NCBI RefSeq assembly: GCF_009905375.1
Contig: NC_133647.1
Span: 173,024,790-173,088,789 of the forward strand
Length of the DNA stretch: 64,000 nt
Origin: Apium graveolens
Lineage: Eukaryota > Streptophyta > Magnoliopsida > Apiales > Apiaceae
Reading direction: 5' to 3'
Each line of letters starts with the position of its first letter. The stretch's first letter is position 1. The notes beneath the pieces are model-generated. The model was not told the origin of the DNA, made no database searches, and was given only the letters and a program-made list of their open reading frames with translations. Of this stretch, positions 1 through 64,000 are shown piece after piece. The translations under genes were made by a program, and so were the position numbers.

Positions 1-833
1 TAGTAATGCGTCATGGAGTACCCGTATCGATTGTATCGGATCGAGATCCCCATTTCAATTCGAGATTTTGGAGACAATTCCAAGAATGTCTAGGAACGAA
101 GTTGAACATGAGTACTGCTTATCATCCACAAACGGACGGGCAAAGCGAAAGGACAATTCAAACAATCGAAGATATGCTACGTGTATGCGCAATAGACTTT
201 GAAGGCAATTGGGACGAGCACTTACCGCTAGTGGAATTTTTTTACAATAACAGTTATCAAGCGATTATTGGGATGCCACCTTATGAAGCTCTATATGGAA
301 GAAAATGCAGATCACCCTGTTGGGATGAAGTGGGAGAACGTCAAATTCTAGGTCCAGAACTGATTCAGCAAACCAAGGAAAAAGTAGAACTGATCCGCAA
401 GCGACTTGAAGCAGCGCATAATCGACAACGTAAATATGCAGATCTATCTAGAAAGGATATGAACTACCAGGAAGGAGAGCATGTATTGCTAAAGGTATCA
501 CCATGGAAGGGACTAACCAGGTTTGGCAACAAAGGCAAATTGAAACCTCGCTACGTCGGACCATTTGAAATTTTGAAGAAAATTGGGAAGGTTGCGTACG
601 AATTAGCTTTACCACCCCCTATGCAGCATATTCACAACGTATTTCATGTATCTATGCTTAAGAAGTACAACCCTGATACAAGGCATGTAATAGAGTATGA
701 ACCAATAGAACTTCAGGCAGATTTGTCGTATGTAGAACAACCGATAAGAATTCTAGATCGGCAAGAGAAGGTATTAAGAAATAAGTCTGTGTCATTAGTG
801 AGAGTTTTGTGGAGAAACCCAGTGGTTGAATAA
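1..833 (+). CDS. Ty3/gypsy integrase, C-terminal part, cut by window edge
   Basis: Open from the window edge to a TAA at 831-833, with no internal stop. It is the end of a Ty3/gypsy polyprotein. The integrase core shows the second catalytic Asp in VSDRDPHF (near residue 12) and the Glu in QTDGQSERT, followed by the plant gypsy signature YNNSYQ...[17 protein letters not shown] basic linker follows, then a barrel-like segment ([32 protein letters not shown]) typical of chromovirus-type integrase tails. Integrase inserts the element cDNA into the genome. The frame is intact here, unlike most coding regions in the window, so this copy is relatively young. The polypurine tract and 3' LTR follow about 85 bp downstream. 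The first catalytic Asp and all upstream domains lie outside the window. Confidence 0.93.
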
Positions 834-916
834 TCAACCTGGGAGCTCGAGAGTGAAATGTTAGAAAAGTATCCTCAGTTGTTTGCATAGTGTGATTCTG
901 AGGACAAAATCCTGTT

Positions 917-929
917 AAGGGGGGCAGAA
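917..929 (+). promoter_or_regulatory. Polypurine tract of gypsy 1
   Basis: AAGGGGGGCAGAA lies directly before the TG that opens the 3' LTR. It is the expected plus-strand primer for reverse transcription. Its position between the end of pol and the LTR start fixes the LTR boundary. Confidence 0.85.
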
Positions 930-3436
930 TGTAACGACCGAAAAATTACGCTTGTATTATATCATAATAAAGATAAATTATGTGTATTATTATGTGATTA
1001 AATGTGTTGAGTCATTAAACCCTAACTGCTATGTGTTACGTGTTGTCTGTTTTGATCCAAAAGAACCCAATTTGGTTCCCTATTTCCTGTTTCTGAAATT
1101 GTAATTAATTATTCATATTTTATATATATATATAAAAAAATCAGTTTTATTAATTCTAAAAAAATTAAATAAAAATCAGTTTTAAAATTTGAAAAATAGT
1201 ATTCTTAATTTTTAAATTATTTTATTAATTTATAAATTCGAATTTAATTATTTAATTAATTATTTAATTATTTATCTAATTATTTATTAGTTATCTAATT
1301 AATTAATAATTAGGTAATTAATTAATAATTAGGTAATTAATTAATAAATAAGGATTAAATAATATGATTAATAATCCGATAATTAGTTAATATTACGAGT
1401 AACTCGTATTTATACGAGTAGTGATTCGATAATTAAAATTATTATTCGAGTGATAATTATTCGAAGAATGTCGTAATAATTGTTCGTATCGTATAATTAA
1501 ATACAGATTAATAAATCGTACAAGTTATAATAATAATGATAGTTCGATAGTATTCGAGAATCGCGAGTAGCTCGTATTTATACGAGTAGTTAATCATTGA
1601 GTTAGATTATAATTCGAGTAATTAGTATTTATTCGATAAATAGCGTATCAGTTAATTGTATCGATTGATTATTTGTAAATAATCGATCTGATCGAGTAAG
1701 TATTATTAATTTGTAAATAATTGTTATAAATAGTAATTAATCCTAATAATTAGGGATTAATTATTTTAAAATACAATAATTATTAGTTAATTATTTAAAG
1801 ATGTAATTAAGGATTATTTAATTATAATTAATTATTTATAATTAATTAATTAAATCTTGTTTAATTCATAATAATTAAACCGTTAGTCCGATTTGAGCGA
1901 AACGAGGACCCCTAGACTCAGAAAAATGAAACGAATCCAATAAAAATAATTGTAAGTTATAATTTCTTCCGAAAGAGAGTGGTCTTGTGATAATTAATTG
2001 TTCATAGGCCCTATTAGGGGTAGAATCGAGTTAAATAAATCCTGAAAAATTGTAATAAAATCAGATAGGGTTAGTTATTATATTTATGAGTCTAGTATCG
2101 ATTCTAAAAATAATTATAAGTCTAAAAATCAATTATGTGCTTTATATGCTATGTGCTTTACGTGGTTATGTGAACCTTACGTGCTATATAGTTATATATG
2201 TGTATATATGCGAGTCAGATAGAAACGCATGGGTAGACTGATAGGGTTGCATAATATCAATTCGAGATACACGTATATAGTAAGTTATCTAAACGACCAT
2301 CTTTCTATGATTGGTTCAGTGTCAGCAAGGCAGAGCAAGCTAGAGACCGAAGGTGGTGAGTTGAACCAGGTTAAGTACGCGCAAGGCAAGTTTTCCCCTA
2401 TTCTAAATTCAGAATAGTGAATTATATCTCATTTTCCCATATCAGTTATCTTTGATAATTTTGTTCATATACACTGTTACGAAATTATTGAATCTTGTTT
2501 CTATTTCATTTCGATTCTTAATATCTCCCAATTTATTGAATCCTCTATTCATATTCCAATATTCTTACCCTTGTTACATATATTATGATATATCCTGATG
2601 TTGGGATACATCAAAAGCATTCCGATTATTCCGGATGCTAAGCTTTGGACTGGATGGTTACGATGCGGACTGGGTGTTACCCCGACCTTTAATTAATAGG
2701 CCATAGTTGCCTGAGTACTCCTTATGTTGGTTGGGTCTATGTAGTTGGGTATAGATCCGCACTGTATCCTGACTGATCAGCGGGTTATAGTGCATATGTT
2801 GGTTCTTGTTTTCAGTCTTGTTCATTTGGTACTCGCCAGTGTTGGCAAATTATTATCCTATACAGATACAGATAGTTTTTCAAACCAGCAGCTTATTGGT
2901 TCACTTATTTCTCTCTCTTTATAATATATATATATATATATATTGTTGCAGGCTTGTTGAGCAATTTTGGCTCATCCCTTTTTATTGTTATTCCTATTAT
3001 TTTACAGTTAAGGTAGAGAATGGAACCAATCAGGACCCGCGTAGTCAAGAAGCGAGTCAAGCAGCGGGACCCTCTTATACCAAGAGTGTTCCTTCCTATT
3101 CCCGAAGAGAGCTTTGAGTTACCAGATCAGGTGTAACAGGATAAGTAGTAATGTTGGGTTGAATAAAAGTTTTGTGTGGTTTGAATAAAAGTTTTGTGGT
3201 GAGAATGTAGATAGAATAAAGTTTTGTAACAAAGAGAGTTCTTGAGACGGATTGTTTTATTTGTGTTTGTAATAAAGTTAGTGTGTGGTTCTTGTTTTCA
3301 ACTCTTAGCCTTAAAAGATCCTGAGAAGCAGTAGTTCAGGGTAATTATCATATTTATATTCCGCTTGTGCATGTTTAGTTTGTAGTTGTTATTAATAATG
3401 CCCCAAATCAATACCCCAGATTTGGAGGGTGTTATA
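930..3436 (+). mobile_element. 3' LTR of gypsy 1 (about 2.5 kb)
   Basis: Begins TGTAACGACCG directly after the polypurine tract and ends GGAGGGTGTTATA. The normal TTACA terminus appears as TTATA, a single C-to-T change. The length suits a Tekay/Del-like gypsy LTR. Positions 1090-1860 are extremely AT-rich with repeated attaattaat words. A TGAGC/GCTCA stem lies at 2958-2974, and an (AT)n run precedes it near 2922-2943. No second LTR of this element is in the window. The sequence from 3437 on is Sirevirus A, so this element is inserted into that one. Small open frames inside the LTR look fortuitous. Confidence 0.85.
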
Positions 3437-3442
3437 GATCTT

Positions 3443-6400
3443 CTATTTAGATTCAGAACCATCATGTTTGTCAAAAATAATCTTCACAGCTTCAAGTCTA
3501 TCCAGATGATCAACAGTTATTTCCTGATCTGGACTATTCGTAAGTGTGAAGTTCAACAACTTTAAGTTAACAAGTTTAGCTTCATGATGTTCTATTCCAG
3601 CTCTTGTAAATGGTTCAATCAACTTAAGCTTCTTAGCCTGTTCTAACCAAGACTTCTTATCTTCCATGGTATTAGAACTAAGTAAACCATCCAAAGTAAA
3701 ACTCAATTTATCATTACAATTAAGATCAACAATTTTTCTCCATTTTTATTTGTTCTTGATCTTTGAAAATACTTGAGCTCTCCTTTCTTCTTTTTCCTGC
3801 AACATCTTCTTATTTGTACTCCTCCATATATTCCTCTTAGATCTTTTAAGCATTTTCTTGTATTCTTGATCTACCTTATCAACAGCTATTCTGATTTTTC
3901 CTTCCCGAGCCCTTTCTTCTCTGTCAAAACCATTTCTTCTTCCTTGAAGTTTTCAGCATTAACAGCTTCAACATAAGCGGAGAAAATCTGCAAGTCAATT
4001 CGAAATAGAATTTCTTCTTCTTCAGTCTTCACAGAATCAAGAATCACTATCACTCTTTAAGTGTCGAGAAAATCATCAGAACTTTTAACTTTTTCATCAG
4101 GAATTGAACTAGGAGTAACAAGAGCAGCTTCCATGTTAGATCCATGTGATCTATCCTTAGAGACTTGAGTTGAATGTGTCTTCTTTTTACTTTAAATTTC
4201 AGTTCCAGAATGAACTTTCACAGTATCAACTTTCACAGTATCAACTTTCACAACATCAGATGTCTCCTTTTCTTCTTTATCACCATCATCATCAGAATTG
4301 GTATTTCTCCTCAAAACTGATTCAGGTTGACATTTTGTCTTTGATACTATCTCCCCCTTTTTGGCATCTAGACTCTGTAGAAGAGAGAAAATAACATCCA
4401 ACTTGGAATTTGTAGCAATCTGACCAGCCTCCAAAGCTGTCAGTTTTTCAGACATTCGATCTTATTTTGTTTTAAGCTAAACATTCTCTTTAGAAAACCA
4501 CTTTGTTTGTTTATACCTTTAATAGTCACAGAAAGACCATCAATCTCTTCTATGATTTTAACAGTATCTTCCTTGAATGCAGAGACAGAAAAATTGAGTC
4601 CTTTGACTAAAACAGTAGTGGATTTGATAGATGCTTTCATATCAGTATTTGAAACCAATTGAATAGCATGATCAACTATAGTTTGAGCAGATTCTATAGA
4701 TATCTTTTCACTGGGTAATCTCCAAAAGTGATTCCATTCATAAGCCCTACGAGGATGTAGAATATCAACATGACCAGATGATGAACCAAAAGTAGAAAAT
4801 TTAGATGCTTCAATACCAGCTTTCAAAATAGCATCATCATGATTATCATCATCAGAGTCATCAGAATCATCTTGATCACCAGAATATCTCTTAGGAATAT
4901 CAGAATCAACATCAGAATCAAGAACTGTGCCTTTGAGCTTTAAATCAAGATTTGGCTTAGAAGGCTTAGTTACCTGCGTAGATCTTGTAAAAAAAGAACC
5001 ATGAGTACTTGAATCTCTCTTTTCTTTTAAAGTGATCTCATCACTTCTCACACCACTCATCTCATGACTTTTAATAGTCAGAGCTTCCTCACAGGGATTA
5101 ATTAAATCATGTCTCTCATCTACCTCTCCTTTTTCTAGGTATGGATCCTTTCTCTCTTGAATTCTGTTTTTCACTAAATCTTTTCTCTCAGTCTCACATG
5201 AAAATCTCATAGAAGCTTGTCCTACGGAAATAAGAGGTAACTGAGAAGAGTTGTATGTGATCATATGACTGGAGGTATTCCTTTATAAAGGTCTAATCAT
5301 AGTCATATCAGCAGATAAAATAGAGTGTAAAAAATTTGTACCTTGAGGAGTATCAACCATTGGTATAGCCTTGAGTGGTTGTACCAAGATTGCTTCAAGC
5401 TTATCTTGAGAAGTGATCAGTACAACAGTAGAATCAGGAACAACTTCATCAGGAATTGTCCTTATGTCAGGAATGTGTTGCTTGTCAGGAATTGACCCCA
5501 TAATAAAATTTGATACTAATTCTGTAAAAGAACTTTGAACTATTGGTTCTTGTATGACTTGAGGTGTAGAAGCTTCTTCAACCCTTTGAACTGAAGGTTC
5601 TTGTGTGCTTCCCTTAAAGATAGGATCATGGATAACAACATCCAATGAAACAATGTGCTTTTGATGATCTTCCCTGTCTTATACTATCTTCAGAATATCA
5701 TCAACCACGGAAATATGACTTTCTTGAGCAATGTCAGGAATAGTCAGACGTGATAATATGTTTGCACCTACACTTTGAGTAGGTGGTTCTTGTGTAGCTG
5801 GGGCTTGAACAGGTGCATCTTCACTTTGAGAAGATGGTTCTTGTGTACTGTACCCCGTCTGTGGTGATCGAAGTTTGATCTTCTTGCTTTGATAAATAGA
5901 TGAAGTCTTTACTTTCCTCTTGATAGACTTCTGTTGAACAACTTCCTTAGCAATTTCAACTATCTTGGCTGTGTGAGATGTAGAAATTGTCTGATCAGGA
6001 ATTATCACAATCTTTTCAGGAATTGCTTGAGACCTATCAGGATTTGACAATGATTTGTCAGGATTTATAGATTCCTGATCCAGAGCAATATCAGCCCACA
6101 CTTTCAGACCATCTGGTTTCTTGTGAACCTTTTCAGCTAACTCTATTAGTCTTATTTTTTTATGTTTAGCAGCTACAACCAAATTTTGGTCTTCTCCTGC
6201 ACTAGCACCAGTAACCTCCACTGATCTAGCAGGCTTCTTAAATATAATTGGACCATCACTGTCACTTTCAGTGTTTCCTTGATGTGTGTTGCTGATGAAA
6301 CACTTTTCTTCCTTACTCCACCTTGTTGCTCCACAGATATAGGTGAGAGTGAAACAACCTTTAGACCCGATTTTCTCTGAGACAAATCAGACTTAGCTAC

Positions 6401-7074
6401 TTTCTTTGATTTTACAACTAATTCCTTTTGAGAAGAATCAAAGGTGATATTTTGTTTTAATTTAAGTGAAGAAAAATGGACACTTTGGTCAGGAACAGGG
6501 TTAGATGTGCCATGTCCCACAATGTCAGGATTTGAAAAATTATATTTGTCAGGAATTTTGTTGGACAAAAATGCCCACAATTCTCGTGGTAAAACAGTTC
6601 CTCTCTTGAAAGTATCTTTCCTTTTTGCTAAATGAGTCAGACATTTAAAATTGATTTGAAAGATCATCAGTAATTCATCATTTTCAAAACTTTCACCAGG
6701 AAAAGATATGTAAAAATCAATTGTAAAAATCTAGTGTAACCAACACCACCAGCTTTATAACTAAACCGAGCTATCAGGAATTGCATACTAGTGTTACCAT
6801 AATCAAAAGCATGACCAAATATCAATAAATAACTTATCTGCAGGGACGAGAATGGAAGATCATTAAAATTAGATACCTTATTCAGAAAAGCTCTGCTTAT
6901 ACAATCGAAGAAGAAATTCCATTCTTTCCTGAGCTTTGTTCTGAACATCTCTCGATCCTTAGTGAAATCAATGGCATGACCACTGTCTCTGATCCGGTCA
7001 AAGAGTGTCAAAGTGAGAGTCACAACTGGAATCCTGCCATTCAATGCATGCAATTTCAAAGCTGCCTCAACCAC
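3443..7074 (-). pseudogene. Env-like region of Sirevirus A, broken into about seven frames
   Basis: Long region after the RNase H end, in element orientation. It begins at 7074 with a conserved-looking block (6667-7074, about 135 aa) of the kind that opens env-like proteins of Sireviruses. It then becomes hydrophilic: acidic runs near 4840-4880 read DDSDDSDDDN, and a short heptad-like coiled-coil segment lies at 4192-4455 (SEKLTALEAGQIATNSKLD). Proline-acid triplets NPD and IPD recur many times between 5283 and 6667. I see no clear signal peptide or transmembrane anchor, so 'env-like' is a positional name; an envelope function is not shown. Frameshifts split it at about 6670, 6200, 5660, 5275, 4450 and 3710. 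The C-terminal part is displaced by gypsy 1. Confidence 0.75.
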
Positions 7075-7238
7075 AGTAGCATTAATATTATATTCCTGAT
7101 TTTTATGTGTGAAGAGAATGACCCCTTTCTCAGCATCAACTATCGAATTCTCCCAAATCTACATAATAACCAATGTCAGAATTACATCATCAGGATTTAA
7201 TGCATAAGGATCTGACGTAAAGGTCAGAATCTGCCAAC

Positions 7239-8701
7239 TCAATTCTTCTCATAGATAACCATCCCAAGATCATGAAGTAATTTTCCAAACATTGCTTCTG
7301 GTAAAGGCTTGGTGAAGATATCAACTACTTGTTGATCAGTTGGAATAAAATGAAGCTCAATTGTTCCTTCGTTGACATGCTCCCTGATAAAATGATATCT
7401 AATACTGATATATTTTGTGAGTGGGTGTTGTATTGGATTACCGGTCATTGCTATTGCGCTTTGATTGTCACAATAGGAATCTTTGTATAAGATAAGCCAT
7501 AGTCCATTAGTTGATTTCGTATCCAAAGAATCTGAGCACATCAACTGCCAGTAGCAATGTATTCAGCTTCAGCAGTCGATGTAGAGATTGATTTCTGTTT
7601 CTTGCTCTACCAAGCGACCAATCTACCACCCAAATACTGACAGCCACCTGAGGTACTCTTCCTGTCAATTTTGCATCCAGCAAAGACTGTATCAGAATAA
7701 CCGACCAGACTAAAATCTGATTCTCTTGTATACCATAAACCAAGAGATGAAGTCCCCTTTAAGTATCTCAGAAACCTCTTTACAGCAACTAAATGAGATT
7801 CTCTGGGCTTGGCCTGAAATCTTGCACACAAGCAGGTTACATATATAATATCTGGTCTACTAGAAGTTAGATAAAGCAATGAACCAATCATACCTCGATA
7901 GACAGCAATATCAATTTCTGTACATTGGTCTGGATTTAACTTAGTAGCAGTGGCCATTGAAGTTGCAGCAGTGGAACTTTCTTGCATATTGAACCGAGTC
8001 AATAAATTCTTTGTGTATTTAGATTGATTTATAAAAATTCCCTCATCAGTTTGTGTAACTTGTAGTCCAAGAATCTAGCTCAACTCTCCCATCATACTCA
8101 TTTGATACCTCGACTTCATAAGATCAAAAAATTTCTTGCACAGATCGTTGTTAGTAGACCCAAAATTAATATCATCAACATAAATTTGCACCAAAAGCGG
8201 ATCACTACCTTTATTTATGTAAAACAAGGTTTTGTCAATAGTACCTCTTTTGAAACCACTTTCAATCAGAAATTTAGCAAGTGTTTCATACCAGGCCCTT
8301 GGTGCTTGTTTGAGTCCATATAAAGCTTTGACAGTCTGTACACATGATCAGAAAATTTTGGATCAATGAAGCCAGGTAGTTGCTCAACATATACTTCTTC
8401 TTCTAACTCTCCATTCAGGAAAAGCACTCTTGACATCCATCTGAAAGACCTTGAATTTCTTGTGTACAACATATGCTAAGAAAATCCGAATAGCTTCCAG
8501 TCTTGCCACAGGAACAAATGTCTCATCATAATCAATACCTTCTTGTTGCGAGTAGCCTTTTGCAACAAGTCTAGATTTGTTCCTGATTATTGTGCCATCT
8601 GAATCTGTCTTGTTACTAAAAACCCATTTTGTGCCGACCACTGATTTGTTCTTTGGTCTTGGAAAAAATTTCCAAACTTCATTCCTTTCAAACTCATTCA
8701 A
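7239..8701 (-). pseudogene. Reverse transcriptase and RNase H of Sirevirus A, frameshifted
   Basis: From 8701 down: [10 protein letters not shown] and TKWVFSNK, the standard start of copia RT, then [22 protein letters not shown] and [10 protein letters not shown] frameshift near 8410 moves the rest ([17 protein letters not shown]) into another frame. The catalytic YVDD box is at about 8165-8180. The RT end and RNase H follow at 7607-8002 (SSRPDIIYVTCL, DRKSTSGG) and 7239-7544 (STAEAEYIA region, IREHVNEGTIELHFIP, DIFTKPLP). The usual DADFAGC of RNase H reads DTVFAGC, so a catalytic Asp position is altered. At least three frameshifts and several stops make it non-functional. It ends just before the env-like region. 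Confidence 0.9.
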
Positions 8702-9054
8702 TTCCTCTTACATTGCTTGAATCCAATCAGCATCCTTAAGTGCGTCTTCTACTTTTTTTGGTTCCTCCTTAGAAAGGAAGTTATGATAAAGATATTCATG
8801 TTCAGTTGCATTTCTGGTTTAGACTCCACCCGTAGGATCTCCTATGATAAGATCAGGTGCATGATCTTTTGTCCATTTTACAGCCTTTGGTAATTTAGTC
8901 TCATGATGCTCCCCCTGCACTTATGCTATCATATCCATGTGAAGCTCCCCCTGTATCAGTGTTGTCTGTTCCTGATTGGGAAAGACTTCTGTTTGAAGAC
9001 TGGTCACCAGACTGATTTTGGTTTTCAGTTGAATGATTTCCTCCTGATAATCTA

Positions 9055-10029
9055 TCATTTGTTTCGTTTGAGAAATTTCCAGTAAAATCCTATATTTTCT
9101 GGTTCATTTTCTTCATCAGAGTTTGAATTACTAGTGTCATCAATTTCTGTCTGTGGATGTTGCTCCCCCTCAACATGTGGATCTTCATAAACTAATACTA
9201 AATCAGGATCAGAATCATCAGTATCTGACTCATTGTCAGGATTTGACTTGTCACCAGAGTCGGGTAATTTATCTGATCTTAAAAAATCTCCTGACTTGAG
9301 TCTTTTATTTGTAAACATAAGTTCTTCTTGCGAGTCTTCTTCAATTTCGGTGATCTTCTTATCATCAAAGGAAACATGAATTGATTCCACAATTTTCCTA
9401 GTTCTCAGACTGAAGACTTTGTATGCTTTTGATGAAGGATATCCAACAAAAATGCCTTCATCAGCTTTTTTGTCAAATTTTCCAAGCATTTCAGGATGTA
9501 TTCTTAGAACAAAACACTTGCATCCAAAGATATGAAGATGCTTTAAGCTTGGCTTCTTTTCCTTGATCATTTGATAAGGAGTTAATCCATGTTTATTGAT
9601 CAGAGTCAGATTCTGAATATAACAGGCAGTGTTGACAGCTTCAGCCCAAAAGTATGCTGGTAGATTAGCTTCCACTAGCATGGTCTTACCAACTTCAATA
9701 AGCATCCTGTTTTTCCTTTCCACAACACCATTTTGCTGAAGTGTTCCAGGAGCTGATAATTGTTGGGAGATTCTGTTATATCTGCATATCTCATCCATCT
9801 TGTTGTTTCTGAACTCTGTCCCATTGTCACTCCTCGGAATTTTAACTTTGTACTTTGTGCTATTTTCAATCAGTCTCAGATGATCCAAGAGAACTTCAGT
9901 TGTTTCATCATTACTATCCAAGAAAAACACCCAAGTAAATCTAGTGTATTTATCAACAACAACTAGAGTATACCTTTTCTTGTTGATTGTCATGACATTC
10001 ACAGGACCAAAGAGATCCAAGTGCAGCAT
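9055..10029 (-). CDS. Ty1/copia integrase of Sirevirus A
   Basis: A 324-aa open frame without stops. It starts at LHLDLFGPVNVMT, the usual opening of the copia integrase core. The catalytic Asp is in VVVDKYTRFTWV, the second in RSDNGTEF, and the Glu in QQNGVVERKNR (DDE triad complete). The conserved AYFWAEAVNTACYIQN, GLTPYQM and HIFGCKCFVL blocks follow, with the GIFVGY block after them. The last 90 residues are Ser/Asp/Pro-rich and acidic (DTDDSDPDLVL), a linker towards RT. The upstream HHCC zinc-binding region is frame-broken around 10030-10100. It is the only long intact frame of this element. Confidence 0.93.
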   Translation of the reverse strand: MLHLDLFGPVNVMTINKKRYTLVVVDKYTRFTWVFFLDSNDETTEVLLDHLRLIENSTKYKVKIPRSDNGTEFRNNKMDEICRYNRISQQLSAPGTLQQNGVVERKNRMLIEVGKTMLVEANLPAYFWAEAVNTACYIQNLTLINKHGLTPYQMIKEKKPSLKHLHIFGCKCFVLRIHPEMLGKFDKKADEGIFVGYPSSKAYKVFSLRTRKIVESIHVSFDDKKITEIEEDSQEELMFTNKRLKSGDFLRSDKLPDSGDKSNPDNESDTDDSDPDLVLVYEDPHVEGEQHPQTEIDDTSNSNSDEENEPENIGFYWKFLKRNK

Positions 10030-10105
10030 TTGATATGGCTTTTTGATGGATGATTCTGACTTGCTCTTGAAAGAGGTTCTTCTTTGCTTAGCTTATTGAC
10101 ATGCA

Positions 10106-10414
10106 TCACACAAACCATCGGGGGAGTAGTAAATTTTTCCTTGTGATCTTATGAACTACTTCACAGTGCGTATCATAGAACACGACATAGAAACCTCTGT
10201 CAATAATTTGACTAATGCTCAACAAATTATGCTTCAGTCCATCTACCGGAGCTATGTTTGAGATGATGACATTTACAATGATAATATATCCCAGTATTTT
10301 TCCTATATTTCCATCTCCATAGGAAACCATTGGGCCAGCCTTCTCCTCATATCCCGACAACAGGGATTTAGTTCCAGTCATATATGCTGAACAACCACTG
10401 TCCAAGACAAGCAC
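10106..10414 (-). pseudogene. Copia aspartic protease region of Sirevirus A
   Basis: The frame contains LDSGCSAYMTG, the retroelement aspartic protease active-site motif (usual D-S-G-C/A-S/T), near its start. GLKHNLLSISQIIDRGFYVVFY follows, a stretch usual between protease and the zinc-binding start of integrase. The enzyme would cut the Gag-Pol polyprotein inside the particle. It is separated from gag by several stops at about 10430-10770 and from integrase by a frame break near 10100, so this is a fragment of the original polyprotein. Confidence 0.82.
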
Positions 10415-10429
10415 ATTCTTCTTATTTCC

Positions 10430-12749
10430 ATGTAATCAGAAATATGGAAATCAGTAAGAATTTTTGAGAATCCACACTTGTAGGGTTCTTTTTGACATCT
10501 TATGTATTTTTACATTAGCAGACCTTTTGTCAGGATTTGGTCCATCAGAATTTACTCCATCAGGATTTGTCTTAACATTTTTGACTCTATACGATGTATG
10601 CACATTCAGTTTAGCAGTTCTATTTAAAATAACAATTTTATTGAATTTTGGCAAAGGATCATTATTGTTGTGATACAAACTATGATAATCTTTAAAAGTG
10701 TAAATAGAATGCCAACTGCTTCCACAATAAGAACAAGGATTTTATGATTTGTAAAATATTGATCTACCACTAATGTCAGATTCAGGAATTTTAGAAATTT
10801 TATTTTTTAGGCTTCTTGCAATCAATAAAAATATGATTAGTATTACCACAGTTAAAATAAGCTTTCCTAGGTGCATTAGGAATGTACTTATAGTTGTTTT
10901 CCTTGTTTATTCCTTATTTTCCATTTCTACCTCTCTTAGACCTAGGTTTGGGAGCCTTAGACGTTACCTCACATATCTTCTTGTCTAACTAACTCTTAGA
11001 GAGAAGTCCTATGTTTTTACCTTTCTTGTCTTGCATTTTATGATCTTCTTTCTTCTTAGCAGGGACTCTAGGTTCAGCTTTTTCTTCAGCATTGTTCTTA
11101 GATGTAGAACCAAATTCATAGACTGACTCAAATCCTCTTTCATCAATTCTAACAAACTTAACCGGAGTAGTGTTATTTATAGATTTATTGATATTCCTAT
11201 CAGAAAATTTGTTATAACCTAGAGATTCTTTCCAGTTTTTATCACTGATGAAATCATGAACTTTCTAACCTGAGGTCATCCAAGTTTTAAACACCTCTCT
11301 TTCCTGTTCTAGAACTTTCTCTAATTTGGCATACCTGATGTTTATCTGAGTTTCATTATGCTGTTCTTTCTTACATGCTTTTTCTTGTTCATTCATGCAA
11401 ACTAACTCAGCTTCTAAGAAATCATTTCTTTATTTAAGCCTCTTATTATCAGCAGTCAAATTATCACATTTAGTCTTACATTTAAAAGTAACATGCAAAG
11501 GGTATAAGAAAGTTTTCAGTTCAGACACATTATCAATATCAACAGGCAATACAACTGAAGGTACCTTATCAGTTCCTGAGGCATTCTCTCAATGAGCTGC
11601 CATGAGTGCATAACATTCATCATCATTGTTAGTTTCTGATGAATCCATCCGGTCTCTGTTGGAGTTTGTTATGACCAAAGCTTTTCCAGTTATCTTGGGG
11701 CACTCACTGGCCAGATGTCCCCTTTCATTACAATTGTAATATGTCACATTGGTCTTGTCAAACTTCCTTTCCTTGTTCTACTGACCATCACTCTTTCCGA
11801 ACCTGTCTTTTCCTTGACCAGAGAACCTTCTGTTGAAACCACCTTTTCTCTGTGGTTTTCCAAACCTTATCCTTCTGAAACCTTTCACCAGCATTGCAGC
11901 CATCTCAACCACTTAAGGATCATCCATATCAATCTCAGAATCCTTCAGTATCTATGTTAGGAATTGATTCATCATCAGTATCTGATTATTCCACAATGTT
12001 CCTTCTCCTTGACCTCTCACTCATCTTTTTTTTGCCTTTATGAGTCTCAGCATTAAGAGCCACAACCTTCATCTTCTGACCTTTTATATTCTTCCTTTGG
12101 TGGATCTCCAAGTCATGAGTCTTCAACATCCTATACAATTCATCCAAATTCAGAGAATCAAGATCATATTGATGCCTGATTATTGAGGCCTGTGTATCCC
12201 AATCTTCTGGAAGAGCTCTCAAAAATTTGGTGTTTGAGTCTTCCCTTTCACATTATTTTTCAACCAATGATAGATCATTCAATAGTGTCAGAAATCTATC
12301 ATATATGTCAGTAATTGACTCATCAGCCTTGGCATCAAACTACTCGTATTCTTGCACAAGAACAACTCTTCTATTTTTCTTTATTGCCATAGTACCTTGG
12401 CACTGTGTCTTCAAGGCATCCTATATCTCCTTTACAGTCTTGCAGGAAATATCTCTGTTTGACATCATATTATTCAAACTCTTGTACAAAATATTCCCAA
12501 CTTTAGCATCTTTAAGTATCACATTTTTTTAGCATCTGACCACTTTAAATTTTCTTTTATGGCATAGTGTTCAGGAGCATCTGCAGATATAACCACAGTT
12601 TCCATATGATATGAAGGTCCTGTTTTGATGATATCAACATATGAAACATCAATGTCTTCAAGGAACATCAACATCTTTACTCTCCATGTAGAGTAATCAG
12701 CTTTCTTCAGGATGGAAATTTTCATGCTTTCATACTTACTTCCAGACAT
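10430..12749 (-). pseudogene. Gag of Sirevirus A, multiply broken
   Basis: Starts at 12749 with an ATG 35 bp inside the PBS (SGSKYESMKISILKKADYSTWRVKMLMFL, a typical Sirevirus Gag N-terminus). It continues at 11986-12222 (RALPEDWDTQASIIRHQ, UBN2-type Gag). Around 11690-11750 lies a zinc knuckle in which the first Cys is Tyr (YNCNERGHLASEC). A coiled-coil, Lys/Glu-rich C-terminal extension follows, with a second knuckle-like FNCGNTNH segment near 10840-10870, as usual for the extended Gag of this clade. Stops at about 12230-12518, 11590, 11270, 10990 and below show it is dead. NPD triplets recur near 10480-10570. Confidence 0.82.
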
Positions 12750-12783
12750 CTTGACCTTTGCAAATTAACACTTTAATTTGACC

Positions 12784-12795
12784 GCTCGGATACCA
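12784..12795 (-). promoter_or_regulatory. Primer binding site of Sirevirus A
   Basis: On the minus strand TGGTATCCGAGC, one base from the initiator tRNA-Met complement TGGTATCAGAGC. It lies 2 bp inside the 5' LTR end and marks where minus-strand DNA synthesis would start. Confidence 0.88.
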
Positions 12796-12797
12796 CT

Positions 12798-13356
12798 TGT
12801 TGCCCAGTAAAGTAATTATTTAAGGGGACTGGATATAATTACTAAACAAATCGATATATTATGAAAGTAAAGTAAGAACAAATTAATCAAATAACAGTTT
12901 ATATTGATCTTTAATAAATTGTTACAAAACTCTCTCAAGAACAATATTCTTAAGAGCTTTTAGGTTATACGAATACTCGAGTTGTGCACCATATTATGAT
13001 AACCTATTATGTGTTTATATACTACACAACAACAAATCAGTCCTCTATCAATTACAAGATATGTTACAATATAACTATAATACTTTACATATTTGAATTA
13101 ACTACGATCCTATAAATCAGCATCTTCTGATTTATCTCGCAGTCATGACTTATCATCCAAGTCATAATCAACGAATAGCTTTGATCAACTGATAAATGCT
13201 TTAGCTTCAACAAATAATCATTTATATATATCAACGGATGACTAATGATCATCAACGGATGATATCGAAGCTTTCAACGGATAATCATATTACAACAGTT
13301 GATCATATCCTGATTGTGACATATATCCTGATCTTCGACTTAGCCAATATTCAACA
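12798..13356 (-). mobile_element. 5' LTR of Sirevirus A (559 bp)
   Basis: On the minus strand it runs TGTTGAATATTGG ... CTGGGCAACA, with TG/CA ends and a TGTTG/CAACA inverted terminus. The PBS abuts it. It carries three TCAACGGATRA words (13224-13290) and two ATCAGGAT words (13300-13335, minus sense). A TATATAAAC box lies 335 bp from the LTR start. The target duplication cannot be tested because the other end is outside the window. Confidence 0.85.
13013..13021 (-). promoter_or_regulatory. TATA box in Sirevirus A LTR
   Basis: TATATAAAC on the minus strand, 335 bp from the LTR start. The Sirevirus B LTR has the same word at the same offset, which supports both as RNA polymerase II core promoters. 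Confidence 0.6.
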
Positions 13357-14617
13357 ATATAGTTTGTTGTCCATAAATTTTTTTAGAAAAGTAGTTTATT
13401 ACTTGAAATTAGACCTTGTGCAATTTATTCAGCACCATTTCTGGTCATATTTATGCATATTTTACAGTAAATTTCCTTCATATTTTCTTATAATTTCTAC
13501 ATATTTTCTAGATATTTTTATTTCCATTTTTAAAAGGTTTTCTGAACATTTTTCGAGAAGCTTTTTTGGTAATTTTCTGTAGCGTTTCCGATCATATTTT
13601 TTGCAGGATTTCTGATCATTTTTCTGCAGGTTTTGTAGTTATTTTTTTGCATGTCTTCCAGTAATTTTTATGCATATTTTCTGTGTAAGCTATGTTATTG
13701 TATCCTTGCAAATGAACTCTCTAGCTCTCATCCTCTATTTCAGATTTTTCCGACATATCTTAATGGAGAACCATATGTTTATCGATGCTTTCTCTGCTGT
13801 GTTGATCATTTCTTATCAACGACATCATATTCTCCTTTTTATGGCACTATGAATATGATTCATTTTATAAATTTGAAATTGCAGCAAAGCTTTAAGTTGT
13901 GTGAGTCTGCATACTGACTTGTAACTGGACATATGTGGACATGTGTGCCATTTCTGCCTGACACTGATCTTCAGAAAAAGGACATTTGGTTGAACTGCTC
14001 TTACCTTTGGTTCCTTTCTATTTTTGTAGTGGAGTAATATGGAAAGATAAAGTCTCATGTAGTCTATCATGTCCATATGTTTATTTATGAAAGGAAAATG
14101 ATTTGTTCTGGTTCTACGAATTACAGGCAAGACGAATCAAATTTCGGCAAAGTTAAGTCCAGCTGACTTTATAATGTTGGAGTTTATGCAAATATATTAA
14201 TGTATAAGCACAAAATATAGATGCAATATCAGTTTGACACAGTGTATTTATTAATAATCTAATAATCAGTGGGCCAAAAGCTTGTAATTATTTACTAAGT
14301 ATGTTTATCAAATGCAGTGGGCGAAACATGTCACATGGATAGTTAACCATATCAGCATGATAACAATACAACAAATTGAATATTATATAGAATAGATATT
14401 CTTTCCTGAGAATATTGTGGCACTTTGAATAGGCACTTCGAGTATTTCTGTATACCATGAAAATTAGGCTAATAAGATTATTGCATTTGCAAATTTAGTT
14501 CATAGAACTAGCAGAGATCCTCCAGGTTTTGATTAATTATTTGTGCCATAAGAAAAATAGTTGAAGGATGAACACTCTCATGTAATTATTAGATGAGTGC
14601 TGAGATGCAAAATATTA
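13357..14617. other. No recognisable gene; degenerate T-rich repeats at the left end
   Basis: Positions 13430-13690 are a T-rich stretch in which TTTTCTG, TTTCTGATCATTTTT and TTTTGCAGG-like words recur at 20-30 bp, a decayed short tandem repeat. From 13690 to 14617 I see no family I recognise. Short open frames on both strands lack domain signatures. This may be background DNA into which Sirevirus A and the solo LTR to the right inserted. Confidence 0.5.
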
Positions 14618-14937
14618 CTCATTTTAACAACCCAACATAAATAGGTGCTTCAAAAAAAAATTGAACTCCATTAATACAACTCCATTGAAATCTAATAAAA
14701 CTTTACAACTTCTAAAATCCATAAACTCTAACAAAAATTTAAGAAAATGCCAAACTACTCAAAGTTCCCCAACTCGCACTCTTCCCAGAAGTAGCCCACC
14801 TAAGTAAGAATAGCTTCCGGGGGAAAACAAAGAGAACAAATGACCGGCAGTGAGCGAAATGCTCATTTATTGATATAAAACAAAGCATAACTGAACAAAG
14901 AGTAAAAGATGACGAGGTTTTGAACACAACTGAATAT

Positions 14938-14940
<3 letters not shown>

Positions 14941-14975
<35 letters not shown>

Positions 14976-14992
14976 TAATAATAATAATAATG
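14941..14992. repeat. (AAT)n microsatellite
   Basis: About 17 AAT units with one AAC interruption, inside the solo LTR. Confidence 0.97.
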
Positions 14993-15274
14993 AGACAATA
15001 TAAAAAAGATGAATACTTAACTCACAAAACAAAACTAAATTATTACCACCAAAAACTTATCATACTCTTACAAATACTCTTATCACTTACAGGTAATAAT
15101 CACAAAAAAATAATTGAAAGCATAACTGATAAACTCTAACCTTACTCGTACACATATCCTTACACTTACAAATAATATACTCAAAATAATTTACGAACAT
15201 GGGAAAAAATCTTACACTTAAAGGATGTCCTACATTTTTTGATTTTCAGAAATATGTAGTCATCAAAACATACA

Positions 15275-15358
15275 GGGGCTTGCACAACACAAAGCACATG
15301 CTACCCAATATCTTATAGGGGGCTTGCATGATAATAAACACATGCTACCCAAAAGGCC
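15275..15358. repeat. Two-copy tandem repeat of about 42 bp
   Basis: GGGGCTTGCA ... CACATGCTACCCAA occurs twice in a row, with differences in the middle. It lies inside the solo LTR. Confidence 0.85.
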
Positions 15359-16666
15359 GAATCATATACACAATAGTCATGTCTATACGTATCCCACAAC
15401 TTCGGCGACACGCCCATACAATTTAATTACACCGCATAGGAGGTGCCAACCTAAGATTATCCACTCGTGATGAATGTCTTACAAACTCCCAAGTCATAAA
15501 AATATCATAAATAACTCAAAACACGTACTCAAATATCACACACCCAAATATCTTACATCTTTAAATCATATACAAATATATCAAAATAACCTCAAAACAT
15601 ATTAATCTAATAACGCAAACCAAAAATCGTAAGTAAACGTTTATTATTGTTAAAATCAGACTTGATCAGTTCCAAGAATGCCAAACTACTGCATAAAGAA
15701 GAATTCAAATGAAAATGTATGAAACACGGAAGTCATAGGAAATTCTAATACCTTTCCAGAATGGTTAAGCTCGTTAAAAACAAACATGTAACGAATTTAG
15801 AAAACAAAGATTCGTGGAATGAAGAACAAAATCAGTCCCTGATTACAACATTATTTTGATGTTTAAGACATCCAAATCACATAATTTAGCAGCGGAAAAT
15901 AAAAGCAATATGCAGAGATCGAAAACATATTTCCAGAATGGTATTGCTCATAATACTTGAATCAAATTTCAATTTGCTATAAATTTACAAAGTCAGACCG
16001 CACAAACAGAAATTTAACCAACAAATTACAAAAAGAAGATTTTTACCTATTTACGAGCATAATTAAGAAAAATGTAAAGAACAAAAGTTATAGATAATTG
16101 AAATATCTTTCCAAGGAGTCCAAAATCACAGTATTCGGGTAAATAACGAATCCGATATAATATTTATAAAAAATCAGAATTGCTTGAAATTATGCATACG
16201 AATTTTGAATAATGATACGAATATGAAGTGGAAGAGAAAGATATCCGTACCTCCAAACCTAAGTGACCGAGAATGACATTCAATGAATTCAGAACCCCAA
16301 TAACAAGAACCCTAATTTCTTAAACTCAAAATGCAAAATCTCTGATTAAGCTTGGTTAATTATCTCTTTCTCCTTGTTATATCTCTTCTCTTTTTCTATC
16401 TCTTTCACTCCCTCATCTTCTCTCCATCTCTTTCTCTCTTCTCCTCTCTCTTTTCATAAAAGTAACGTAAGTCTTTTTTTCTTTACAAACCTTAATTCTT
16501 TTTGTTGTTTTCTCTTAATTTTTTAACCCTCGATTTTTTTTAAAACTACTACTCTTAACACAATATTCAGATTATAAAATAAAAATAACTTATAAAAACT
16601 AATTTTATTATAACTCACCAATATTATAAAATAATTTAACTAAAAATATCGGGATTTTACACTCAT

Positions 16667-17601
16667 CCTTGAGGGTGTAGCAAGCTAACATGATATAAAA
16701 ATATAAATATAATCAATTTTGTATAAATTCGTACATATACTTTAAACAAAATAAGTTCGAACTTGTTACACATGTATAAATATCTCTGTAAATTTTAGAG
16801 CTACCATGTAACCGCGATAGAGCATCAATTTAACCAAACTTGCATAGTTCCAGAACCAATATCACAAGTATAGATTTTTGAACCATTCGGTCCAATTAGA
16901 CACGAAACTTAAGTCTTGAGATCGTGCGATCGCAAATAAAAAGGTTGTAGTAAGTATAAACCTTTGAATATTCATGAATATAGCCTCACTTGTAACTATA
17001 TTTTGTCATATAAATCATGATCTTTTTCCATTGTGCTAGATAAAACCAATTGAATAAGATAGATACACCATTAAAAAATATTGATATTATTTATTAAATT
17101 ATACAAATTTCTTGTAGATGCGGCTCGATTGTGATTAAAGCTCTTATACGCCTTCAAATTTACAGCCAACAAAATTCGCCAGCCAACCTCAGACCATATC
17201 CTCAATTGTTTGGATTTTCGATTAAATTTTCTTGTAAATTCTCACACACGACACCAAAAGTTACAACCAGATTTTTACGTGAATGATTTTTGGTCAGACC
17301 TGCAAGGAAAAGAATGCGAGGGTTTGTCCCCCGATTTATCTCCGATGTGAAAATCAGTAATTGGTCTTTCATGAATAATATAGAATGTACAAGCATTGTC
17401 ATTGTAAGAAAATTATGTGTAAAAATATGTATAATTGTGTGTGTATTCAAACCTCAGGTATTAACTCTTTAGATAAATGTTGGAGATTAGTGGGTTATGT
17501 TCTCCTGATTTTTTGATAATGTTCAACGGTCGATCCATGACCTTTTTACGGGTCTTCATCTCTTCAACTATGAGATCCGATAGAAGTAAACTCTGTGCAG
17601 C
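16667..17601. other. No gene recognised; target region of the CACTA element
   Basis: AT-rich sequence with short frames only and no domain signature. It continues to the right of the CACTA element at 24889 (both sides meet at CTA). No repeat structure of note was seen. Confidence 0.45.
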
Positions 17602-17604
17602 CTA

Positions 17605-17618
17605 CACTACTAGAAAAA
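17605..17618 (+). repeat. Left terminal inverted repeat of CACTA element
   Basis: CACTACTAGAAAAA, preceded by the target duplication CTA. Confidence 0.95.
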
Positions 17619-17624
17619 GTAGAA

Positions 17625-17750
17625 TATACATCAGGCATTTAACATTGGTTAAAGTTATCACCGATGTAAAAAGTGTTTATTATATTGTTTTTTATATAAG
17701 AGATGTCTTATAGTTATTTGGACATCGGTTCTCACTTCAATTGATGTCTT
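17625..17750. repeat. Left subterminal ACATCGG-type repeats
   Basis: ATACATCAGG, CACCGATGT, GACATCGGTT and TTGATGTCTT lie within about 125 bp of the left end in mixed orientation. This is the subterminal array pattern of CACTA elements. Confidence 0.8.
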
Positions 17751-18491
17751 AAATTCTCTCTTAAAAAAATTAAATTACGCGGATAACTTCCCCCTCTCTT
17801 TATACAAAATTTCAACCCCGTCTTAACCAAAATATTAACCCTCGCCCTCCAACAAGTTATTTTCCCACCTCAAACACTAAACTATAAACTAAAAAGTTAA
17901 AAGTAAGAACAGAAAATCTAAACTCATTGCACCGAATAAACCCCCCCTCTCTCTTATCAAACACACTCTCGGAAGAACCCTAGATTAGTTCAATCGCTAC
18001 AATTAGCTATGTTTAATCGCTTTAATTCGATCTATTCGGGCTCATCTCAATTTCTAAATTAGCTCATTATTGTGTGCTCCTCTTTTTTGCTAGTCTTGCA
18101 CTCGAATCGTCTCCTCTGTGTTTGTTGTGTGTTGTTCCTCTATGTTCGAGTAATCGACTGTTTTTTTTATTTGATTTATTGTTCATCGCTTAGCATCTTT
18201 AGAGTGGGTAAGCTATATTATCTACTTGTGTTTTATCTGTTCGTTGAAATCCTAATTTTTAATTTTAGGGGTTTTGATTTTTGGGATTTTGTAACTATTT
18301 TGATCTTGTATATTGTTATGGATTATATTTTTCTTAGCACAACAAGTAAAAAACTCAACAGTAAATATGTTAACAGTATGTTTGCACTTAAATTCTTCTA
18401 ATATATTTTGATTAGTTCTTTAGAATTTGTTTCAGGTTCAAGGGAATAAGAATCCATCAATTCTTATTTCTTTTCCAATAAATTATTTATT

Positions 18492-18740
18492 TTGAAAAGT
18501 TTATATGACTTCTTTATCTTCTATATCAATATACTTATGTCTTTTCCTTTTAATTTAGACTGCAAGAAGAAGAGAACACGCACCACTATCTCACACACAC
18601 CAATAAAGAAGAGAAACTTGTTGACATTCAATCCAAATGATGATTTATCATTGAGATTTAAGCAAATGCAATCATTAGCTGCAACGTTAACCGCAACTGG
18701 GGCAGACTATACCAATAGTCAGCTAATTGTTCAGTGTTAG
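18492..18740 (+). CDS. Unrecognised 82-aa frame inside the CACTA element
   Basis: An open frame whose second half is basic and Thr/Ser-rich (KKKRTRTTISHTPIKKRN), then FNPNDDLSLRFKQMQSLAATL. AG- and GT-like boundaries nearby would allow it to be an exon, and a second exon-like stretch with ITSTEFDKLKASKVEAKLYP lies near 19480-19555. No transposase, protease or other domain is visible. It may be a captured host-gene fragment or a remnant of an element gene; it may also be fortuitous. Confidence 0.3.
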   Translation: MKSLYDFFIFYINILMSFPFNLDCKKKRTRTTISHTPIKKRNLLTFNPNDDLSLRFKQMQSLAATLTATGADYTNSQLIVQC

Positions 18741-20329
18741 AGCATGAAGGACTGCAGGTACATTTAAATGTCTAATGATTCATTTGAAGTAGTGTTTGCT
18801 ATTTTGCATGCTAAATTTTTTCTAAAACAACTAGATTATATTAATTAGTATGCAAGGTAGTCTCGTTCAAGATTATTTGCCTTTATAATATGTCATTTTA
18901 ACCAGTAAAACGTGCTCAAATTTAAAATCTTGGTCCATTTCCAAAATTATAAAACCTTGGTTATTTATATTTTATAAGAACGTGTTTGATAGTCATATAA
19001 TTAAAAGAACAAAGTGGGATGAACATGCCAACTCTTTTCTTCAAGATGAATGTATTCTAATGTGGGAGGCAATGTGAACAAATGGACATCACCATTCCCT
19101 TCATAAGTATGTATACTAACTGTTAACGTAACCTTTTTGTTTTATCTAATTTTTTACTATTTCAAGAATCATTTCTGACACAGTCTTTTACATCTTAACG
19201 TGATAGGATTTAATTCATGACTTGTCAAATTTTAGACTTCATGTAGAGCATTATCCACTTATTGAATCTGGCTGTGTGCAATGCGTGCTAGATAAAAAGA
19301 AATGAGACTTACATGTTGCTTGTTAAATGTAATGCATGTTATAAGCTTTCATTTTATTATGCAGGTTCAATTGGTCTATCATTTCTAATGAAGATAATTT
19401 CTTAATTTATGACTATCTGAATGCAAACGAAATCACGATGAAAACTTATTTAAAATGATCCTTCTGGCCATTAATATTACAAGTACTGAGTTTGACAAAT
19501 TAAAAGCAAGCAAGGTGGAAGCCAAACTCTACCCTTACCACCATTTAATGAAGCAGGTAAGTTGATGAATTAGTCATTTTTATAACCGGAACTAAAAAAC
19601 TAAAACATGTCATCTTTCTTACATGTTGATCTAAGATATTATATACTTGCCATCTTGATGAGGCTTATATTGCAATTTTGATGCCTAACAAATATGCACT
19701 ATTTCAGTGAATATAGGTGCATCAATAGTTGGCCAAAGCACTATTACTTAATGCTGCAAATGTGGTAAGTACACCTACACTGCAAATTGGGAATTCTACT
19801 TTCTAAAGTGTCGTCAATGTAGGTACGTCTACACGTGGGCATGTTAAACCTTGTTTATTTTGGCTAGTTGTTCATGTACACGAGTTTCAAAAGGTATAGA
19901 TTTTTTAAAATTGTTATTTTGGCTAGCTGTCATTCCCAAATGTCTCGATCAGATGAAATTTTTTACCTCTCACGGGGCAACCGCAGTGCATGTATACATT
20001 TTGGAGTTGATTCTGAGTTTTGTGTGGTAAAATATTTCCGGTAACATTTAGTTATGACTACGTTTGTAGTTGAAGATTAGTTATACTATGTAGTTTAAAT
20101 ATATATATATATATGTAGTTGGCCAATTGTATGGATTAGTAGTTAGTTGATATATTTGATGATTTTAGAATTTTGTTGGTATGGTTATAACAAATAGAAT
20201 TTTGTGATTTCGATTTATTTGTATTGTCTTTATTTTTTGCTAGAATTTATTTTTGGCATATTTTTATTTTTAGCATTTGTTATTTTTTAGTGCATATAAT
20301 ACAATTATCAAAGACTAATATTAAGACGC

Positions 20330-20575
20330 TAGACTTCTAGATATGCATATTCTGAAAACTGATGTTAATGACCATTTAACTCATCGGTTCTTTGTAGACA
20401 AGCGACGTTCAAGAGGTATATGAAATATATTTACTAAAATAAACTGATGGTAAATATTTCAGACACGTCAGCTGTAATTTAGCAACCGATGTCTAATTAT
20501 ATGTTTAACATCGTTTGGTAGAAAAACGATGTAAAAGGCAACTTACACATCATTTTTAGTTGCAGAACTAATGCT
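20330..20575. repeat. Internal cluster of CACTA subterminal-type repeats
   Basis: CTCATCGGTTC, AACCGATGTCT, AACATCGTTT and AACGATGTAA in both orientations. Without the nested solo LTR, this cluster and 24700-24870 would join into one right subterminal region. Confidence 0.75.
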
Positions 20576-20661
20576 TATTCTGATTTATAATTTGTAAATT
20601 AAATGTTAAAGGTCATATTTAGATCATATTAAAGCTATATTCAAAAGGTTATAATACATTT

Positions 20662-23600
20662 TGTTACAACCGAAATTTTCGTGTAATATTATTTGTAAAT
20701 TTGGTGCAATTTTAAAGCCGAATGCCAATATATTCAACTATTGTATGCTTGTGTGAATGAAAATTTCTGCGTCCTAAATTTGCTTTATGTGGTATATGAT
20801 TTTTCAAAGCAAAAGTTTATTTATTTCTTTTATTTTTGATTTATAAGAAATATTTTAAACCTTGAATAAATTTCTTTTTAAAAGTCATTTTGTTCACAAA
20901 TTTCAAAAGTGGTTTTATAAAATTTCTAAAAATCCAAGTTATTTTATGGTATAAATTTTATAATTTTTGAACTTGTATTTTATTTTATAAAAATAAATCT
21001 TTATAAATTTTAGTTGTCATAATTAGCAAATTACAAGGAAGCCCTTGCATGCAAACCACCCTTTCATTCTTTTCAAGGACAAAGAGGACAATTCCAAACC
21101 CACTAACTCATGAACTAGTAGCCAAATTACCTCCTTGACCTTGCATGCAAGTTAGCTTAATTCTAGCTAGAAGGATACCCTTGTCATTTCTCAAAACCAC
21201 TCACAATATAGTCAAATCAAGACATAAAAACAACTCAAGGAAGTGATCACCACTTCACTTCACCCCACCACTTTACTCTCATCTCCTTCCTCCCCCTCCC
21301 TCTCGGCTTTCCCTCTCCCCTCTCGGTAATTCCCAAAAACCGAGCCCCCATCCCCTTCTTTCTTCATTTCTCACTCAAACAATCATCCTATTATCAAGTA
21401 ATCCTACTCCCTACATGTTGTTCTTGTATATCTTAAAAGTTTAGAGTAGAAAAACTTATGTGTTGACCTTGCATGGTGGTGTTTTGTTAAAACTCCAAGT
21501 GAATATCCTTGATTCTTGTGAATTCAAGGCTTTCACCATGAGTTATAGTAGCAAAGGGTTGAGAATGGCTAGACATGAGTATGCTACACTCATGCAATTG
21601 TTGTTTTCACCCTAATCCATTCAGCCATGACTTGATAGGAGCCGAATGGATGGTGTTTTGGTTGTCATGTTCCACTTTGTGTGTTTTTATGATGATAACA
21701 TGAAAATCTTAGTGAAGTCTTGATAAAACCCTTTGCATGCTAAGTGATCATCTAGATATAGCTTATTCTAGGCTTGCATGTCAATTTCATGGTAAAATAT
21801 ATTTAGAAAACATGTTGCTTTGATTGGTAAACTCGAAGACATGCATGCATGTAAATTTCTCTTGGAATGTTGGAAGATTTTGATCATTTGGAAAGATTTT
21901 GTTAGTAAGCTTTAATTTCAGTAGGAATAAGGTGTTAATATTGATTAGTTCTCCTTGATGTATGGTAATAATTCGTGTATATATTATAAAAATACATAAC
22001 TTGTTGTTTCAAAAACTTGATGACTTGTAAATTGTGCAATGTGATTTCCTTTGTTTTGCCATGATTGCACCTTAGGTAAGGATAATCTCCACCAAGATTA
22101 TTTTGAGTGTAAGGGAGTTAATTCAGTAGATCACCGTGTTTAAGTCTTGGTTTGGGTATTGGGTTGTTGGTGGTTGAGTTTGTCAAGTAAAAACCTTGGA
22201 GAAAGAAGAGTCTTAGTTTCTGCAGAAAATCAGTTTAGTACCCTGAGGTTTAGAGTGAGTTTTGACCATGTCATTGATGTGCACTTTGAGGTCCAAGCCA
22301 TCAGAAGTTAGTATTAGGAGTATATAAAAGGTTTTAGGAGTTGGTTGGAGGTTTGCATGTCGTTTGGTTAGGTGCACAAGTAGAATAACAAAATCTGTCC
22401 AGCAGGGGACAGTTTTGTTGCAACTTAGAAATAGGGAGATTTGACCATGTCATGGGTAGGCCCTCATTAGGCCCTGTTGGGCCTTAGTTAGAGGGAGTGT
22501 CAGAGAAGTTTTTCCAACCATAGTTCATAGGATATGAGTTAGAACCATGTGTCACAAGTTAATTCAAGTCAGGGCGTTTTCTGCCCAGGAAAACAGGGGA
22601 ACCTTGGACTTTAAGCTTAGGCCCAAGAAGGCCCAAGCCAGGCCCTTGAGCCACATCAAGTTTGGGAGATGCCCTAAGGTCAGGAGAGTCTTGTGTGAAA
22701 CTTTTGAAGGAAAACTTGTAGTTTCAGGGTGTTTAATGCACTCAAGAAATGATAGATGTCATTCTGAAATTTACACCAGTGAGCACTTTCACTTATCGCC
22801 TAGTTTTAGAATACTTAGGAGTGAGATCTAGGTTGACCATCATAGTTGTAAGATAGTGTAAGGTCAGTAGAGAAAAATGCCCAAGTGAGGGTCAATAGGT
22901 CTTGGATAGTTTAGTAAAGGCACATCGAGTTAGGAAGCCAAAATTTGAAGACTTTGTCTAGTTTAGCGACCGAGTGACTTAAGTTGTGAGTCGAGATCAT
23001 CCAAGCCTAGTGTTGTATTATGGTGTATGTGGTATTATTTGGTATTAAAATATGATATGTGAGTATATCTGGCTATGTGTGCAATTATATTTTTAAGGTG
23101 AATATAAATTAAGTGCATATAGGCCTAAGTGCCATCCGTGTTTAAATTCGGGTTGTAAATAGGTTAAGTTGGTGAGAATATATTATAATGAGGATTATTA
23201 TTTATGTAGGATCTCGAGACGAGGGTAAACTTTCCATAAAGGTCGAGTGAAGCTTCCAGTTGCTCCTACCAGTCAGACCAGACCAACCTTCCTCAAGGCA
23301 AGTGATTCAACTTGTCTTTCGTATTCACTGCAAATAGCTCATATATATTGATGCAACTATCCTGAGTCATTTTGATATATTTAAATCAAGCGTATCTTAT
23401 ATTTATCTTTGAATCATATAGAAATTCCATGAACCCTCGAGTACGTATTGCAAGTAGTTCAAAAGTCTTATCATGATAGTATATTAAAGTAATTTGAATG
23501 CCATGATAAAATAAAGAGTTGTTATATCACTTGGTTGATCCTCTTGATTACCATGCTAATGATTCCTAAGTATTGATATCTCATCCTGATATTTGAACCC

Positions 23601-24687
23601 CTATAGAACCTTACCTTGATACCTGAAAGCCAGATATTTATCAAAGTTGTTCCTCATTGATTGATACCCCTCTTTCTTATCCTAAAGCTTGATAATTCTG
23701 ATATATCCTGAGTTAAAGATCATTTCTTCACACCTTAACGCCCTTAGTATTCATGATGCTTATCTTCTTGATGATCTAGCACTTGCACCTTGACGAGAAA
23801 CCATTGCTTTAAGCCCAGTTTGGCATTACCTCTTCATAATATCCAATAGCCTCACTAAATTTCCTTGCCCAAGTTTTGATATATGAAAACCTTTCAGTTA
23901 CCCTAATAGAGTAAAGTTTAGTGGATCATGGCCCTGAGATTTAGTACCATATTTCCCGTGTTTCGAGTTGATCTATAATCCCTTGATAAAAATGTTTACG
24001 GTCAAAAGAGATTTTGTCATAAATCGGCATCGATTTTTAAAATGATTAAAATGTGGATTTTCAGTCCCAAAGGGGGATAAATGTTTTCTCTGAATAGTGG
24101 ATCTGGACTGAGACGCGAGTCCTTTCCACACTTATATTAGGCTTAAAAGTTGCCTAGGGATCCCATTAATGTTTTAGAACCCAGCGAGGTTCGGGATTAC
24201 TTCGCGGCTGATCACCGGCTATAATCCGTAGCGTCATAAAATGATTTTGATTAAGATATGATTTTGAAATTGTTTTGATACAAGCAAAATGATGCCATCA
24301 CCCAAAGTTTTATCTCTCGTTATCATTGGTTATGTATTCCTATTATCATTCTTTAATGTATATCTCGATTTATGTTTTGTATCATACTGTTTAGCGCTTA
24401 TTGAGCATTTGGCTCACTCCTTGCTTTACCCTGATATTATAGCTAGCAGCTATGGTTAGATTCAAGCAGACCGCCCGTAAGACCTGTGATGCTGATGCTT
24501 ATGTTCGAGCTCAGGTAGAATAAGAGATAGTAGTTTGTGTGAGGACTCGATATTAAAATCAGTTGTAATAGATGGTAGTGTTGGGTTGTTCCAAACCCTA
24601 AACTGTAAGATCTTAGATTTGGTTATGTTTACTTCTTTTAAAATGTTGTAGTTATATTTAAATTATTGGTAAAGTTGGGGTGTGTCA
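20662..24687 (+). mobile_element. Solo LTR (4.0 kb) nested in the CACTA element, flanked by CATTT
   Basis: Begins TGTTACAACCGAAATTTTCG and ends GGGGTGTGTCA. CATTT lies on both sides (20657-20661 and 24688-24692), a 5-bp duplication. There is no PBS, polypurine tract or coding sequence between the ends, so it is a solo LTR. A TGAGC-ATTTG-GCTCA stem is at 24402-24416, about 270 bp from the 3' end. Size and termini match the long-LTR (Tekay/Del-like) gypsy class, like element D. A 94-aa frame at 22547-22831 lacks any domain and is probably chance. Confidence 0.83.
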
Positions 24688-24699
24688 CATTTTTTGTTT

Positions 24700-24871
24700 A
24701 AAAATAAAGAATATACATCGGGTTTTTACCAAAAAATAATTTGAAAGTGTTACTAGACATCAGTTCACAATCGATGTTATATGGGGTACCTTTCTCTACA
24801 CCCACATAGACATCGGTTGAGAAAATTTTAGACATCGGCTACATCGGCTACCGGATGATGTCTTATCGACG
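24700..24871. repeat. Right subterminal ACATCGG-type repeats of CACTA element
   Basis: ATACATCGGG, GACATCAGTT, TCGATGTTAT, GACATCGGTT, GACATCGGCT and ACATCGGCT follow one another towards the right terminus. Confidence 0.85.
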
Positions 24872-24885
24872 TTTTTCTAGTAGTG
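24872..24885 (-). repeat. Right terminal inverted repeat of CACTA element
   Basis: TTTTTCTAGTAGTG, the exact complement of the left end, followed by CTA. Confidence 0.95.
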
Positions 24886-25350
24886 CTATTGGATCGGGTC
24901 AAGTGGGCCACTATTACCAATATCGTATCTTGTATATATTTTGAAATTATGAAATTGCAAACAAACTTTAAAAAGTAGTATTGTAGAAAATTTCTCAAAA
25001 GTTTAAAATGTTTAAACTCATACTAAAAATTTAAAATATTTGATGAAGTACAAACTTTTGACAAAATCTCATGTATGAGTCATTCAGTTTATTTTCTACA
25101 TATGAAACTTGAGTTCATTTCGCTATCATAGATAAATCGAGGTCAAGAAGAAACATGAATTGAATTTAACTAATTGTGCTTCAATTTGGTTCATTCGGAT
25201 AGGAAATTCAAGTCCAAAACTAAAATTATCAAACCCTAATTCAACCAAATTAAAAAATAAATAAAAATTCAAGTTTGATATGATAATTTTTGCTGGATTT
25301 AATTCTAAAAAATAACTATCAGCTAACCTGAATTACATAACGGGTCATTT

Positions 25351-25374
25351 TCCCTGACAATCATTTGTCAGGGA
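25351..25374. repeat. Perfect 10-bp hairpin
   Basis: TCCCTGACAA, spacer TCAT, TTGTCAGGGA. Confidence 0.9.
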
Positions 25375-25516
25375 ACGATTCTCCAACACACTGCTTCCTG
25401 GCTGTTGGATTATCCAACACACTGCTTCTTGGCCTCCAATGACTAGGATTTAAAAAAATAGTCATTTTATGCATAATATCTGCGAAAGGCGATTTTAATT
25501 CATGCTTTTCGCGCTA

Positions 25517-25572
25517 AATATACGTGGAACGGGTAATTACCAAAAAATCCTAAAAGTGCTTCCACGTATATT
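25517..25572. repeat. 13-bp inverted repeat around a 30-bp spacer
   Basis: AATATACGTGGAA (25517-25529) and TTCCACGTATATT (25560-25572). Both arms contain an ACGTGG core. It could be the ends of a tiny foldback element or a paired protein-binding site; the sequence does not decide. Confidence 0.85.
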
Positions 25573-25578
25573 ATCCGC

Positions 25579-28500
25579 TGTAATAACCCCAATTTTTGGA
25601 AAAAAATATTTTGAAACCCTTATGAATAGTGTTTTTGCTGAATGAGAAAACTTTTCATGCCACACTATGTAGGGGTTCTGTTATTGATCTTCTGGGATAT
25701 TATTAGTACTCTATGTGGTATATAAGTGTATGTAAAGATCGTCAGAATCCAATTTCCGAACACTTGGATTTTTCCCGGAAATCCACTAGATACGGAAAGG
25801 ATTGAGTATAAGGTAACAGGATAAAACGGATTTAAATTAAAGGATTATAATAGAGGATCATAAAAAGGAATATAATGTATTGAGAAAGGTTAAGGGAACC
25901 TAAGTAATAAGATCCCGGGTATGATCCTTCAAACGATAAACGAGAACGAAAGTAAAGCGAACCGTATAACAGATCAGCGGTCATTAGGCAAACAATTAGG
26001 AAGTTAATCAAAGGGATTAGTGGGGATGATATCATCCAACCAATAGAAAGAGGACAAGGAGGGGAGGATGACATCATGAGGATGACACAAGCATGACATG
26101 GGAAGGAAGAAGGTGTGGTTGAATGAGAACCACACAAATTCAAGGGCAACAAGGTAATTAACTAAATCAAACACAAAAACAAGCCAACCAAGCCAAGCAA
26201 AATCATTTTTCATCAAAATCAAAAAGCAACCAAGGCATGGTTCATCTTTGCTCTCGGCTTTTTACTATTCAAAAGGCAAGGAAATTCAAAAATCAAAGAT
26301 CCAAGCTTCCTAAATTGGTGAGTTAATTTCCTAATCATCTTCATGCTTAGTTAGGGCTATATCATGAGTTTAAGCCATCAATTCCTTCTCCATCTTCTTC
26401 ATTTAATCAAAGAAGAAGACTATGAATAGTGTTTTCAAGTTTTTAACTTGAAAATTTTCTTGTTTTCCTTGAAGATCCAAGCATTCCTAAGACTTCTCAA
26501 AGCTTCTTAAGGCTTCCTAGCTCCTCCCACCACTTCAAGGAAGGTATATTATCTCCAAACCCTAGATTCCTATGTATTATAAGATGATTTTGATTAGTAG
26601 GGTGATATTGTAGCTTGATGTTGTGATTTAGAGTTTGGGATTTGAAATGGTATTGAATTGGAATGGTAAATGTTGTTGTTTTGATTAAAAGAACTTAAGA
26701 ATGGTTAAAGTTAAGCTTAGGCATAAGTATGAATGTTAAAATTGAATTGGTTGGGGTTGTTATGATGTGATAAGGATGGATGTTGGTTGTATGTTGGATT
26801 TGAGGTTGAATTGGGTTGTGATTGTGGGTTGATTGTGAGATGATTTGGAGTTGTTTAAAATTGGGTAATCGCGTTAACATAGCCGTCGTAATGCCCGATT
26901 TACCGTAGACTGTTTTTGTTCTTAAGATCAGAACCCTTGAACTCACTGTTAGGTTTTGACCATTGCCATGATTAGATAGTTCATGTTATGAGCTTCGTTT
27001 TGATATGTGGTTCGTTTGATTCCGATGAACGGTTTAGGAGAAATGGCCGTTTTAAGTAACGACGTTTCGCGAACGAACCCTTACCCCTCGCCTTACTTTG
27101 AAACATAAGTTAAAGACCAAAAAGGGTTAATTAGTGTATGAAACAATTATGGTAAGAGTGTTAGGCAGTTGGTAAGACACTCGCGAAAGAATCTCCTTAA
27201 AACCCTTAATGGTTAATTTATTAAAAATGGTGGAGCCGAGGGTACTCGAGCGACTTAAGTAAATCGTTAAGCGCGAAAGCGAACGTTAGGACTCTAAATG
27301 GTTAAAGTCTAGTTTCTTAAGCGACCGGGGTTTAATTCCGACTTATGTTGTTGTTCATAGGTTATCGGACCCACTCTAAGCTTAAGCCTATCCGGGAGCG
27401 CTCATGCAAGTTTTCTACCCGTTATACTGTTGTTGTGATGTATATATGTATATGCATTATCTTGCGATAGATGCATGATGTTTATATTAGCAAATGTTGC
27501 AATATATTGAAGCATGCTGCTATGGTATATATATGCATGCCTGTTTCATATTCTTTCCATATATAATTGTTGATTCAGTTGATAATACCTATGCTAGAGG
27601 ATAGCGGTAACTTGCATATACCCATAGTATAGGGATCAAAAGGTGAACTTTTTCTAAAACCGGGAGGCGAGGCTCCCGAGTATAATATATATTTATATAT
27701 ATATATATTGATATAGTTTTTAAAACTATTAATCGAATAAGGTTTATTCGATAACTTTAGCTTTATTTTATTATTGAATATTATTTCGAATATTATTCGA
27801 AGGCGTATGACTCCTTTATATTAAATGAATATTATTTTGAATATTCATTCGAGGACTTATGACTCCTTTTATTTTATTATCTGAATATTATTTGAATATT
27901 CATTCGAGGTCTTATGACTCTTTTATATTATTTATTGAATATTATTTGAATATTCATTCGAGGGCTTATGACTCAGTTTATATTATTTATTGAATATTTT
28001 TGAATATTCATTTGAGGATCTATGACTCCGATTATTTGCTGAGATATATTCTTTATTTTATTAAAGAATAAGGTGTAAATAATCAAACTTATTTTCGATT
28101 ATTCAAATAAAGATAGTACTTTTATATAAGTATATCTTTGGTTATTTAATATCCATTTCAAGTATAAGTTTTAATACTTCTACTTCGATTATTTTTATAA
28201 GGATTATCTTTATGAGAATATTATTTAAATAATAATATTCAGGCATTTTTCTAAATATACTGGGGACTGATTTACTTCATTAAATCAGCTTTACTCCAAA
28301 CACTCTTTAAAGTGTTTTCGAGTCTTCAAAATGATTTTTAAAAGTTAGAGCGGATCCCAAAACTCATTTTTATATTTAAGATCTTCCTTTTTAAGGGGAT
28401 TTAAATACTCGCTGAAAACCTGAGGGATCCGGCTCTGTGGTGTATTTTATATTCGCAACAAGGTTGCTGTCTTGATAAAAGAGTTTTTGATTACTTACCC

Positions 28501-29974
28501 AATATTCGGGAAGTAAAATTCTTGGAACAAGTTAATCCATTAACAGGCATCGCCTGGGAAATATCGGTGAGTTTTCCTTTCCAACTAGATACGACTTCTT
28601 GATGGAGCCGTATCAACAAGTTCTACTTGGGGAAAGGGGGAACGAGCTTTACATTTCAGAGTCATGGATTTCATCTGAACTAGGAGTGGCGTAAGTGGCC
28701 GAGTAGCGCCGGCCCAGCCTTATTATATTGGCCCAAATGGCCTGGAAGTTCCGCTAAGGCGGTCCATTCCTTAGGAGTTCAGTGTTCGGTTGACAAGTAA
28801 ATCCGACAGGTTCTCCTCTACATGTAGAAAATGGTGGGGTTGTACTACTACGACTGATCATCGTAAGTGGTCTTCCTGGCGCGGCAAACTCCCGTAATGA
28901 GTTCATCATCCAATTGGATAATTTCTGCAACACTACCCAGAGCACTTCGATAGAAAGGCTACGGTTGGGCGATTGTTGGGTGTTGGCAGGGTCAAGTTTT
29001 CAAAATGATGTTTACATCAAATGAAGTATCTCGTAACTTCATTTTATTTTGATAATATTTTAAAGATTTAATCTATTCAAATCCTGTCTTATAGTCTCAT
29101 CTATGTGATGAACTTTTGAAATTAATTATAACTTGAACGGTGGTAGTTCAAGTAGTATTTGGAAAAGATATAAGTATATTGGAGTATTTGGTAACTTCAT
29201 CTTTTAAGCTTATATCTAATTAATAATTGTCTTATGAATGACAAAGATTTTCAGAAAAACGTTGAGACAAGGTTAGATATATGAGATCACCTTGCAACGA
29301 TATTTTTTTTATATACAGTTATATACTGGGACTTTGTGTATACTATGCATGGAAGAGGACTTCCAATATTTTGAAAAGTATATATGTATATATGTATATA
29401 CTGAATATTTTGCGACTTCATCGCATTAAGATATCAACTTGGTTCATTTCTTTTGACCAAGACTTTCATGAGTATTATGAGTAGGCTCATATATTGTTAA
29501 TCATTATACATATTATTTTGGTGGACTTGCTGCTCACCCTTGCTTTCTTCTTTCATCACACAACATCAGATAGACAAGATGAACAGGACCAAGCTCCCGA
29601 TTCGGAAGCGATTAGGAGACGTTCCGCAGTTTTCTAGAAGCATTGATGTCGCCGTAGCTGAGGTAGGAACTACCAATAGGCTAGGCTTTCAACTTCTAAT
29701 GTACCAGATTTATGTATAATTATGAATTGTAATAATGGCAAAGAAATGTAAATTTATTCAGAAAACCTTTTAAGGTGTATTGGCAGATAATTGTGGAATA
29801 AAAAGACTTGTGATTATTTTGGATATTCATCTCTGAGACTATAACGTGTGGTGTGTGTGTTTATTGTGGGGTCACAGTACAGGGTAGTTGAGTAATTATT
29901 AAGATTGGGTGTTGTTAAGGGAAATGGAACTCGTGACAACCCGGATCCCCGACCCCGGATTTGGGGGTGTTACA
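25579..29974 (+). mobile_element. 5' LTR of element D (4.4 kb)
   Basis: Starts TGTAATAACCCC and ends GGGGGTGTTACA, near-perfect inverted termini. The PBS follows 4 bp later. The first 459 bp recur at 35233. It contains a five-copy tandem repeat (27774-28038) and long AT-rich stretches with (TA)n near 27690-27710. No gene is seen; small frames on either strand have no domain. Position 29520 carries TGCTCACCC, a partial form of the TGAGC/GCTCA stem seen in the other gypsy LTRs. Confidence 0.88.
27774..28038. repeat. Five-copy tandem repeat of 51-56 bp
   Basis: Units start near 27774, 27825, 27881, 27935 and 27990. Copies share TGAATATTATTTGAATATTC followed by ATTCGAGG.CTTATGACTC. Within a unit GAATATT and AATATTC are inverted, so each copy can form a 7-bp stem. 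The first and last copies are the most divergent. Confidence 0.9.
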
Positions 29975-29978
29975 GAAG

Positions 29979-29990
29979 TGGTATCAGAGC
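29979..29990 (+). promoter_or_regulatory. Primer binding site of element D
   Basis: TGGTATCAGAGC, an exact complement of the plant initiator tRNA-Met 3' end, 4 bp after the LTR. Confidence 0.93.
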
Positions 29991-30374
29991 TAAGCGTTAT
30001 AAACCTCAGAGATGATGTGACGTTAAGATAATTTCAGAAAGATAATAAGAACTCTTGCCAAGTTCATAGTCGGGCTACCTAACGTAGTACTGACAGTTAA
30101 AACCCTTATGGGAACCCTTATAAATATCGAGATAGGAGCGTAGTTCGTTATCATATATGGTAGCGGGACACCGAACCCTGAGGTTGAGGAGCAACAGCGA
30201 GATGATGTTTTATTACTAATTGGAGATCGGATTGTGGATCCGATAGAGTGTCCTAATGCAGGACCGGATGATGTTGATATTGAGGATGTAGCGGTTGAGG
30301 ATGTTGTCCTAGAAGGGATAGTTGTTGAGGAGGATCCCATGGAGGATCCTGACAAAATTGGATAAAGGACCACT

Positions 30375-31240
30375 GATGAATTGATGACCATGGTTAGGTC
30401 GACTACCAGAGGTAGGATTGGCCGGTCACTACCGGAGGTTCGTTCAAGTTTGTAAAGATAGTAGCCCCTTTAACGCGGCTTACTCGTAAGACTGGGAAGT
30501 TCGAATGGACAGAGAAATGCGAGAACAACTTTTAAGAACTGAAGCAAAGGTTGGTGACGTTCCCTATGTTGGCGTTGCCGGATGGAAAATGAGATCTTGT
30601 GAAGTGTAGTGACGCTTCGCACAAGGGCTTAGGGTGCGTGCTTATGCAGCACGGTAAGGTAATCGCGTACATGTCAAGACAATTAAGGTAATATGAAATT
30701 CGATATCCCCGCCCATGAGCTTAGGCTCGTGGCAATAGTTTTACCCTAAAGATTGGAGGCACTACTTGTATGGAGAGAAGTGCGAGAATTACCTAAGCCA
30801 TAAGTGCTCTAGTACATTTTCACGTAGAAAGAACTCAACATATGCCAGAGGAGGCAGTTAGAGCTAATCAAGAATAATGATTGGGAGATTCTTTATCATT
30901 CGGGGAAAGCCAATGTGGTGGCTGATGCCCTTAGTAAAAAGGAGAGACTCAAGATGATAATGTCTTTGGGAGAGTTTATAAGAGATTTTGGAAATAGTAG
31001 TGAAGGTAACCGGAGCCGGTACCGAAAAGCTGTTTGAGATTGCAATAGAGACCGAATTATTGGATAAGAGCATATTGTGCCAGAAAAAGGTGATGAATGA
31101 AGGCAGAAAGCCAACAATTAGATAAAAGATTAATACCGGGAAAGATGATGAGGGAATAATGAGGTATTCCTATAGAATTTGGGTTCCGAAAGTTCAAGAG
31201 CTTAAGGATGAGAACTTAGATGAGAGCCATAGTTTGAGGA
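30375..31240 (+). pseudogene. Gypsy RT end, RNase H and linker remnant, placed before gag
   Basis: Translated piecewise in shifting frames it shows APLTRLTRKTGKFEWTEKCE, then SDASHKGLGCVLMQHGKVIAY (RNase H core with its first Asp), YEIRYPAHELRLVAI and GKANVVADALSKKERLK. Next comes the linker towards the integrase zinc finger (RIWVPKVQELKDEN). At least four frameshifts or stops. Directly upstream, 30190-30360 encodes an acidic Val/Asp/Glu-rich stretch of unknown origin. In an intact element this block belongs after RT, some 3 kb from the PBS, so its position here means a rearrangement or deletion. Confidence 0.75.
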
Positions 31241-31447
31241 ATAGGATTTAGGGCAAACCCAGAATGTGATAGTCAGGGAGGTTGCCATCAAGAAAGAAAG
31301 AACCCATAACATAATAGAGTGGAAAACAGGGTTTTTAATGTATAAGATAACCCCGATTATGGGAGAAGGTTGAAACATTTCATACTAAGGAAACAGAAAG
31401 TCGAGTAAGGAAAGGAGACCCGAGACGGTACTCCTATACGGCAATTT

Positions 31448-31960
31448 ATGGACCCGTCTAGACAGAACTTAGACTATTATCCCCAACCACCACCCTGAGG
31501 AAACAATGCGGTGAGAAATTCTTTCAGGTTCTTTAAGTCGCTAAGCTCTCAGAGTTCCAAGGAACAAGCTGACCTAGTGGAGGCAATAGCCTGGCTAAAG
31601 GAAATATAGGAATCATTAGAGATTCTAAAGGATTGACGAATCAAAAAAGACTATTTTTATCACTTACCCTCCTAAGAAAGAGACCACATGTTGGTGAAAG
31701 ACCAAGAAAGGCACGGAGCCAGAGGTTAGAATAAACTGATTTAAGTTCAGTCAATTGTTTTCGGGAAAGTAATTCCCAAAGATAAGGAGATAGTGTAAAA
31801 GCTTTAGAGCCAGAACAAAGGCATACGAGTTATGTACATTTTATCCCCTTTAAGTTGGGAGGATTCAAGGAAACCTTTAGATAGTTTGAAGGATAAATAA
31901 TAAGACGCGAATAGACTAAGGAGGCAAGGAAGTAAGAAACTAGGAAAATTGGATGAAGGA
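31448..31960 (+). pseudogene. Gag remnant of element D
   Basis: Starts at an ATG reading MDPSRQNLDYYPQPPP and continues with QADLVEAIAWLKEI, then EPEVRINWFKFSQLF (the W..F..LF..KYFP region of plant gypsy Gag) in altered form, ending near GGFKETFR. Several stops and frame changes. No zinc knuckle was found downstream, so the nucleocapsid part is missing or unreadable. Confidence 0.6.
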
Positions 31961-32279
31961 AGTGACCTTCAAGAATGTGAAGTGTAAGACCGGTGGCATG
32001 ATACCCAGAAAGGGAGACGCCAGGTATGAAAGATATCCCAACATTGAGGTGACTGTTGAGATAAACAACAAAAGTAAATAAGGAATTATTAAGAAGAGGT
32101 TCATGTTGAACATGACCAATATCTTCCAGAACATCCATGTTATCATTACCAAATCAGGAAAGAAAAGCGGATGACCATTGTTATCTTTTGGAGGCCATAT
32201 GGATTGACCTCAGTTTGAATAAGGATGCTATTATGAAATTAGGCATAAACTATCGAGTTGGGAATGATGAATAAGATAA
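31961..32279 (+). pseudogene. Probable protease-to-RT linker remnant of element D
   Basis: Short in-frame pieces only. A CSGMIP-like start near 31985 hints at the segment before a protease, but no D-S/T-G motif survives. Assigned by position. Confidence 0.3.
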
Positions 32280-33030
32280 TCTATCAAGGATATATGACTT
32301 GATTTATCCATGGAAGGATGCAAGTACCTTTTTAAAGGTGGGATTAAGGATATAACTTCGATAACTTGAGATGAACCATAGGGGAATGCATGAAGGTTGG
32401 CATTTCACCCTTAATAGGGACAGTATGAGTTTTGACAGTATGAATTGGAAAATATTAAGGTAATGATGACCTTTAAGAATCAGTGGAGAACTTTTTCAGA
32501 AGTATATAGACAATGGTTCTAGTAATAGTAAATGGTATTTTGATATGCCCTGTGTCTAGAGAATACAGGAGGAACGATTGAAGGATAACCTTAGAGGTTT
32601 TACAAGGAGAAAGGTAATATTCAAAATTCTCAAGAATAGAATTGTTGATAAAGGAAATATGACGTAATTATAATGATGCCAAGTGGGGCACGTGTTTAAC
32701 CACGAGAAAGTATGGATCGAACCAGTAAAGGTCGAAATTGTTCAGGGCAATTAGGGCCTAAGATAAAAGATGTTCTAAGTATGATTGAGAGTCAGTCGTG
32801 ACAGTGATTAACCTCTAAAGACTGAGGCAATAACTTATGGAAAAATGGTGATTTTTTTTACTCATCAGATTTTAAGGAAAGCATTTTCACATAAGCTGTG
32901 ATTGAAATAAGGTAGAAAATTTATTTGGAGGTGGTTAAAGTGACATTGACTGTAAGGAAATTTTACTATCAGGAAAGGCCAAAGAGGTGGCCGACACTTT
33001 AAAGGTAAGAGGATAATTATAGGCGTTTAT
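32280..33030 (+). pseudogene. Second RT/RNase H remnant of element D
   Basis: The stretch at 32450-32640 aligns by eye with the plant gypsy RT segment around NRVFQKYLD...DDILVYS...EEH, but the catalytic Asp pair is gone (reads NGSSNSKWYFDMP). Near 32900-33020 DCKEILLSGKAKEVADTL is a degraded copy of the GKANVVADAL block that also occurs at 30900. The same RNase H end is therefore present twice in this element, in two different states of decay. Confidence 0.6.
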
Positions 33031-34479
33031 GCCAAAAGAATACAGTGATGATGGTTAAAACTGTGAAGGTTGTATTATGGTTTGGAAGATTGACATTCCT
33101 TCTGATGACTGTGCAATACCCAACCGTAATAGTAGTTGGTAAAGGTTTAATTCGTGTAATCGCCATGAACGGGCTATCTATCTTAGGAGGTACTATCTTG
33201 AGAATAATCCAGGACCATGTTTCAAAAAGGACTAAACGAACCTTTGAGTTAAGTCTTCTATTTAAGGCATATGACTAAGAATGGTATTAACCTGCTATCG
33301 TTGCTTTGATTGAAACTCTTCTGCAATTTTATCTGCTTCATGTCATGAAAGTACGTCAGAGTTTGGAGTGTTCTTCATGAATTGTGATTTGTGGTTATGT
33401 TAACTCCTTAGGAGAATTAGATACGAGATGTATGGACTCCGTATGGTTAGCTATTAAGACTTCATGGAAAATGAATGACTACAGTAGGTCAGTGGTGGAC
33501 CATAGTAAGGCAGCAATGATTCTGCGAGTAGTGAGCTGATTACAGCCATGAGAGTTGTATTGGAATGGGTGTTGAGATTGAGTACCAGTAATCGGGTCGT
33601 GGTAGTGTATAAGTTATCATTGATAGACTAATTAAGTAGAGTATCTACCTAGTGAATAATTATTCTTTCTTATCAATAGAGAGTCGTATTATTATACGAG
33701 GAAGGTTGCGGTGCAAGCATAGAATTCTAGTAACGATGATGTATAGAATGAGATCCCAGATTCAATTTTCGATGTCGAGGGAGTTTCAAAGGTGATTGTG
33801 TATAAGCTCGAGGAAGAGCATGGGTCCATAGAATGATGGACGGAATAGCAAATATTTAGGCATGTGAAATACGATGCTATAATACTTGATGTTGATATAA
33901 ATACATATATGTTTTGTTCTCCTATGACAAACCTCTATAGTTCAGAGGTAGATTCCAAGCCAGATATTTTATTGCAATATTTTTTTTTACATATATATAC
34001 AATTCTCTTCAGTTCGCTCTTTTCTCTTCTTTTCATTTCATGTAAGCTGAGAAGAACAACCCTTCCAGAAGGGGAGGTATTGCCGAATGACTATCTATCT
34101 TTGTGATAGAAGCCTAGTAGGATACCGCATGTTATTTAATTGCTTGTCAAGTACTAAAGGCTGGCCACCTTCTGTACTAACTATGCGATATAACAAGTGT
34201 TCATGATCATAGTGATCTCTCAACAAATTCCTTTACTTCTATTTGATTGATCAAATTTTGGAAAATAGAAATAACTGAAAAAGGAGTAATAAAGTGGTGG
34301 TAGTATGCGGAATGGAAACACATTCGTGATACTAAGGTTGACGTGGTTATTAAAAAGTTATAGAACGCTAGCGATCAAAAGTATAACTAGTATAATATTA
34401 GGAACGGAAGGTAGTAGCGACTACGAACTGGGAAAAAGGATGGGTAGTGAGAAGCAAAAGCTATAATGATTAGAAGCTA
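33031..34479. other. Interior of element D, no domain recognised
   Basis: By position this should hold the integrase zinc finger and core. I cannot read either. A plus-strand 77-aa frame (33045-33278) and an 80-aa frame (33864-34106) have no signature. Confidence 0.4.
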
Positions 34480-35216
34480 TGATGAGAGTCTGTGTAATAG
34501 ACTTGAAAGAATTTGGAATGATCACTTAACGCGGATTAAGTTATCTTACGACAATAGATCATATGTCAGTATTGAGGTATCGCCTTATGAGATCCTTGAG
34601 GGAAGACAATGTCGATCTCCCTTATGTTAGGATGAAGTTGTAGAGCGCAAGATGCTCGGACCCGCAGTAGTCCAAAGGACCAGGGATATAATAGATCTAA
34701 TCAGAGGACGACTGGTAGTAGCCAGGAAGGACATAAGTTATATTTCGATTTGACACGAAAGGACAAAGAATAGGAAGGAGGCAACCTTGTATTGTTAAAA
34801 GTATTCCCTTGAAAAGAATTAATGAGATTCGGAAAGAAAGGAAAGCTAAGTCCACCAATTGTTGGACCCTTGGATATATTAAGATGTTTTGGGAAGTTAG
34901 CATATGAGCTAGCCCTACCCCCGAACATGTAGTAAGTTCATAGCGTGTTCCACATATCAATGTTAAGGAAGTGTAATTCGGATGCCAGACAAATAGGGGC
35001 ATATGAGTGCATAGACACGCAACCCGACGTAACCTATATGGAGCAACCAAGAGGGGTTATAGAGTGAAAAGGAACAAGTGCTTAAGAGAAGGATTATCAA
35101 ACTAGTAAGAGTTTGATGGTAGAACCACAATGTGGGAAAATTGACTTGAGAGTTAGAAAGTGCAATACTAAGAAGGTATCCCTATTCATTTCTATCTGAT
35201 TCCGGGACGGAATCCT
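34480..35216 (+). pseudogene. Integrase C-terminal remnant of element D
   Basis: At 34500-34700 a degraded version of the block intact at 200-420 is readable: RVCVIDLK, LSYDNRSYVSIEVSPYEI, EGRQCRSPL, DEVVERKMLGP. Further on are traces of the GPFEILK...YELALPP and [11 protein letters not shown] blocks (near 34860-34980) and of YVEQP (near 35035). Many stops and frameshifts. It runs to the polypurine tract. Confidence 0.75.
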
Positions 35217-35232
35217 TTTAAGGAGGGGAGAC
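35217..35232 (+). promoter_or_regulatory. Polypurine tract of element D
   Basis: TTTTAAGGAGGGGAGAC lies directly before the 3' LTR start. It is intact, as needed for a recently copied element. Confidence 0.85.
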
Positions 35233-35691
35233 TGTAATAACCCCAATTTTTGAAAAAAAAAAATTTGAAACCCTTATGAATAGTGTTTTTGCTGAATGAG
35301 AAAACTTTTCATGCCACACTATGTAGGGGTTCTGTTATTGATCTTCTGGAATATTATTAGTACTCTATGTGGTATATAAGTGTATGTAAAGATCGTCAGA
35401 ATCCAATTTCCGAACACTTGGATTTTTCCCGAAAATCCACTAGATACGGAAAGGATTGAGTATAAGGTAACAGGATAAAACGGATTTAAATTAAAGGATT
35501 ATAATAGAGGATCATAAAAAGGAATATAATGTATTGAGAAAGGTTAAGGGAACCTAAGTAATAAGATCCCGGGTATGATCCTTCAAACGATAAACGAGAA
35601 CGAAAGTAAAGCGAACCGTATAACAGATCAGCGGTCATTAGGCAAACAATTAGGAAGTTAATCAAAGGGATTAGTGGGGATGATGTCATCC
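35233..35691 (+). mobile_element. 3' LTR of element D, first 459 bp
   Basis: Repeats 25579-26037 with six differences by my count. It is cut by the run of N, so about 3.9 kb of LTR and the target duplication are missing from the assembly or displaced by another insertion. Confidence 0.93.
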
Positions 35692-35791
35692 NNNNNNNNN
35701 NNNNNNNNNNNNNNNNNNNNNNNNNNNNNNNNNNNNNNNNNNNNNNNNNNNNNNNNNNNNNNNNNNNNNNNNNNNNNNNNNNNNNNNNNNN
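35692..35791. other. Assembly gap, 100 N
   Basis: Exactly 100 N, a conventional placeholder for a gap of unknown size. Sequence on the two sides belongs to unrelated elements, so their true distance and order are unknown. Confidence 0.99.
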
Positions 35792-37336
35792 ACACAGAAG
35801 AATTCAAGTTCTGAAGCTGTGAATGCTCAAGTTCTGAAAGCAAGTTTTGATGATCATAGTCTGATGACAAAGCCTGATATTCTGATTCAAGCTGAAAGTC
35901 AAGACTCTCAGAAGTTTTTGCAAACTCTGAAGCTTAAGGGAAGGGAGACTATAGTCTATTATAAAGATCCCAAGATTTAGACACTTGATGAAGAGATTGC
36001 TAGAAGATTATTTTTCAAATATAATCCTGGAATGGATTTAGAGAATTAAAGGAGGAAGAAGCTAGATTTGCAGCTGAGAAGACAAATCTTAAGTCTAAAG
36101 CTTCTGATACAAAGAAACCTCCAAGGCCTAAGGAAAAAGGCATTATGATCAAGGAGAAGTCAATTTATGAGGCTTCAAAGCCCAAGGCAAGATCACAAAT
36201 TGAGATTGATCCCAAAGCTAAAGGGAAAGAAAAGGTTGATGAACAAACAAAGATTCAGAAGAAGAAAATTTCTTCAGTTTTAATAGATCCTGTCTATCAA
36301 GCTATATTGCATGATGATGATACTCTGATAGAAGAAGTTGAATCTTTGAAGAGAAGGAAGAAACTGGAAGAAACAGAGTTAACTACAGATAATGCTCAAA
36401 TAGCTCAAACTCTGGAAGCTCAGAGTTTATCAAATTCTGAGAAGCTATCTGTTCAAGAAGGTAATGAGACAGCAAATCCTGATCAAGTCATCAAGACATC
36501 AACCTCTGACAATGCTCAAGTTGATTTGAACAAGATGATAATTGATGACAAGAAGAAGCTGTTATGAAGAAAGCTACTCAGGCTACTCAGGTGGAACCAA
36601 AGTCCAATCTAATGATTAATCAACTTGCAATGTTTGGGTTAAGAGCCAAGCAAGCTAGAGATAGAGCTGGATTGGGTTCTAATGAAGAAAAGTTACAAAC
36701 AAGAGTAGAAGTTACTCTTAGAGATCTTTCATGTTGACAGACAAACCATATGAACAAATTAAATAAAAGCACCTTGACAAAGTGATGTCTGCTTAAATTG
36801 TGATGGATGCTCATGATAAAGATGATCTAAAAGAGAAATTGATTTTATTTCTCAATGATGGAAGAACTTACAGACTAGCTGATAGATGTACTAAAGAAGT
36901 CTGTCAAAGAGCTTCAACATATTCACTATCTTCTGGAAGTAAAATCTGATGTTACAAGAAGATGGTCAGAATATATTTTGAAGGCTATAAGAGATATTCT
37001 CAGAATCTCTGGTACAAAGGCTTTCAATACACTCCAATGATTACTGAAGATGATGGAAGAGAAATTCCAATGAGGAAGAACTCTGCTAAAGTGGAAGTTA
37101 TTCTGAAGGGAAAATGCTTATGTTACAATGAAGACTCTTCACATCCTAGAATTATCAGACTTGGAGATAGTCTTGAAAGAACATCTATTCCGGCACTCAG
37201 AACAATAATTTATCAAATTGGTGACAGTAAAGATGAAGAACTGATGCAAGTCAAAGCACAATTAGTTGAAGTTTTGAGAAAAGCTGAAGACAAGCTGGTA
37301 AATACTTTACAAAGAATCACTTTGGATTCAGATTGA
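35792..37336 (+). pseudogene. Env-like C-terminal region of Sirevirus B
   Basis: From the gap to TGA at 37334-37336, in three frames. The first part has IARRLFFKYNPGMDLE near 35990-36040. A Lys/Glu/Ala-rich, strongly charged middle follows (36145-36567, KAKGKEKVDEQTKIQKKK, EEVESLKRRKKLEETE; coiled-coil potential). The last block (36962-37336) has QNLWYKGFQYTPMITEDDGREI and ALRTIIYQIGDSKDEELMQ. It corresponds to the part of the env-like region that gypsy 1 separates from Sirevirus A. TCTGA/TCAGA words recur throughout. Frameshifts at about 36035 and 36570-36960 make it inactive. No membrane segment is seen. Confidence 0.7.
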
Positions 37337-37468
37337 TCCAGTGATATTGGTAAAGCGACATGTACTGTAAGTTGTAGTTAGTTGTCTAAATAAACTCTAA
37401 TTGCATTTGTACTTAAATGTTTTTGACATCATCAAATCTATTAACTTGTATATTTTTCATAATTTACA
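37337..37468. other. 3' untranslated stretch of Sirevirus B
   Basis: AT-rich, no frame, between the env-like stop and the polypurine tract. Confidence 0.6.
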
Positions 37469-37481
37469 AGTGGGGGGAGAT
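37469..37481 (+). promoter_or_regulatory. Polypurine tract of Sirevirus B
   Basis: AAGTGGGGGGAGAT directly before the LTR start. Confidence 0.88.
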
Positions 37482-38059
37482 TGTTAGATATATTTGTGAT
37501 GTCATAACTAATCTGTTGTGTTAGTTTCAGAACTTAAACCAGTATTTATCAGGACTTACTGAAAATCAGAACATAATGAAGTCAGAACTTAATATCAGAA
37601 CTTAAGGCCGTCAGGATTTATATCAGGACTTGAGTGTGGGAACTTCAGATAAGGAATGCGGCTGATTTACAGGAGGGGATCTGGACTAAAACAAAGGAAG
37701 ATATGCAAGAAGAGTTAGAGGACTAAAAGACTTGTAAAAGATAATATCTGATTGATATATTTTAGGAGATAGAATTATATTCCATATCAATTAGAAGATA
37801 TCTTGTAACTGTGTACTATATAAACACAACTTAGGGTTTACACTATATGTGTTATCATTCATGAGAGAAGATTAGTTATTGTAACCCTAGCAGATCTTAG
37901 TGATATTGTTCATCACTGAGAGAGAAAAACTGTTCTATTGTAACAGAGTTTTATTATATTGAATATACTTGATTACTGTTACATACTTGTGTTGATAAAT
38001 CGATTTGATTGTATAAACACTATATTCAACCCCCTTCTATATGTGTTGTGTGCCTAACA
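37482..38059 (+). mobile_element. 3' LTR of Sirevirus B (578 bp)
   Basis: Begins TGTTAGATATATTTG and ends TGTGCCTAACA, with TG/CA ends and inverted TGTTAG/CTAACA-like termini. A TATATAAAC box is at +335. The first 170 bp hold many CAGAACTT and TCAGGAYTT words. The next base (38060) is inside a minus-strand gypsy RT, so Sirevirus B is inserted in gypsy 2. The 5' side of the insertion is not in the assembly. Confidence 0.9.
37817..37825 (+). promoter_or_regulatory. TATA box in Sirevirus B LTR
   Basis: TATATAAAC, 335 bp from the LTR start, the same word and offset as in Sirevirus A. Confidence 0.65.
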
Positions 38060-38210
38060 CACCCTTTATCCAACAATTCCTGAAGTTGCTTAACTAGTTC
38101 TTTCATCTCTATTGGGGCCATACGATATGGAGCCTTTGAAACTGGTTCTGCGCCGGGAACTAATGAATAGAAAACTCGATCTCACGATCTGGTGGAATCC
38201 TGGCAACTCA
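38060..38210 (-). pseudogene. Start of gypsy 2 RT, interrupted by Sirevirus B
   Basis: Piecewise minus-strand translation gives [10 protein letters not shown], then an altered form of [17 protein letters not shown] and KQLQEL, the conserved segment just before the gypsy RT core. The core (with YVDD) would lie beyond the Sirevirus B insertion. Confidence 0.75.
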
Positions 38211-38503
38211 TCTGGAAAGACGTCCGAAAATTCCCCTTACTATTGGAATCTCGGTCTAGATTAAGTGCATCTTTTCTCAGTGTCGACTATGTGGGCTAGG
38301 TAAGCCTCACATCCTTGTCTCAATAGTTTCTTTGCCTTTAATATCGATAGAATTCCTTCCTTGCCTTGTCCTTGATAATTTACCCTGGTAATATCCTCTG
38401 TAAACATCACACTCTGCTTTTTTTTATAGTCCAATAGTTTCCTTATGTTGAGATAACAAATCCATTCCTAAAATCACATCGGAACTCTCCTAGCTCGAAG
38501 GTA

Positions 38504-38767
38504 TTAAGTCAGCCGAAAAAGAAAGCCGTAAATTTCTAGTTGACACTTAGGACAAAATTGACTCACTGAGACTTTATCCTGATTAGCTACTTCTATAGTC
38601 AAAGGTTCAGCCAGGTCTTCTAATATTAAATCCATTTTATTCACACAACCCTTTGATATAAAAGACTTAGATGCTCCTGAATCGAAATAAAACTTTAACA
38701 GGTAAGGAGTTGAGAGGAAAGCGTACCTGCAACACATCCGAATCCTGAGTGTTGGATCTCTGGTCAT
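38504..38767 (-). pseudogene. Aspartic protease region of gypsy 2
   Basis: FYFDSGASKSFISKGCV carries the D-S-G-A active-site motif and the usual SKSFIS continuation. LTIEVANQDKVSVSQFCPKCQLEI follows, as in plant gypsy protease. The frame ends at 38504 by a stop. The continuation is readable in another frame further down (VILGMDLLS near 38460). It lies between the zinc-knuckle part of gag and RT, in polyprotein order. Confidence 0.85.
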
Positions 38768-40004
38768 CTTGAAGGTTCTGGCTCTAGCTGTACTGGGGGT
38801 GGTCCTTTAGATGCATTACTTCCAATACTGCCTTGAGTAATAGTCCTACAATTCCTATCAAGATGTCCAATCTTACCACATTTATAGAAAGTAACTAAGG
38901 GTTTCTCTGAGTTGCACTCCGATGCATAATGACCCTTCTGATGACATTTGAAATACTTAACATTCCTTTTGCATGGACCACTATGTTTCTTGCCACATAA
39001 CTTACAATCCACCGCTGAATTGGCTGACTGGGTTGGAGTGGAAGCAACTGAAGTGATAGTAGGCCTGGCTTGGGGAAAATTCTATCTTTTGAACCTCCTG
39101 TTTCTATTTCTTCGAATGGCTTTGGAAACTTCTGACTGGATTCCCCTTGATCCGCCTTATCCGAACCATCATCAAATTTCTCTTTTATTGCCCCTTTCCT
39201 TGGCAGCCAACATCTGGTCACTATCTATTACTAGAGCGGCTTGGACCACTGAGGTATATATCTTGAGCTGCAAGGCTACAACTCCACTGCAGATTTATGG
39301 CTTCAATCCCTGCTGGAACCTTTTTGCTTTCTGAGCCTCAGTACTCACATACACAGGTACCAAACAGGCCAATTCTGTAAACTTAGCCTCATATTCCGCC
39401 ACACTCTTTTCATCCTGCTTCAAACCTAGAAACTCAACCTCCAACTGATTTTGCAAACAATCCGGAAAATACTTTTCCAAAAATAATTCTATAAACCTAG
39501 TCCAGGAAACTGGACCTTCTCCTTCCAAAGCACGAGTGGACTCCTACCGATAATTTGCCTCACCCTTAAGAAAATAACTCGCATAGTCTGATTTAAAATT
39601 ATCACTTACTTGAGTGAGGGTAAAGGCTTTTTCCATCTCCTCTAACCAAATTATGGCAGCAACTGGGTCCACTTCACCCTTAAACTCTGGGGGTTTCATA
39701 GACTGAAAGGATTTAAACTAACAGTTTGGTTCACCTCTCTTTGCTGAGGTTGTTGCTGAAGCTGCAGCTGCTGTTGTTGGATTTGTTGTTGTTGTTGCTG
39801 TTGCTGTATTAACTGCTGTTGTTGTTGCTGCTGTTGCAAAAATTGTTGTTGCTGCTGCGGAAATTGTTCTTGCTGTTGAGCCATTTGATTAGACTGTTGG
39901 CGCAACAAATCTAGAAACTCACCCATGACTGGGTCCCCATCAGAATTTCTACTAGAGGAATTTGATGGGATATTCTTCTTTGGCGGCATTCTCCTGAAAC
40001 GCAA
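38764..40004 (-). pseudogene. Gag of gypsy 2 with poly-Gln N-terminal region
   Basis: Starts near 39988 (MPPKKNIPSNSSSRN) and runs into a Gln-rich stretch of about 60 residues (39740-39890) made of CAA and CAG codons. The retrotransposon Gag domain follows across a stop (39295-39528: VSWTRFIELFLEKYFPD, VAEYEAKFTELACLVP). Near the C-terminus, 38764-39012, are KCHQKGHYASEC and a second knuckle with the first Cys replaced by Tyr (YKCGKIGHLDRNC). A CKLCGKKHSGPC element precedes them. Stops or frameshifts at about 39700, 39540, 39290 and 39020 break the protein. Gag would build the particle and bind element RNA. Confidence 0.85.
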
Positions 40005-40505
40005 GAAATGGTTTTAGTTTAAAAATTGCCCCCGGGTAGCAACATTTTCATGTGTCAAGAGAATGCTGCCGCAATAAAATATTCCCATCCTCATTTAATT
40101 AGGGTCCGTCTATAATGAGTGGCTAAATTTAACAAAATCAGCAACAATTACAACAATAGAAGTAACAACAAAAATAACAGCAACACTAACACAAGCCAAT
40201 ACTTATAACAACCACTAACTACTATTGCAACATACTAACTGAACTCACATGATCGGACTCGTTCTCACGAGAGGGATAACTAGAAACCTCTATCGGCCGG
40301 TGCCAATAGCACATACACAAGGGAGACACACTAAAGATTAGGGCAGTTCCAAGAAACCTCAATAGATGCCAAGGTTACGCCTTCGAACCCTCGACTGGAC
40401 TCTTAAACTTACTCCTCTATATGAGTTGCTAACTCACACCTTTAAACACCAATTCTACACCTTTCCGACTCTATTCCTAGCCTAAATCAGGGACTTAAAC
40501 CTGTA

Positions 40506-40517
40506 GCTCTGATACCA
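40506..40517 (-). promoter_or_regulatory. Primer binding site of gypsy 2
   Basis: TGGTATCAGAGC on the minus strand, an exact match to the initiator tRNA-Met complement, 3 bp inside the LTR. Confidence 0.92.
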
Positions 40518-40520
40518 ATA

Positions 40521-43141
40521 TGTAACGGCCTCAATTTCCGGGGTCAGGAGTGGACGACACTAACAATATCAAACTACAATTATAATACAATCAACTTATT
40601 CTTATTTCATTATAAACACAAACCCTTCACAAGATCTTTTCCAGGTTCAAGTATGATTTAGGTTACAATACTTAATACAAACCGACTTATTTAAAACAAT
40701 CTGACACATCTAACTTTCTACAGCAACTCACAGATCACACCTGGTCTGATACAACAATCTTAGAGGAGCTCGATATATGAGGATCTAGAATCTGGCCCTG
40801 CCTATGACAGGAGGGTCTCCTAGGCATCTGTAATATATGAATATACAAAATATTTTACAAGAGTGAGCGATCAATCGCTCAACACTACCACTATATGAAT
40901 TACAAACAAAACAGTTTATGATAAATAGTTATAGGAACAAAATTCATAACTCGTTTATAAACACAAGTAAAACAGGTTTAAACTGGATATCAACAACTAG
41001 CATGCTTTGTAAAACAATAACATTAGTCGTGTGCTGTGCAACTACCAGAGTCCAATTTTAGCATGCTATTTTCATTTCCAAATCATCTGTTCCATTACAG
41101 GAACCACAAAACCATTTGTCCTGTTACGGGGACCCAAAATCATCGGACGGCTCCATCTGCCATCCCATAACATTTGTTCCAGAACTATAAAGATATGGTC
41201 AGGGGTAATTGCCTAAATACGCTTTAACAACTATTATTGGCTGAACTTGAACCGACCGGGATGCTCGGGCTTTCGTTTGGGACCTACATAACCGAAATAC
41301 CCTAGATTAGATGACCGACTATGCTTGACATATCCTCACTAACAATCTACCCGTACGTTAACAAAACCCGACTCGTAACATATGCATTATTGTAATACAC
41401 GTATCAATTAGGGTTCACGTCCTCGAAAGTCGGTTCAGTATTCATTTTCAGAAAATACGTATACCCGTCATTTTTGGAAATTAGGGTTATTGGGTAGTTT
41501 GAAAAAATATTTCACCACGACAGGCAATCAAATTTCATATAAGATATATATATATATTTATATAAATTCGTTCGACGTTCCCGATAATTACAGAATACGT
41601 TCCCGTATTTCCGTAATTTGATTTCTCGAAAATCGGGCAGCATTTCCCCTATTTATCGGACTATTTCGTCGAAATATAATCGACGTCAGTTCACAACAAT
41701 CACAACAATAACCCACAATTCTGCGTTTCCCGATCACCGATACAAATTCAATTATTAACTATTATTATTATTAGTATTTTATGTTTTTATTCTTAGGACT
41801 CAGAAATGTTCATCACCATCCATCGTCGGCTCACCGAAGCTAATCGCCGACGGCGGTAAAATTTGCGGGTTCCCGTTTATATCGGGCGTCTTATGCGGAT
41901 TTCACCAATTAATTGTTAATAATTTCCATTTCAAATAATTTTTTATTTCAATTATGTCCTGCAAAATCACAGAAACACCAATTAATATCATGCAACCGGA
42001 AACAAACACAGGGTTGAAGGGAAATAAGCCGGAAAAAATAACCAGAACCAGGAATACAGTCGAACACAACACAGAGACACGCACCTACGCGCTGCTATCA
42101 ATCGCCGCCTCACCTCCCGGAAATCTGAGAGGCAACAACGGAATCAGAACACAAAACAACACGCACACACACGAACTGAATTACACACACATACATGCAC
42201 ACACGAGTATATACATATATACATATGGAAGAACAATCAAAACCAGCGGTGGCAGTTACCAGAAATACATGCGGCACCAGAAAGAAGGAAAAAGAACCGC
42301 GAACAGAGGGAAAGAAGAGAGGAACAGAGAGAAATCGAGAGATAGGAGATTGGGGAAAAACACAGATAATCGAGAGGAAGAGATTAGAGAGAGTCGAGTG
42401 AGAGAATTTGAGAGAGAGGAGAGATCTACCGGAAGAGATTAGAACAGGGAGATAAGACTGAATGTATTTATCTAATTACTTATCGCGATAATCTAACTTC
42501 GCACCGTAATTTATCAATTTAACGAAATTTACGGGTAAGAATAACCCAAAAATTTTCGAGAATATCTCTAAAACTCTTAGAATAATTAAAACTAACAATA
42601 TAAATTTTCTTCATAATTTTTAAACTATTTTTGACTCGCGCGCTTTACCGCATTTTACGATTTAACGAAAAAATGTACGGCTGAATAAAACTCGGAAAAT
42701 TTCCGAAATACTTTTAAAATTCTCAGAATAATCCAAACTTACAAAAATATGAATTTCATAATTTTTGAAACATTCTGGAATTTAATACGGAATTTACGGT
42801 AAAATACGATCAGAAAATCATTCAGGAATAAATAATCATAAAATATTGATTTTTAAATTTTATAAATTCCTAAAAATAATTATTGAGATTATAAAACCAT
42901 AAAAATAATTTTAGAGACAATCCAAATATTTATGAAAATAAATCTTGACTAAAACCACTTTTAAAAGTGAAACAAAAACACTACGGCTAAATAATTAATT
43001 ATACAAATAATCCATGTACACCAATAATTACACATAAATAATAATAAAGCAACACACAACTGACATAATCATTTAACATATTTTTTTATTTAACTATTCA
43101 ATAATTACACTTAAATGATTACAAATATACGAGTCGTTATA
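40521..43141 (-). mobile_element. 5' LTR of gypsy 2 (about 2.6 kb)
   Basis: On the minus strand it starts TATAACGACTCG (TG changed to TA) and ends GAGGCCGTTACA before the PBS. It contains a perfect 8-bp-arm palindrome TGAGCGATCAATCGCTCA at 40864-40881, close to the LTR 3' end, an (AC)n-like run near 42160-42230 and a GA-rich stretch at 42280-42440. Frames within it show no domain. Directly outside the 5' end is the palindrome CCTCCATATGGAGG. Confidence 0.82.
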
Positions 43142-43146
43142 CGAGT

Positions 43147-43160
43147 CCTCCATATGGAGG
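43147..43160. repeat. 14-bp perfect palindrome beside the gypsy 2 LTR
   Basis: CCTCCATATGGAGG, 6 bp from the gypsy 2 LTR end. Confidence 0.95.
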
Positions 43161-43411
43161 GTTTAGGGCCTAGTAGTACCTCATGCAAAAATAATAATTT
43201 ACAGGACGTTCGACTCCCGGCCAACAAGAGGCTCACCCCCAGCCGACCAGGAGGGGTCGAGTCCTCTATATAGGAGGCTCTGGCCGACCATTACCTCCTG
43301 GGAGATTGGTCTAGGACCTCTTGGAGGTTTTCTGGTGACTCTTATGCAATAATTTTTGAAATGTTTCGAAAAAATTGGGAAAAATTCGATTTTTTTTGGA
43401 TTTTGAACTTA

Positions 43412-43741
43412 GCCCCGATTAGGGCCGATTAGTGAATTTTAACCCTGATTAGGGTCGATTAGTGTATATTACACATAATTAACCTGAATCAAGGGTAATT
43501 AGTGGCTCATATGATATAATTAACCCCGATTAGGGGAGAATGGACTCGATTAAGGCCAAATAGCGTATTTTAGCTTAAAATTAGGTTATTTTAAGCCTAG
43601 TTAGCAGCTTGTACATGGAAATTAGCCCCATTCAGGTCCGATTAGCCCCGATTAGGGCTTGTTAGCATCTTTTACCCTATAATTAACCTTGACAAAGGTT
43701 AAAGGGTGATAAATGCTCGCATTTTAGTCCCGATTAGGACT
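43412..43741. repeat. Array of small hairpins with recurrent CGATTA loop
   Basis: Stems, with loop in lower case: GCCC-cgatta-GGGC (43413-43426), ACCC-tgatta-GGGT (43442-43455), CCCC-gatta-GGGG (43524-43536), GCTTAAAAT-taggtt-ATTTTAAGC (43573-43596), AGCCC-cgatta-GGGCT (43644-43659), TAACCTT-gaca-AAGGTTA (43684-43701) and AGTCC-cgatta-GGACT (43726-43741). Weaker copies lie at 43482-43496 and 43624-43637. Copies are about 30-45 bp apart and most are followed by GATTAG or TTAG. The loop is conserved while stem bases change in pairs. Confidence 0.85.
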
Positions 43742-43855
43742 GTTTAGTGTCAAATACTATTCGATTAGCCTGTGCAAAGGCCCTAAGTGTATATACTCAC
43801 ACTATATAAGTCGTTGTAAATATATAGACCGCTCAACACTTTACGGTAAAATGAC

Positions 43856-43923
43856 GATACCCATGAAGGGCTGATACCCATGAAGGGCCGATACCCATGA
43901 AGAGCCAATACCCATGAAGGACC
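43856..43923. repeat. 17-bp tandem repeat, four copies
   Basis: Unit RATACCCATGAAGGGCC: copies at 43856, 43873, 43890 and 43907 with one to three changes each. It is in phase with no evident protein. Confidence 0.97.
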
Positions 43924-43992
43924 GAAAGTAACCCGATTCGAGAATAAACTATTATAACTTCCATGGAAACTCGAGAAGTTTCCGCGGAAGTT

Positions 43993-44004
43993 GGGGGGGG
44001 GGGG
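43993..44004 (+). promoter_or_regulatory. G12 tract, candidate polypurine tract
   Basis: GAAGTTG followed by eleven more G, then AA and TGCTAGGG. Position just before a probable LTR start suits a polypurine tract; it may also be a simple homopolymer. Confidence 0.5.
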
Positions 44005-44006
44005 AA

Positions 44007-44499
44007 TGCTAGGGATAAAAAATACATTCTAAAGATATATTAAATATCACATTAATTACGCTTGGAATTCTTGTCCAATGCCTAATATAAACTAGGATGG
44101 CCTGGGCTCGTAATAGACTAGAGACGACCCAAGCAGTCAAGGCCCACTAGCAGAGGTCGTCAAGGTCTCCCAACATGGGATGTTAATGGGATATGCCCAA
44201 TATGACTAAAAGAACAAAGACATGATGTCCCACATGGACACTAACTCCTACAAGGAAGGATCTAGAACCCCTTGCCTTACAAGAGTCTTAATTACCATCT
44301 AAGATGGAGACTTGTCTCCAAGTCTCCAAACACAAGTCTAACCTTAGACTCATCTCTATATAAAGGGCTCTACTCCTCAATCTAGAACTACATTTTTTTA
44401 TCTTGATTCTCTACAACACAAAGCTACGTAGGCATCTTGCGAGGACAACCAGTCCCCACCGCGAGAACAACCGTTAAAACTCGAAACTCACAAACCCTA
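44007..44499 (+). mobile_element. Probable LTR (promoter-bearing) interrupted by a SINE
   Basis: Starts TGCTAGGGATAAAAAATAC after the G tract. A TATATAAAG box at 44357 is followed at 44400-44490 by an ACAACACAAAGCTACGTAGG-type stretch that resembles the R/U5 part of plant gypsy LTRs. At 44500 a SINE begins, and any LTR remainder would resume at 44734. No matching partner LTR is in the window, so the right boundary is unknown. Confidence 0.5.
44357..44365 (+). promoter_or_regulatory. TATA box of the probable LTR
   Basis: TATATAAAG followed by GGCTCTACTCC, with no other such box within several hundred bases. Confidence 0.6.
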
Positions 44500-44725
44500 T
44501 GGTTAGCTCAGTTGGTTAAAGAGGGGATAACTATCCTCTTGGCCACAGGTTCGAATTCCACGGGAGGAGAATTTATGATTATGCCTCCTAAGCTAGAGCC
44601 TGTCGCTTAAATGCGGTTTACCTTGGTTCACGTGATTTGCAGGCTATTGCCTAAGCCCGTGGGGTTTACCTAGTGCGCACCCAAAGGGTAGCGGCTGCGG
44701 GTTCCCTACGATAAAAAATACTAAT
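44500..44725 (+). mobile_element. tRNA-derived SINE (Au-SINE-like)
   Basis: The head is tRNA-like: box A TAGCTCAGTTGG and box B GGTTCGAATTCC (one extra T) lie about 45 bp apart, an internal RNA polymerase III promoter. The body has GTTTACCTAGTGCGCACCC and GGGTAGCGGCTGCGGG, which I recall from plant Au-type SINEs; that family name is from memory. It ends in a short A-rich tail (ATAAAAAATACTAAT). AAACCCTA occurs on both sides (44492-44499 and 44726-44733), a plausible 8-bp target duplication. SINEs have no protein and rely on LINE enzymes. Confidence 0.82.
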
Positions 44726-44733
44726 AAACCCTA

Positions 44734-46090
44734 GTTTTGTTCCATAATAATTTTAATTCTGATACAAATTTAAATAATTTTATATTAGTGAAATAACATA
44801 CATGTTGAAATTGTATTATTATTGCAATTCATACATATATATATTAACCTTTATCAATACACGAAACACCTTTTTTTGATATTTCCAAATTTGGTTTCAA
44901 CCTATTTTTGTTTCACCCTAATTATTTATTTCTGATATAACTTTAAATTATTTTATTTTAGTGAAATAACATACCTATTTAAATTATATTATTATTGCAA
45001 TTCGTATTTTGGTTTCAGCTCAGTAATCTTATTTCCTATATAATTAATAACTCTATAGTATCAATGATAAAATAAAATTGTTAAAATTGTATTATAAATA
45101 TAATCTTTTAATTATAATCCCAACAGAAATATAAAATTTTCACTTGTATAGTAATTCATTTTTTTTGAATAAATAAAATAACAATAAGAACAAAAACAAC
45201 TTTGATTCTCAATATGTTTTCACCTTTATTTTTATTTCCTGTAAATTTCTATCTGCTTTACAGTTCCAAATTATTTTTTAATAAATTATATGATTGTTGA
45301 AATTCTACTGTAATTGTAATTTTTTAATAACCCATATAATCGTTTAAATAAAAATATATACAAAATTTTTGATTAAATTTTTATAGTTGAATATTAATTC
45401 AATAGGTCATAACTAGTGAAGTGTGGTCAAATCTTGTTAACTTACAACCAAAGGTTTTTATTCAAAATGTATTCATGTAATTTTAAACTATTTCTTTAAA
45501 TATTTAAATATTTTTTCTATTTTCATTTCAGACTGTGCACCAAAGGATAAATTCAAAAAAAGACACTAAATTTATCCGTATAATTTCATAAAGGTATCCA
45601 AACAATATTTGACAAAATATCAAAATAGAAAATATTTGACAAAATGTCAACATTAATACAGGCGTTTGTTATAAACTTTTTTTTTTCTATAATGAGCAGC
45701 ACTTTTCATCTAGTTTTTCCCTTTGATTTGATTTACAAAATCGAAATTGAAGGTAATGGGCTGCCTAATTTTGATAAGATATTGTCTTGACAGATTGTTA
45801 TGGGGGTTGGGCATATTTTTTGTCTTACAAAACTCTTACCCGGGCTAGACTTGTTACAGGCCAGAATCAAGACTAAATATTAAATGTGCCAAGAAATTTT
45901 TTGGGAAATTTTTATGGAAAACCTAGTATTTCTCTTTCTAAAATTATTAAAGTAATGTAATACGGATCATGTTTCACACGAATTATCATCTAGTAATCAT
46001 AATACTCAATACACTATATTGTTATATTATCTCTCCAAAAAGAAGGTATATCTTAGTGATATGATGGATGTAGTAACACAAGTGTAACAT
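44734..46090. other. AT-rich background with degenerate direct repeats
   Basis: No gene. An 85-90 bp unit with TAGTGAAATAACATAC and TATTATTATTGCAATTC occurs at about 44747-44835 and 44919-45006, with weaker relatives near 45031-45110 and 45240-45330. At 45620-45650 ATATTTGACAAAATRTCAA occurs twice. Otherwise nothing was seen. Confidence 0.6.
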
Positions 46091-46418
46091 TGTGACACCC
46101 TTACACTTATCTATTTTAAAATCAATTTATACAATAAGTAATTATATTCACTGATTAACTTTAAATAATTATTGAATATCTTTACTAGCGGAAGAAAAAA
46201 ATTCAACTGTATCTATAGATATAAATGCAAAGGAGGAGGGATTCTAGAGCACCAGCTGACCGACTCATGACTTAACCTGAAAATCATTAGCGATTTTTGT
46301 GAGTCACAACTCAGTGAGCATAAACTATTATATATCTACTAAATATTTAAAACACAATTCACTATATACATGTAACACGTAATCCAGAAAATATTTTCAA
46401 TAAATACATGCACATGCA
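46091..46418 (-). mobile_element. Gypsy LTR fragment (3' end of an LTR)
   Basis: Minus-strand end GGGTGTCACA at 46091, with a TGAGT-CACA-ACTCA stem at 46300-46313, the same distance class from the LTR 3' end as in the other gypsy LTRs. It is cut on the right by the copia-type LTR that starts at 46419. Confidence 0.55.
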
Positions 46419-47757
46419 TGTTAGTGTTTGTGCCCTAAAGACAACACTATGATATTTTAGTTTAAGATATTTGGATTATTAATATTTATATTCAATCGAT
46501 TATTTCTTTTACAATTTATTAATTCTTAATTTACTGCGATATAAATGTTAGATTAATAAATGTCCTTGGAATATGATATACAATTCTATATCTCTAAATA
46601 CGTGACTTAGAAATGAGATTATGAGAATAGTATAAATATTCCTAAAGGTCCCTGGTCGAGTTTATTAAAGGGGACAATAATAATGCATTAAGACTAGTAT
46701 ATTTTTTCACTGATGATCACATCTCATTGAGCATAGGTATGATGATACTAAAGCCAAAATATAGGCACATGTATTAGATACATGATGCTGGAATGACCCA
46801 TTATGAGATACTACATGTTAGTGTCATAAGTTATTCTCACAGTGATAATGATGTAATGGTCCTTAGACATGAAGTTATTATATTTCTATACGAGAATTAA
46901 TATATTTTGATTCCATTAAAAGTTATCCTTGACCATGTAATGATAAAAGTGGACATTGGGTATACTATAAATCGTATGAGAAATATGAATGATCTAGATG
47001 GGATTTAACCCTCTTATTTTAAGAGTGATATTATTGGCCTCTTGTGTAAGCTATACTATGAAATGCGTGGTCATGCTCAAATGTTGATTTGATTTGATAG
47101 TCTGCTCATTGATCAAGGAAATTTGGATTAAACTAAGATGAGGATTACACATTACATGCCTCTAGTTTAATCTATAATATTTGGTTAAAGAGATTATACT
47201 ATATTATACATTATCACGAAAGGTTTAATCGAATCACCGATTTAATTATTATTACTTGGGTAGCAATGATGTATTACTAGATGCCGCTCATTATTTATAA
47301 TTTTAATATGACATATTAAAATTATTGCTAACGTAATAATAATCTACAGGGTCACACACAAAGAATGCTTAAAGGAGAAATAATTTAAATTATGAATTTA
47401 AATTAAATAAGTAATTTGTTTTATTTATGATATTAATTAAGTATGACATAATTAATTAAATAAATAAAATAGAGAAATTACTTAAACTGATTTCGAAATA
47501 AGTTATTAATTAATTAAATATGACTTAATTAAATAATAAATTGGGATTTCAGATTAGTATTAATTATAATTAGATTATAATTAGAAAACTCATTATTTTC
47601 TCTATATAACCTCTTTGAGGGCTGATTTATAAAAAAAGAGGATACATGATTTACAAAACCCTAGCCGTTCAAGGAGAAAGATGAAGAGAGGTAGAGATGG
47701 AGTTTCCGGGTGCTAGCACACATCAATCCTTCAAGAAAAGTGTTCGTGTGGATATTG
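46419..47757 (+). mobile_element. Ty1/copia-type LTR, right end not defined
   Basis: Starts TGTTAGTGTTTGTGCCCT, a beginning I associate with a common plant copia LTR. The right part (47600-47740) has CTCTATATAACC and a leader-like stretch with AAACCCTAGCCGTTC and GGGTGCTAGCACACATC. At about 47758 it passes directly into integrase of Sirevirus C, without PBS or gag. The join is therefore a deletion or recombination boundary. Confidence 0.5.
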
Positions 47758-47761
47758 TATC

Positions 47762-48463
47762 CTCATTTGTGAAGAGAATGGGATTATGCATGAGTTTTCT
47801 GTAGCTATAACTCCACAAAAAAATGGAGTGGTGGAAAGGAAAAACAGATTTCTTATTGAAGCTGCAAGAACAATGCTAGAAGAATCAAAGTTACCAACAT
47901 ATTTTTGGGCTGAAGCTGTGAATACTGCATGCTACACTCAGAATATTTCTTTGATTAATCAAGCAAAATGCATGACACCCTACCAATTGTTCAAGAATAG
48001 GAAGCCAACTCTAAATTTCTTACATGTCTTTGGCTGCAAATGCTATATCTTAAGGAATCAAACTGATCAACATGGAAAGTTTGATGCCAAAGCAGGTAGG
48101 AATTTTTGTTGGATATGCTGTGGGAAAAGCATATAGAGTCTATAATCTAAGAACCAACATTGTTATAGAATATGTACATGTTTTGTTTGATGATAAAAAG
48201 ATTGTAGGACTGCAAGATGAAAATTTCCATGAGAGCCTCAAATTCGATAATGTTGAGATGGTTAGTGATGACAATGATGATGAAAGTGATCAAGAAATAG
48301 TGGCTAAGGACAATGCAGAAAAATCTACATCTAATGAAGCACATAACTCAACATATGTCGAGTTACATAATACTTCATCCGTTGGTAGAGAATCAGCTTC
48401 ATCCATCGAAATACAAAGTGCATCATCCGTCGGAACAATAAGAGAAGCTGAGAGTCAAAATAG
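47762..48463 (+). pseudogene. Integrase C-terminal half of Sirevirus C
   Basis: Reads CEENGIMHEF, then QKNGVVERKNR with the catalytic Glu, PTYFWAEAVNTACYTQN and HVFGCKCYILRN. A frameshift near 48095 moves GIFVGYAVGKAYRVYNLRT into the next frame. The tail is acidic (SDDNDDESDQE) and then has SSV/SSI triplets encoded by CATCCGTCG-like words (48370-48435). The two catalytic Asp residues lie upstream of the break at 47758 and are lost. Confidence 0.9.
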
Positions 48464-48513
48464 ATGACTTATAGAAAGAACCCCATCTTTAAATCAAAGA
48501 TCCACAAACTCAG

Positions 48514-50224
48514 GTGGAGATTCTTATAATTAAAACTCAGTCACACATCAAGACAACAATGAGGCCTGTTCATCTAGAGCTAATCTACCACAACAGAGCT
48601 AATCTTGAGCTCATTATTGGTGTTGCATCTTCTAGAGTTCAAGCAAGGAAAGCAACTCAAGAAGAATGTCTGTATAGCAACTTTCTTTCTAAGGAAGAAC
48701 CAAAGAAGGTAGAAGAAGCTCTGTTGGATCCTGATTGGGTTTTAGCTATGCGGGAAGAGCTAAACTAATTTGAAAGGAACAAGGTATGGAAGCTGGTACC
48801 CAAGCCTAAAGGAAAGAATCAAATTAACACCAAGTGGGTATTCAGAAACAAGATGGATGAAAATGGCATAGTTGTCAGGAACAAAGCTAGATTGGTTGCT
48901 AAGGGCTACTGTCAACAAGAAGGAATAGATTTTGATGAAAATTTTGCTCCTGTTGCAAGACTTGAAGCCATCAGAATTTTCTTAGCCTATGCAGCACATG
49001 CCAATTTCAAAGTCTATCAAATGGATGTCAAAAGTGCCATTCTGAATGGAGATTTGGAGGAGGAAGTCTATGTCAGTCAGCCTCCTGGTTTTGAAGGTCC
49101 AAATTTTCCAGAATATGTCTACTATCTTTTGAAAGCACTTTATGGATTGAAGCAAGCACCTAGAGCCTGGTATGATACTTTGTCAAAATTTCTCTTAGAA
49201 AATCACTTCACAAGAGGTACTGTTGATAAAACTTTATTCTTTAGAAATGTTATTGGCTCTAGTATACTTGTTCAAATTTATGTAGATGATATTATATTTG
49301 GCTCTATAGATGAAAAACTTTGCAAAAAGTTTGCCAAATTGATGCAAAGTAAGTATGAAATAAGCCTGATGGGAGAACTAACTTACTTTCTTGGCTTACA
49401 AGTTAAGCAAGCTAGTGATGGAATATTTATTATTCAAACCAAATATATTTATGATCTTTTAAAGAAGTTTGATCTAATGGATTGCACATCTGTAAAAACT
49501 CCCATGACCCCACTGCAACTTAACTTGAATTAAACACTACTGAAAAGTATATGGATATTTCAAGCTATAGAGGCATGGTTGGCTCACTTTTGTACTTAAC
49601 AGCTAGTAGACCAGATATAATGTTTGCTACTTGTCTTTGTGCTAGATTTTAGGCTGATCCTAGAGAATCTCACTTAGTAGTTATTAAGAAAATTTTCAGA
49701 TGTCTCAAGAGAATACCAAAACTTGGCATTTGGTACCCTAGAGATTGTGGTTTTGATCTAACTGATTATTCAGATGCAGATTATGCAGGTTGTAAAATAG
49801 ATAAAAAAGTACAACATGAACCTGTCAATTTTTAGGAAACAAGCTTGTGTCCTGGTTCAGTAAAAAGTAAAATTCAGTTTCTACTTCTACAACTGAAGCT
49901 GAATATATTGCTGCTGGTAGTTGTTGTGCACAGATTCTATGGATGAAAAACCAACTGTTGGACTATGGACTACATGTGGACAGAATTCCTATTTTCTGTG
50001 ATAACAAAAGTGCAATTACCATCACTAAAAATCCAGTACAGTATTCAAGAACAAAGCACATAGACATCAAGTACCACTTCATTAGGGAACATGTGATGAA
50101 TGGAACTATGGAACTTCATTTTGTTCCAAGTGAGAAGCAGCTTGCAGATATCTTTACCAAGCCACTTGATGAATCCACCTTTTCTAGGTTGGTAAGTGAG
50201 TTAGGTATGCTTATTTATTCTTAA
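48514..50224 (+). pseudogene. Reverse transcriptase and RNase H of Sirevirus C
   Basis: One nonsense codon at 48766-48768 (LN*FERN; TAA where CAA is usual) separates the pre-RT part from a clean 226-aa RT (48853-49533): [47 protein letters not shown], the catalytic YVDDI and [16 protein letters not shown] frameshift near 49530 and a TAG in ARF*ADP (near 49650) follow. RNase H at 49750-50224 keeps SDADYAGC and STTEAEYIAA, but has a small deletion near 49808. The end ADIFTKPLDESTF is in frame to the TAA at 50222. It is better preserved than Sirevirus A but inactive. Confidence 0.92.
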
Positions 50225-50329
50225 ATTATTTCTGATAATTTTACAAGTTATGATGCAGCCAGAAACTTAATTGATTTTTCTGTTTTAGATGAAATTTTGG
50301 CTAAGTCAAAATTTACATCTCGACGAATG

Positions 50330-50334
50330 CTCAT
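50330..50334. repeat. Target duplication CTCAT, left of the Tat element
   Basis: CTCAT before the LTR start matches CTCAT at 63884-63888 after the right LTR end. This proves the element boundaries. Confidence 0.93.
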
Positions 50335-51536
50335 TATTGACGGAGGAATTTGGGAGCAACAAAGTCTGAGGTTCGTAGCCGGAAACAAGATCTGTGACGG
50401 TGGTTCTTTATCGGAAACATGAACAGTAATTGGTGGATTCGATGAACAGTGTTTGGTGGTGGTGATTATTGGTGGATGAGATTGCTTAGGGTTAGTGGTG
50501 GCTCCTTTGCGCTCTCACTTCTGACCCCTTGTAATTTGCCTACATATCCCTAATTATAGGGAATCAAGCCAACATAGTTCTTGGGGAACAAGAAACCTAA
50601 TGGGCTTAGATCTCTTGTCCTGAGGCCCAGTAGGAAACCTACTGGAAACCGTCTTCAACTAGCTTTAGGAATGTCCGCCGATGAGGCCCAACCACAAAGG
50701 TCCAAGGCTCATCCGCGGCTTCGAGATTTCACAGATAAGGCATCTTCCTGGCCAAGGATAACCCTCCGCTACCAGCTGTTTCTCTAATCCGTGGACGCAG
50801 GTATAGCCGTGGTTCACCCCAAATATTGGACGAATCCTTGTCCCCCGGATAAGGAGCCCCTACCAGATTACAGGACAAGTGATCCCAAGCATTTGGGTGC
50901 AAAGTACAAGATACTCCAAAGTCTCCCAACGAGGACACCCGCTAACTACAGATACAGAGCTCCCAAAGCACACACCAGAATTTACCCTACATCCCCAATA
51001 AGGACACTCATTGACTACAGGAGGAGGCCTTCTATCTAAGCATACCCTTGAAGGTCTCTGACCACAAACACCGCCTTCCTGTAGATGCACTACAGGGATG
51101 AGTTCTTCAACAGAGTACCTGCATCAAATAGGTTAGTAATAATAATCTTCGTTTTCCTTGAATCTGCCGAAGAACTCGTCCAAGTAACCTTGTCAAGACT
51201 CTTCTCTAGCCATTCTTTGACTTAGGACGCGCCCTAAGTCTTTTCAGGGCAAAATCAGTCAACCCTGTTAGGAATCCTCCTGCTTTATCCTTATAATCAA
51301 CAGGGCGTGCTTCCTCATTCTAATGAGGGCGCGCCATAACATCTTGCATGCATGACTTTTCCATTAAGCATTCATAACTCAAGGCGCGTTTTTACCCCAT
51401 ATAAGGCGCGCCTTCTTTCCTTTTATAAGAGAAATTCATCTCCTCCGTTCCTTAATTTTAGGCACATGTACCTCCATTTTGACCATTTTACCAGTCTTAA
51501 TCTGAGTATTGTTTATACCAATTTTTAGGCATAACA
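50335..51536 (-). mobile_element. 3' LTR of the Tat element
   Basis: 1202 bp, the same length as the other LTR. In plus sense it starts TATTGACGG where the partner has TGTTGACAG (G to A) and ends GGGCATAACA. It holds GGCGCGCC at 51328 and 51405 and the 18-bp near-palindrome CTTAGGACGCGCCCTAAG near 51221. Frames within it are LTR, not genes. Confidence 0.95.
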
Positions 51537-51551
51537 ACTACCCCCCAAATT
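51537..51551 (-). promoter_or_regulatory. Polypurine tract of the Tat element
   Basis: AATTTGGGGGGTAGT on the minus strand, touching the 3' LTR start. Confidence 0.88.
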
Positions 51552-52662
51552 CCATATGTCATTGGAGATGGGATTGGAATTTTTACTCATCTTTATCAAA
51601 ATTTGTATAAACGTATCTATCAATATTATTTTTCAGGGCTCACCCTTAACAGGGCGTGCTTTTAAAGTTCCAAAATTCCAAACTACTGTGATAGTCATAT
51701 AAGGGGCGCCTTCATGAGGGCGCGGCCCGAGAATTTTAAACGGTTCGAAAATATTTCCTTGTTTTTAGGGAATCGTGCCCGACGTGATTGATTTGACAGT
51801 TGTCATTTTCAGCTATAAATACCAGTCACACCCTTTCTTTTTACTTTTTACTTTTACTCTCTCTCTCACTTTACTCTTCTTCAAACAGTAACCACACCAG
51901 CGGGATAAAAATCTGTTCAGAATCGGCCTTAATCTCCACCATCTCTTCAACCTTTCTTGTTAATCTTCTTCTCTAATCGAAAAATTATGTAAAGTTCTTT
52001 ACATTTCTGAATTTCATCAAGTAAATCACAGTGCATATCATATTGTCTATTCGTCTTCCTGTTCTTGAATATGTATGTTTTTGTGTGTATATATGTGTAT
52101 ATATTGTATGCATTCAGACTTGGCAATGTAGATCCTAAATCATAGGATGTTGAATTTCAAATTTGTGTTTTTAAGAATCTTAACCGTCAATATTTCTTCA
52201 CCCAGCATATAACCATATCCGCTTTAGAGTTCAACAATTCAGGGCATGCCCTCTAATTTTTTCTCCCAAGAAAGATGCCAGACTTTAGACACAAAACATA
52301 ACTCAGGATACACCTTGTTTCTTGATAGGGCGTGACTTACCTAAGTAACTCTTCTATCGTAATAGGCTTCATCCTTCTAGGACACGCCTTCCTAGCATAG
52401 GACATGCCTTAAGAGGATTAATATGCATTACTTTTAATACATGAGCGCACTATTTTCTTACGCCTTCCACTACTTGTTTGTTTTTTTGATATTTTTCTTC
52501 TCCCATCCTTTCGAATTGGGCGCGCCCTCAATGATTCTTTGGTTTTCTTGACAACTGGAAGACGAGGGCGCATCCTCTCCCTTTCATCCTTTTAAAGATT
52601 TTTGCACTAAGTTAGGGATCTACTCTCCTCCACCTATCTCTTTCGAACCAGACTTCCCAGAC
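51552..52662. other. 3' internal region of the Tat element, no gene, GGCGCGCC-rich
   Basis: No frame of note. Many GGCGCGCC-type words (51652, 51701, 51716, 52243, 52330, 52380, 52401, 52519, 52564). A CT-rich run at 51840-51870, followed by ACAGTAACCACACCAGCGG, could be the 5' leader of the antisense transcript that contains the frame from 52663 on. TATAAATACC at 51815 would be its TATA box. Confidence 0.5.
51815..51823 (+). promoter_or_regulatory. Candidate TATA box for the antisense gene of the Tat element
   Basis: TATAAATAC on the plus strand, about 850 bp before the first antisense frame and just before a CT-rich leader. Placed by motif and context only. Confidence 0.4.
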
Positions 52663-55262
52663 GTGCACAGAACTCCCCACTTTTTGGAGCAAGAGGCGCA
52701 CCTTGTTGAAGAATTCAAAATTAGCGACATACTGGCAGCATCATCGGATGACTCTCAAGACCATGTCACTTTAAGCCAAAGGAGAGGAAAACAGAAGCTG
52801 ATCCAGAAAGAGAGATTCCCAGCTCCTGTCAGCACAGAGTTAGATGACGACGATTGGTTGGAAAGTTTGAATGTGGACAGGTACATGGGCATAGAGATCA
52901 GAGTAAATGTTGGGGCATGACCTTCTAAAGTCACTTACAGGGCTGTTTCCCCAAGCCTTTCCCAATATCAATCTCAAAGCGTGCCCACTCCTTAACAATC
53001 AGAGGGCGCGTCTGAAGAGAACCCATCGCCTCTCTGTGACGAAATGAACTTCTTTGACGAAGATACCCTTCAATTCTCCACTTCCCCAGAACCTTCTTCA
53101 ATCCCTTTCCAACACTGGGAGGTTTCTGACAGTGAGTTAGAATTTGATTGGGATGAGTTTGAGCCGTGCAATGAGGCTGTGAAGAAACGTTTTAGGAAAG
53201 AGCATGGAAAACTATTCTGTGTGGGCCTTCCCTCAGCTTGTTCTGATGAGCAACTAGAGTGGCTTATGGAATACTATGACATGGAAGGTATCTGAGCGTG
53301 CCCTCTTAGCATGATGCGGCCCCATATTTTCAATTATGGGAGAAATTTCAGAATTCCTAGGATGGTAACTAGCCCTAAGATGGTTTCATTAGGTGTGGCC
53401 GTGCCCTTACACCCTTTGCTCAAAGAAGTGATCGAGCTCTATGATGTGGCTCCACTCCAACTTTCTCCCAACAATTATAAATTTTTCCTTGCCCTATTCA
53501 TTCTCTACACAGATTTGGGCTTCCCTCAACCCTCAATGGCCGAGGTTAGCTATTTTTTTAGCCTAAGGAAGTCTGACCATGGGTACTACTATCTGGTTGC
53601 GGACAAACAACATAATAAGAAAGGCTTCTCTTCTGGAAAACTCAGCCATGAGAAAGGCTGGAAGGAAAATTTCTTCTATCTATATGATGTTCCCAGGCTA
53701 AGAATTAGATTCAACACATTTCCAAGTAAGGGCGCGCCTCCTTAGTCCTCTTTTTCTCATCTTGTATTTATTTCCTATATCTCATAATATTGCATTTACT
53801 CAGACAAGCCAGTGGTGAGGACACTCGAGGGCACGCCCAAAAGTCGAGCAGAAGCCCTCCTTAGAGTGGCCACTGAGAGATGGAATCTGAAGACATTGGT
53901 CACTAGGACCAATCTGATGCTTGTTGGAATCCTTTCTGACCAAGTGGGAGTAAAGTGTAAATTTATAAGATTTAGAAAAAGGTGTCCCTGTTTCTCGTGC
54001 TATTGACTTAAATAGTGATGAAGAAGGTGTTGAAGAGGATGAGGAAATGGAAGACAGCTCTCTTCAGGGCGAGATTCCCTCAGGTTTGACCATTTTAGGT
54101 CTTAACAGCACGCCTTCCGTTATTGGCGCGTCTTTGTTGCTTAATAAAAACTTTGTTCCACATAAAATTTCTTGTAAGTTTTTACTTCTTGCATATTATA
54201 TTATTGATTCAACATCACTTAATCAGGGCGCACCCTTTACCTGGGGCCTTATACCTTTGACTGTAGCTTTATAGATTACACATTCATACCTATACATTTC
54301 GTATATGTTTTTATTTTTGTTGCATCTCTGTGTATTGTATATTTACAAACCTTCATTGATAAATTTGATACTTTTGGTGCGCCTCATTGCAATGTTTATT
54401 AATATTTACCATGTCTTATGCAGAGATGGCTCCTCCCAGAATTCCTAAGTCATTCGGGGCGCGTCGCAGCGACAAACCCAAGCCTAAATCGAGGAAAGAT
54501 ATTTCTACGGCCCAAACATAAACTCCTGTCTCCCAAACTGCTCCTGTTCCAAAAAGGCCAATCATTGATCTGACCAAAAAATAAGGCGCGCCCAAGAAGC
54601 CCAGGACCGATGGTACGCCTTCAGGATCATCTGCTGCTTTGAATTCCCTTGGTGCTTTGGGTTCCCTCCACGTTACAGATGAGGAGGTGGAGCAGTGGTA
54701 AGCCATGAGCTTGGAGGATGCCACGAGGGCTTCCATTAAGGCATCCTGCCAACTGTTCATCCACTCCAATCAGATGGTGGACAAGCTTTTTTAGGAGAAG
54801 GCACGCCTTGAGAGGCTGCAAGGTGATAATAACATTTTGAAGAACACTTTGAAGGATAAAGACTTTCTTCATGCTAAAGATATCAAGGCCAAGGATTCTG
54901 AAATCTCCTTCCTCAAGGGTGAGGTGGCAAACTCAACATCCCAGCTTGAAATAGCCAATAAGAAAGCTGAATCTCTCCATACAGAGATAGCTAAGGAAAA
55001 GGAAAGGATTGAATACCTCGAGGATCAAGAGAGGAATGGCTGGCTGGAGGAGAGGAGGATCAAAGCAGATGACGCTTTCGCCAACAGTTTTAATTTTTAC
55101 AGGATTGGGTTCGTGGTGAACGATCCTGAGTACACCTTTGAAAAGTTTGGTGAAGAAACTGTTGCGGAGATGGCAGAGTTCAAGAAAGAGTTTTCCAAGG
55201 AGATCCAAGCACAAAGGATTGAGCTCGGGTTGGAGGAGGCTACTCTTTTATCTGCATTGTGA
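52663..55262 (+). pseudogene. Antisense spliced gene of the Tat element (PF04195-like, then coiled coil)
   Basis: Plus-strand, opposite to gag-pol. Pieces: 52663-52920 (acidic), 53044-53725 (one TGA at 53293 where CGA is likely; then VPLHPLLKEVIELYDVAPLQ, the 'putative gypsy type transposon' PF04195-like block), 53804-54173 and 54426-55262. A GT..AG intron at 53726-53803 (78 bp) keeps the frame at phase 1. A second at 54174-54423 (250 bp) has a good GTAAGT donor but joins to TAG, which a C-to-T change of CAG would explain. The last exon is Lys/Glu-rich coiled coil (HAKDIKAKDSEISFLKGEVA) and ends FEKFGEETVAEMAEFKKEF, with four in-frame TAA/TAG. Function is unknown; such antisense frames are known from Tat elements. 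Confidence 0.75.
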
Positions 55263-56020
55263 CTATCGCTCAGTTTCATTTATCTTTATTTTTCTTATCC
55301 AGTAGTTCTTTTGCAAAATCCTTTTAAGTACCAATCAATGGCGCGCCCTGATGTATAAGACTTATCTTAAAACATTCTTTTCAAGGGTAAAACTATCAGG
55401 GCGCCTCTACCTTTAGGGCGCGCCTTGTTTTGTGTAGATTCTTGCCTTAGTTTTTCAACCACACACCTTTATCCTTTTGACGAGATTTGCTAAGTGTGTA
55501 GAATTTTTAGGGCACGTCCTTTTATAGAGGCGTGTTTTCGCATCCACGAATTAACAATTTTTCAACTGGGCGTGCCTTATCATAGGGCGCGCCTCTGGTT
55601 TCTAACATATTTTCTTAGCAAATTTTACAACTTCTGGTATAGAAGGCATATCCCCTAGTATAATAATGGAGTTTTGCTGTCATATCATGGATATTTTCTG
55701 TTAATGCATCATAATTTTTTTTCATATTATGGATTTTGTTATTAGGGCACGCCCTAACTCTTTCTTAAAGTTTATATGCCAAGCAACCAAAGCACTTTTG
55801 AATCAACTTTTCCTTTTTATTGAAAATGCACTCTAGTGTAAAAATTACACCAGTCCTATGGCTACTATGCTCTGTGGGGAAGTTATTTGAAAATTTTATC
55901 CGTCTGCTAGTTCCAAAGTTCGTAGTCATGTATACTACCCCCTAGGCTAGGAGGAATTTATTTTCTACTAGTCTATTATATATGAATTAGTCATAAAAAT
56001 GAGGGGGCCAAAGCCAAACC
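55263..56020. other. Spacer between antisense gene and integrase ends, GGCGCGCC-rich
   Basis: No gene. It separates the converging ends of integrase (minus) and the antisense gene (plus) and would contain both 3' ends. It has three exact GGCGCGCC (55340, 55417, 55586) and at least five derivatives. Confidence 0.7.
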
Positions 56021-57376
56021 CTACTGATAATACTTTCGTAGATGCTCCGCATTCCAAGCCCGAGGAATAAGCTTGCCATCTAATCTTCCAAGCGATAAGT
56101 TCCTTTCCAAAGTATAGCTTTGATCTTGTAAGGTCCCTCCCAGTTAGCTCCAAGCACTCCATGTTGAGCTATTTTGGTGTTCGGCATGACTTTTCGCAAC
56201 ATAAGATCTTCCATCTTGTATGACATGGACTTTACCTTCTTATTAAAATACCTCGCAATTCTCTACTGATGTGCAGCGAGCTTCAATTGAGAGTTCATTA
56301 TGGCTTCGTCTAGCAAATTCAAATGGAGCCTTTGGTTAACTTCTGCATCCTCCTCAACAAACAAGTCCCTTCGTAGGGATCCGGATCCTACTTCCACGAG
56401 AACCATAGCCTCATAACCATAAGTCAGCAAAAATGGGGACTCTCCTGTAGTTGATCTAGGAGTTGTGTTATAAGACCAAAGGACCATGGGCATATCCTCT
56501 GGCCAATCCCCCTTCTTCTCTTCCAGCTTAGCCATTAAAGTATGCTCAATGATTTTGTTTATAGCTTCTGTCTGACCATTGCTTTGCGGGTGATAGACCG
56601 CGGAAAAATCTTTCTTGATTTTCAAGTCTTCACAAAGCTTCCTTAGCTCTTTACTGTCAAACTGCTTCCCATTGTCCGAGATGAGTTTGTATGGAATATC
56701 GAACCTGTAGACTATGGAATTGAAAATGAAGTCCTTTATTTTCTTTGTTGTGATCGTGGCCAGTTGCATGGCTTCCGCCCATTTAGTAAAGTAATCAACA
56801 GCCACCATGGCATATTTCACACCCCCTTTGCTTTGGGAAACTTTCCAATGAGATCGATCCCCCACATGGCAAAAGGCCAAGGACTTGCCAATGAAGTAAT
56901 AGACGTTGCCGGGACATTGGAATAAATAGCGAACCGCTGGCAGCGGTCACAAGCCCGAAGAAACTTGAAGGCATCTTCTTTCATAGTTGGCCAGTAATAT
57001 CCTTGTCTGAGGAATTTTAATGCCAACGAACCACCCCCCGAGTGATTGCCACAAATCCCTTCGTGCACCTCCCCGAGGATATAATTTCCTTCTTCCGAGT
57101 CCACGCAGCATAACAGTGGTTGGTTAACCCCTCTCTTATACAATACCCATAATATTCAACGTCCTTTGCAGCCTTGTAGCGAAGGCGTCGAGCCTGTAAC
57201 TTGTCTTCTGGAAAAGCTCCCATTCGAATATAGTTATGAATGGGGGTCATCCAATTTTCTCGCAGGATCTCCTGTGTCTGGAATATCCCTACTTCTGGAA
57301 TACTTGGGATTTCTTGGATTCCCAAAGGAATCTGCCCAAGTTGGACGCTGTCCATTTGTGACCCCATCTTTGCCAA
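56021..57376 (-). pseudogene. Integrase of the Tat element
   Basis: From 57376: linker, then the zinc-binding HEGICGNHSG...CDRCQ (HHCC complete) at 56900-57100, core with VDYFTKWAEA (first Asp), LISDNGKQF (second Asp) and NGQTEAINKIIEH (Glu). After a TAG at 56260-56262 (AAHQ*RIARYF, CAG expected) the C-terminal part continues in frame (VLGANWEGPYKI, AWNAEHLRKYY) to TAG at 56021. Frameshifts near 57130 and 56830 split it. All catalytic residues are present, so decay is by few events. Confidence 0.92.
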
Positions 57377-59313
57377 GGCATCTGCATTACTATTTTTTCC
57401 TTTGAAACACCTTCTAGCCTGGCACTTCCAAACTTTTCCAATAGAAGCTGCGTATATCTCATATACAACTCTGTCCGAGGTCCCCGGGCTTGGAAACCTC
57501 CGTTGACTTGGTTTACAACTAACTCAGAGTCACTCCGAGCAATCAAGTTCACAACCCTCACTTCCAGAGCTATTTTCAATCCATTGATCAATGCTTCATA
57601 CTCAGCATCATTGTTAGTGACATAAAATTTGAAGTGGATGGCACTCATCAAATGATGCCCTTCCGGGGTGATTAAGACAATCCCGGCACCTGCTCTGTTA
57701 TTATTCACATCCCTATCAACATGCAAGATCCACCAAGGGTGTGGGAACTCTTCTCTCATGTCAACAGGAGGATTTCCTTGTGAGGAAGGTTCTGCCAATA
57801 TTGTAGCCTTATTGTCTACTTCAAAATCAAACTCAAGTATTAAATCAGCCAACGCCTGTCCCTTGATTGCCGTACGAGGACAATATTCCAAATCAAATTG
57901 TCCCAGCTCTATCGCCCACTTTAACATTCTTCCCGATGATTCAGGTTTATGCAGAATATGTCGGAGTGGATAAGCGGTGCGAACCTCTATTCGGTGAGCT
58001 TGGTAATATGGTCTTAACTTTCGTGTCGCAAGGATAAGGGCGTATACCAATTTCTCCATACTGGTATATCTAGTCTCCGCATCTAACAACCTTTTGCTCA
58101 CATAGTACACGGGAGATTGGTGGCTCGCTTCCTCCTTTACCAACACCGTGCTGACGGAGTATTCAGAAACTGCCAAGTAAAGAATCAACGTTTCTCCCTC
58201 TTCTGGCTTGGCCAACATAGGAGGATTTCCCAACTGCTCTTTGATTTTCAGAAAAGCCTCTTCACAATCTGAGGTCCATACGAAATCCTTCCTCATCCCT
58301 TTGATTGCCTTGAAGAATTCTTTACACCTATCTGACGACTTTGAGACAAATCGATTTACAGCCGCAATCCTTCCCGTCAGGCTCTATACTTGCTTAACAC
58401 TGGTGGGCGATTTCTTGTCCAACAGAGCTTTGATTTTTTCCAGGTTCGCCTCAATCCCTCGGTGGTTAACCATGAATCCCAAGAATTTTCCTGATTCCAT
58501 GCCGAATACACACTTCTGAGGATTTAGCTTCATCCTATATTTTCTCAGAATATGGAACATCTCAGCTAAGTCTGCTATGTGGTCTTCCTCCCTTTTAGAT
58601 TTTACAAGCATATCGTCCACGTATACCTCCATCGTCTTCCCAATCTGCCTCTTAAATATTTTGTTTACCAATCTTTGATAAGTGGCCCCAGCGTTGATCA
58701 GACCAAACGACATCCCAATGTAACAATAGAGTCGTCTATCAGTGATAAAAGAGGTGTGCTCTTGGTCAGGCTCATACATGGGAATTTGATTATACCCGGA
58801 GTATGCATCCATGAAACTTAGCAAGGCATGTCCTGCCATGACATCGACCAACTGGTCAATTCTTGGTAAAGGGAAGCTATCTTTTGGGCACGCTTTGTTC
58901 AGATCGGTGAAATCCATACATGTTCTCCACTTGCCGTTAGGTTTTCTTACTAACACTGGGTTTTCCAGCCAATCTGGGTAGAAAGATTCCCTGATTAGTC
59001 CGATATCCAAGAGTCTATCTACTTCTTCTGCCAAGGCTACTGCTCTTTCTCCACTTATGGCCCTCCGCTTTTGCCTGACCCCCTTATGCTTAGGATCAAT
59101 GTTCAAACAATGGCACATAACTTTCGGGTCAATTCCCACCATATCAGAATGGTTCCATGCAAATACATCAAGGTTTGCCAAGAGAAATATTGAAAGCCCC
59201 TCTTTTAATCTTGGTGCCAACTGGGATCCAATTCTCAGGACTTTACTTGGATCTTTTTCATCGACAGGGATTTTAATTGTGTCTTCCGCTTGCCCCATTT
59301 TTTCAGTTGGCAT
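57289..59313 (-). pseudogene. RT and double RNase H of the Tat element
   Basis: RT (58384-59313): FTDLNKACPKDSFPLPRID, LSFMDAYSGYNQIPM, catalytic YVDDMLVKS near residue 235, NPQKCVFGMESGKFLGF. An in-frame TAG at 58384 (VKQV*SLTGRIAA, CAG expected) is the only break before the RNase H part (57289-58296). This first shows the gypsy RNase H with YYVSKRLLDAETRY and PLRHILHKPESSGR. It then shows a second, plant RNase H-like domain WILHVDRD, NNDAEYEALINGLKIAL, IARSDSELVVNQV, typical of the Tat/Ogre branch. A frameshift near 57380 joins it to the integrase frame. Confidence 0.93.
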
Positions 59314-59337
59314 TGGTATTCGCGGATCTAAGTCGAG

Positions 59338-59634
59338 CTAATCACGATCCTCATCATTTTGCAGAGAAGGCGCATCCTCTTGAAGAGAAGCATCAACTTC
59401 TTTAGAAGGCGCGCCCTGTATCACAGGGGCATCAACTTCCTTTAAATTTTCCGAAGATAAGGGCGCGCCCTCAGGGAGAGGGGCATCTACCTTATGTACA
59501 TCTTTCCCAAGATTTTGTAAAACATCAAATCTTCCTTTGATCCGTTCCCCATTGAAGTCTGCTTGGACTATGTCATTCGGGGGTTTTTCTTCCTCCAATA
59601 TTTCAACTCTAATTGTGTCTTCTAAAAACAACAT
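59338..59634 (-). CDS. Acidic linker with GAP/DAP repeats between protease and RT
   Basis: A 98-aa frame leading towards RT. Its first half (TIRVEILEEEKPPNDIVQADF, RFDVLQNLGKDVH) is usual before Tat RT. The second half is VDAPLPEGAPLSSENLKEVD, then VIQGAPSKEVDASLQEDAPS. The GAP and DAP triplets are encoded by GGCGCGCC at 59408 and 59462 and relatives (59370). This shows the dispersed DNA word lying inside a coding linker in frame, without a stop. Confidence 0.75.
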   Translation of the reverse strand: MLFLEDTIRVEILEEEKPPNDIVQADFNGERIKGRFDVLQNLGKDVHKVDAPLPEGAPLSSENLKEVDAPVIQGAPSKEVDASLQEDAPSLQNDEDRD

Positions 59635-59706
59635 TGATGGAGGTAATTCAGTGGGGCACTCGTTTTCTTTCTCGACATAGTAATGGACTCGAATTTCCTT
59701 GATCGG

Positions 59707-60368
59707 CTATTCAATACTTTTTTCTCGCTCATCATCCGATGCATCTTTGCTGTGGTCATGCTTTCTCCTAAAGCCCCTCATCGCTTGCCTGCAGCATTCC
59801 CGAGAGTCATATTGAGAGCCCTTTATGCTGCCCACACCATTTGGGATTGGAAATTTGATGGTGAGGTGGTGGATCGAAGTGATGACCCTCATTTCCCTAA
59901 GAAAAGGTCGCCCTAGCACAACGTTGTGGGATGACTCCTGATTTAGAACCTTGAACTTGAGCATCTTTGTCACGAACATCGGACTTCCCCCAAGATACAC
60001 GGCAATCGAATTGATCCCATGACTCGAACTCCCGCGCCAGAGAAACCATAGACCCAAGAATCTTCTCCCGACATATCCCGATCAGGTAGCCCCATCTTCT
60101 TTAAGGTGCTGTAGTAGAGGATGTTTGCTGAGCTTCCGTTGTCTACGAAGGCTCTATGGATATTCTTGGTCCCGATCTGGATGGAAATGACCAGTGCGCC
60201 ATTGTGGGGGTGATGTACCCACTGGGCATCCGCTTCTCTGAAGGTGATGTCCAGGGACTCACCCTTAAATACTTTGGGTGGCCGAGTTTCCACCCTATGA
60301 ATGTCGGTGAGAGGTCTGAACTGGGCTTCCCTTGCATACCTTACCAAGGCTCTGTTACTACATTCCAT
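59707..60368 (-). pseudogene. Aspartic protease region of the Tat element
   Basis: 60368 downward: RPPKVFKGESLDITF and then RAFVDNGSSANILYYSTLKKMGL, the Tat-type protease active site (D-x-G-S-S-A-x-I-L). A frameshift near 60010 moves SPMFVTKMLKFKVLNQ and NVVLGRPFLREMRVI (usual C-terminal protease block) into the frame 59707-60057. It continues to a short basic segment before the acidic linker. Confidence 0.9.
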
Positions 60369-60392
60369 CCCAGGATCTCCTCCGTATATTGC

Positions 60393-62501
60393 TCAGATGC
60401 TGCCATCCCTGGCAAACTTATTTTCCTCCAGAGCTTCTTTGTTTGATTCTCGAAGGGTTCGCCCTCCTTCTTCCTTTACTCTGTCAGTGCTATCCTTGTG
60501 CCTCCTTACTTCCTTAAGCACCCATTCGCCAAGATATCCTTCCTTGATAAGTGCCTCGATCTCATCCTTTAGTTGCCGACACTCATGTGTGTTGTGTCCG
60601 GATGACTCATGGTATTCACAATACTTCTTCTTGTCTTTACATTGCCAAGATGATAGAGCCTCAGGTTTTCTAAACAGTCCTCTCTTCTTGTTTACCTCAA
60701 ATATATGCTCAATAGACGCGACCAAAGGCGTATACCTGCTTGCTCTGTAGTCAAAGCTCGAGGAAGGGATCCATTCCCTCCTTGTGGTCGTGGCATTTAC
60801 TCGATTTGGGCTTCGGCTACTTCTTCTATACCTTGGGCTTGGAGATCTGTCTCTTTTTCTTGCTTTGCTTCTCTGACTTGCTTGCGAAGTTGCTTGTACC
60901 ACTGCCAGAGACTGCTCTATAGCTTTAAATGACTCTGCCAAAACAAAGACATCCGCTAGAGTGGCCGGGTCTTTTTCTTGTAAATATTTCCAGAAATCCA
61001 AGCCGATCCTTAGTTCTGCTATCAAAAAGCTTTTCAAAGCCTCGTCCGAAGCCCCTCTTACGCTGGTGGACTCAGCGTTGAATCTTTTAAAGTAGGATGT
61101 CAAAATTTCATTTTCCCTTTGCCTAACGTTGGCGAGAGTTGTAAGAGAGGGAGTATACCTCATGGCGACTTGGAACTTGGTCGGGAACAGGGTTTTCATT
61201 TATTCCCAGGAAGTGATTACTCCCGGTCCGAGCTTTTGAAACCATTGTTGGGCGCTCTCTCTAAAAGTCGCCGCCAAAAGCCGACATTGAGCCAAGTCCG
61301 GGACTTGATACACGTCCATCTCTATATTGAATTGACCCAGGAATTCCACAGGGTCTGAGCTTCCATGAAAACGGAGATCGCTAGTAGTGTTGCGATATCC
61401 GGCTGGTAGCTACGCCTCTCTTACTGCCACAGAGAATGGAGAAGGGATTTTGGCCGTGGCCGTTACTCTGCCTTTCAAGTGGTTAAGCAGCCTTTTCAGA
61501 TCGTCTACATTGAAGGTTCCCACAACTGGGATAGTTTGCATGTGAGGCTGTGGACCTTGGGGCTGAGGCGGAGGTACTTCTGCCTGATTTCCACATGGAG
61601 GAGCTTGTTGTTGGCTGGTGTTTTGGGCATCTTCGGGTATCACAATCACTTCTGGGTTTCGACCTTGATCTCCCCCAAGATTTTCTCCTCGACCTCGTCT
61701 CCGAGCCATCTCGTGATCATAATTTTCCAGATCCCTGTGATCATCATATTCGGCATAGCTATCGCTTTCTGCTCGGTTATACCAGCGGGTATCCCTGCAG
61801 CCGCGATAGTTGTCGCGGCGATATCCATCTAAGTCTCTACCTCGACCTCTGCCTCTTCCCCTCCATTGGGATCTCCTCCATCGATCACTTCCATATCCTC
61901 GGCCACACCGGTCCAACGATTCAAGGGGAGGAGCTCTCTCATGATCGCGGTGCCGCTCCTGATTCTCATGGGGATTCAGGGGCACACGCGTTGTATCATG
62001 GGGCGTCACATCTCCGCGATCAACCTCCTTTTTCCACTCTAGCAACAACATCCTGAGATCATCGTCGCCTAAGCGAATCCCCAAGCGATACTTTAAAGCC
62101 GTGAAGCATGGCTGCTCATTGTCCGGCATGGACTCAGCTTGCCGGCGTTCCTCGAGACTACGCCCAGATCAGTGTGGGTGAGTGGCCCCCCGGTTATCCG
62201 CCCACAGTATTTCTCGATCATCAACATCCTCTTCCAGAAGTTCGACGATTGGGGATACATCGTTGGAATAGTTCAGACATCGCGGGGTTATTGGCACACA
62301 CCCGCCTTCAGTTCGACCGCGACCGGCCAAGGCATCACTATCGGTTATGGGAGCCTTCCTGGGTGCGTGAGCAGTACAGTTATGGCGAAGGCCCCTTCTG
62401 GTCTTGTGTCGCTCCACGGTGCTTAGCCTCGAGTCGAAACCGTTCAGAGCATCTCCCATGCGATACAGCTGTTCCAACAAGTTAGCGTTGCTGATAAGCA
62501 C
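60393..62501 (-). pseudogene. Gag of the Tat element
   Basis: Three frames. 62169-62501 is the N-terminus (NANLLEQLYRMGDALNGFD). 61410-62129 is Arg/Gly/Asp-rich and hydrophilic (RGRGRGRDLDGYRRDN, a long insert), ending in FNVDDLKRLLNHLKG. 60393-61199 holds the Gag core end (MKTLFPTKFQVAMRY, LTSYFKRFNAEST, FLIAELRIGL), an Arg/Ser-rich stretch and the Cys-X2-His type knuckle YCEYHESSGHNTHECRQLK with LIKEGYLGEWV. The part between 61200 and 61399 (FNIEMDVYQVPDLAQCRLL, WFQKLGPGVI) is readable across a TAA at 61199-61201. The order and the knuckle type are those of Tat Gag. Confidence 0.88.
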
Positions 62502-62660
62502 AGGCGGATGACCCCCAACATCTTAAGTGGGCGATCAGTCATGGAACGTAGAGTTCATGGTGGTCATAGCCATGATCAGATTCTTCTTCAGAGCTTCCGT
62601 CATAAAAACTTCCATCATGGTATTAAGACATCTTTCCTCCTAGATGCAGATCTTGATTAG

Positions 62661-62681
62661 CCCCTCCTTCTAGCGCCAATT
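62661..62681 (-). promoter_or_regulatory. Candidate primer binding site of the Tat element
   Basis: On the minus strand TTGGCGCTAGAAGGAGGG begins 2 bp after the 5' LTR end. A TTGGCGC start is usual for Tat elements; I cannot name the priming tRNA with certainty. Confidence 0.7.
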
Positions 62682-63883
62682 TGTTGACAGAGGAATTTGG
62701 GAGCAACAAAGTCTGAAGTTCATAGCCGGAAACAAGATCTGTGACGGTGGTTCTTTGTCGGAAACATGAACGGTAATTGGTGGATTCGATGAACAGTGTT
62801 TGGTGGTGGTGATTATTGGTGGCTGAGATTGTTTAGGGTTAACGGTGGCTCCTTTGCGCTCTCACTTCTGACCCCTTTCAATTTGCCTACGTATCCCTAT
62901 TTATAGGGAATCAAGCCAACGTAGTTCTTGGGGAACAAGAAACCTAATGGGCTTAGATCTCTTGTCTCGAGGCCCAGTAGGAAACCTACTGGAAACCGTC
63001 TTCTACTAGCTTTAGGAATGTTCGCCGATAGGCCCAACCATAAAGGCCCAAGGCTCGTCCGCGGCTTCGAGACTTCACGGATAAGGCATCTCACTGGCCA
63101 AGGATAACCCTCTGCTACCAGCTGTTTCTCTAATCCGTGGACGCAGGTATAGCCGTGGTTTACCCCAAATGTTGGACGCATCCTTGTCCCCCGGATAAGG
63201 AGCCCCTACCAGATTACTGGACAAGTGATCCCAAGCTTTTGGGTGCAAAGTGTAGGATACTCCAAATTCTCCCAACGAGGACACCCGCTGACTACAGAGA
63301 CAGAGCTCCCAAAGCACACACCAGAATTTACCCCACATCCCCAATGAGGACACTCATTGATTACAGGAGGAGGCCTTCTGTCCAAGCATACCCCTGGAGG
63401 TCTCTGACCACGGACACCGCCTTCCTGTAGATGCACTGCAGGGAGGAGTTCTTCAATAGGGTACCTGCATCAAATAGGTTAGTAATAATAATCTCCGTCT
63501 TCCTTGAATCTGCCAAAGAACTCGTCCAAGTAACCTTGTCAAGACTCTTCTCTATCCATTCTTCGACTTAGGACGCGCCCTAAGTCTTTTCAGGGCAAAA
63601 TCAGTCAACCCTGTTAGGAATCCTCCAGCTTTATCCTTATAATTAACAGGGCACGCCTCCTCATTCTAATAAGGGCGCGCCATAACATCTTGCAGGCATG
63701 ACTTCTCCATTAAGCATTCATAACTCAAAACGCGTTCATTTCCCCATATAGGGCGCGCCTTCTTTCATTTTATAAGAGAAACCCATCTCCTCCGTTCCTT
63801 AATTTTAGGCACATGTACCTCCATTTTGACCATTTTACCAGTCTTAATCTGAATATTGTTTATACTAATTTTTGGGCATAACA
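62682..63883 (-). mobile_element. 5' LTR of the Tat element
   Basis: 1202 bp; plus-sense ends TGTTGACAG and GGGCATAACA. GGCGCGCC at 63674 and 63752 are the partners of 51328 and 51405. At 63650 GGCACGCC stands where the other LTR has GGCGTGCT (51303). Followed by CTCAT. Confidence 0.95.
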
Positions 63884-64000
63884 CTCATTATTCATTGAGT
63901 TTGATCTTCCTTCGAAATAGAATAGCTTAGTAAAAATCAATTACTTTTCTGGATTATTTTATACCCGACGGATAATTATTTTATCCTCATCCGTCGAATT
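63884..64000 (+). mobile_element. Sirevirus C continued, after the Tat insertion
   Basis: Starts with the second CTCAT and continues the AT-rich 3' region of Sirevirus C, with CCGACGGATAA and CATCCGTCG words at 63965-63998. Cut by the window end. Confidence 0.7.

Follow-up and report, generated by a model that had tools for sequence, protein, structure and literature searches.

Family-specific palindromes in Retand/Tat-like retrotransposons of Apium graveolens as candidate sites for an element-encoded protein

A Retand/Tat-like LTR retrotransposon of Apium graveolens carries a short palindrome that is dispersed through its U3 and 3′ regions, and a sister family carries a changed version of it. 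A DNA-binding protein acting as a dimer is likely to recognize the palindromes, and the most probable candidate is TRP28, the predicted product of the antisense gene of the element; we assign this reading, which draws on sequence comparison, a probability of about 0.5. The strongest evidence consists of the altered palindrome in the sister family, the spacing of palindrome pairs, and the hypervariable spacers. The DNA examined (the window) is a 64,000-nt segment of assembly GCF_009905375.1 (NC_133647.1:173,024,790–173,088,789, forward strand), and the analysis covers one genome.

Structure of the element

Ty3/gypsy pol was identified on one strand between the LTR pair by Pfam matches and ORF order (RVT_1, E = 1.2e-32; rve, E = 4.6e-13), and the RNase H piece of pol was assigned by position, outside the Pfam scan. 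The element lies on the minus strand (Table 1) and is a member of a Retand/Tat-like family, here designated family A. An alignment of its two LTRs over 1202 bases shows 75 substitutions (K2P 0.066). The stretch between pol and the 3′ LTR (56262 down to 51537) is about 4.7 kb long, within the 2.9–6.6 kb given for Retand elements in the accessible part of PMC11963269, and the LTR of 1,199 bp slightly exceeds the LTR range of 315–1,194 given there. An RT search of viral contigs yielded no matches.

Table 1. Features of the window element and its palindrome sites
Feature	Position	Strand	Basis or remark
3′ LTR	50338..51536	-	direct repeat from 50334; bounded by TG...CA at 50338 and 51536
U3 palindrome block, 3′ LTR	51189..51434		block positions of sites with ≤4 mismatches: 35, 113, 137, 192, 214
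Palindrome site AGGACGCGCCCT	51224..51235		within imperfect 18-bp palindrome
Palindrome site AGGGCGCGCCAT	51326..51337		motif scan
Palindrome site AAGGCGCGCCTT	51403..51414		motif scan
Four sites (2–3 mismatches) in two close pairs, 51635/51651 and 51701/51717	51635..51728		motif scan
Candidate antisense promoter TATAAATA	51814..51821	+	putative promoter function
Sites 52241, 52517, 52565 (≤2 mismatches), antisense leader and first coding piece	52241..52576		motif scan
Antisense gene, N-terminal coding piece	52552..52920	+	ORF; one relative, P0011, 51% identity over 71%
Antisense gene, TRP28 (Transposase_28, PF04195) piece	53296..53742	+	Pfam; relatives
Sites 53828, 54225, 54583 within antisense gene	53828..54594		motif scan
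Antisense gene, possibly coiled-coil C-terminal piece	54795..55262	+	sub-threshold Pfam matches only, some of them (several) to coiled-coil families
Sites 55338, 55415, 55509, 55584, 55744, between antisense gene and integrase 3′ end	55338..55755		motif scan
Protease-RT linker sites 59367, 59406, 59460, read as ...DAP/GAP... repeats	59367..59471		motif scan
5′ LTR	62685..63883	-	direct repeat with 3′ LTR
Candidate LTR promoter TATAAATA	62898..62905	-	sequence; putative function
U3 palindrome block, 5′ LTR	63535..63781		comparison of LTRs
5′ LTR sites 63570, 63648 (3 mismatches), 63672, 63750	63570..63761		motif scan

Distribution of the palindrome in the window

The initial annotation had listed twelve exact copies of GGCGCGCC. 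All twelve positions are correct, these are the only copies in the window, and all lie in the element (mean 0.06 and largest count 1 in 100 dinucleotide shuffles). They form the cores of a 12-bp palindrome, AGGGCGCGCCCT, which was found with ≤2 mismatches at 23 sites, all within the element (shuffle means 0.23–0.28), and with ≤3 mismatches at 37 sites, 35 of which are within the element (shuffle means 2.9–3.2); these controls used three block sizes, with 200 shuffles at each. At ≤4 mismatches, 60 sites were observed against 22–24 in shuffles, an excess of about 2.5-fold, and many of the two-step derivatives noted initially are thus individually indistinguishable from chance. Enrichment is also seen beyond this copy, in support of the initial interpretation: the genome contains 23,760 occurrences of GGCGCGCC and 2,113 of the reversed word.

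The sites are concentrated in the 3′ half of the element. Using GGRCGCGYCC with ≤2 mismatches, 28 sites were found in this 5.9-kb half (shuffle mean 2.1). Gag-pol, which spans 6.5 kb, has 7 (shuffle mean 3.9), and the remaining 50 kb of the window has 9 (shuffle mean 6.8). Absence from gag and the catalytic domains, also claimed initially, nearly holds, the exception being a ≤2-mismatch site at 60454, in addition to the linker sites 59406 and 59460. The TRP28 coding region holds weaker sites at 53293 and 53396 (3 mismatches each; relatives read GAPLHP at the latter), so avoidance does not extend to all coding sequence. Site 53729 is located at the start of a likely intron, recognized by its GT...AG borders.

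The antisense gene

The TRP28 match in the window (PF04195, E = 1.7e-4) scored 22.2 bits, under the Pfam cut-off of 26.2 bits, and PF04195 is precomputed in 3 of the 10 relatives. In a Pfam scan of five antisense-gene pieces, TRP28 was found and neither DUF1985 nor DUF287 was. A solved-structure search with TRP28 gave no convincing relative (best E = 0.039), two AlphaFold predictions were too poor to use (mean pLDDT 48.5 and 36.0), and a protein search with the linker piece gave no match at E ≤ 0.01. According to the accessible part of PMC11963269, TRP28 is predicted to bind DNA, and a regulatory role has been proposed for it. All 6 copies checked have a TATAAATA in the stretch equivalent to that of the candidate antisense promoter, and the closest palindrome lies 75 to 294 bp upstream of it; in the window, the two close pairs of sites (Table 1) sit upstream of this TATA box.

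Retention of U3 sites in family A

In family A, the U3 block retains between four and six similarly placed palindromes, which in the 5′ LTR of the window element lie ∼670–850 bp upstream of the candidate LTR promoter. Allowing ≤3 mismatches, five LTRs from different copies contain 22 U3 sites, compared with a shuffled mean of 0.22 and a maximum of 2. Most of these sites fall near block positions 34–36, 109–113, 133–142, 184–196, and 208–222, and a site at block position 34–36 (≤4 mismatches) is present in all 6 LTRs compared. The pairwise counts exclude the 3′ LTR of the window and L010, in which the anchor is missing. Spacer identity was 0.53–0.62 in 9 of 10 copy pairs, close to the shuffled level (0.56–0.59), whereas the LTR bodies of the copies compared are 0.875–0.906 identical. 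In the three pairs in which motif identity is no or barely better than spacer identity, the respective values are 0.58 and 0.58 (L008/L011), 0.58 and 0.56 (L011/L026), and 0.88 and 0.93 (L008/L026); in the other 7 of the 10, the sites outlast spacer similarity. In the comparison of positions between copies that the initial annotation had proposed, some were shared and others variable. That annotation mentions neither these hypervariable spacers nor two features described below, the sister family with an altered palindrome and the preferred distance within pairs.

A changed palindrome in the sister family

The sister family, designated B, carries AGGACGCGTCCT in the same kind of places. Three independent copies were read (L006, L027, and L031; ∼70–85% alike in aligned stretches), and L007, a 99.4% duplicate of L006, was excluded from the family-B counts. 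With ≤2 mismatches allowed, the three copies contain 49, 50, and 33 sites, respectively (shuffles 1.4–3.0), and exact AGGACGCGTCCT occurs 3,272 times in the genome, against 5 for the reversed word. The base next to CGCG is A in 67–74% in family B and G in 48–62% in family A, and the outer AGG is common to both palindromes. AGG flanks were counted per half-site at 17/66 and 39/138 in family A and at 27/76, 27/94, and 21/52 in family B, compared with 7/114 in eleven control loci (counted without L026, a family-A copy). Three of the control loci have one exact AGGGCGCGCCCT apiece. L003 and L014 are one locus.

In L006 and L027, G..C beside the core was found at 5/5 sites in the conserved TRP28 exon and at 0/94 elsewhere; L031 is less clean (3/4 and 3/29, respectively). 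Of the three positions in the exon of family B, one encodes a peptide that was not seen in the family-A relatives, and this position therefore need not be ancestral.

On either strand, the change from A to B is of the C-to-T type, and part of it could therefore stem from mutation pressure acting on non-CpG cytosines that are methylated; the CpG core, expected to decay faster under such pressure, is retained. Between L006 and L027, 148 of 166 CpGs inside sites were kept versus 145 of 190 outside (146/174 versus 159/218 in the reverse direction), and the initial suggestion that the palindrome may be a methylation magnet is therefore not supported. The non-CpG site positions are not clearly above background in conservation (0.856 versus 0.821; 0.816 versus 0.829 in the other direction), and the two halves of a site show no co-variation beyond composition (1.84 of 6 mismatches versus 1.86 shuffled). 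Among 81 family-A sites, 35 of 41 changes in the CGCG core are C→T or G→A, and outer position 11 is altered in 40 of the 81, above every core position. CpG decay as the origin of all variants was rejected because this outer position varies more than any in the core and the A-to-B change lies off CpG.

The main rival to the TRP28 reading is a host factor, the sites being CGCG boxes (CAMTA type) or other GC-rich boxes through which the LTR and antisense promoters would answer a host signal. The CAMTA/CGCG-box core is VCGCGB; it is present in both palindromes, whose own cores (GCGCGC and ACGCGT) include CGCG, but it comprises neither the AGG flank nor the base that differs between A and B. The location of sites in U3 and shortly upstream of the antisense TATA box would suit promoter control, and a CGCG box is reported in the U3 of tomato Rider in the accessible text of PMC6762207. 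However, the sites in the 3′ halves of the window element, L006, and L027 (28, 49, and 50) also occur inside the antisense gene and beyond its end, the two families differ beside the same core, and gaps of 17–20 bp are preferred in two B copies. Because of this flank difference and these gaps, a single shared host factor offers no simple explanation, and we regard it as unlikely, though it deserves more weight than the other alternatives.

Pair spacing and whole-unit turnover

Family-B sites are often 18 bp apart, start to start. Adjacent gaps of 17–20 bp account for 18/48 in L006, 19/49 in L027, and 8/32 in L031, where 1.1–1.8 are expected. Pooling eleven loci gave 30 pairs at 15–20 bp versus 7.5 with jittered sites (maximum 18), an excess that comes mostly from L006, and the per-family counts are preferred. 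Genome-wide, 1,671 pairs of GACGCGTC were found at 12–40 bp versus 4 of the reversed word; among the 50 matches listed of these 1,671, 34 are at 18–20 bp and 12 at 36–37 bp. Spacing is looser in family-A pairs (17 and 20–30 bp among the 50 matches listed of 1,169). Both 50-pair tallies cover contig C1 only and include related copies.

The 2.5-fold excess at ≤4 mismatches is so small that it might arise by chance or from the composition of a GC-rich element, but this explanation is refuted by the controls, namely, the exact and near-exact counts far above shuffles, the near absence of the reversed AGGACGCGTCCT and GACGCGTC words, and the scarcity of AGG flanks in the control loci.

Two clear gains or losses were detected in the alignment of L006 and L027, each of a local 18–19 bp unit, and the protease-RT linker units are 54 bp apart, with one extra unit in the linker of copy L009. 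These are what local duplication would give, and template switching, another origin put forward initially, is not supported. Such whole-unit turnover would also be produced by a non-functional mini-repeat, in which the palindrome and 6 further bp form an 18-bp unit that multiplies by replication slippage or conversion and then decays, A and B being two homogenized versions. The lack of co-variation between site halves agrees with this, as does the direct similarity of pair members, which is slightly greater than that of shuffled partners (3.09 versus 3.36 mismatches; 4.1% of shuffles as low). Yet spacers in B pairs mostly differ from one pair to another, family-A sites are mostly single, the U3 sites outlast spacer similarity in most copy pairs, and CpGs in sites are better kept than other CpGs in L006/L027; we consider a mere mini-repeat improbable.

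Self-complementary GC-rich words might alternatively act in the dimerization or packaging of the element RNA. GCGCGC loops serve these functions in some retroviruses, and the core GCGCGC presumably resembles a known dimerization palindrome. In B pairs, however, one member shows no hairpin-type complementarity to the other (3.91 mismatches versus 3.68 for shuffled partners), which leaves a hairpin reading of the pairs unsupported and an RNA-level role very improbable.

Proposed explanation

Of the three ideas in the initial annotation, the best supported is that the words are bound by a protein of the host or of the element. In the explanation that we favour, the Retand/Tat-like element keeps the 12-bp palindrome in U3 and the 3′ region, where it would be read by a protein, putatively the TRP28 product of its own antisense gene. 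Binding may keep the element active, either by opposing silencing or by driving the LTR and antisense promoters. Sites would multiply through local duplication, and the spacers would change fast, perhaps escaping small-RNA-directed methylation. The difference between A and B suggests that a change in protein specificity may have been followed by conversion of the non-coding sites. We hold more tentatively, at somewhat less than even odds, a wider proposal, in which each Retand family would possess its own palindrome in phased dyads and its own predicted TRP28 to recognize it, the two being rewritten together, and would drive or de-silence itself and not its relatives.

If correct, this explanation would give a function to TRP28, an orphan domain, and account for thousands of identical 12-bp palindromes across a 3.3-Gb genome. 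For the antisense gene of Retand elements, the 2025 survey (PMC11963269) suggests a regulatory role, and the family-specific spaced palindromes are a concrete candidate target for TRP28.

Comparison with known systems

No description of such a palindrome system was found in the literature searched, and within that literature the wider proposal would, if confirmed, amount to the first self-recognition system of its kind in a retrotransposon. The window element shares with the Retand elements described in the accessible part of PMC11963269 a long pol-3′ LTR region and repeats in the same region, and its antisense gene, with a TRP28 match under the cut-off, may correspond to their antisense TRP28 genes; family-specific tandem repeats are reported for the lineage there, and the main text of that source, as accessible, contains no GGCGCGCC and uses ‘palindrom’ solely in a cited title. 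The CGCG-cored element in the U3 of Rider resembles the sites found here, but it is one of five predicted elements, and the accessible text of PMC6762207 contains nothing on a dispersed, family-specific, or phased palindrome. Plant LTR retrotransposons show a weak palindromic preference at insertion sites (PMC6911290, accessible part), whereas the words described here are inside the element.

The Arabidopsis VANDALs are DNA transposons. On the favoured reading, the system described here would work like their VANC-motif systems. As far as the accessible texts of PMC5735166 and PMC10398659 describe them, VANC motifs are short, enriched in one family, and mainly non-coding, including introns and upstream regions; related VANDAL families have different motifs; and the motif regions diverge fast, with motifs gained and lost together with repeat units. 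The palindromes are likewise short, enriched, mainly outside the main coding domains, and different between families A and B, and rapid repeat gain and loss was seen in the motif-bearing regions of the few copies compared. In contrast, the VANC motifs YAGTATTAY, AGTTGTCC, and AGTTGTAC are non-palindromic and have one orientation, according to the same texts, whereas the palindrome here is often paired. The carrier also differs, being an LTR retrotransposon, and the candidate protein is the predicted TRP28. Because Pfam finds neither DUF1985 nor DUF287 in the five antisense pieces scanned, the protein is not classed as a VANC, although its mode of action may be similar. Family-specific motif codes for counter-silencing or self-activation would then extend from DNA transposons to a retrotransposon.

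Palindromic sites in the element

The twelve exact copies of GGCGCGCC reported in the initial annotation were confirmed position by position, and the 64-kb window contains no others. These words are the cores of a 12-bp palindrome, AGGGCGCGCCCT, which was found, allowing up to two mismatches, at 23 sites, all inside the element (mean of dinucleotide shuffles, 0.23-0.28), and, allowing up to three, at 37 sites, 35 of them inside the element (shuffled mean, 2.9-3.2). The LTRs, together with the 3' half, account for the excess. The numbers of GGRCGCGYCC sites (up to two mismatches) were 28 in the 5.9-kb 3' half (2.1 in shuffled sequence), 7 in gag-pol (3.9), and 9 in the remaining 50 kb of the window (6.8).

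The two LTRs differ by a K2P distance of 0.066, and the Pfam matches are RVT_1 for the RT piece and rve for the integrase piece. An interrupted gene on the opposite strand lies between the integrase and the 3' LTR, as is typical of Retand elements. The element is flanked by an 8-bp match, CTCATTAT; the target duplication usual for Ty3 elements is shorter (5 bp).

Features of the window and of two CGCG-rich arrays at other loci
Feature	Locus	Position	Remark
LTR	window	about 62685-63883	element on minus strand
LTR	window	about 50338-51536	element on minus strand
Stretch with one palindrome site	window	53720-53742	start of likely intron of antisense gene
Matching flanks	window	50330-50337 and 63884-63891	CTCATTAT
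Copia-like integrase and RT reading frames	window	47717-49533	just left of element; judged by eye
GC-rich tandem array	L013	4679-4788	three GGCGCGCC words
CACGCGC cluster	L012	2322-2545	CGCG-rich array of another kind

A sister family with a changed palindrome

Our analysis covers one genome and few copies per family. In the 3.33-Gb assembly, GGCGCGCC occurs 23,760 times, versus 2,113 for the backwards word, with part of this count coming from GC-rich repeats outside families A and B, such as locus L013. The words in the L013 array are 51 bp apart and lack the AGG flank, and the adjacent RT/RNase H/integrase matches are only 30-38% identical to those of the window. At locus L012, 13 of the 14 listed CACGCGC words lie within about 220 bp.

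Family B, which is related to the window's own family (family A), includes L006, its duplicate L007, L027, and L031, with TRP28 pieces 52-60% identical to that of the window. L006 and L007 share a duplicated stretch of at least 9.2 kb (99.4% identity), about 63 kb apart on one contig. The recurrent family B word GACGCGTC (20 copies in L006 and 19 in L027) lies within the 12-mer AGGACGCGTCCT, exact copies of which number 3,272 in the genome, versus 5 reversed. GGRCGCGYCC sites (up to two mismatches) number 49, 50, and 33 in L006, L027, and L031, respectively (shuffles, 1.4-3.0). AGG stands outside the CGCG core in both families, and the proportions of AGG half-sites were 17/66 and 39/138 in family A; 27/76, 27/94, and 21/52 in family B; and 7/114 in eleven further loci of this genome. 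Directly beside CGCG, family A has G (48 and 62%) and family B has A (74, 67, and 67%).

In L006 and L027, the core is bordered by G..C at all five sites inside the TRP28 exon and at none of the 94 outside it (61 A..T and 33 half-changed); L031 is less clean (3/4 and 3/29, respectively). The peptides encoded at two of the three positions in the exon, WARPL and GAPLHP, are also present in family A relatives, and the peptide at the third has no match there. Coding constraint therefore probably preserved the old word in the exon while other sites were converted, and we infer the word of family A to be the ancestral one. Mixed site forms occur in L005, which represents another lineage (TRP28 identity, 41-49%).

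Conserved layout, spacing, and gain of sites

The U3 blocks of the window 5' LTR and of the copies L014, L008, L011, and L026 were compared (five blocks, ten pairs). LTR bodies are 0.875-0.906 identical in all ten pairs. Identity of the inter-palindrome spacers is 0.53-0.62 in nine pairs, similar to that of shuffled blocks (0.56-0.59), and 0.93 in the tenth, L008/L026. The five blocks contain 22 sites at up to three mismatches (shuffled mean, 0.22; maximum, 2). At up to four mismatches, all copies have their first site at block position 34-36. Further sites recur near 109-113, 133-142, 184-196, and 208-222, but not all of these are occupied in each copy; L011 has a site at 88, and a weak site at 65 is common to L008 and L026. 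In seven of the ten pairs the motifs are more alike than the spacers, although the margin is slight in one of the seven, window/L011 (0.62 vs 0.58); the exceptions are L008/L011, L011/L026, and L008/L026. Palindromes are also present in the corresponding block of L010, a copy outside these pair counts.

Adjacent family B sites are 17-20 bp apart in 18/48, 19/49, and 8/32 gaps (1.1-1.8 expected if unphased), and the short spacers mostly differ between pairs. Exact GACGCGTC pairs at 12-40 bp number 1,671 genome-wide, versus 4 for the reversed pattern; among the first 50 listed, 25, 6, and 3 are spaced at 18, 19, and 20 bp, and 10, 2, and 4 at 36, 37, and 40 bp, several 36-bp pairs having a decayed site midway. 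Family A pairs number 1,169 (versus 60), the first 50 listed comprising 7 at 17 bp and 43 at 20-30 bp; the few of these without the AGG flank perhaps stem from other repeats. Neither complementarity between pair members beyond chance nor co-variation of the two halves of a site beyond composition was detected.

When L006 and L027 are aligned, a 19-bp unit is present in one copy only and a double unit stands opposite a triple one. The protease-RT linker has three sites in the window and four in the copy L009, three of the latter 54 bp apart. Sites therefore spread, at least in part, by local duplication. CpGs are kept between L006 and L027 at 148/166 inside sites versus 145/190 outside (146/174 versus 159/218 in the other direction), and in family A they are kept more inside sites in four of five distinct copies with aligned sites, L008 being the exception. 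Non-CpG site positions show no consistent retention advantage in the aligned copies.

The antisense gene and a candidate reader

The antisense gene has ten relatives among predicted proteins and contains a TRP28 (PF04195) piece scoring, in this copy, below the Pfam cut-off. In each of the six copies checked, a TATAAATA box precedes the gene, and the closest palindrome site lies 75-294 bp further upstream. The site at the start of the likely intron may be a younger gain, because GAP/DAP occupies its position in the relatives P0001, P0002, and P0005 but not in P0003, the least window-like over its full length. According to a 2025 survey of the Retand lineage, antisense TRP28 genes occur in 97% of the clusters surveyed; DNA binding by TRP28 is a program's prediction there, and its function is called unknown (PMC11963269).

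The features of the palindromes fit the traces expected of a dimeric DNA-binding protein: specificity extends beyond CGCG within half-sites, both halves have changed in a family-specific way, pairs have a preferred spacing, and sites persist among diverged spacers. It is possible that the sites serve a host CGCG-box factor, and a CGCG box has been described in the U3 of Rider (PMC6762207). For a dimeric reader, we infer that the natural choice would be the product of the antisense TRP28 gene, which may contain a coiled coil.

Comparison with known systems

No account of these palindromes was found in the open-licence literature searched, mostly through listings of papers. The system is not classed as a VANC, since no VANC domain was found in the pieces scanned and, unlike in VANC systems, the carrier is a retrotransposon. 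VANC in VANDAL transposons nevertheless offers the nearest working parallel: there, short non-coding motifs that differ between families are reported to be bound and demethylated, and the motif regions to diverge quickly and to undergo turnover as repeats (PMC5735166, PMC10398659).
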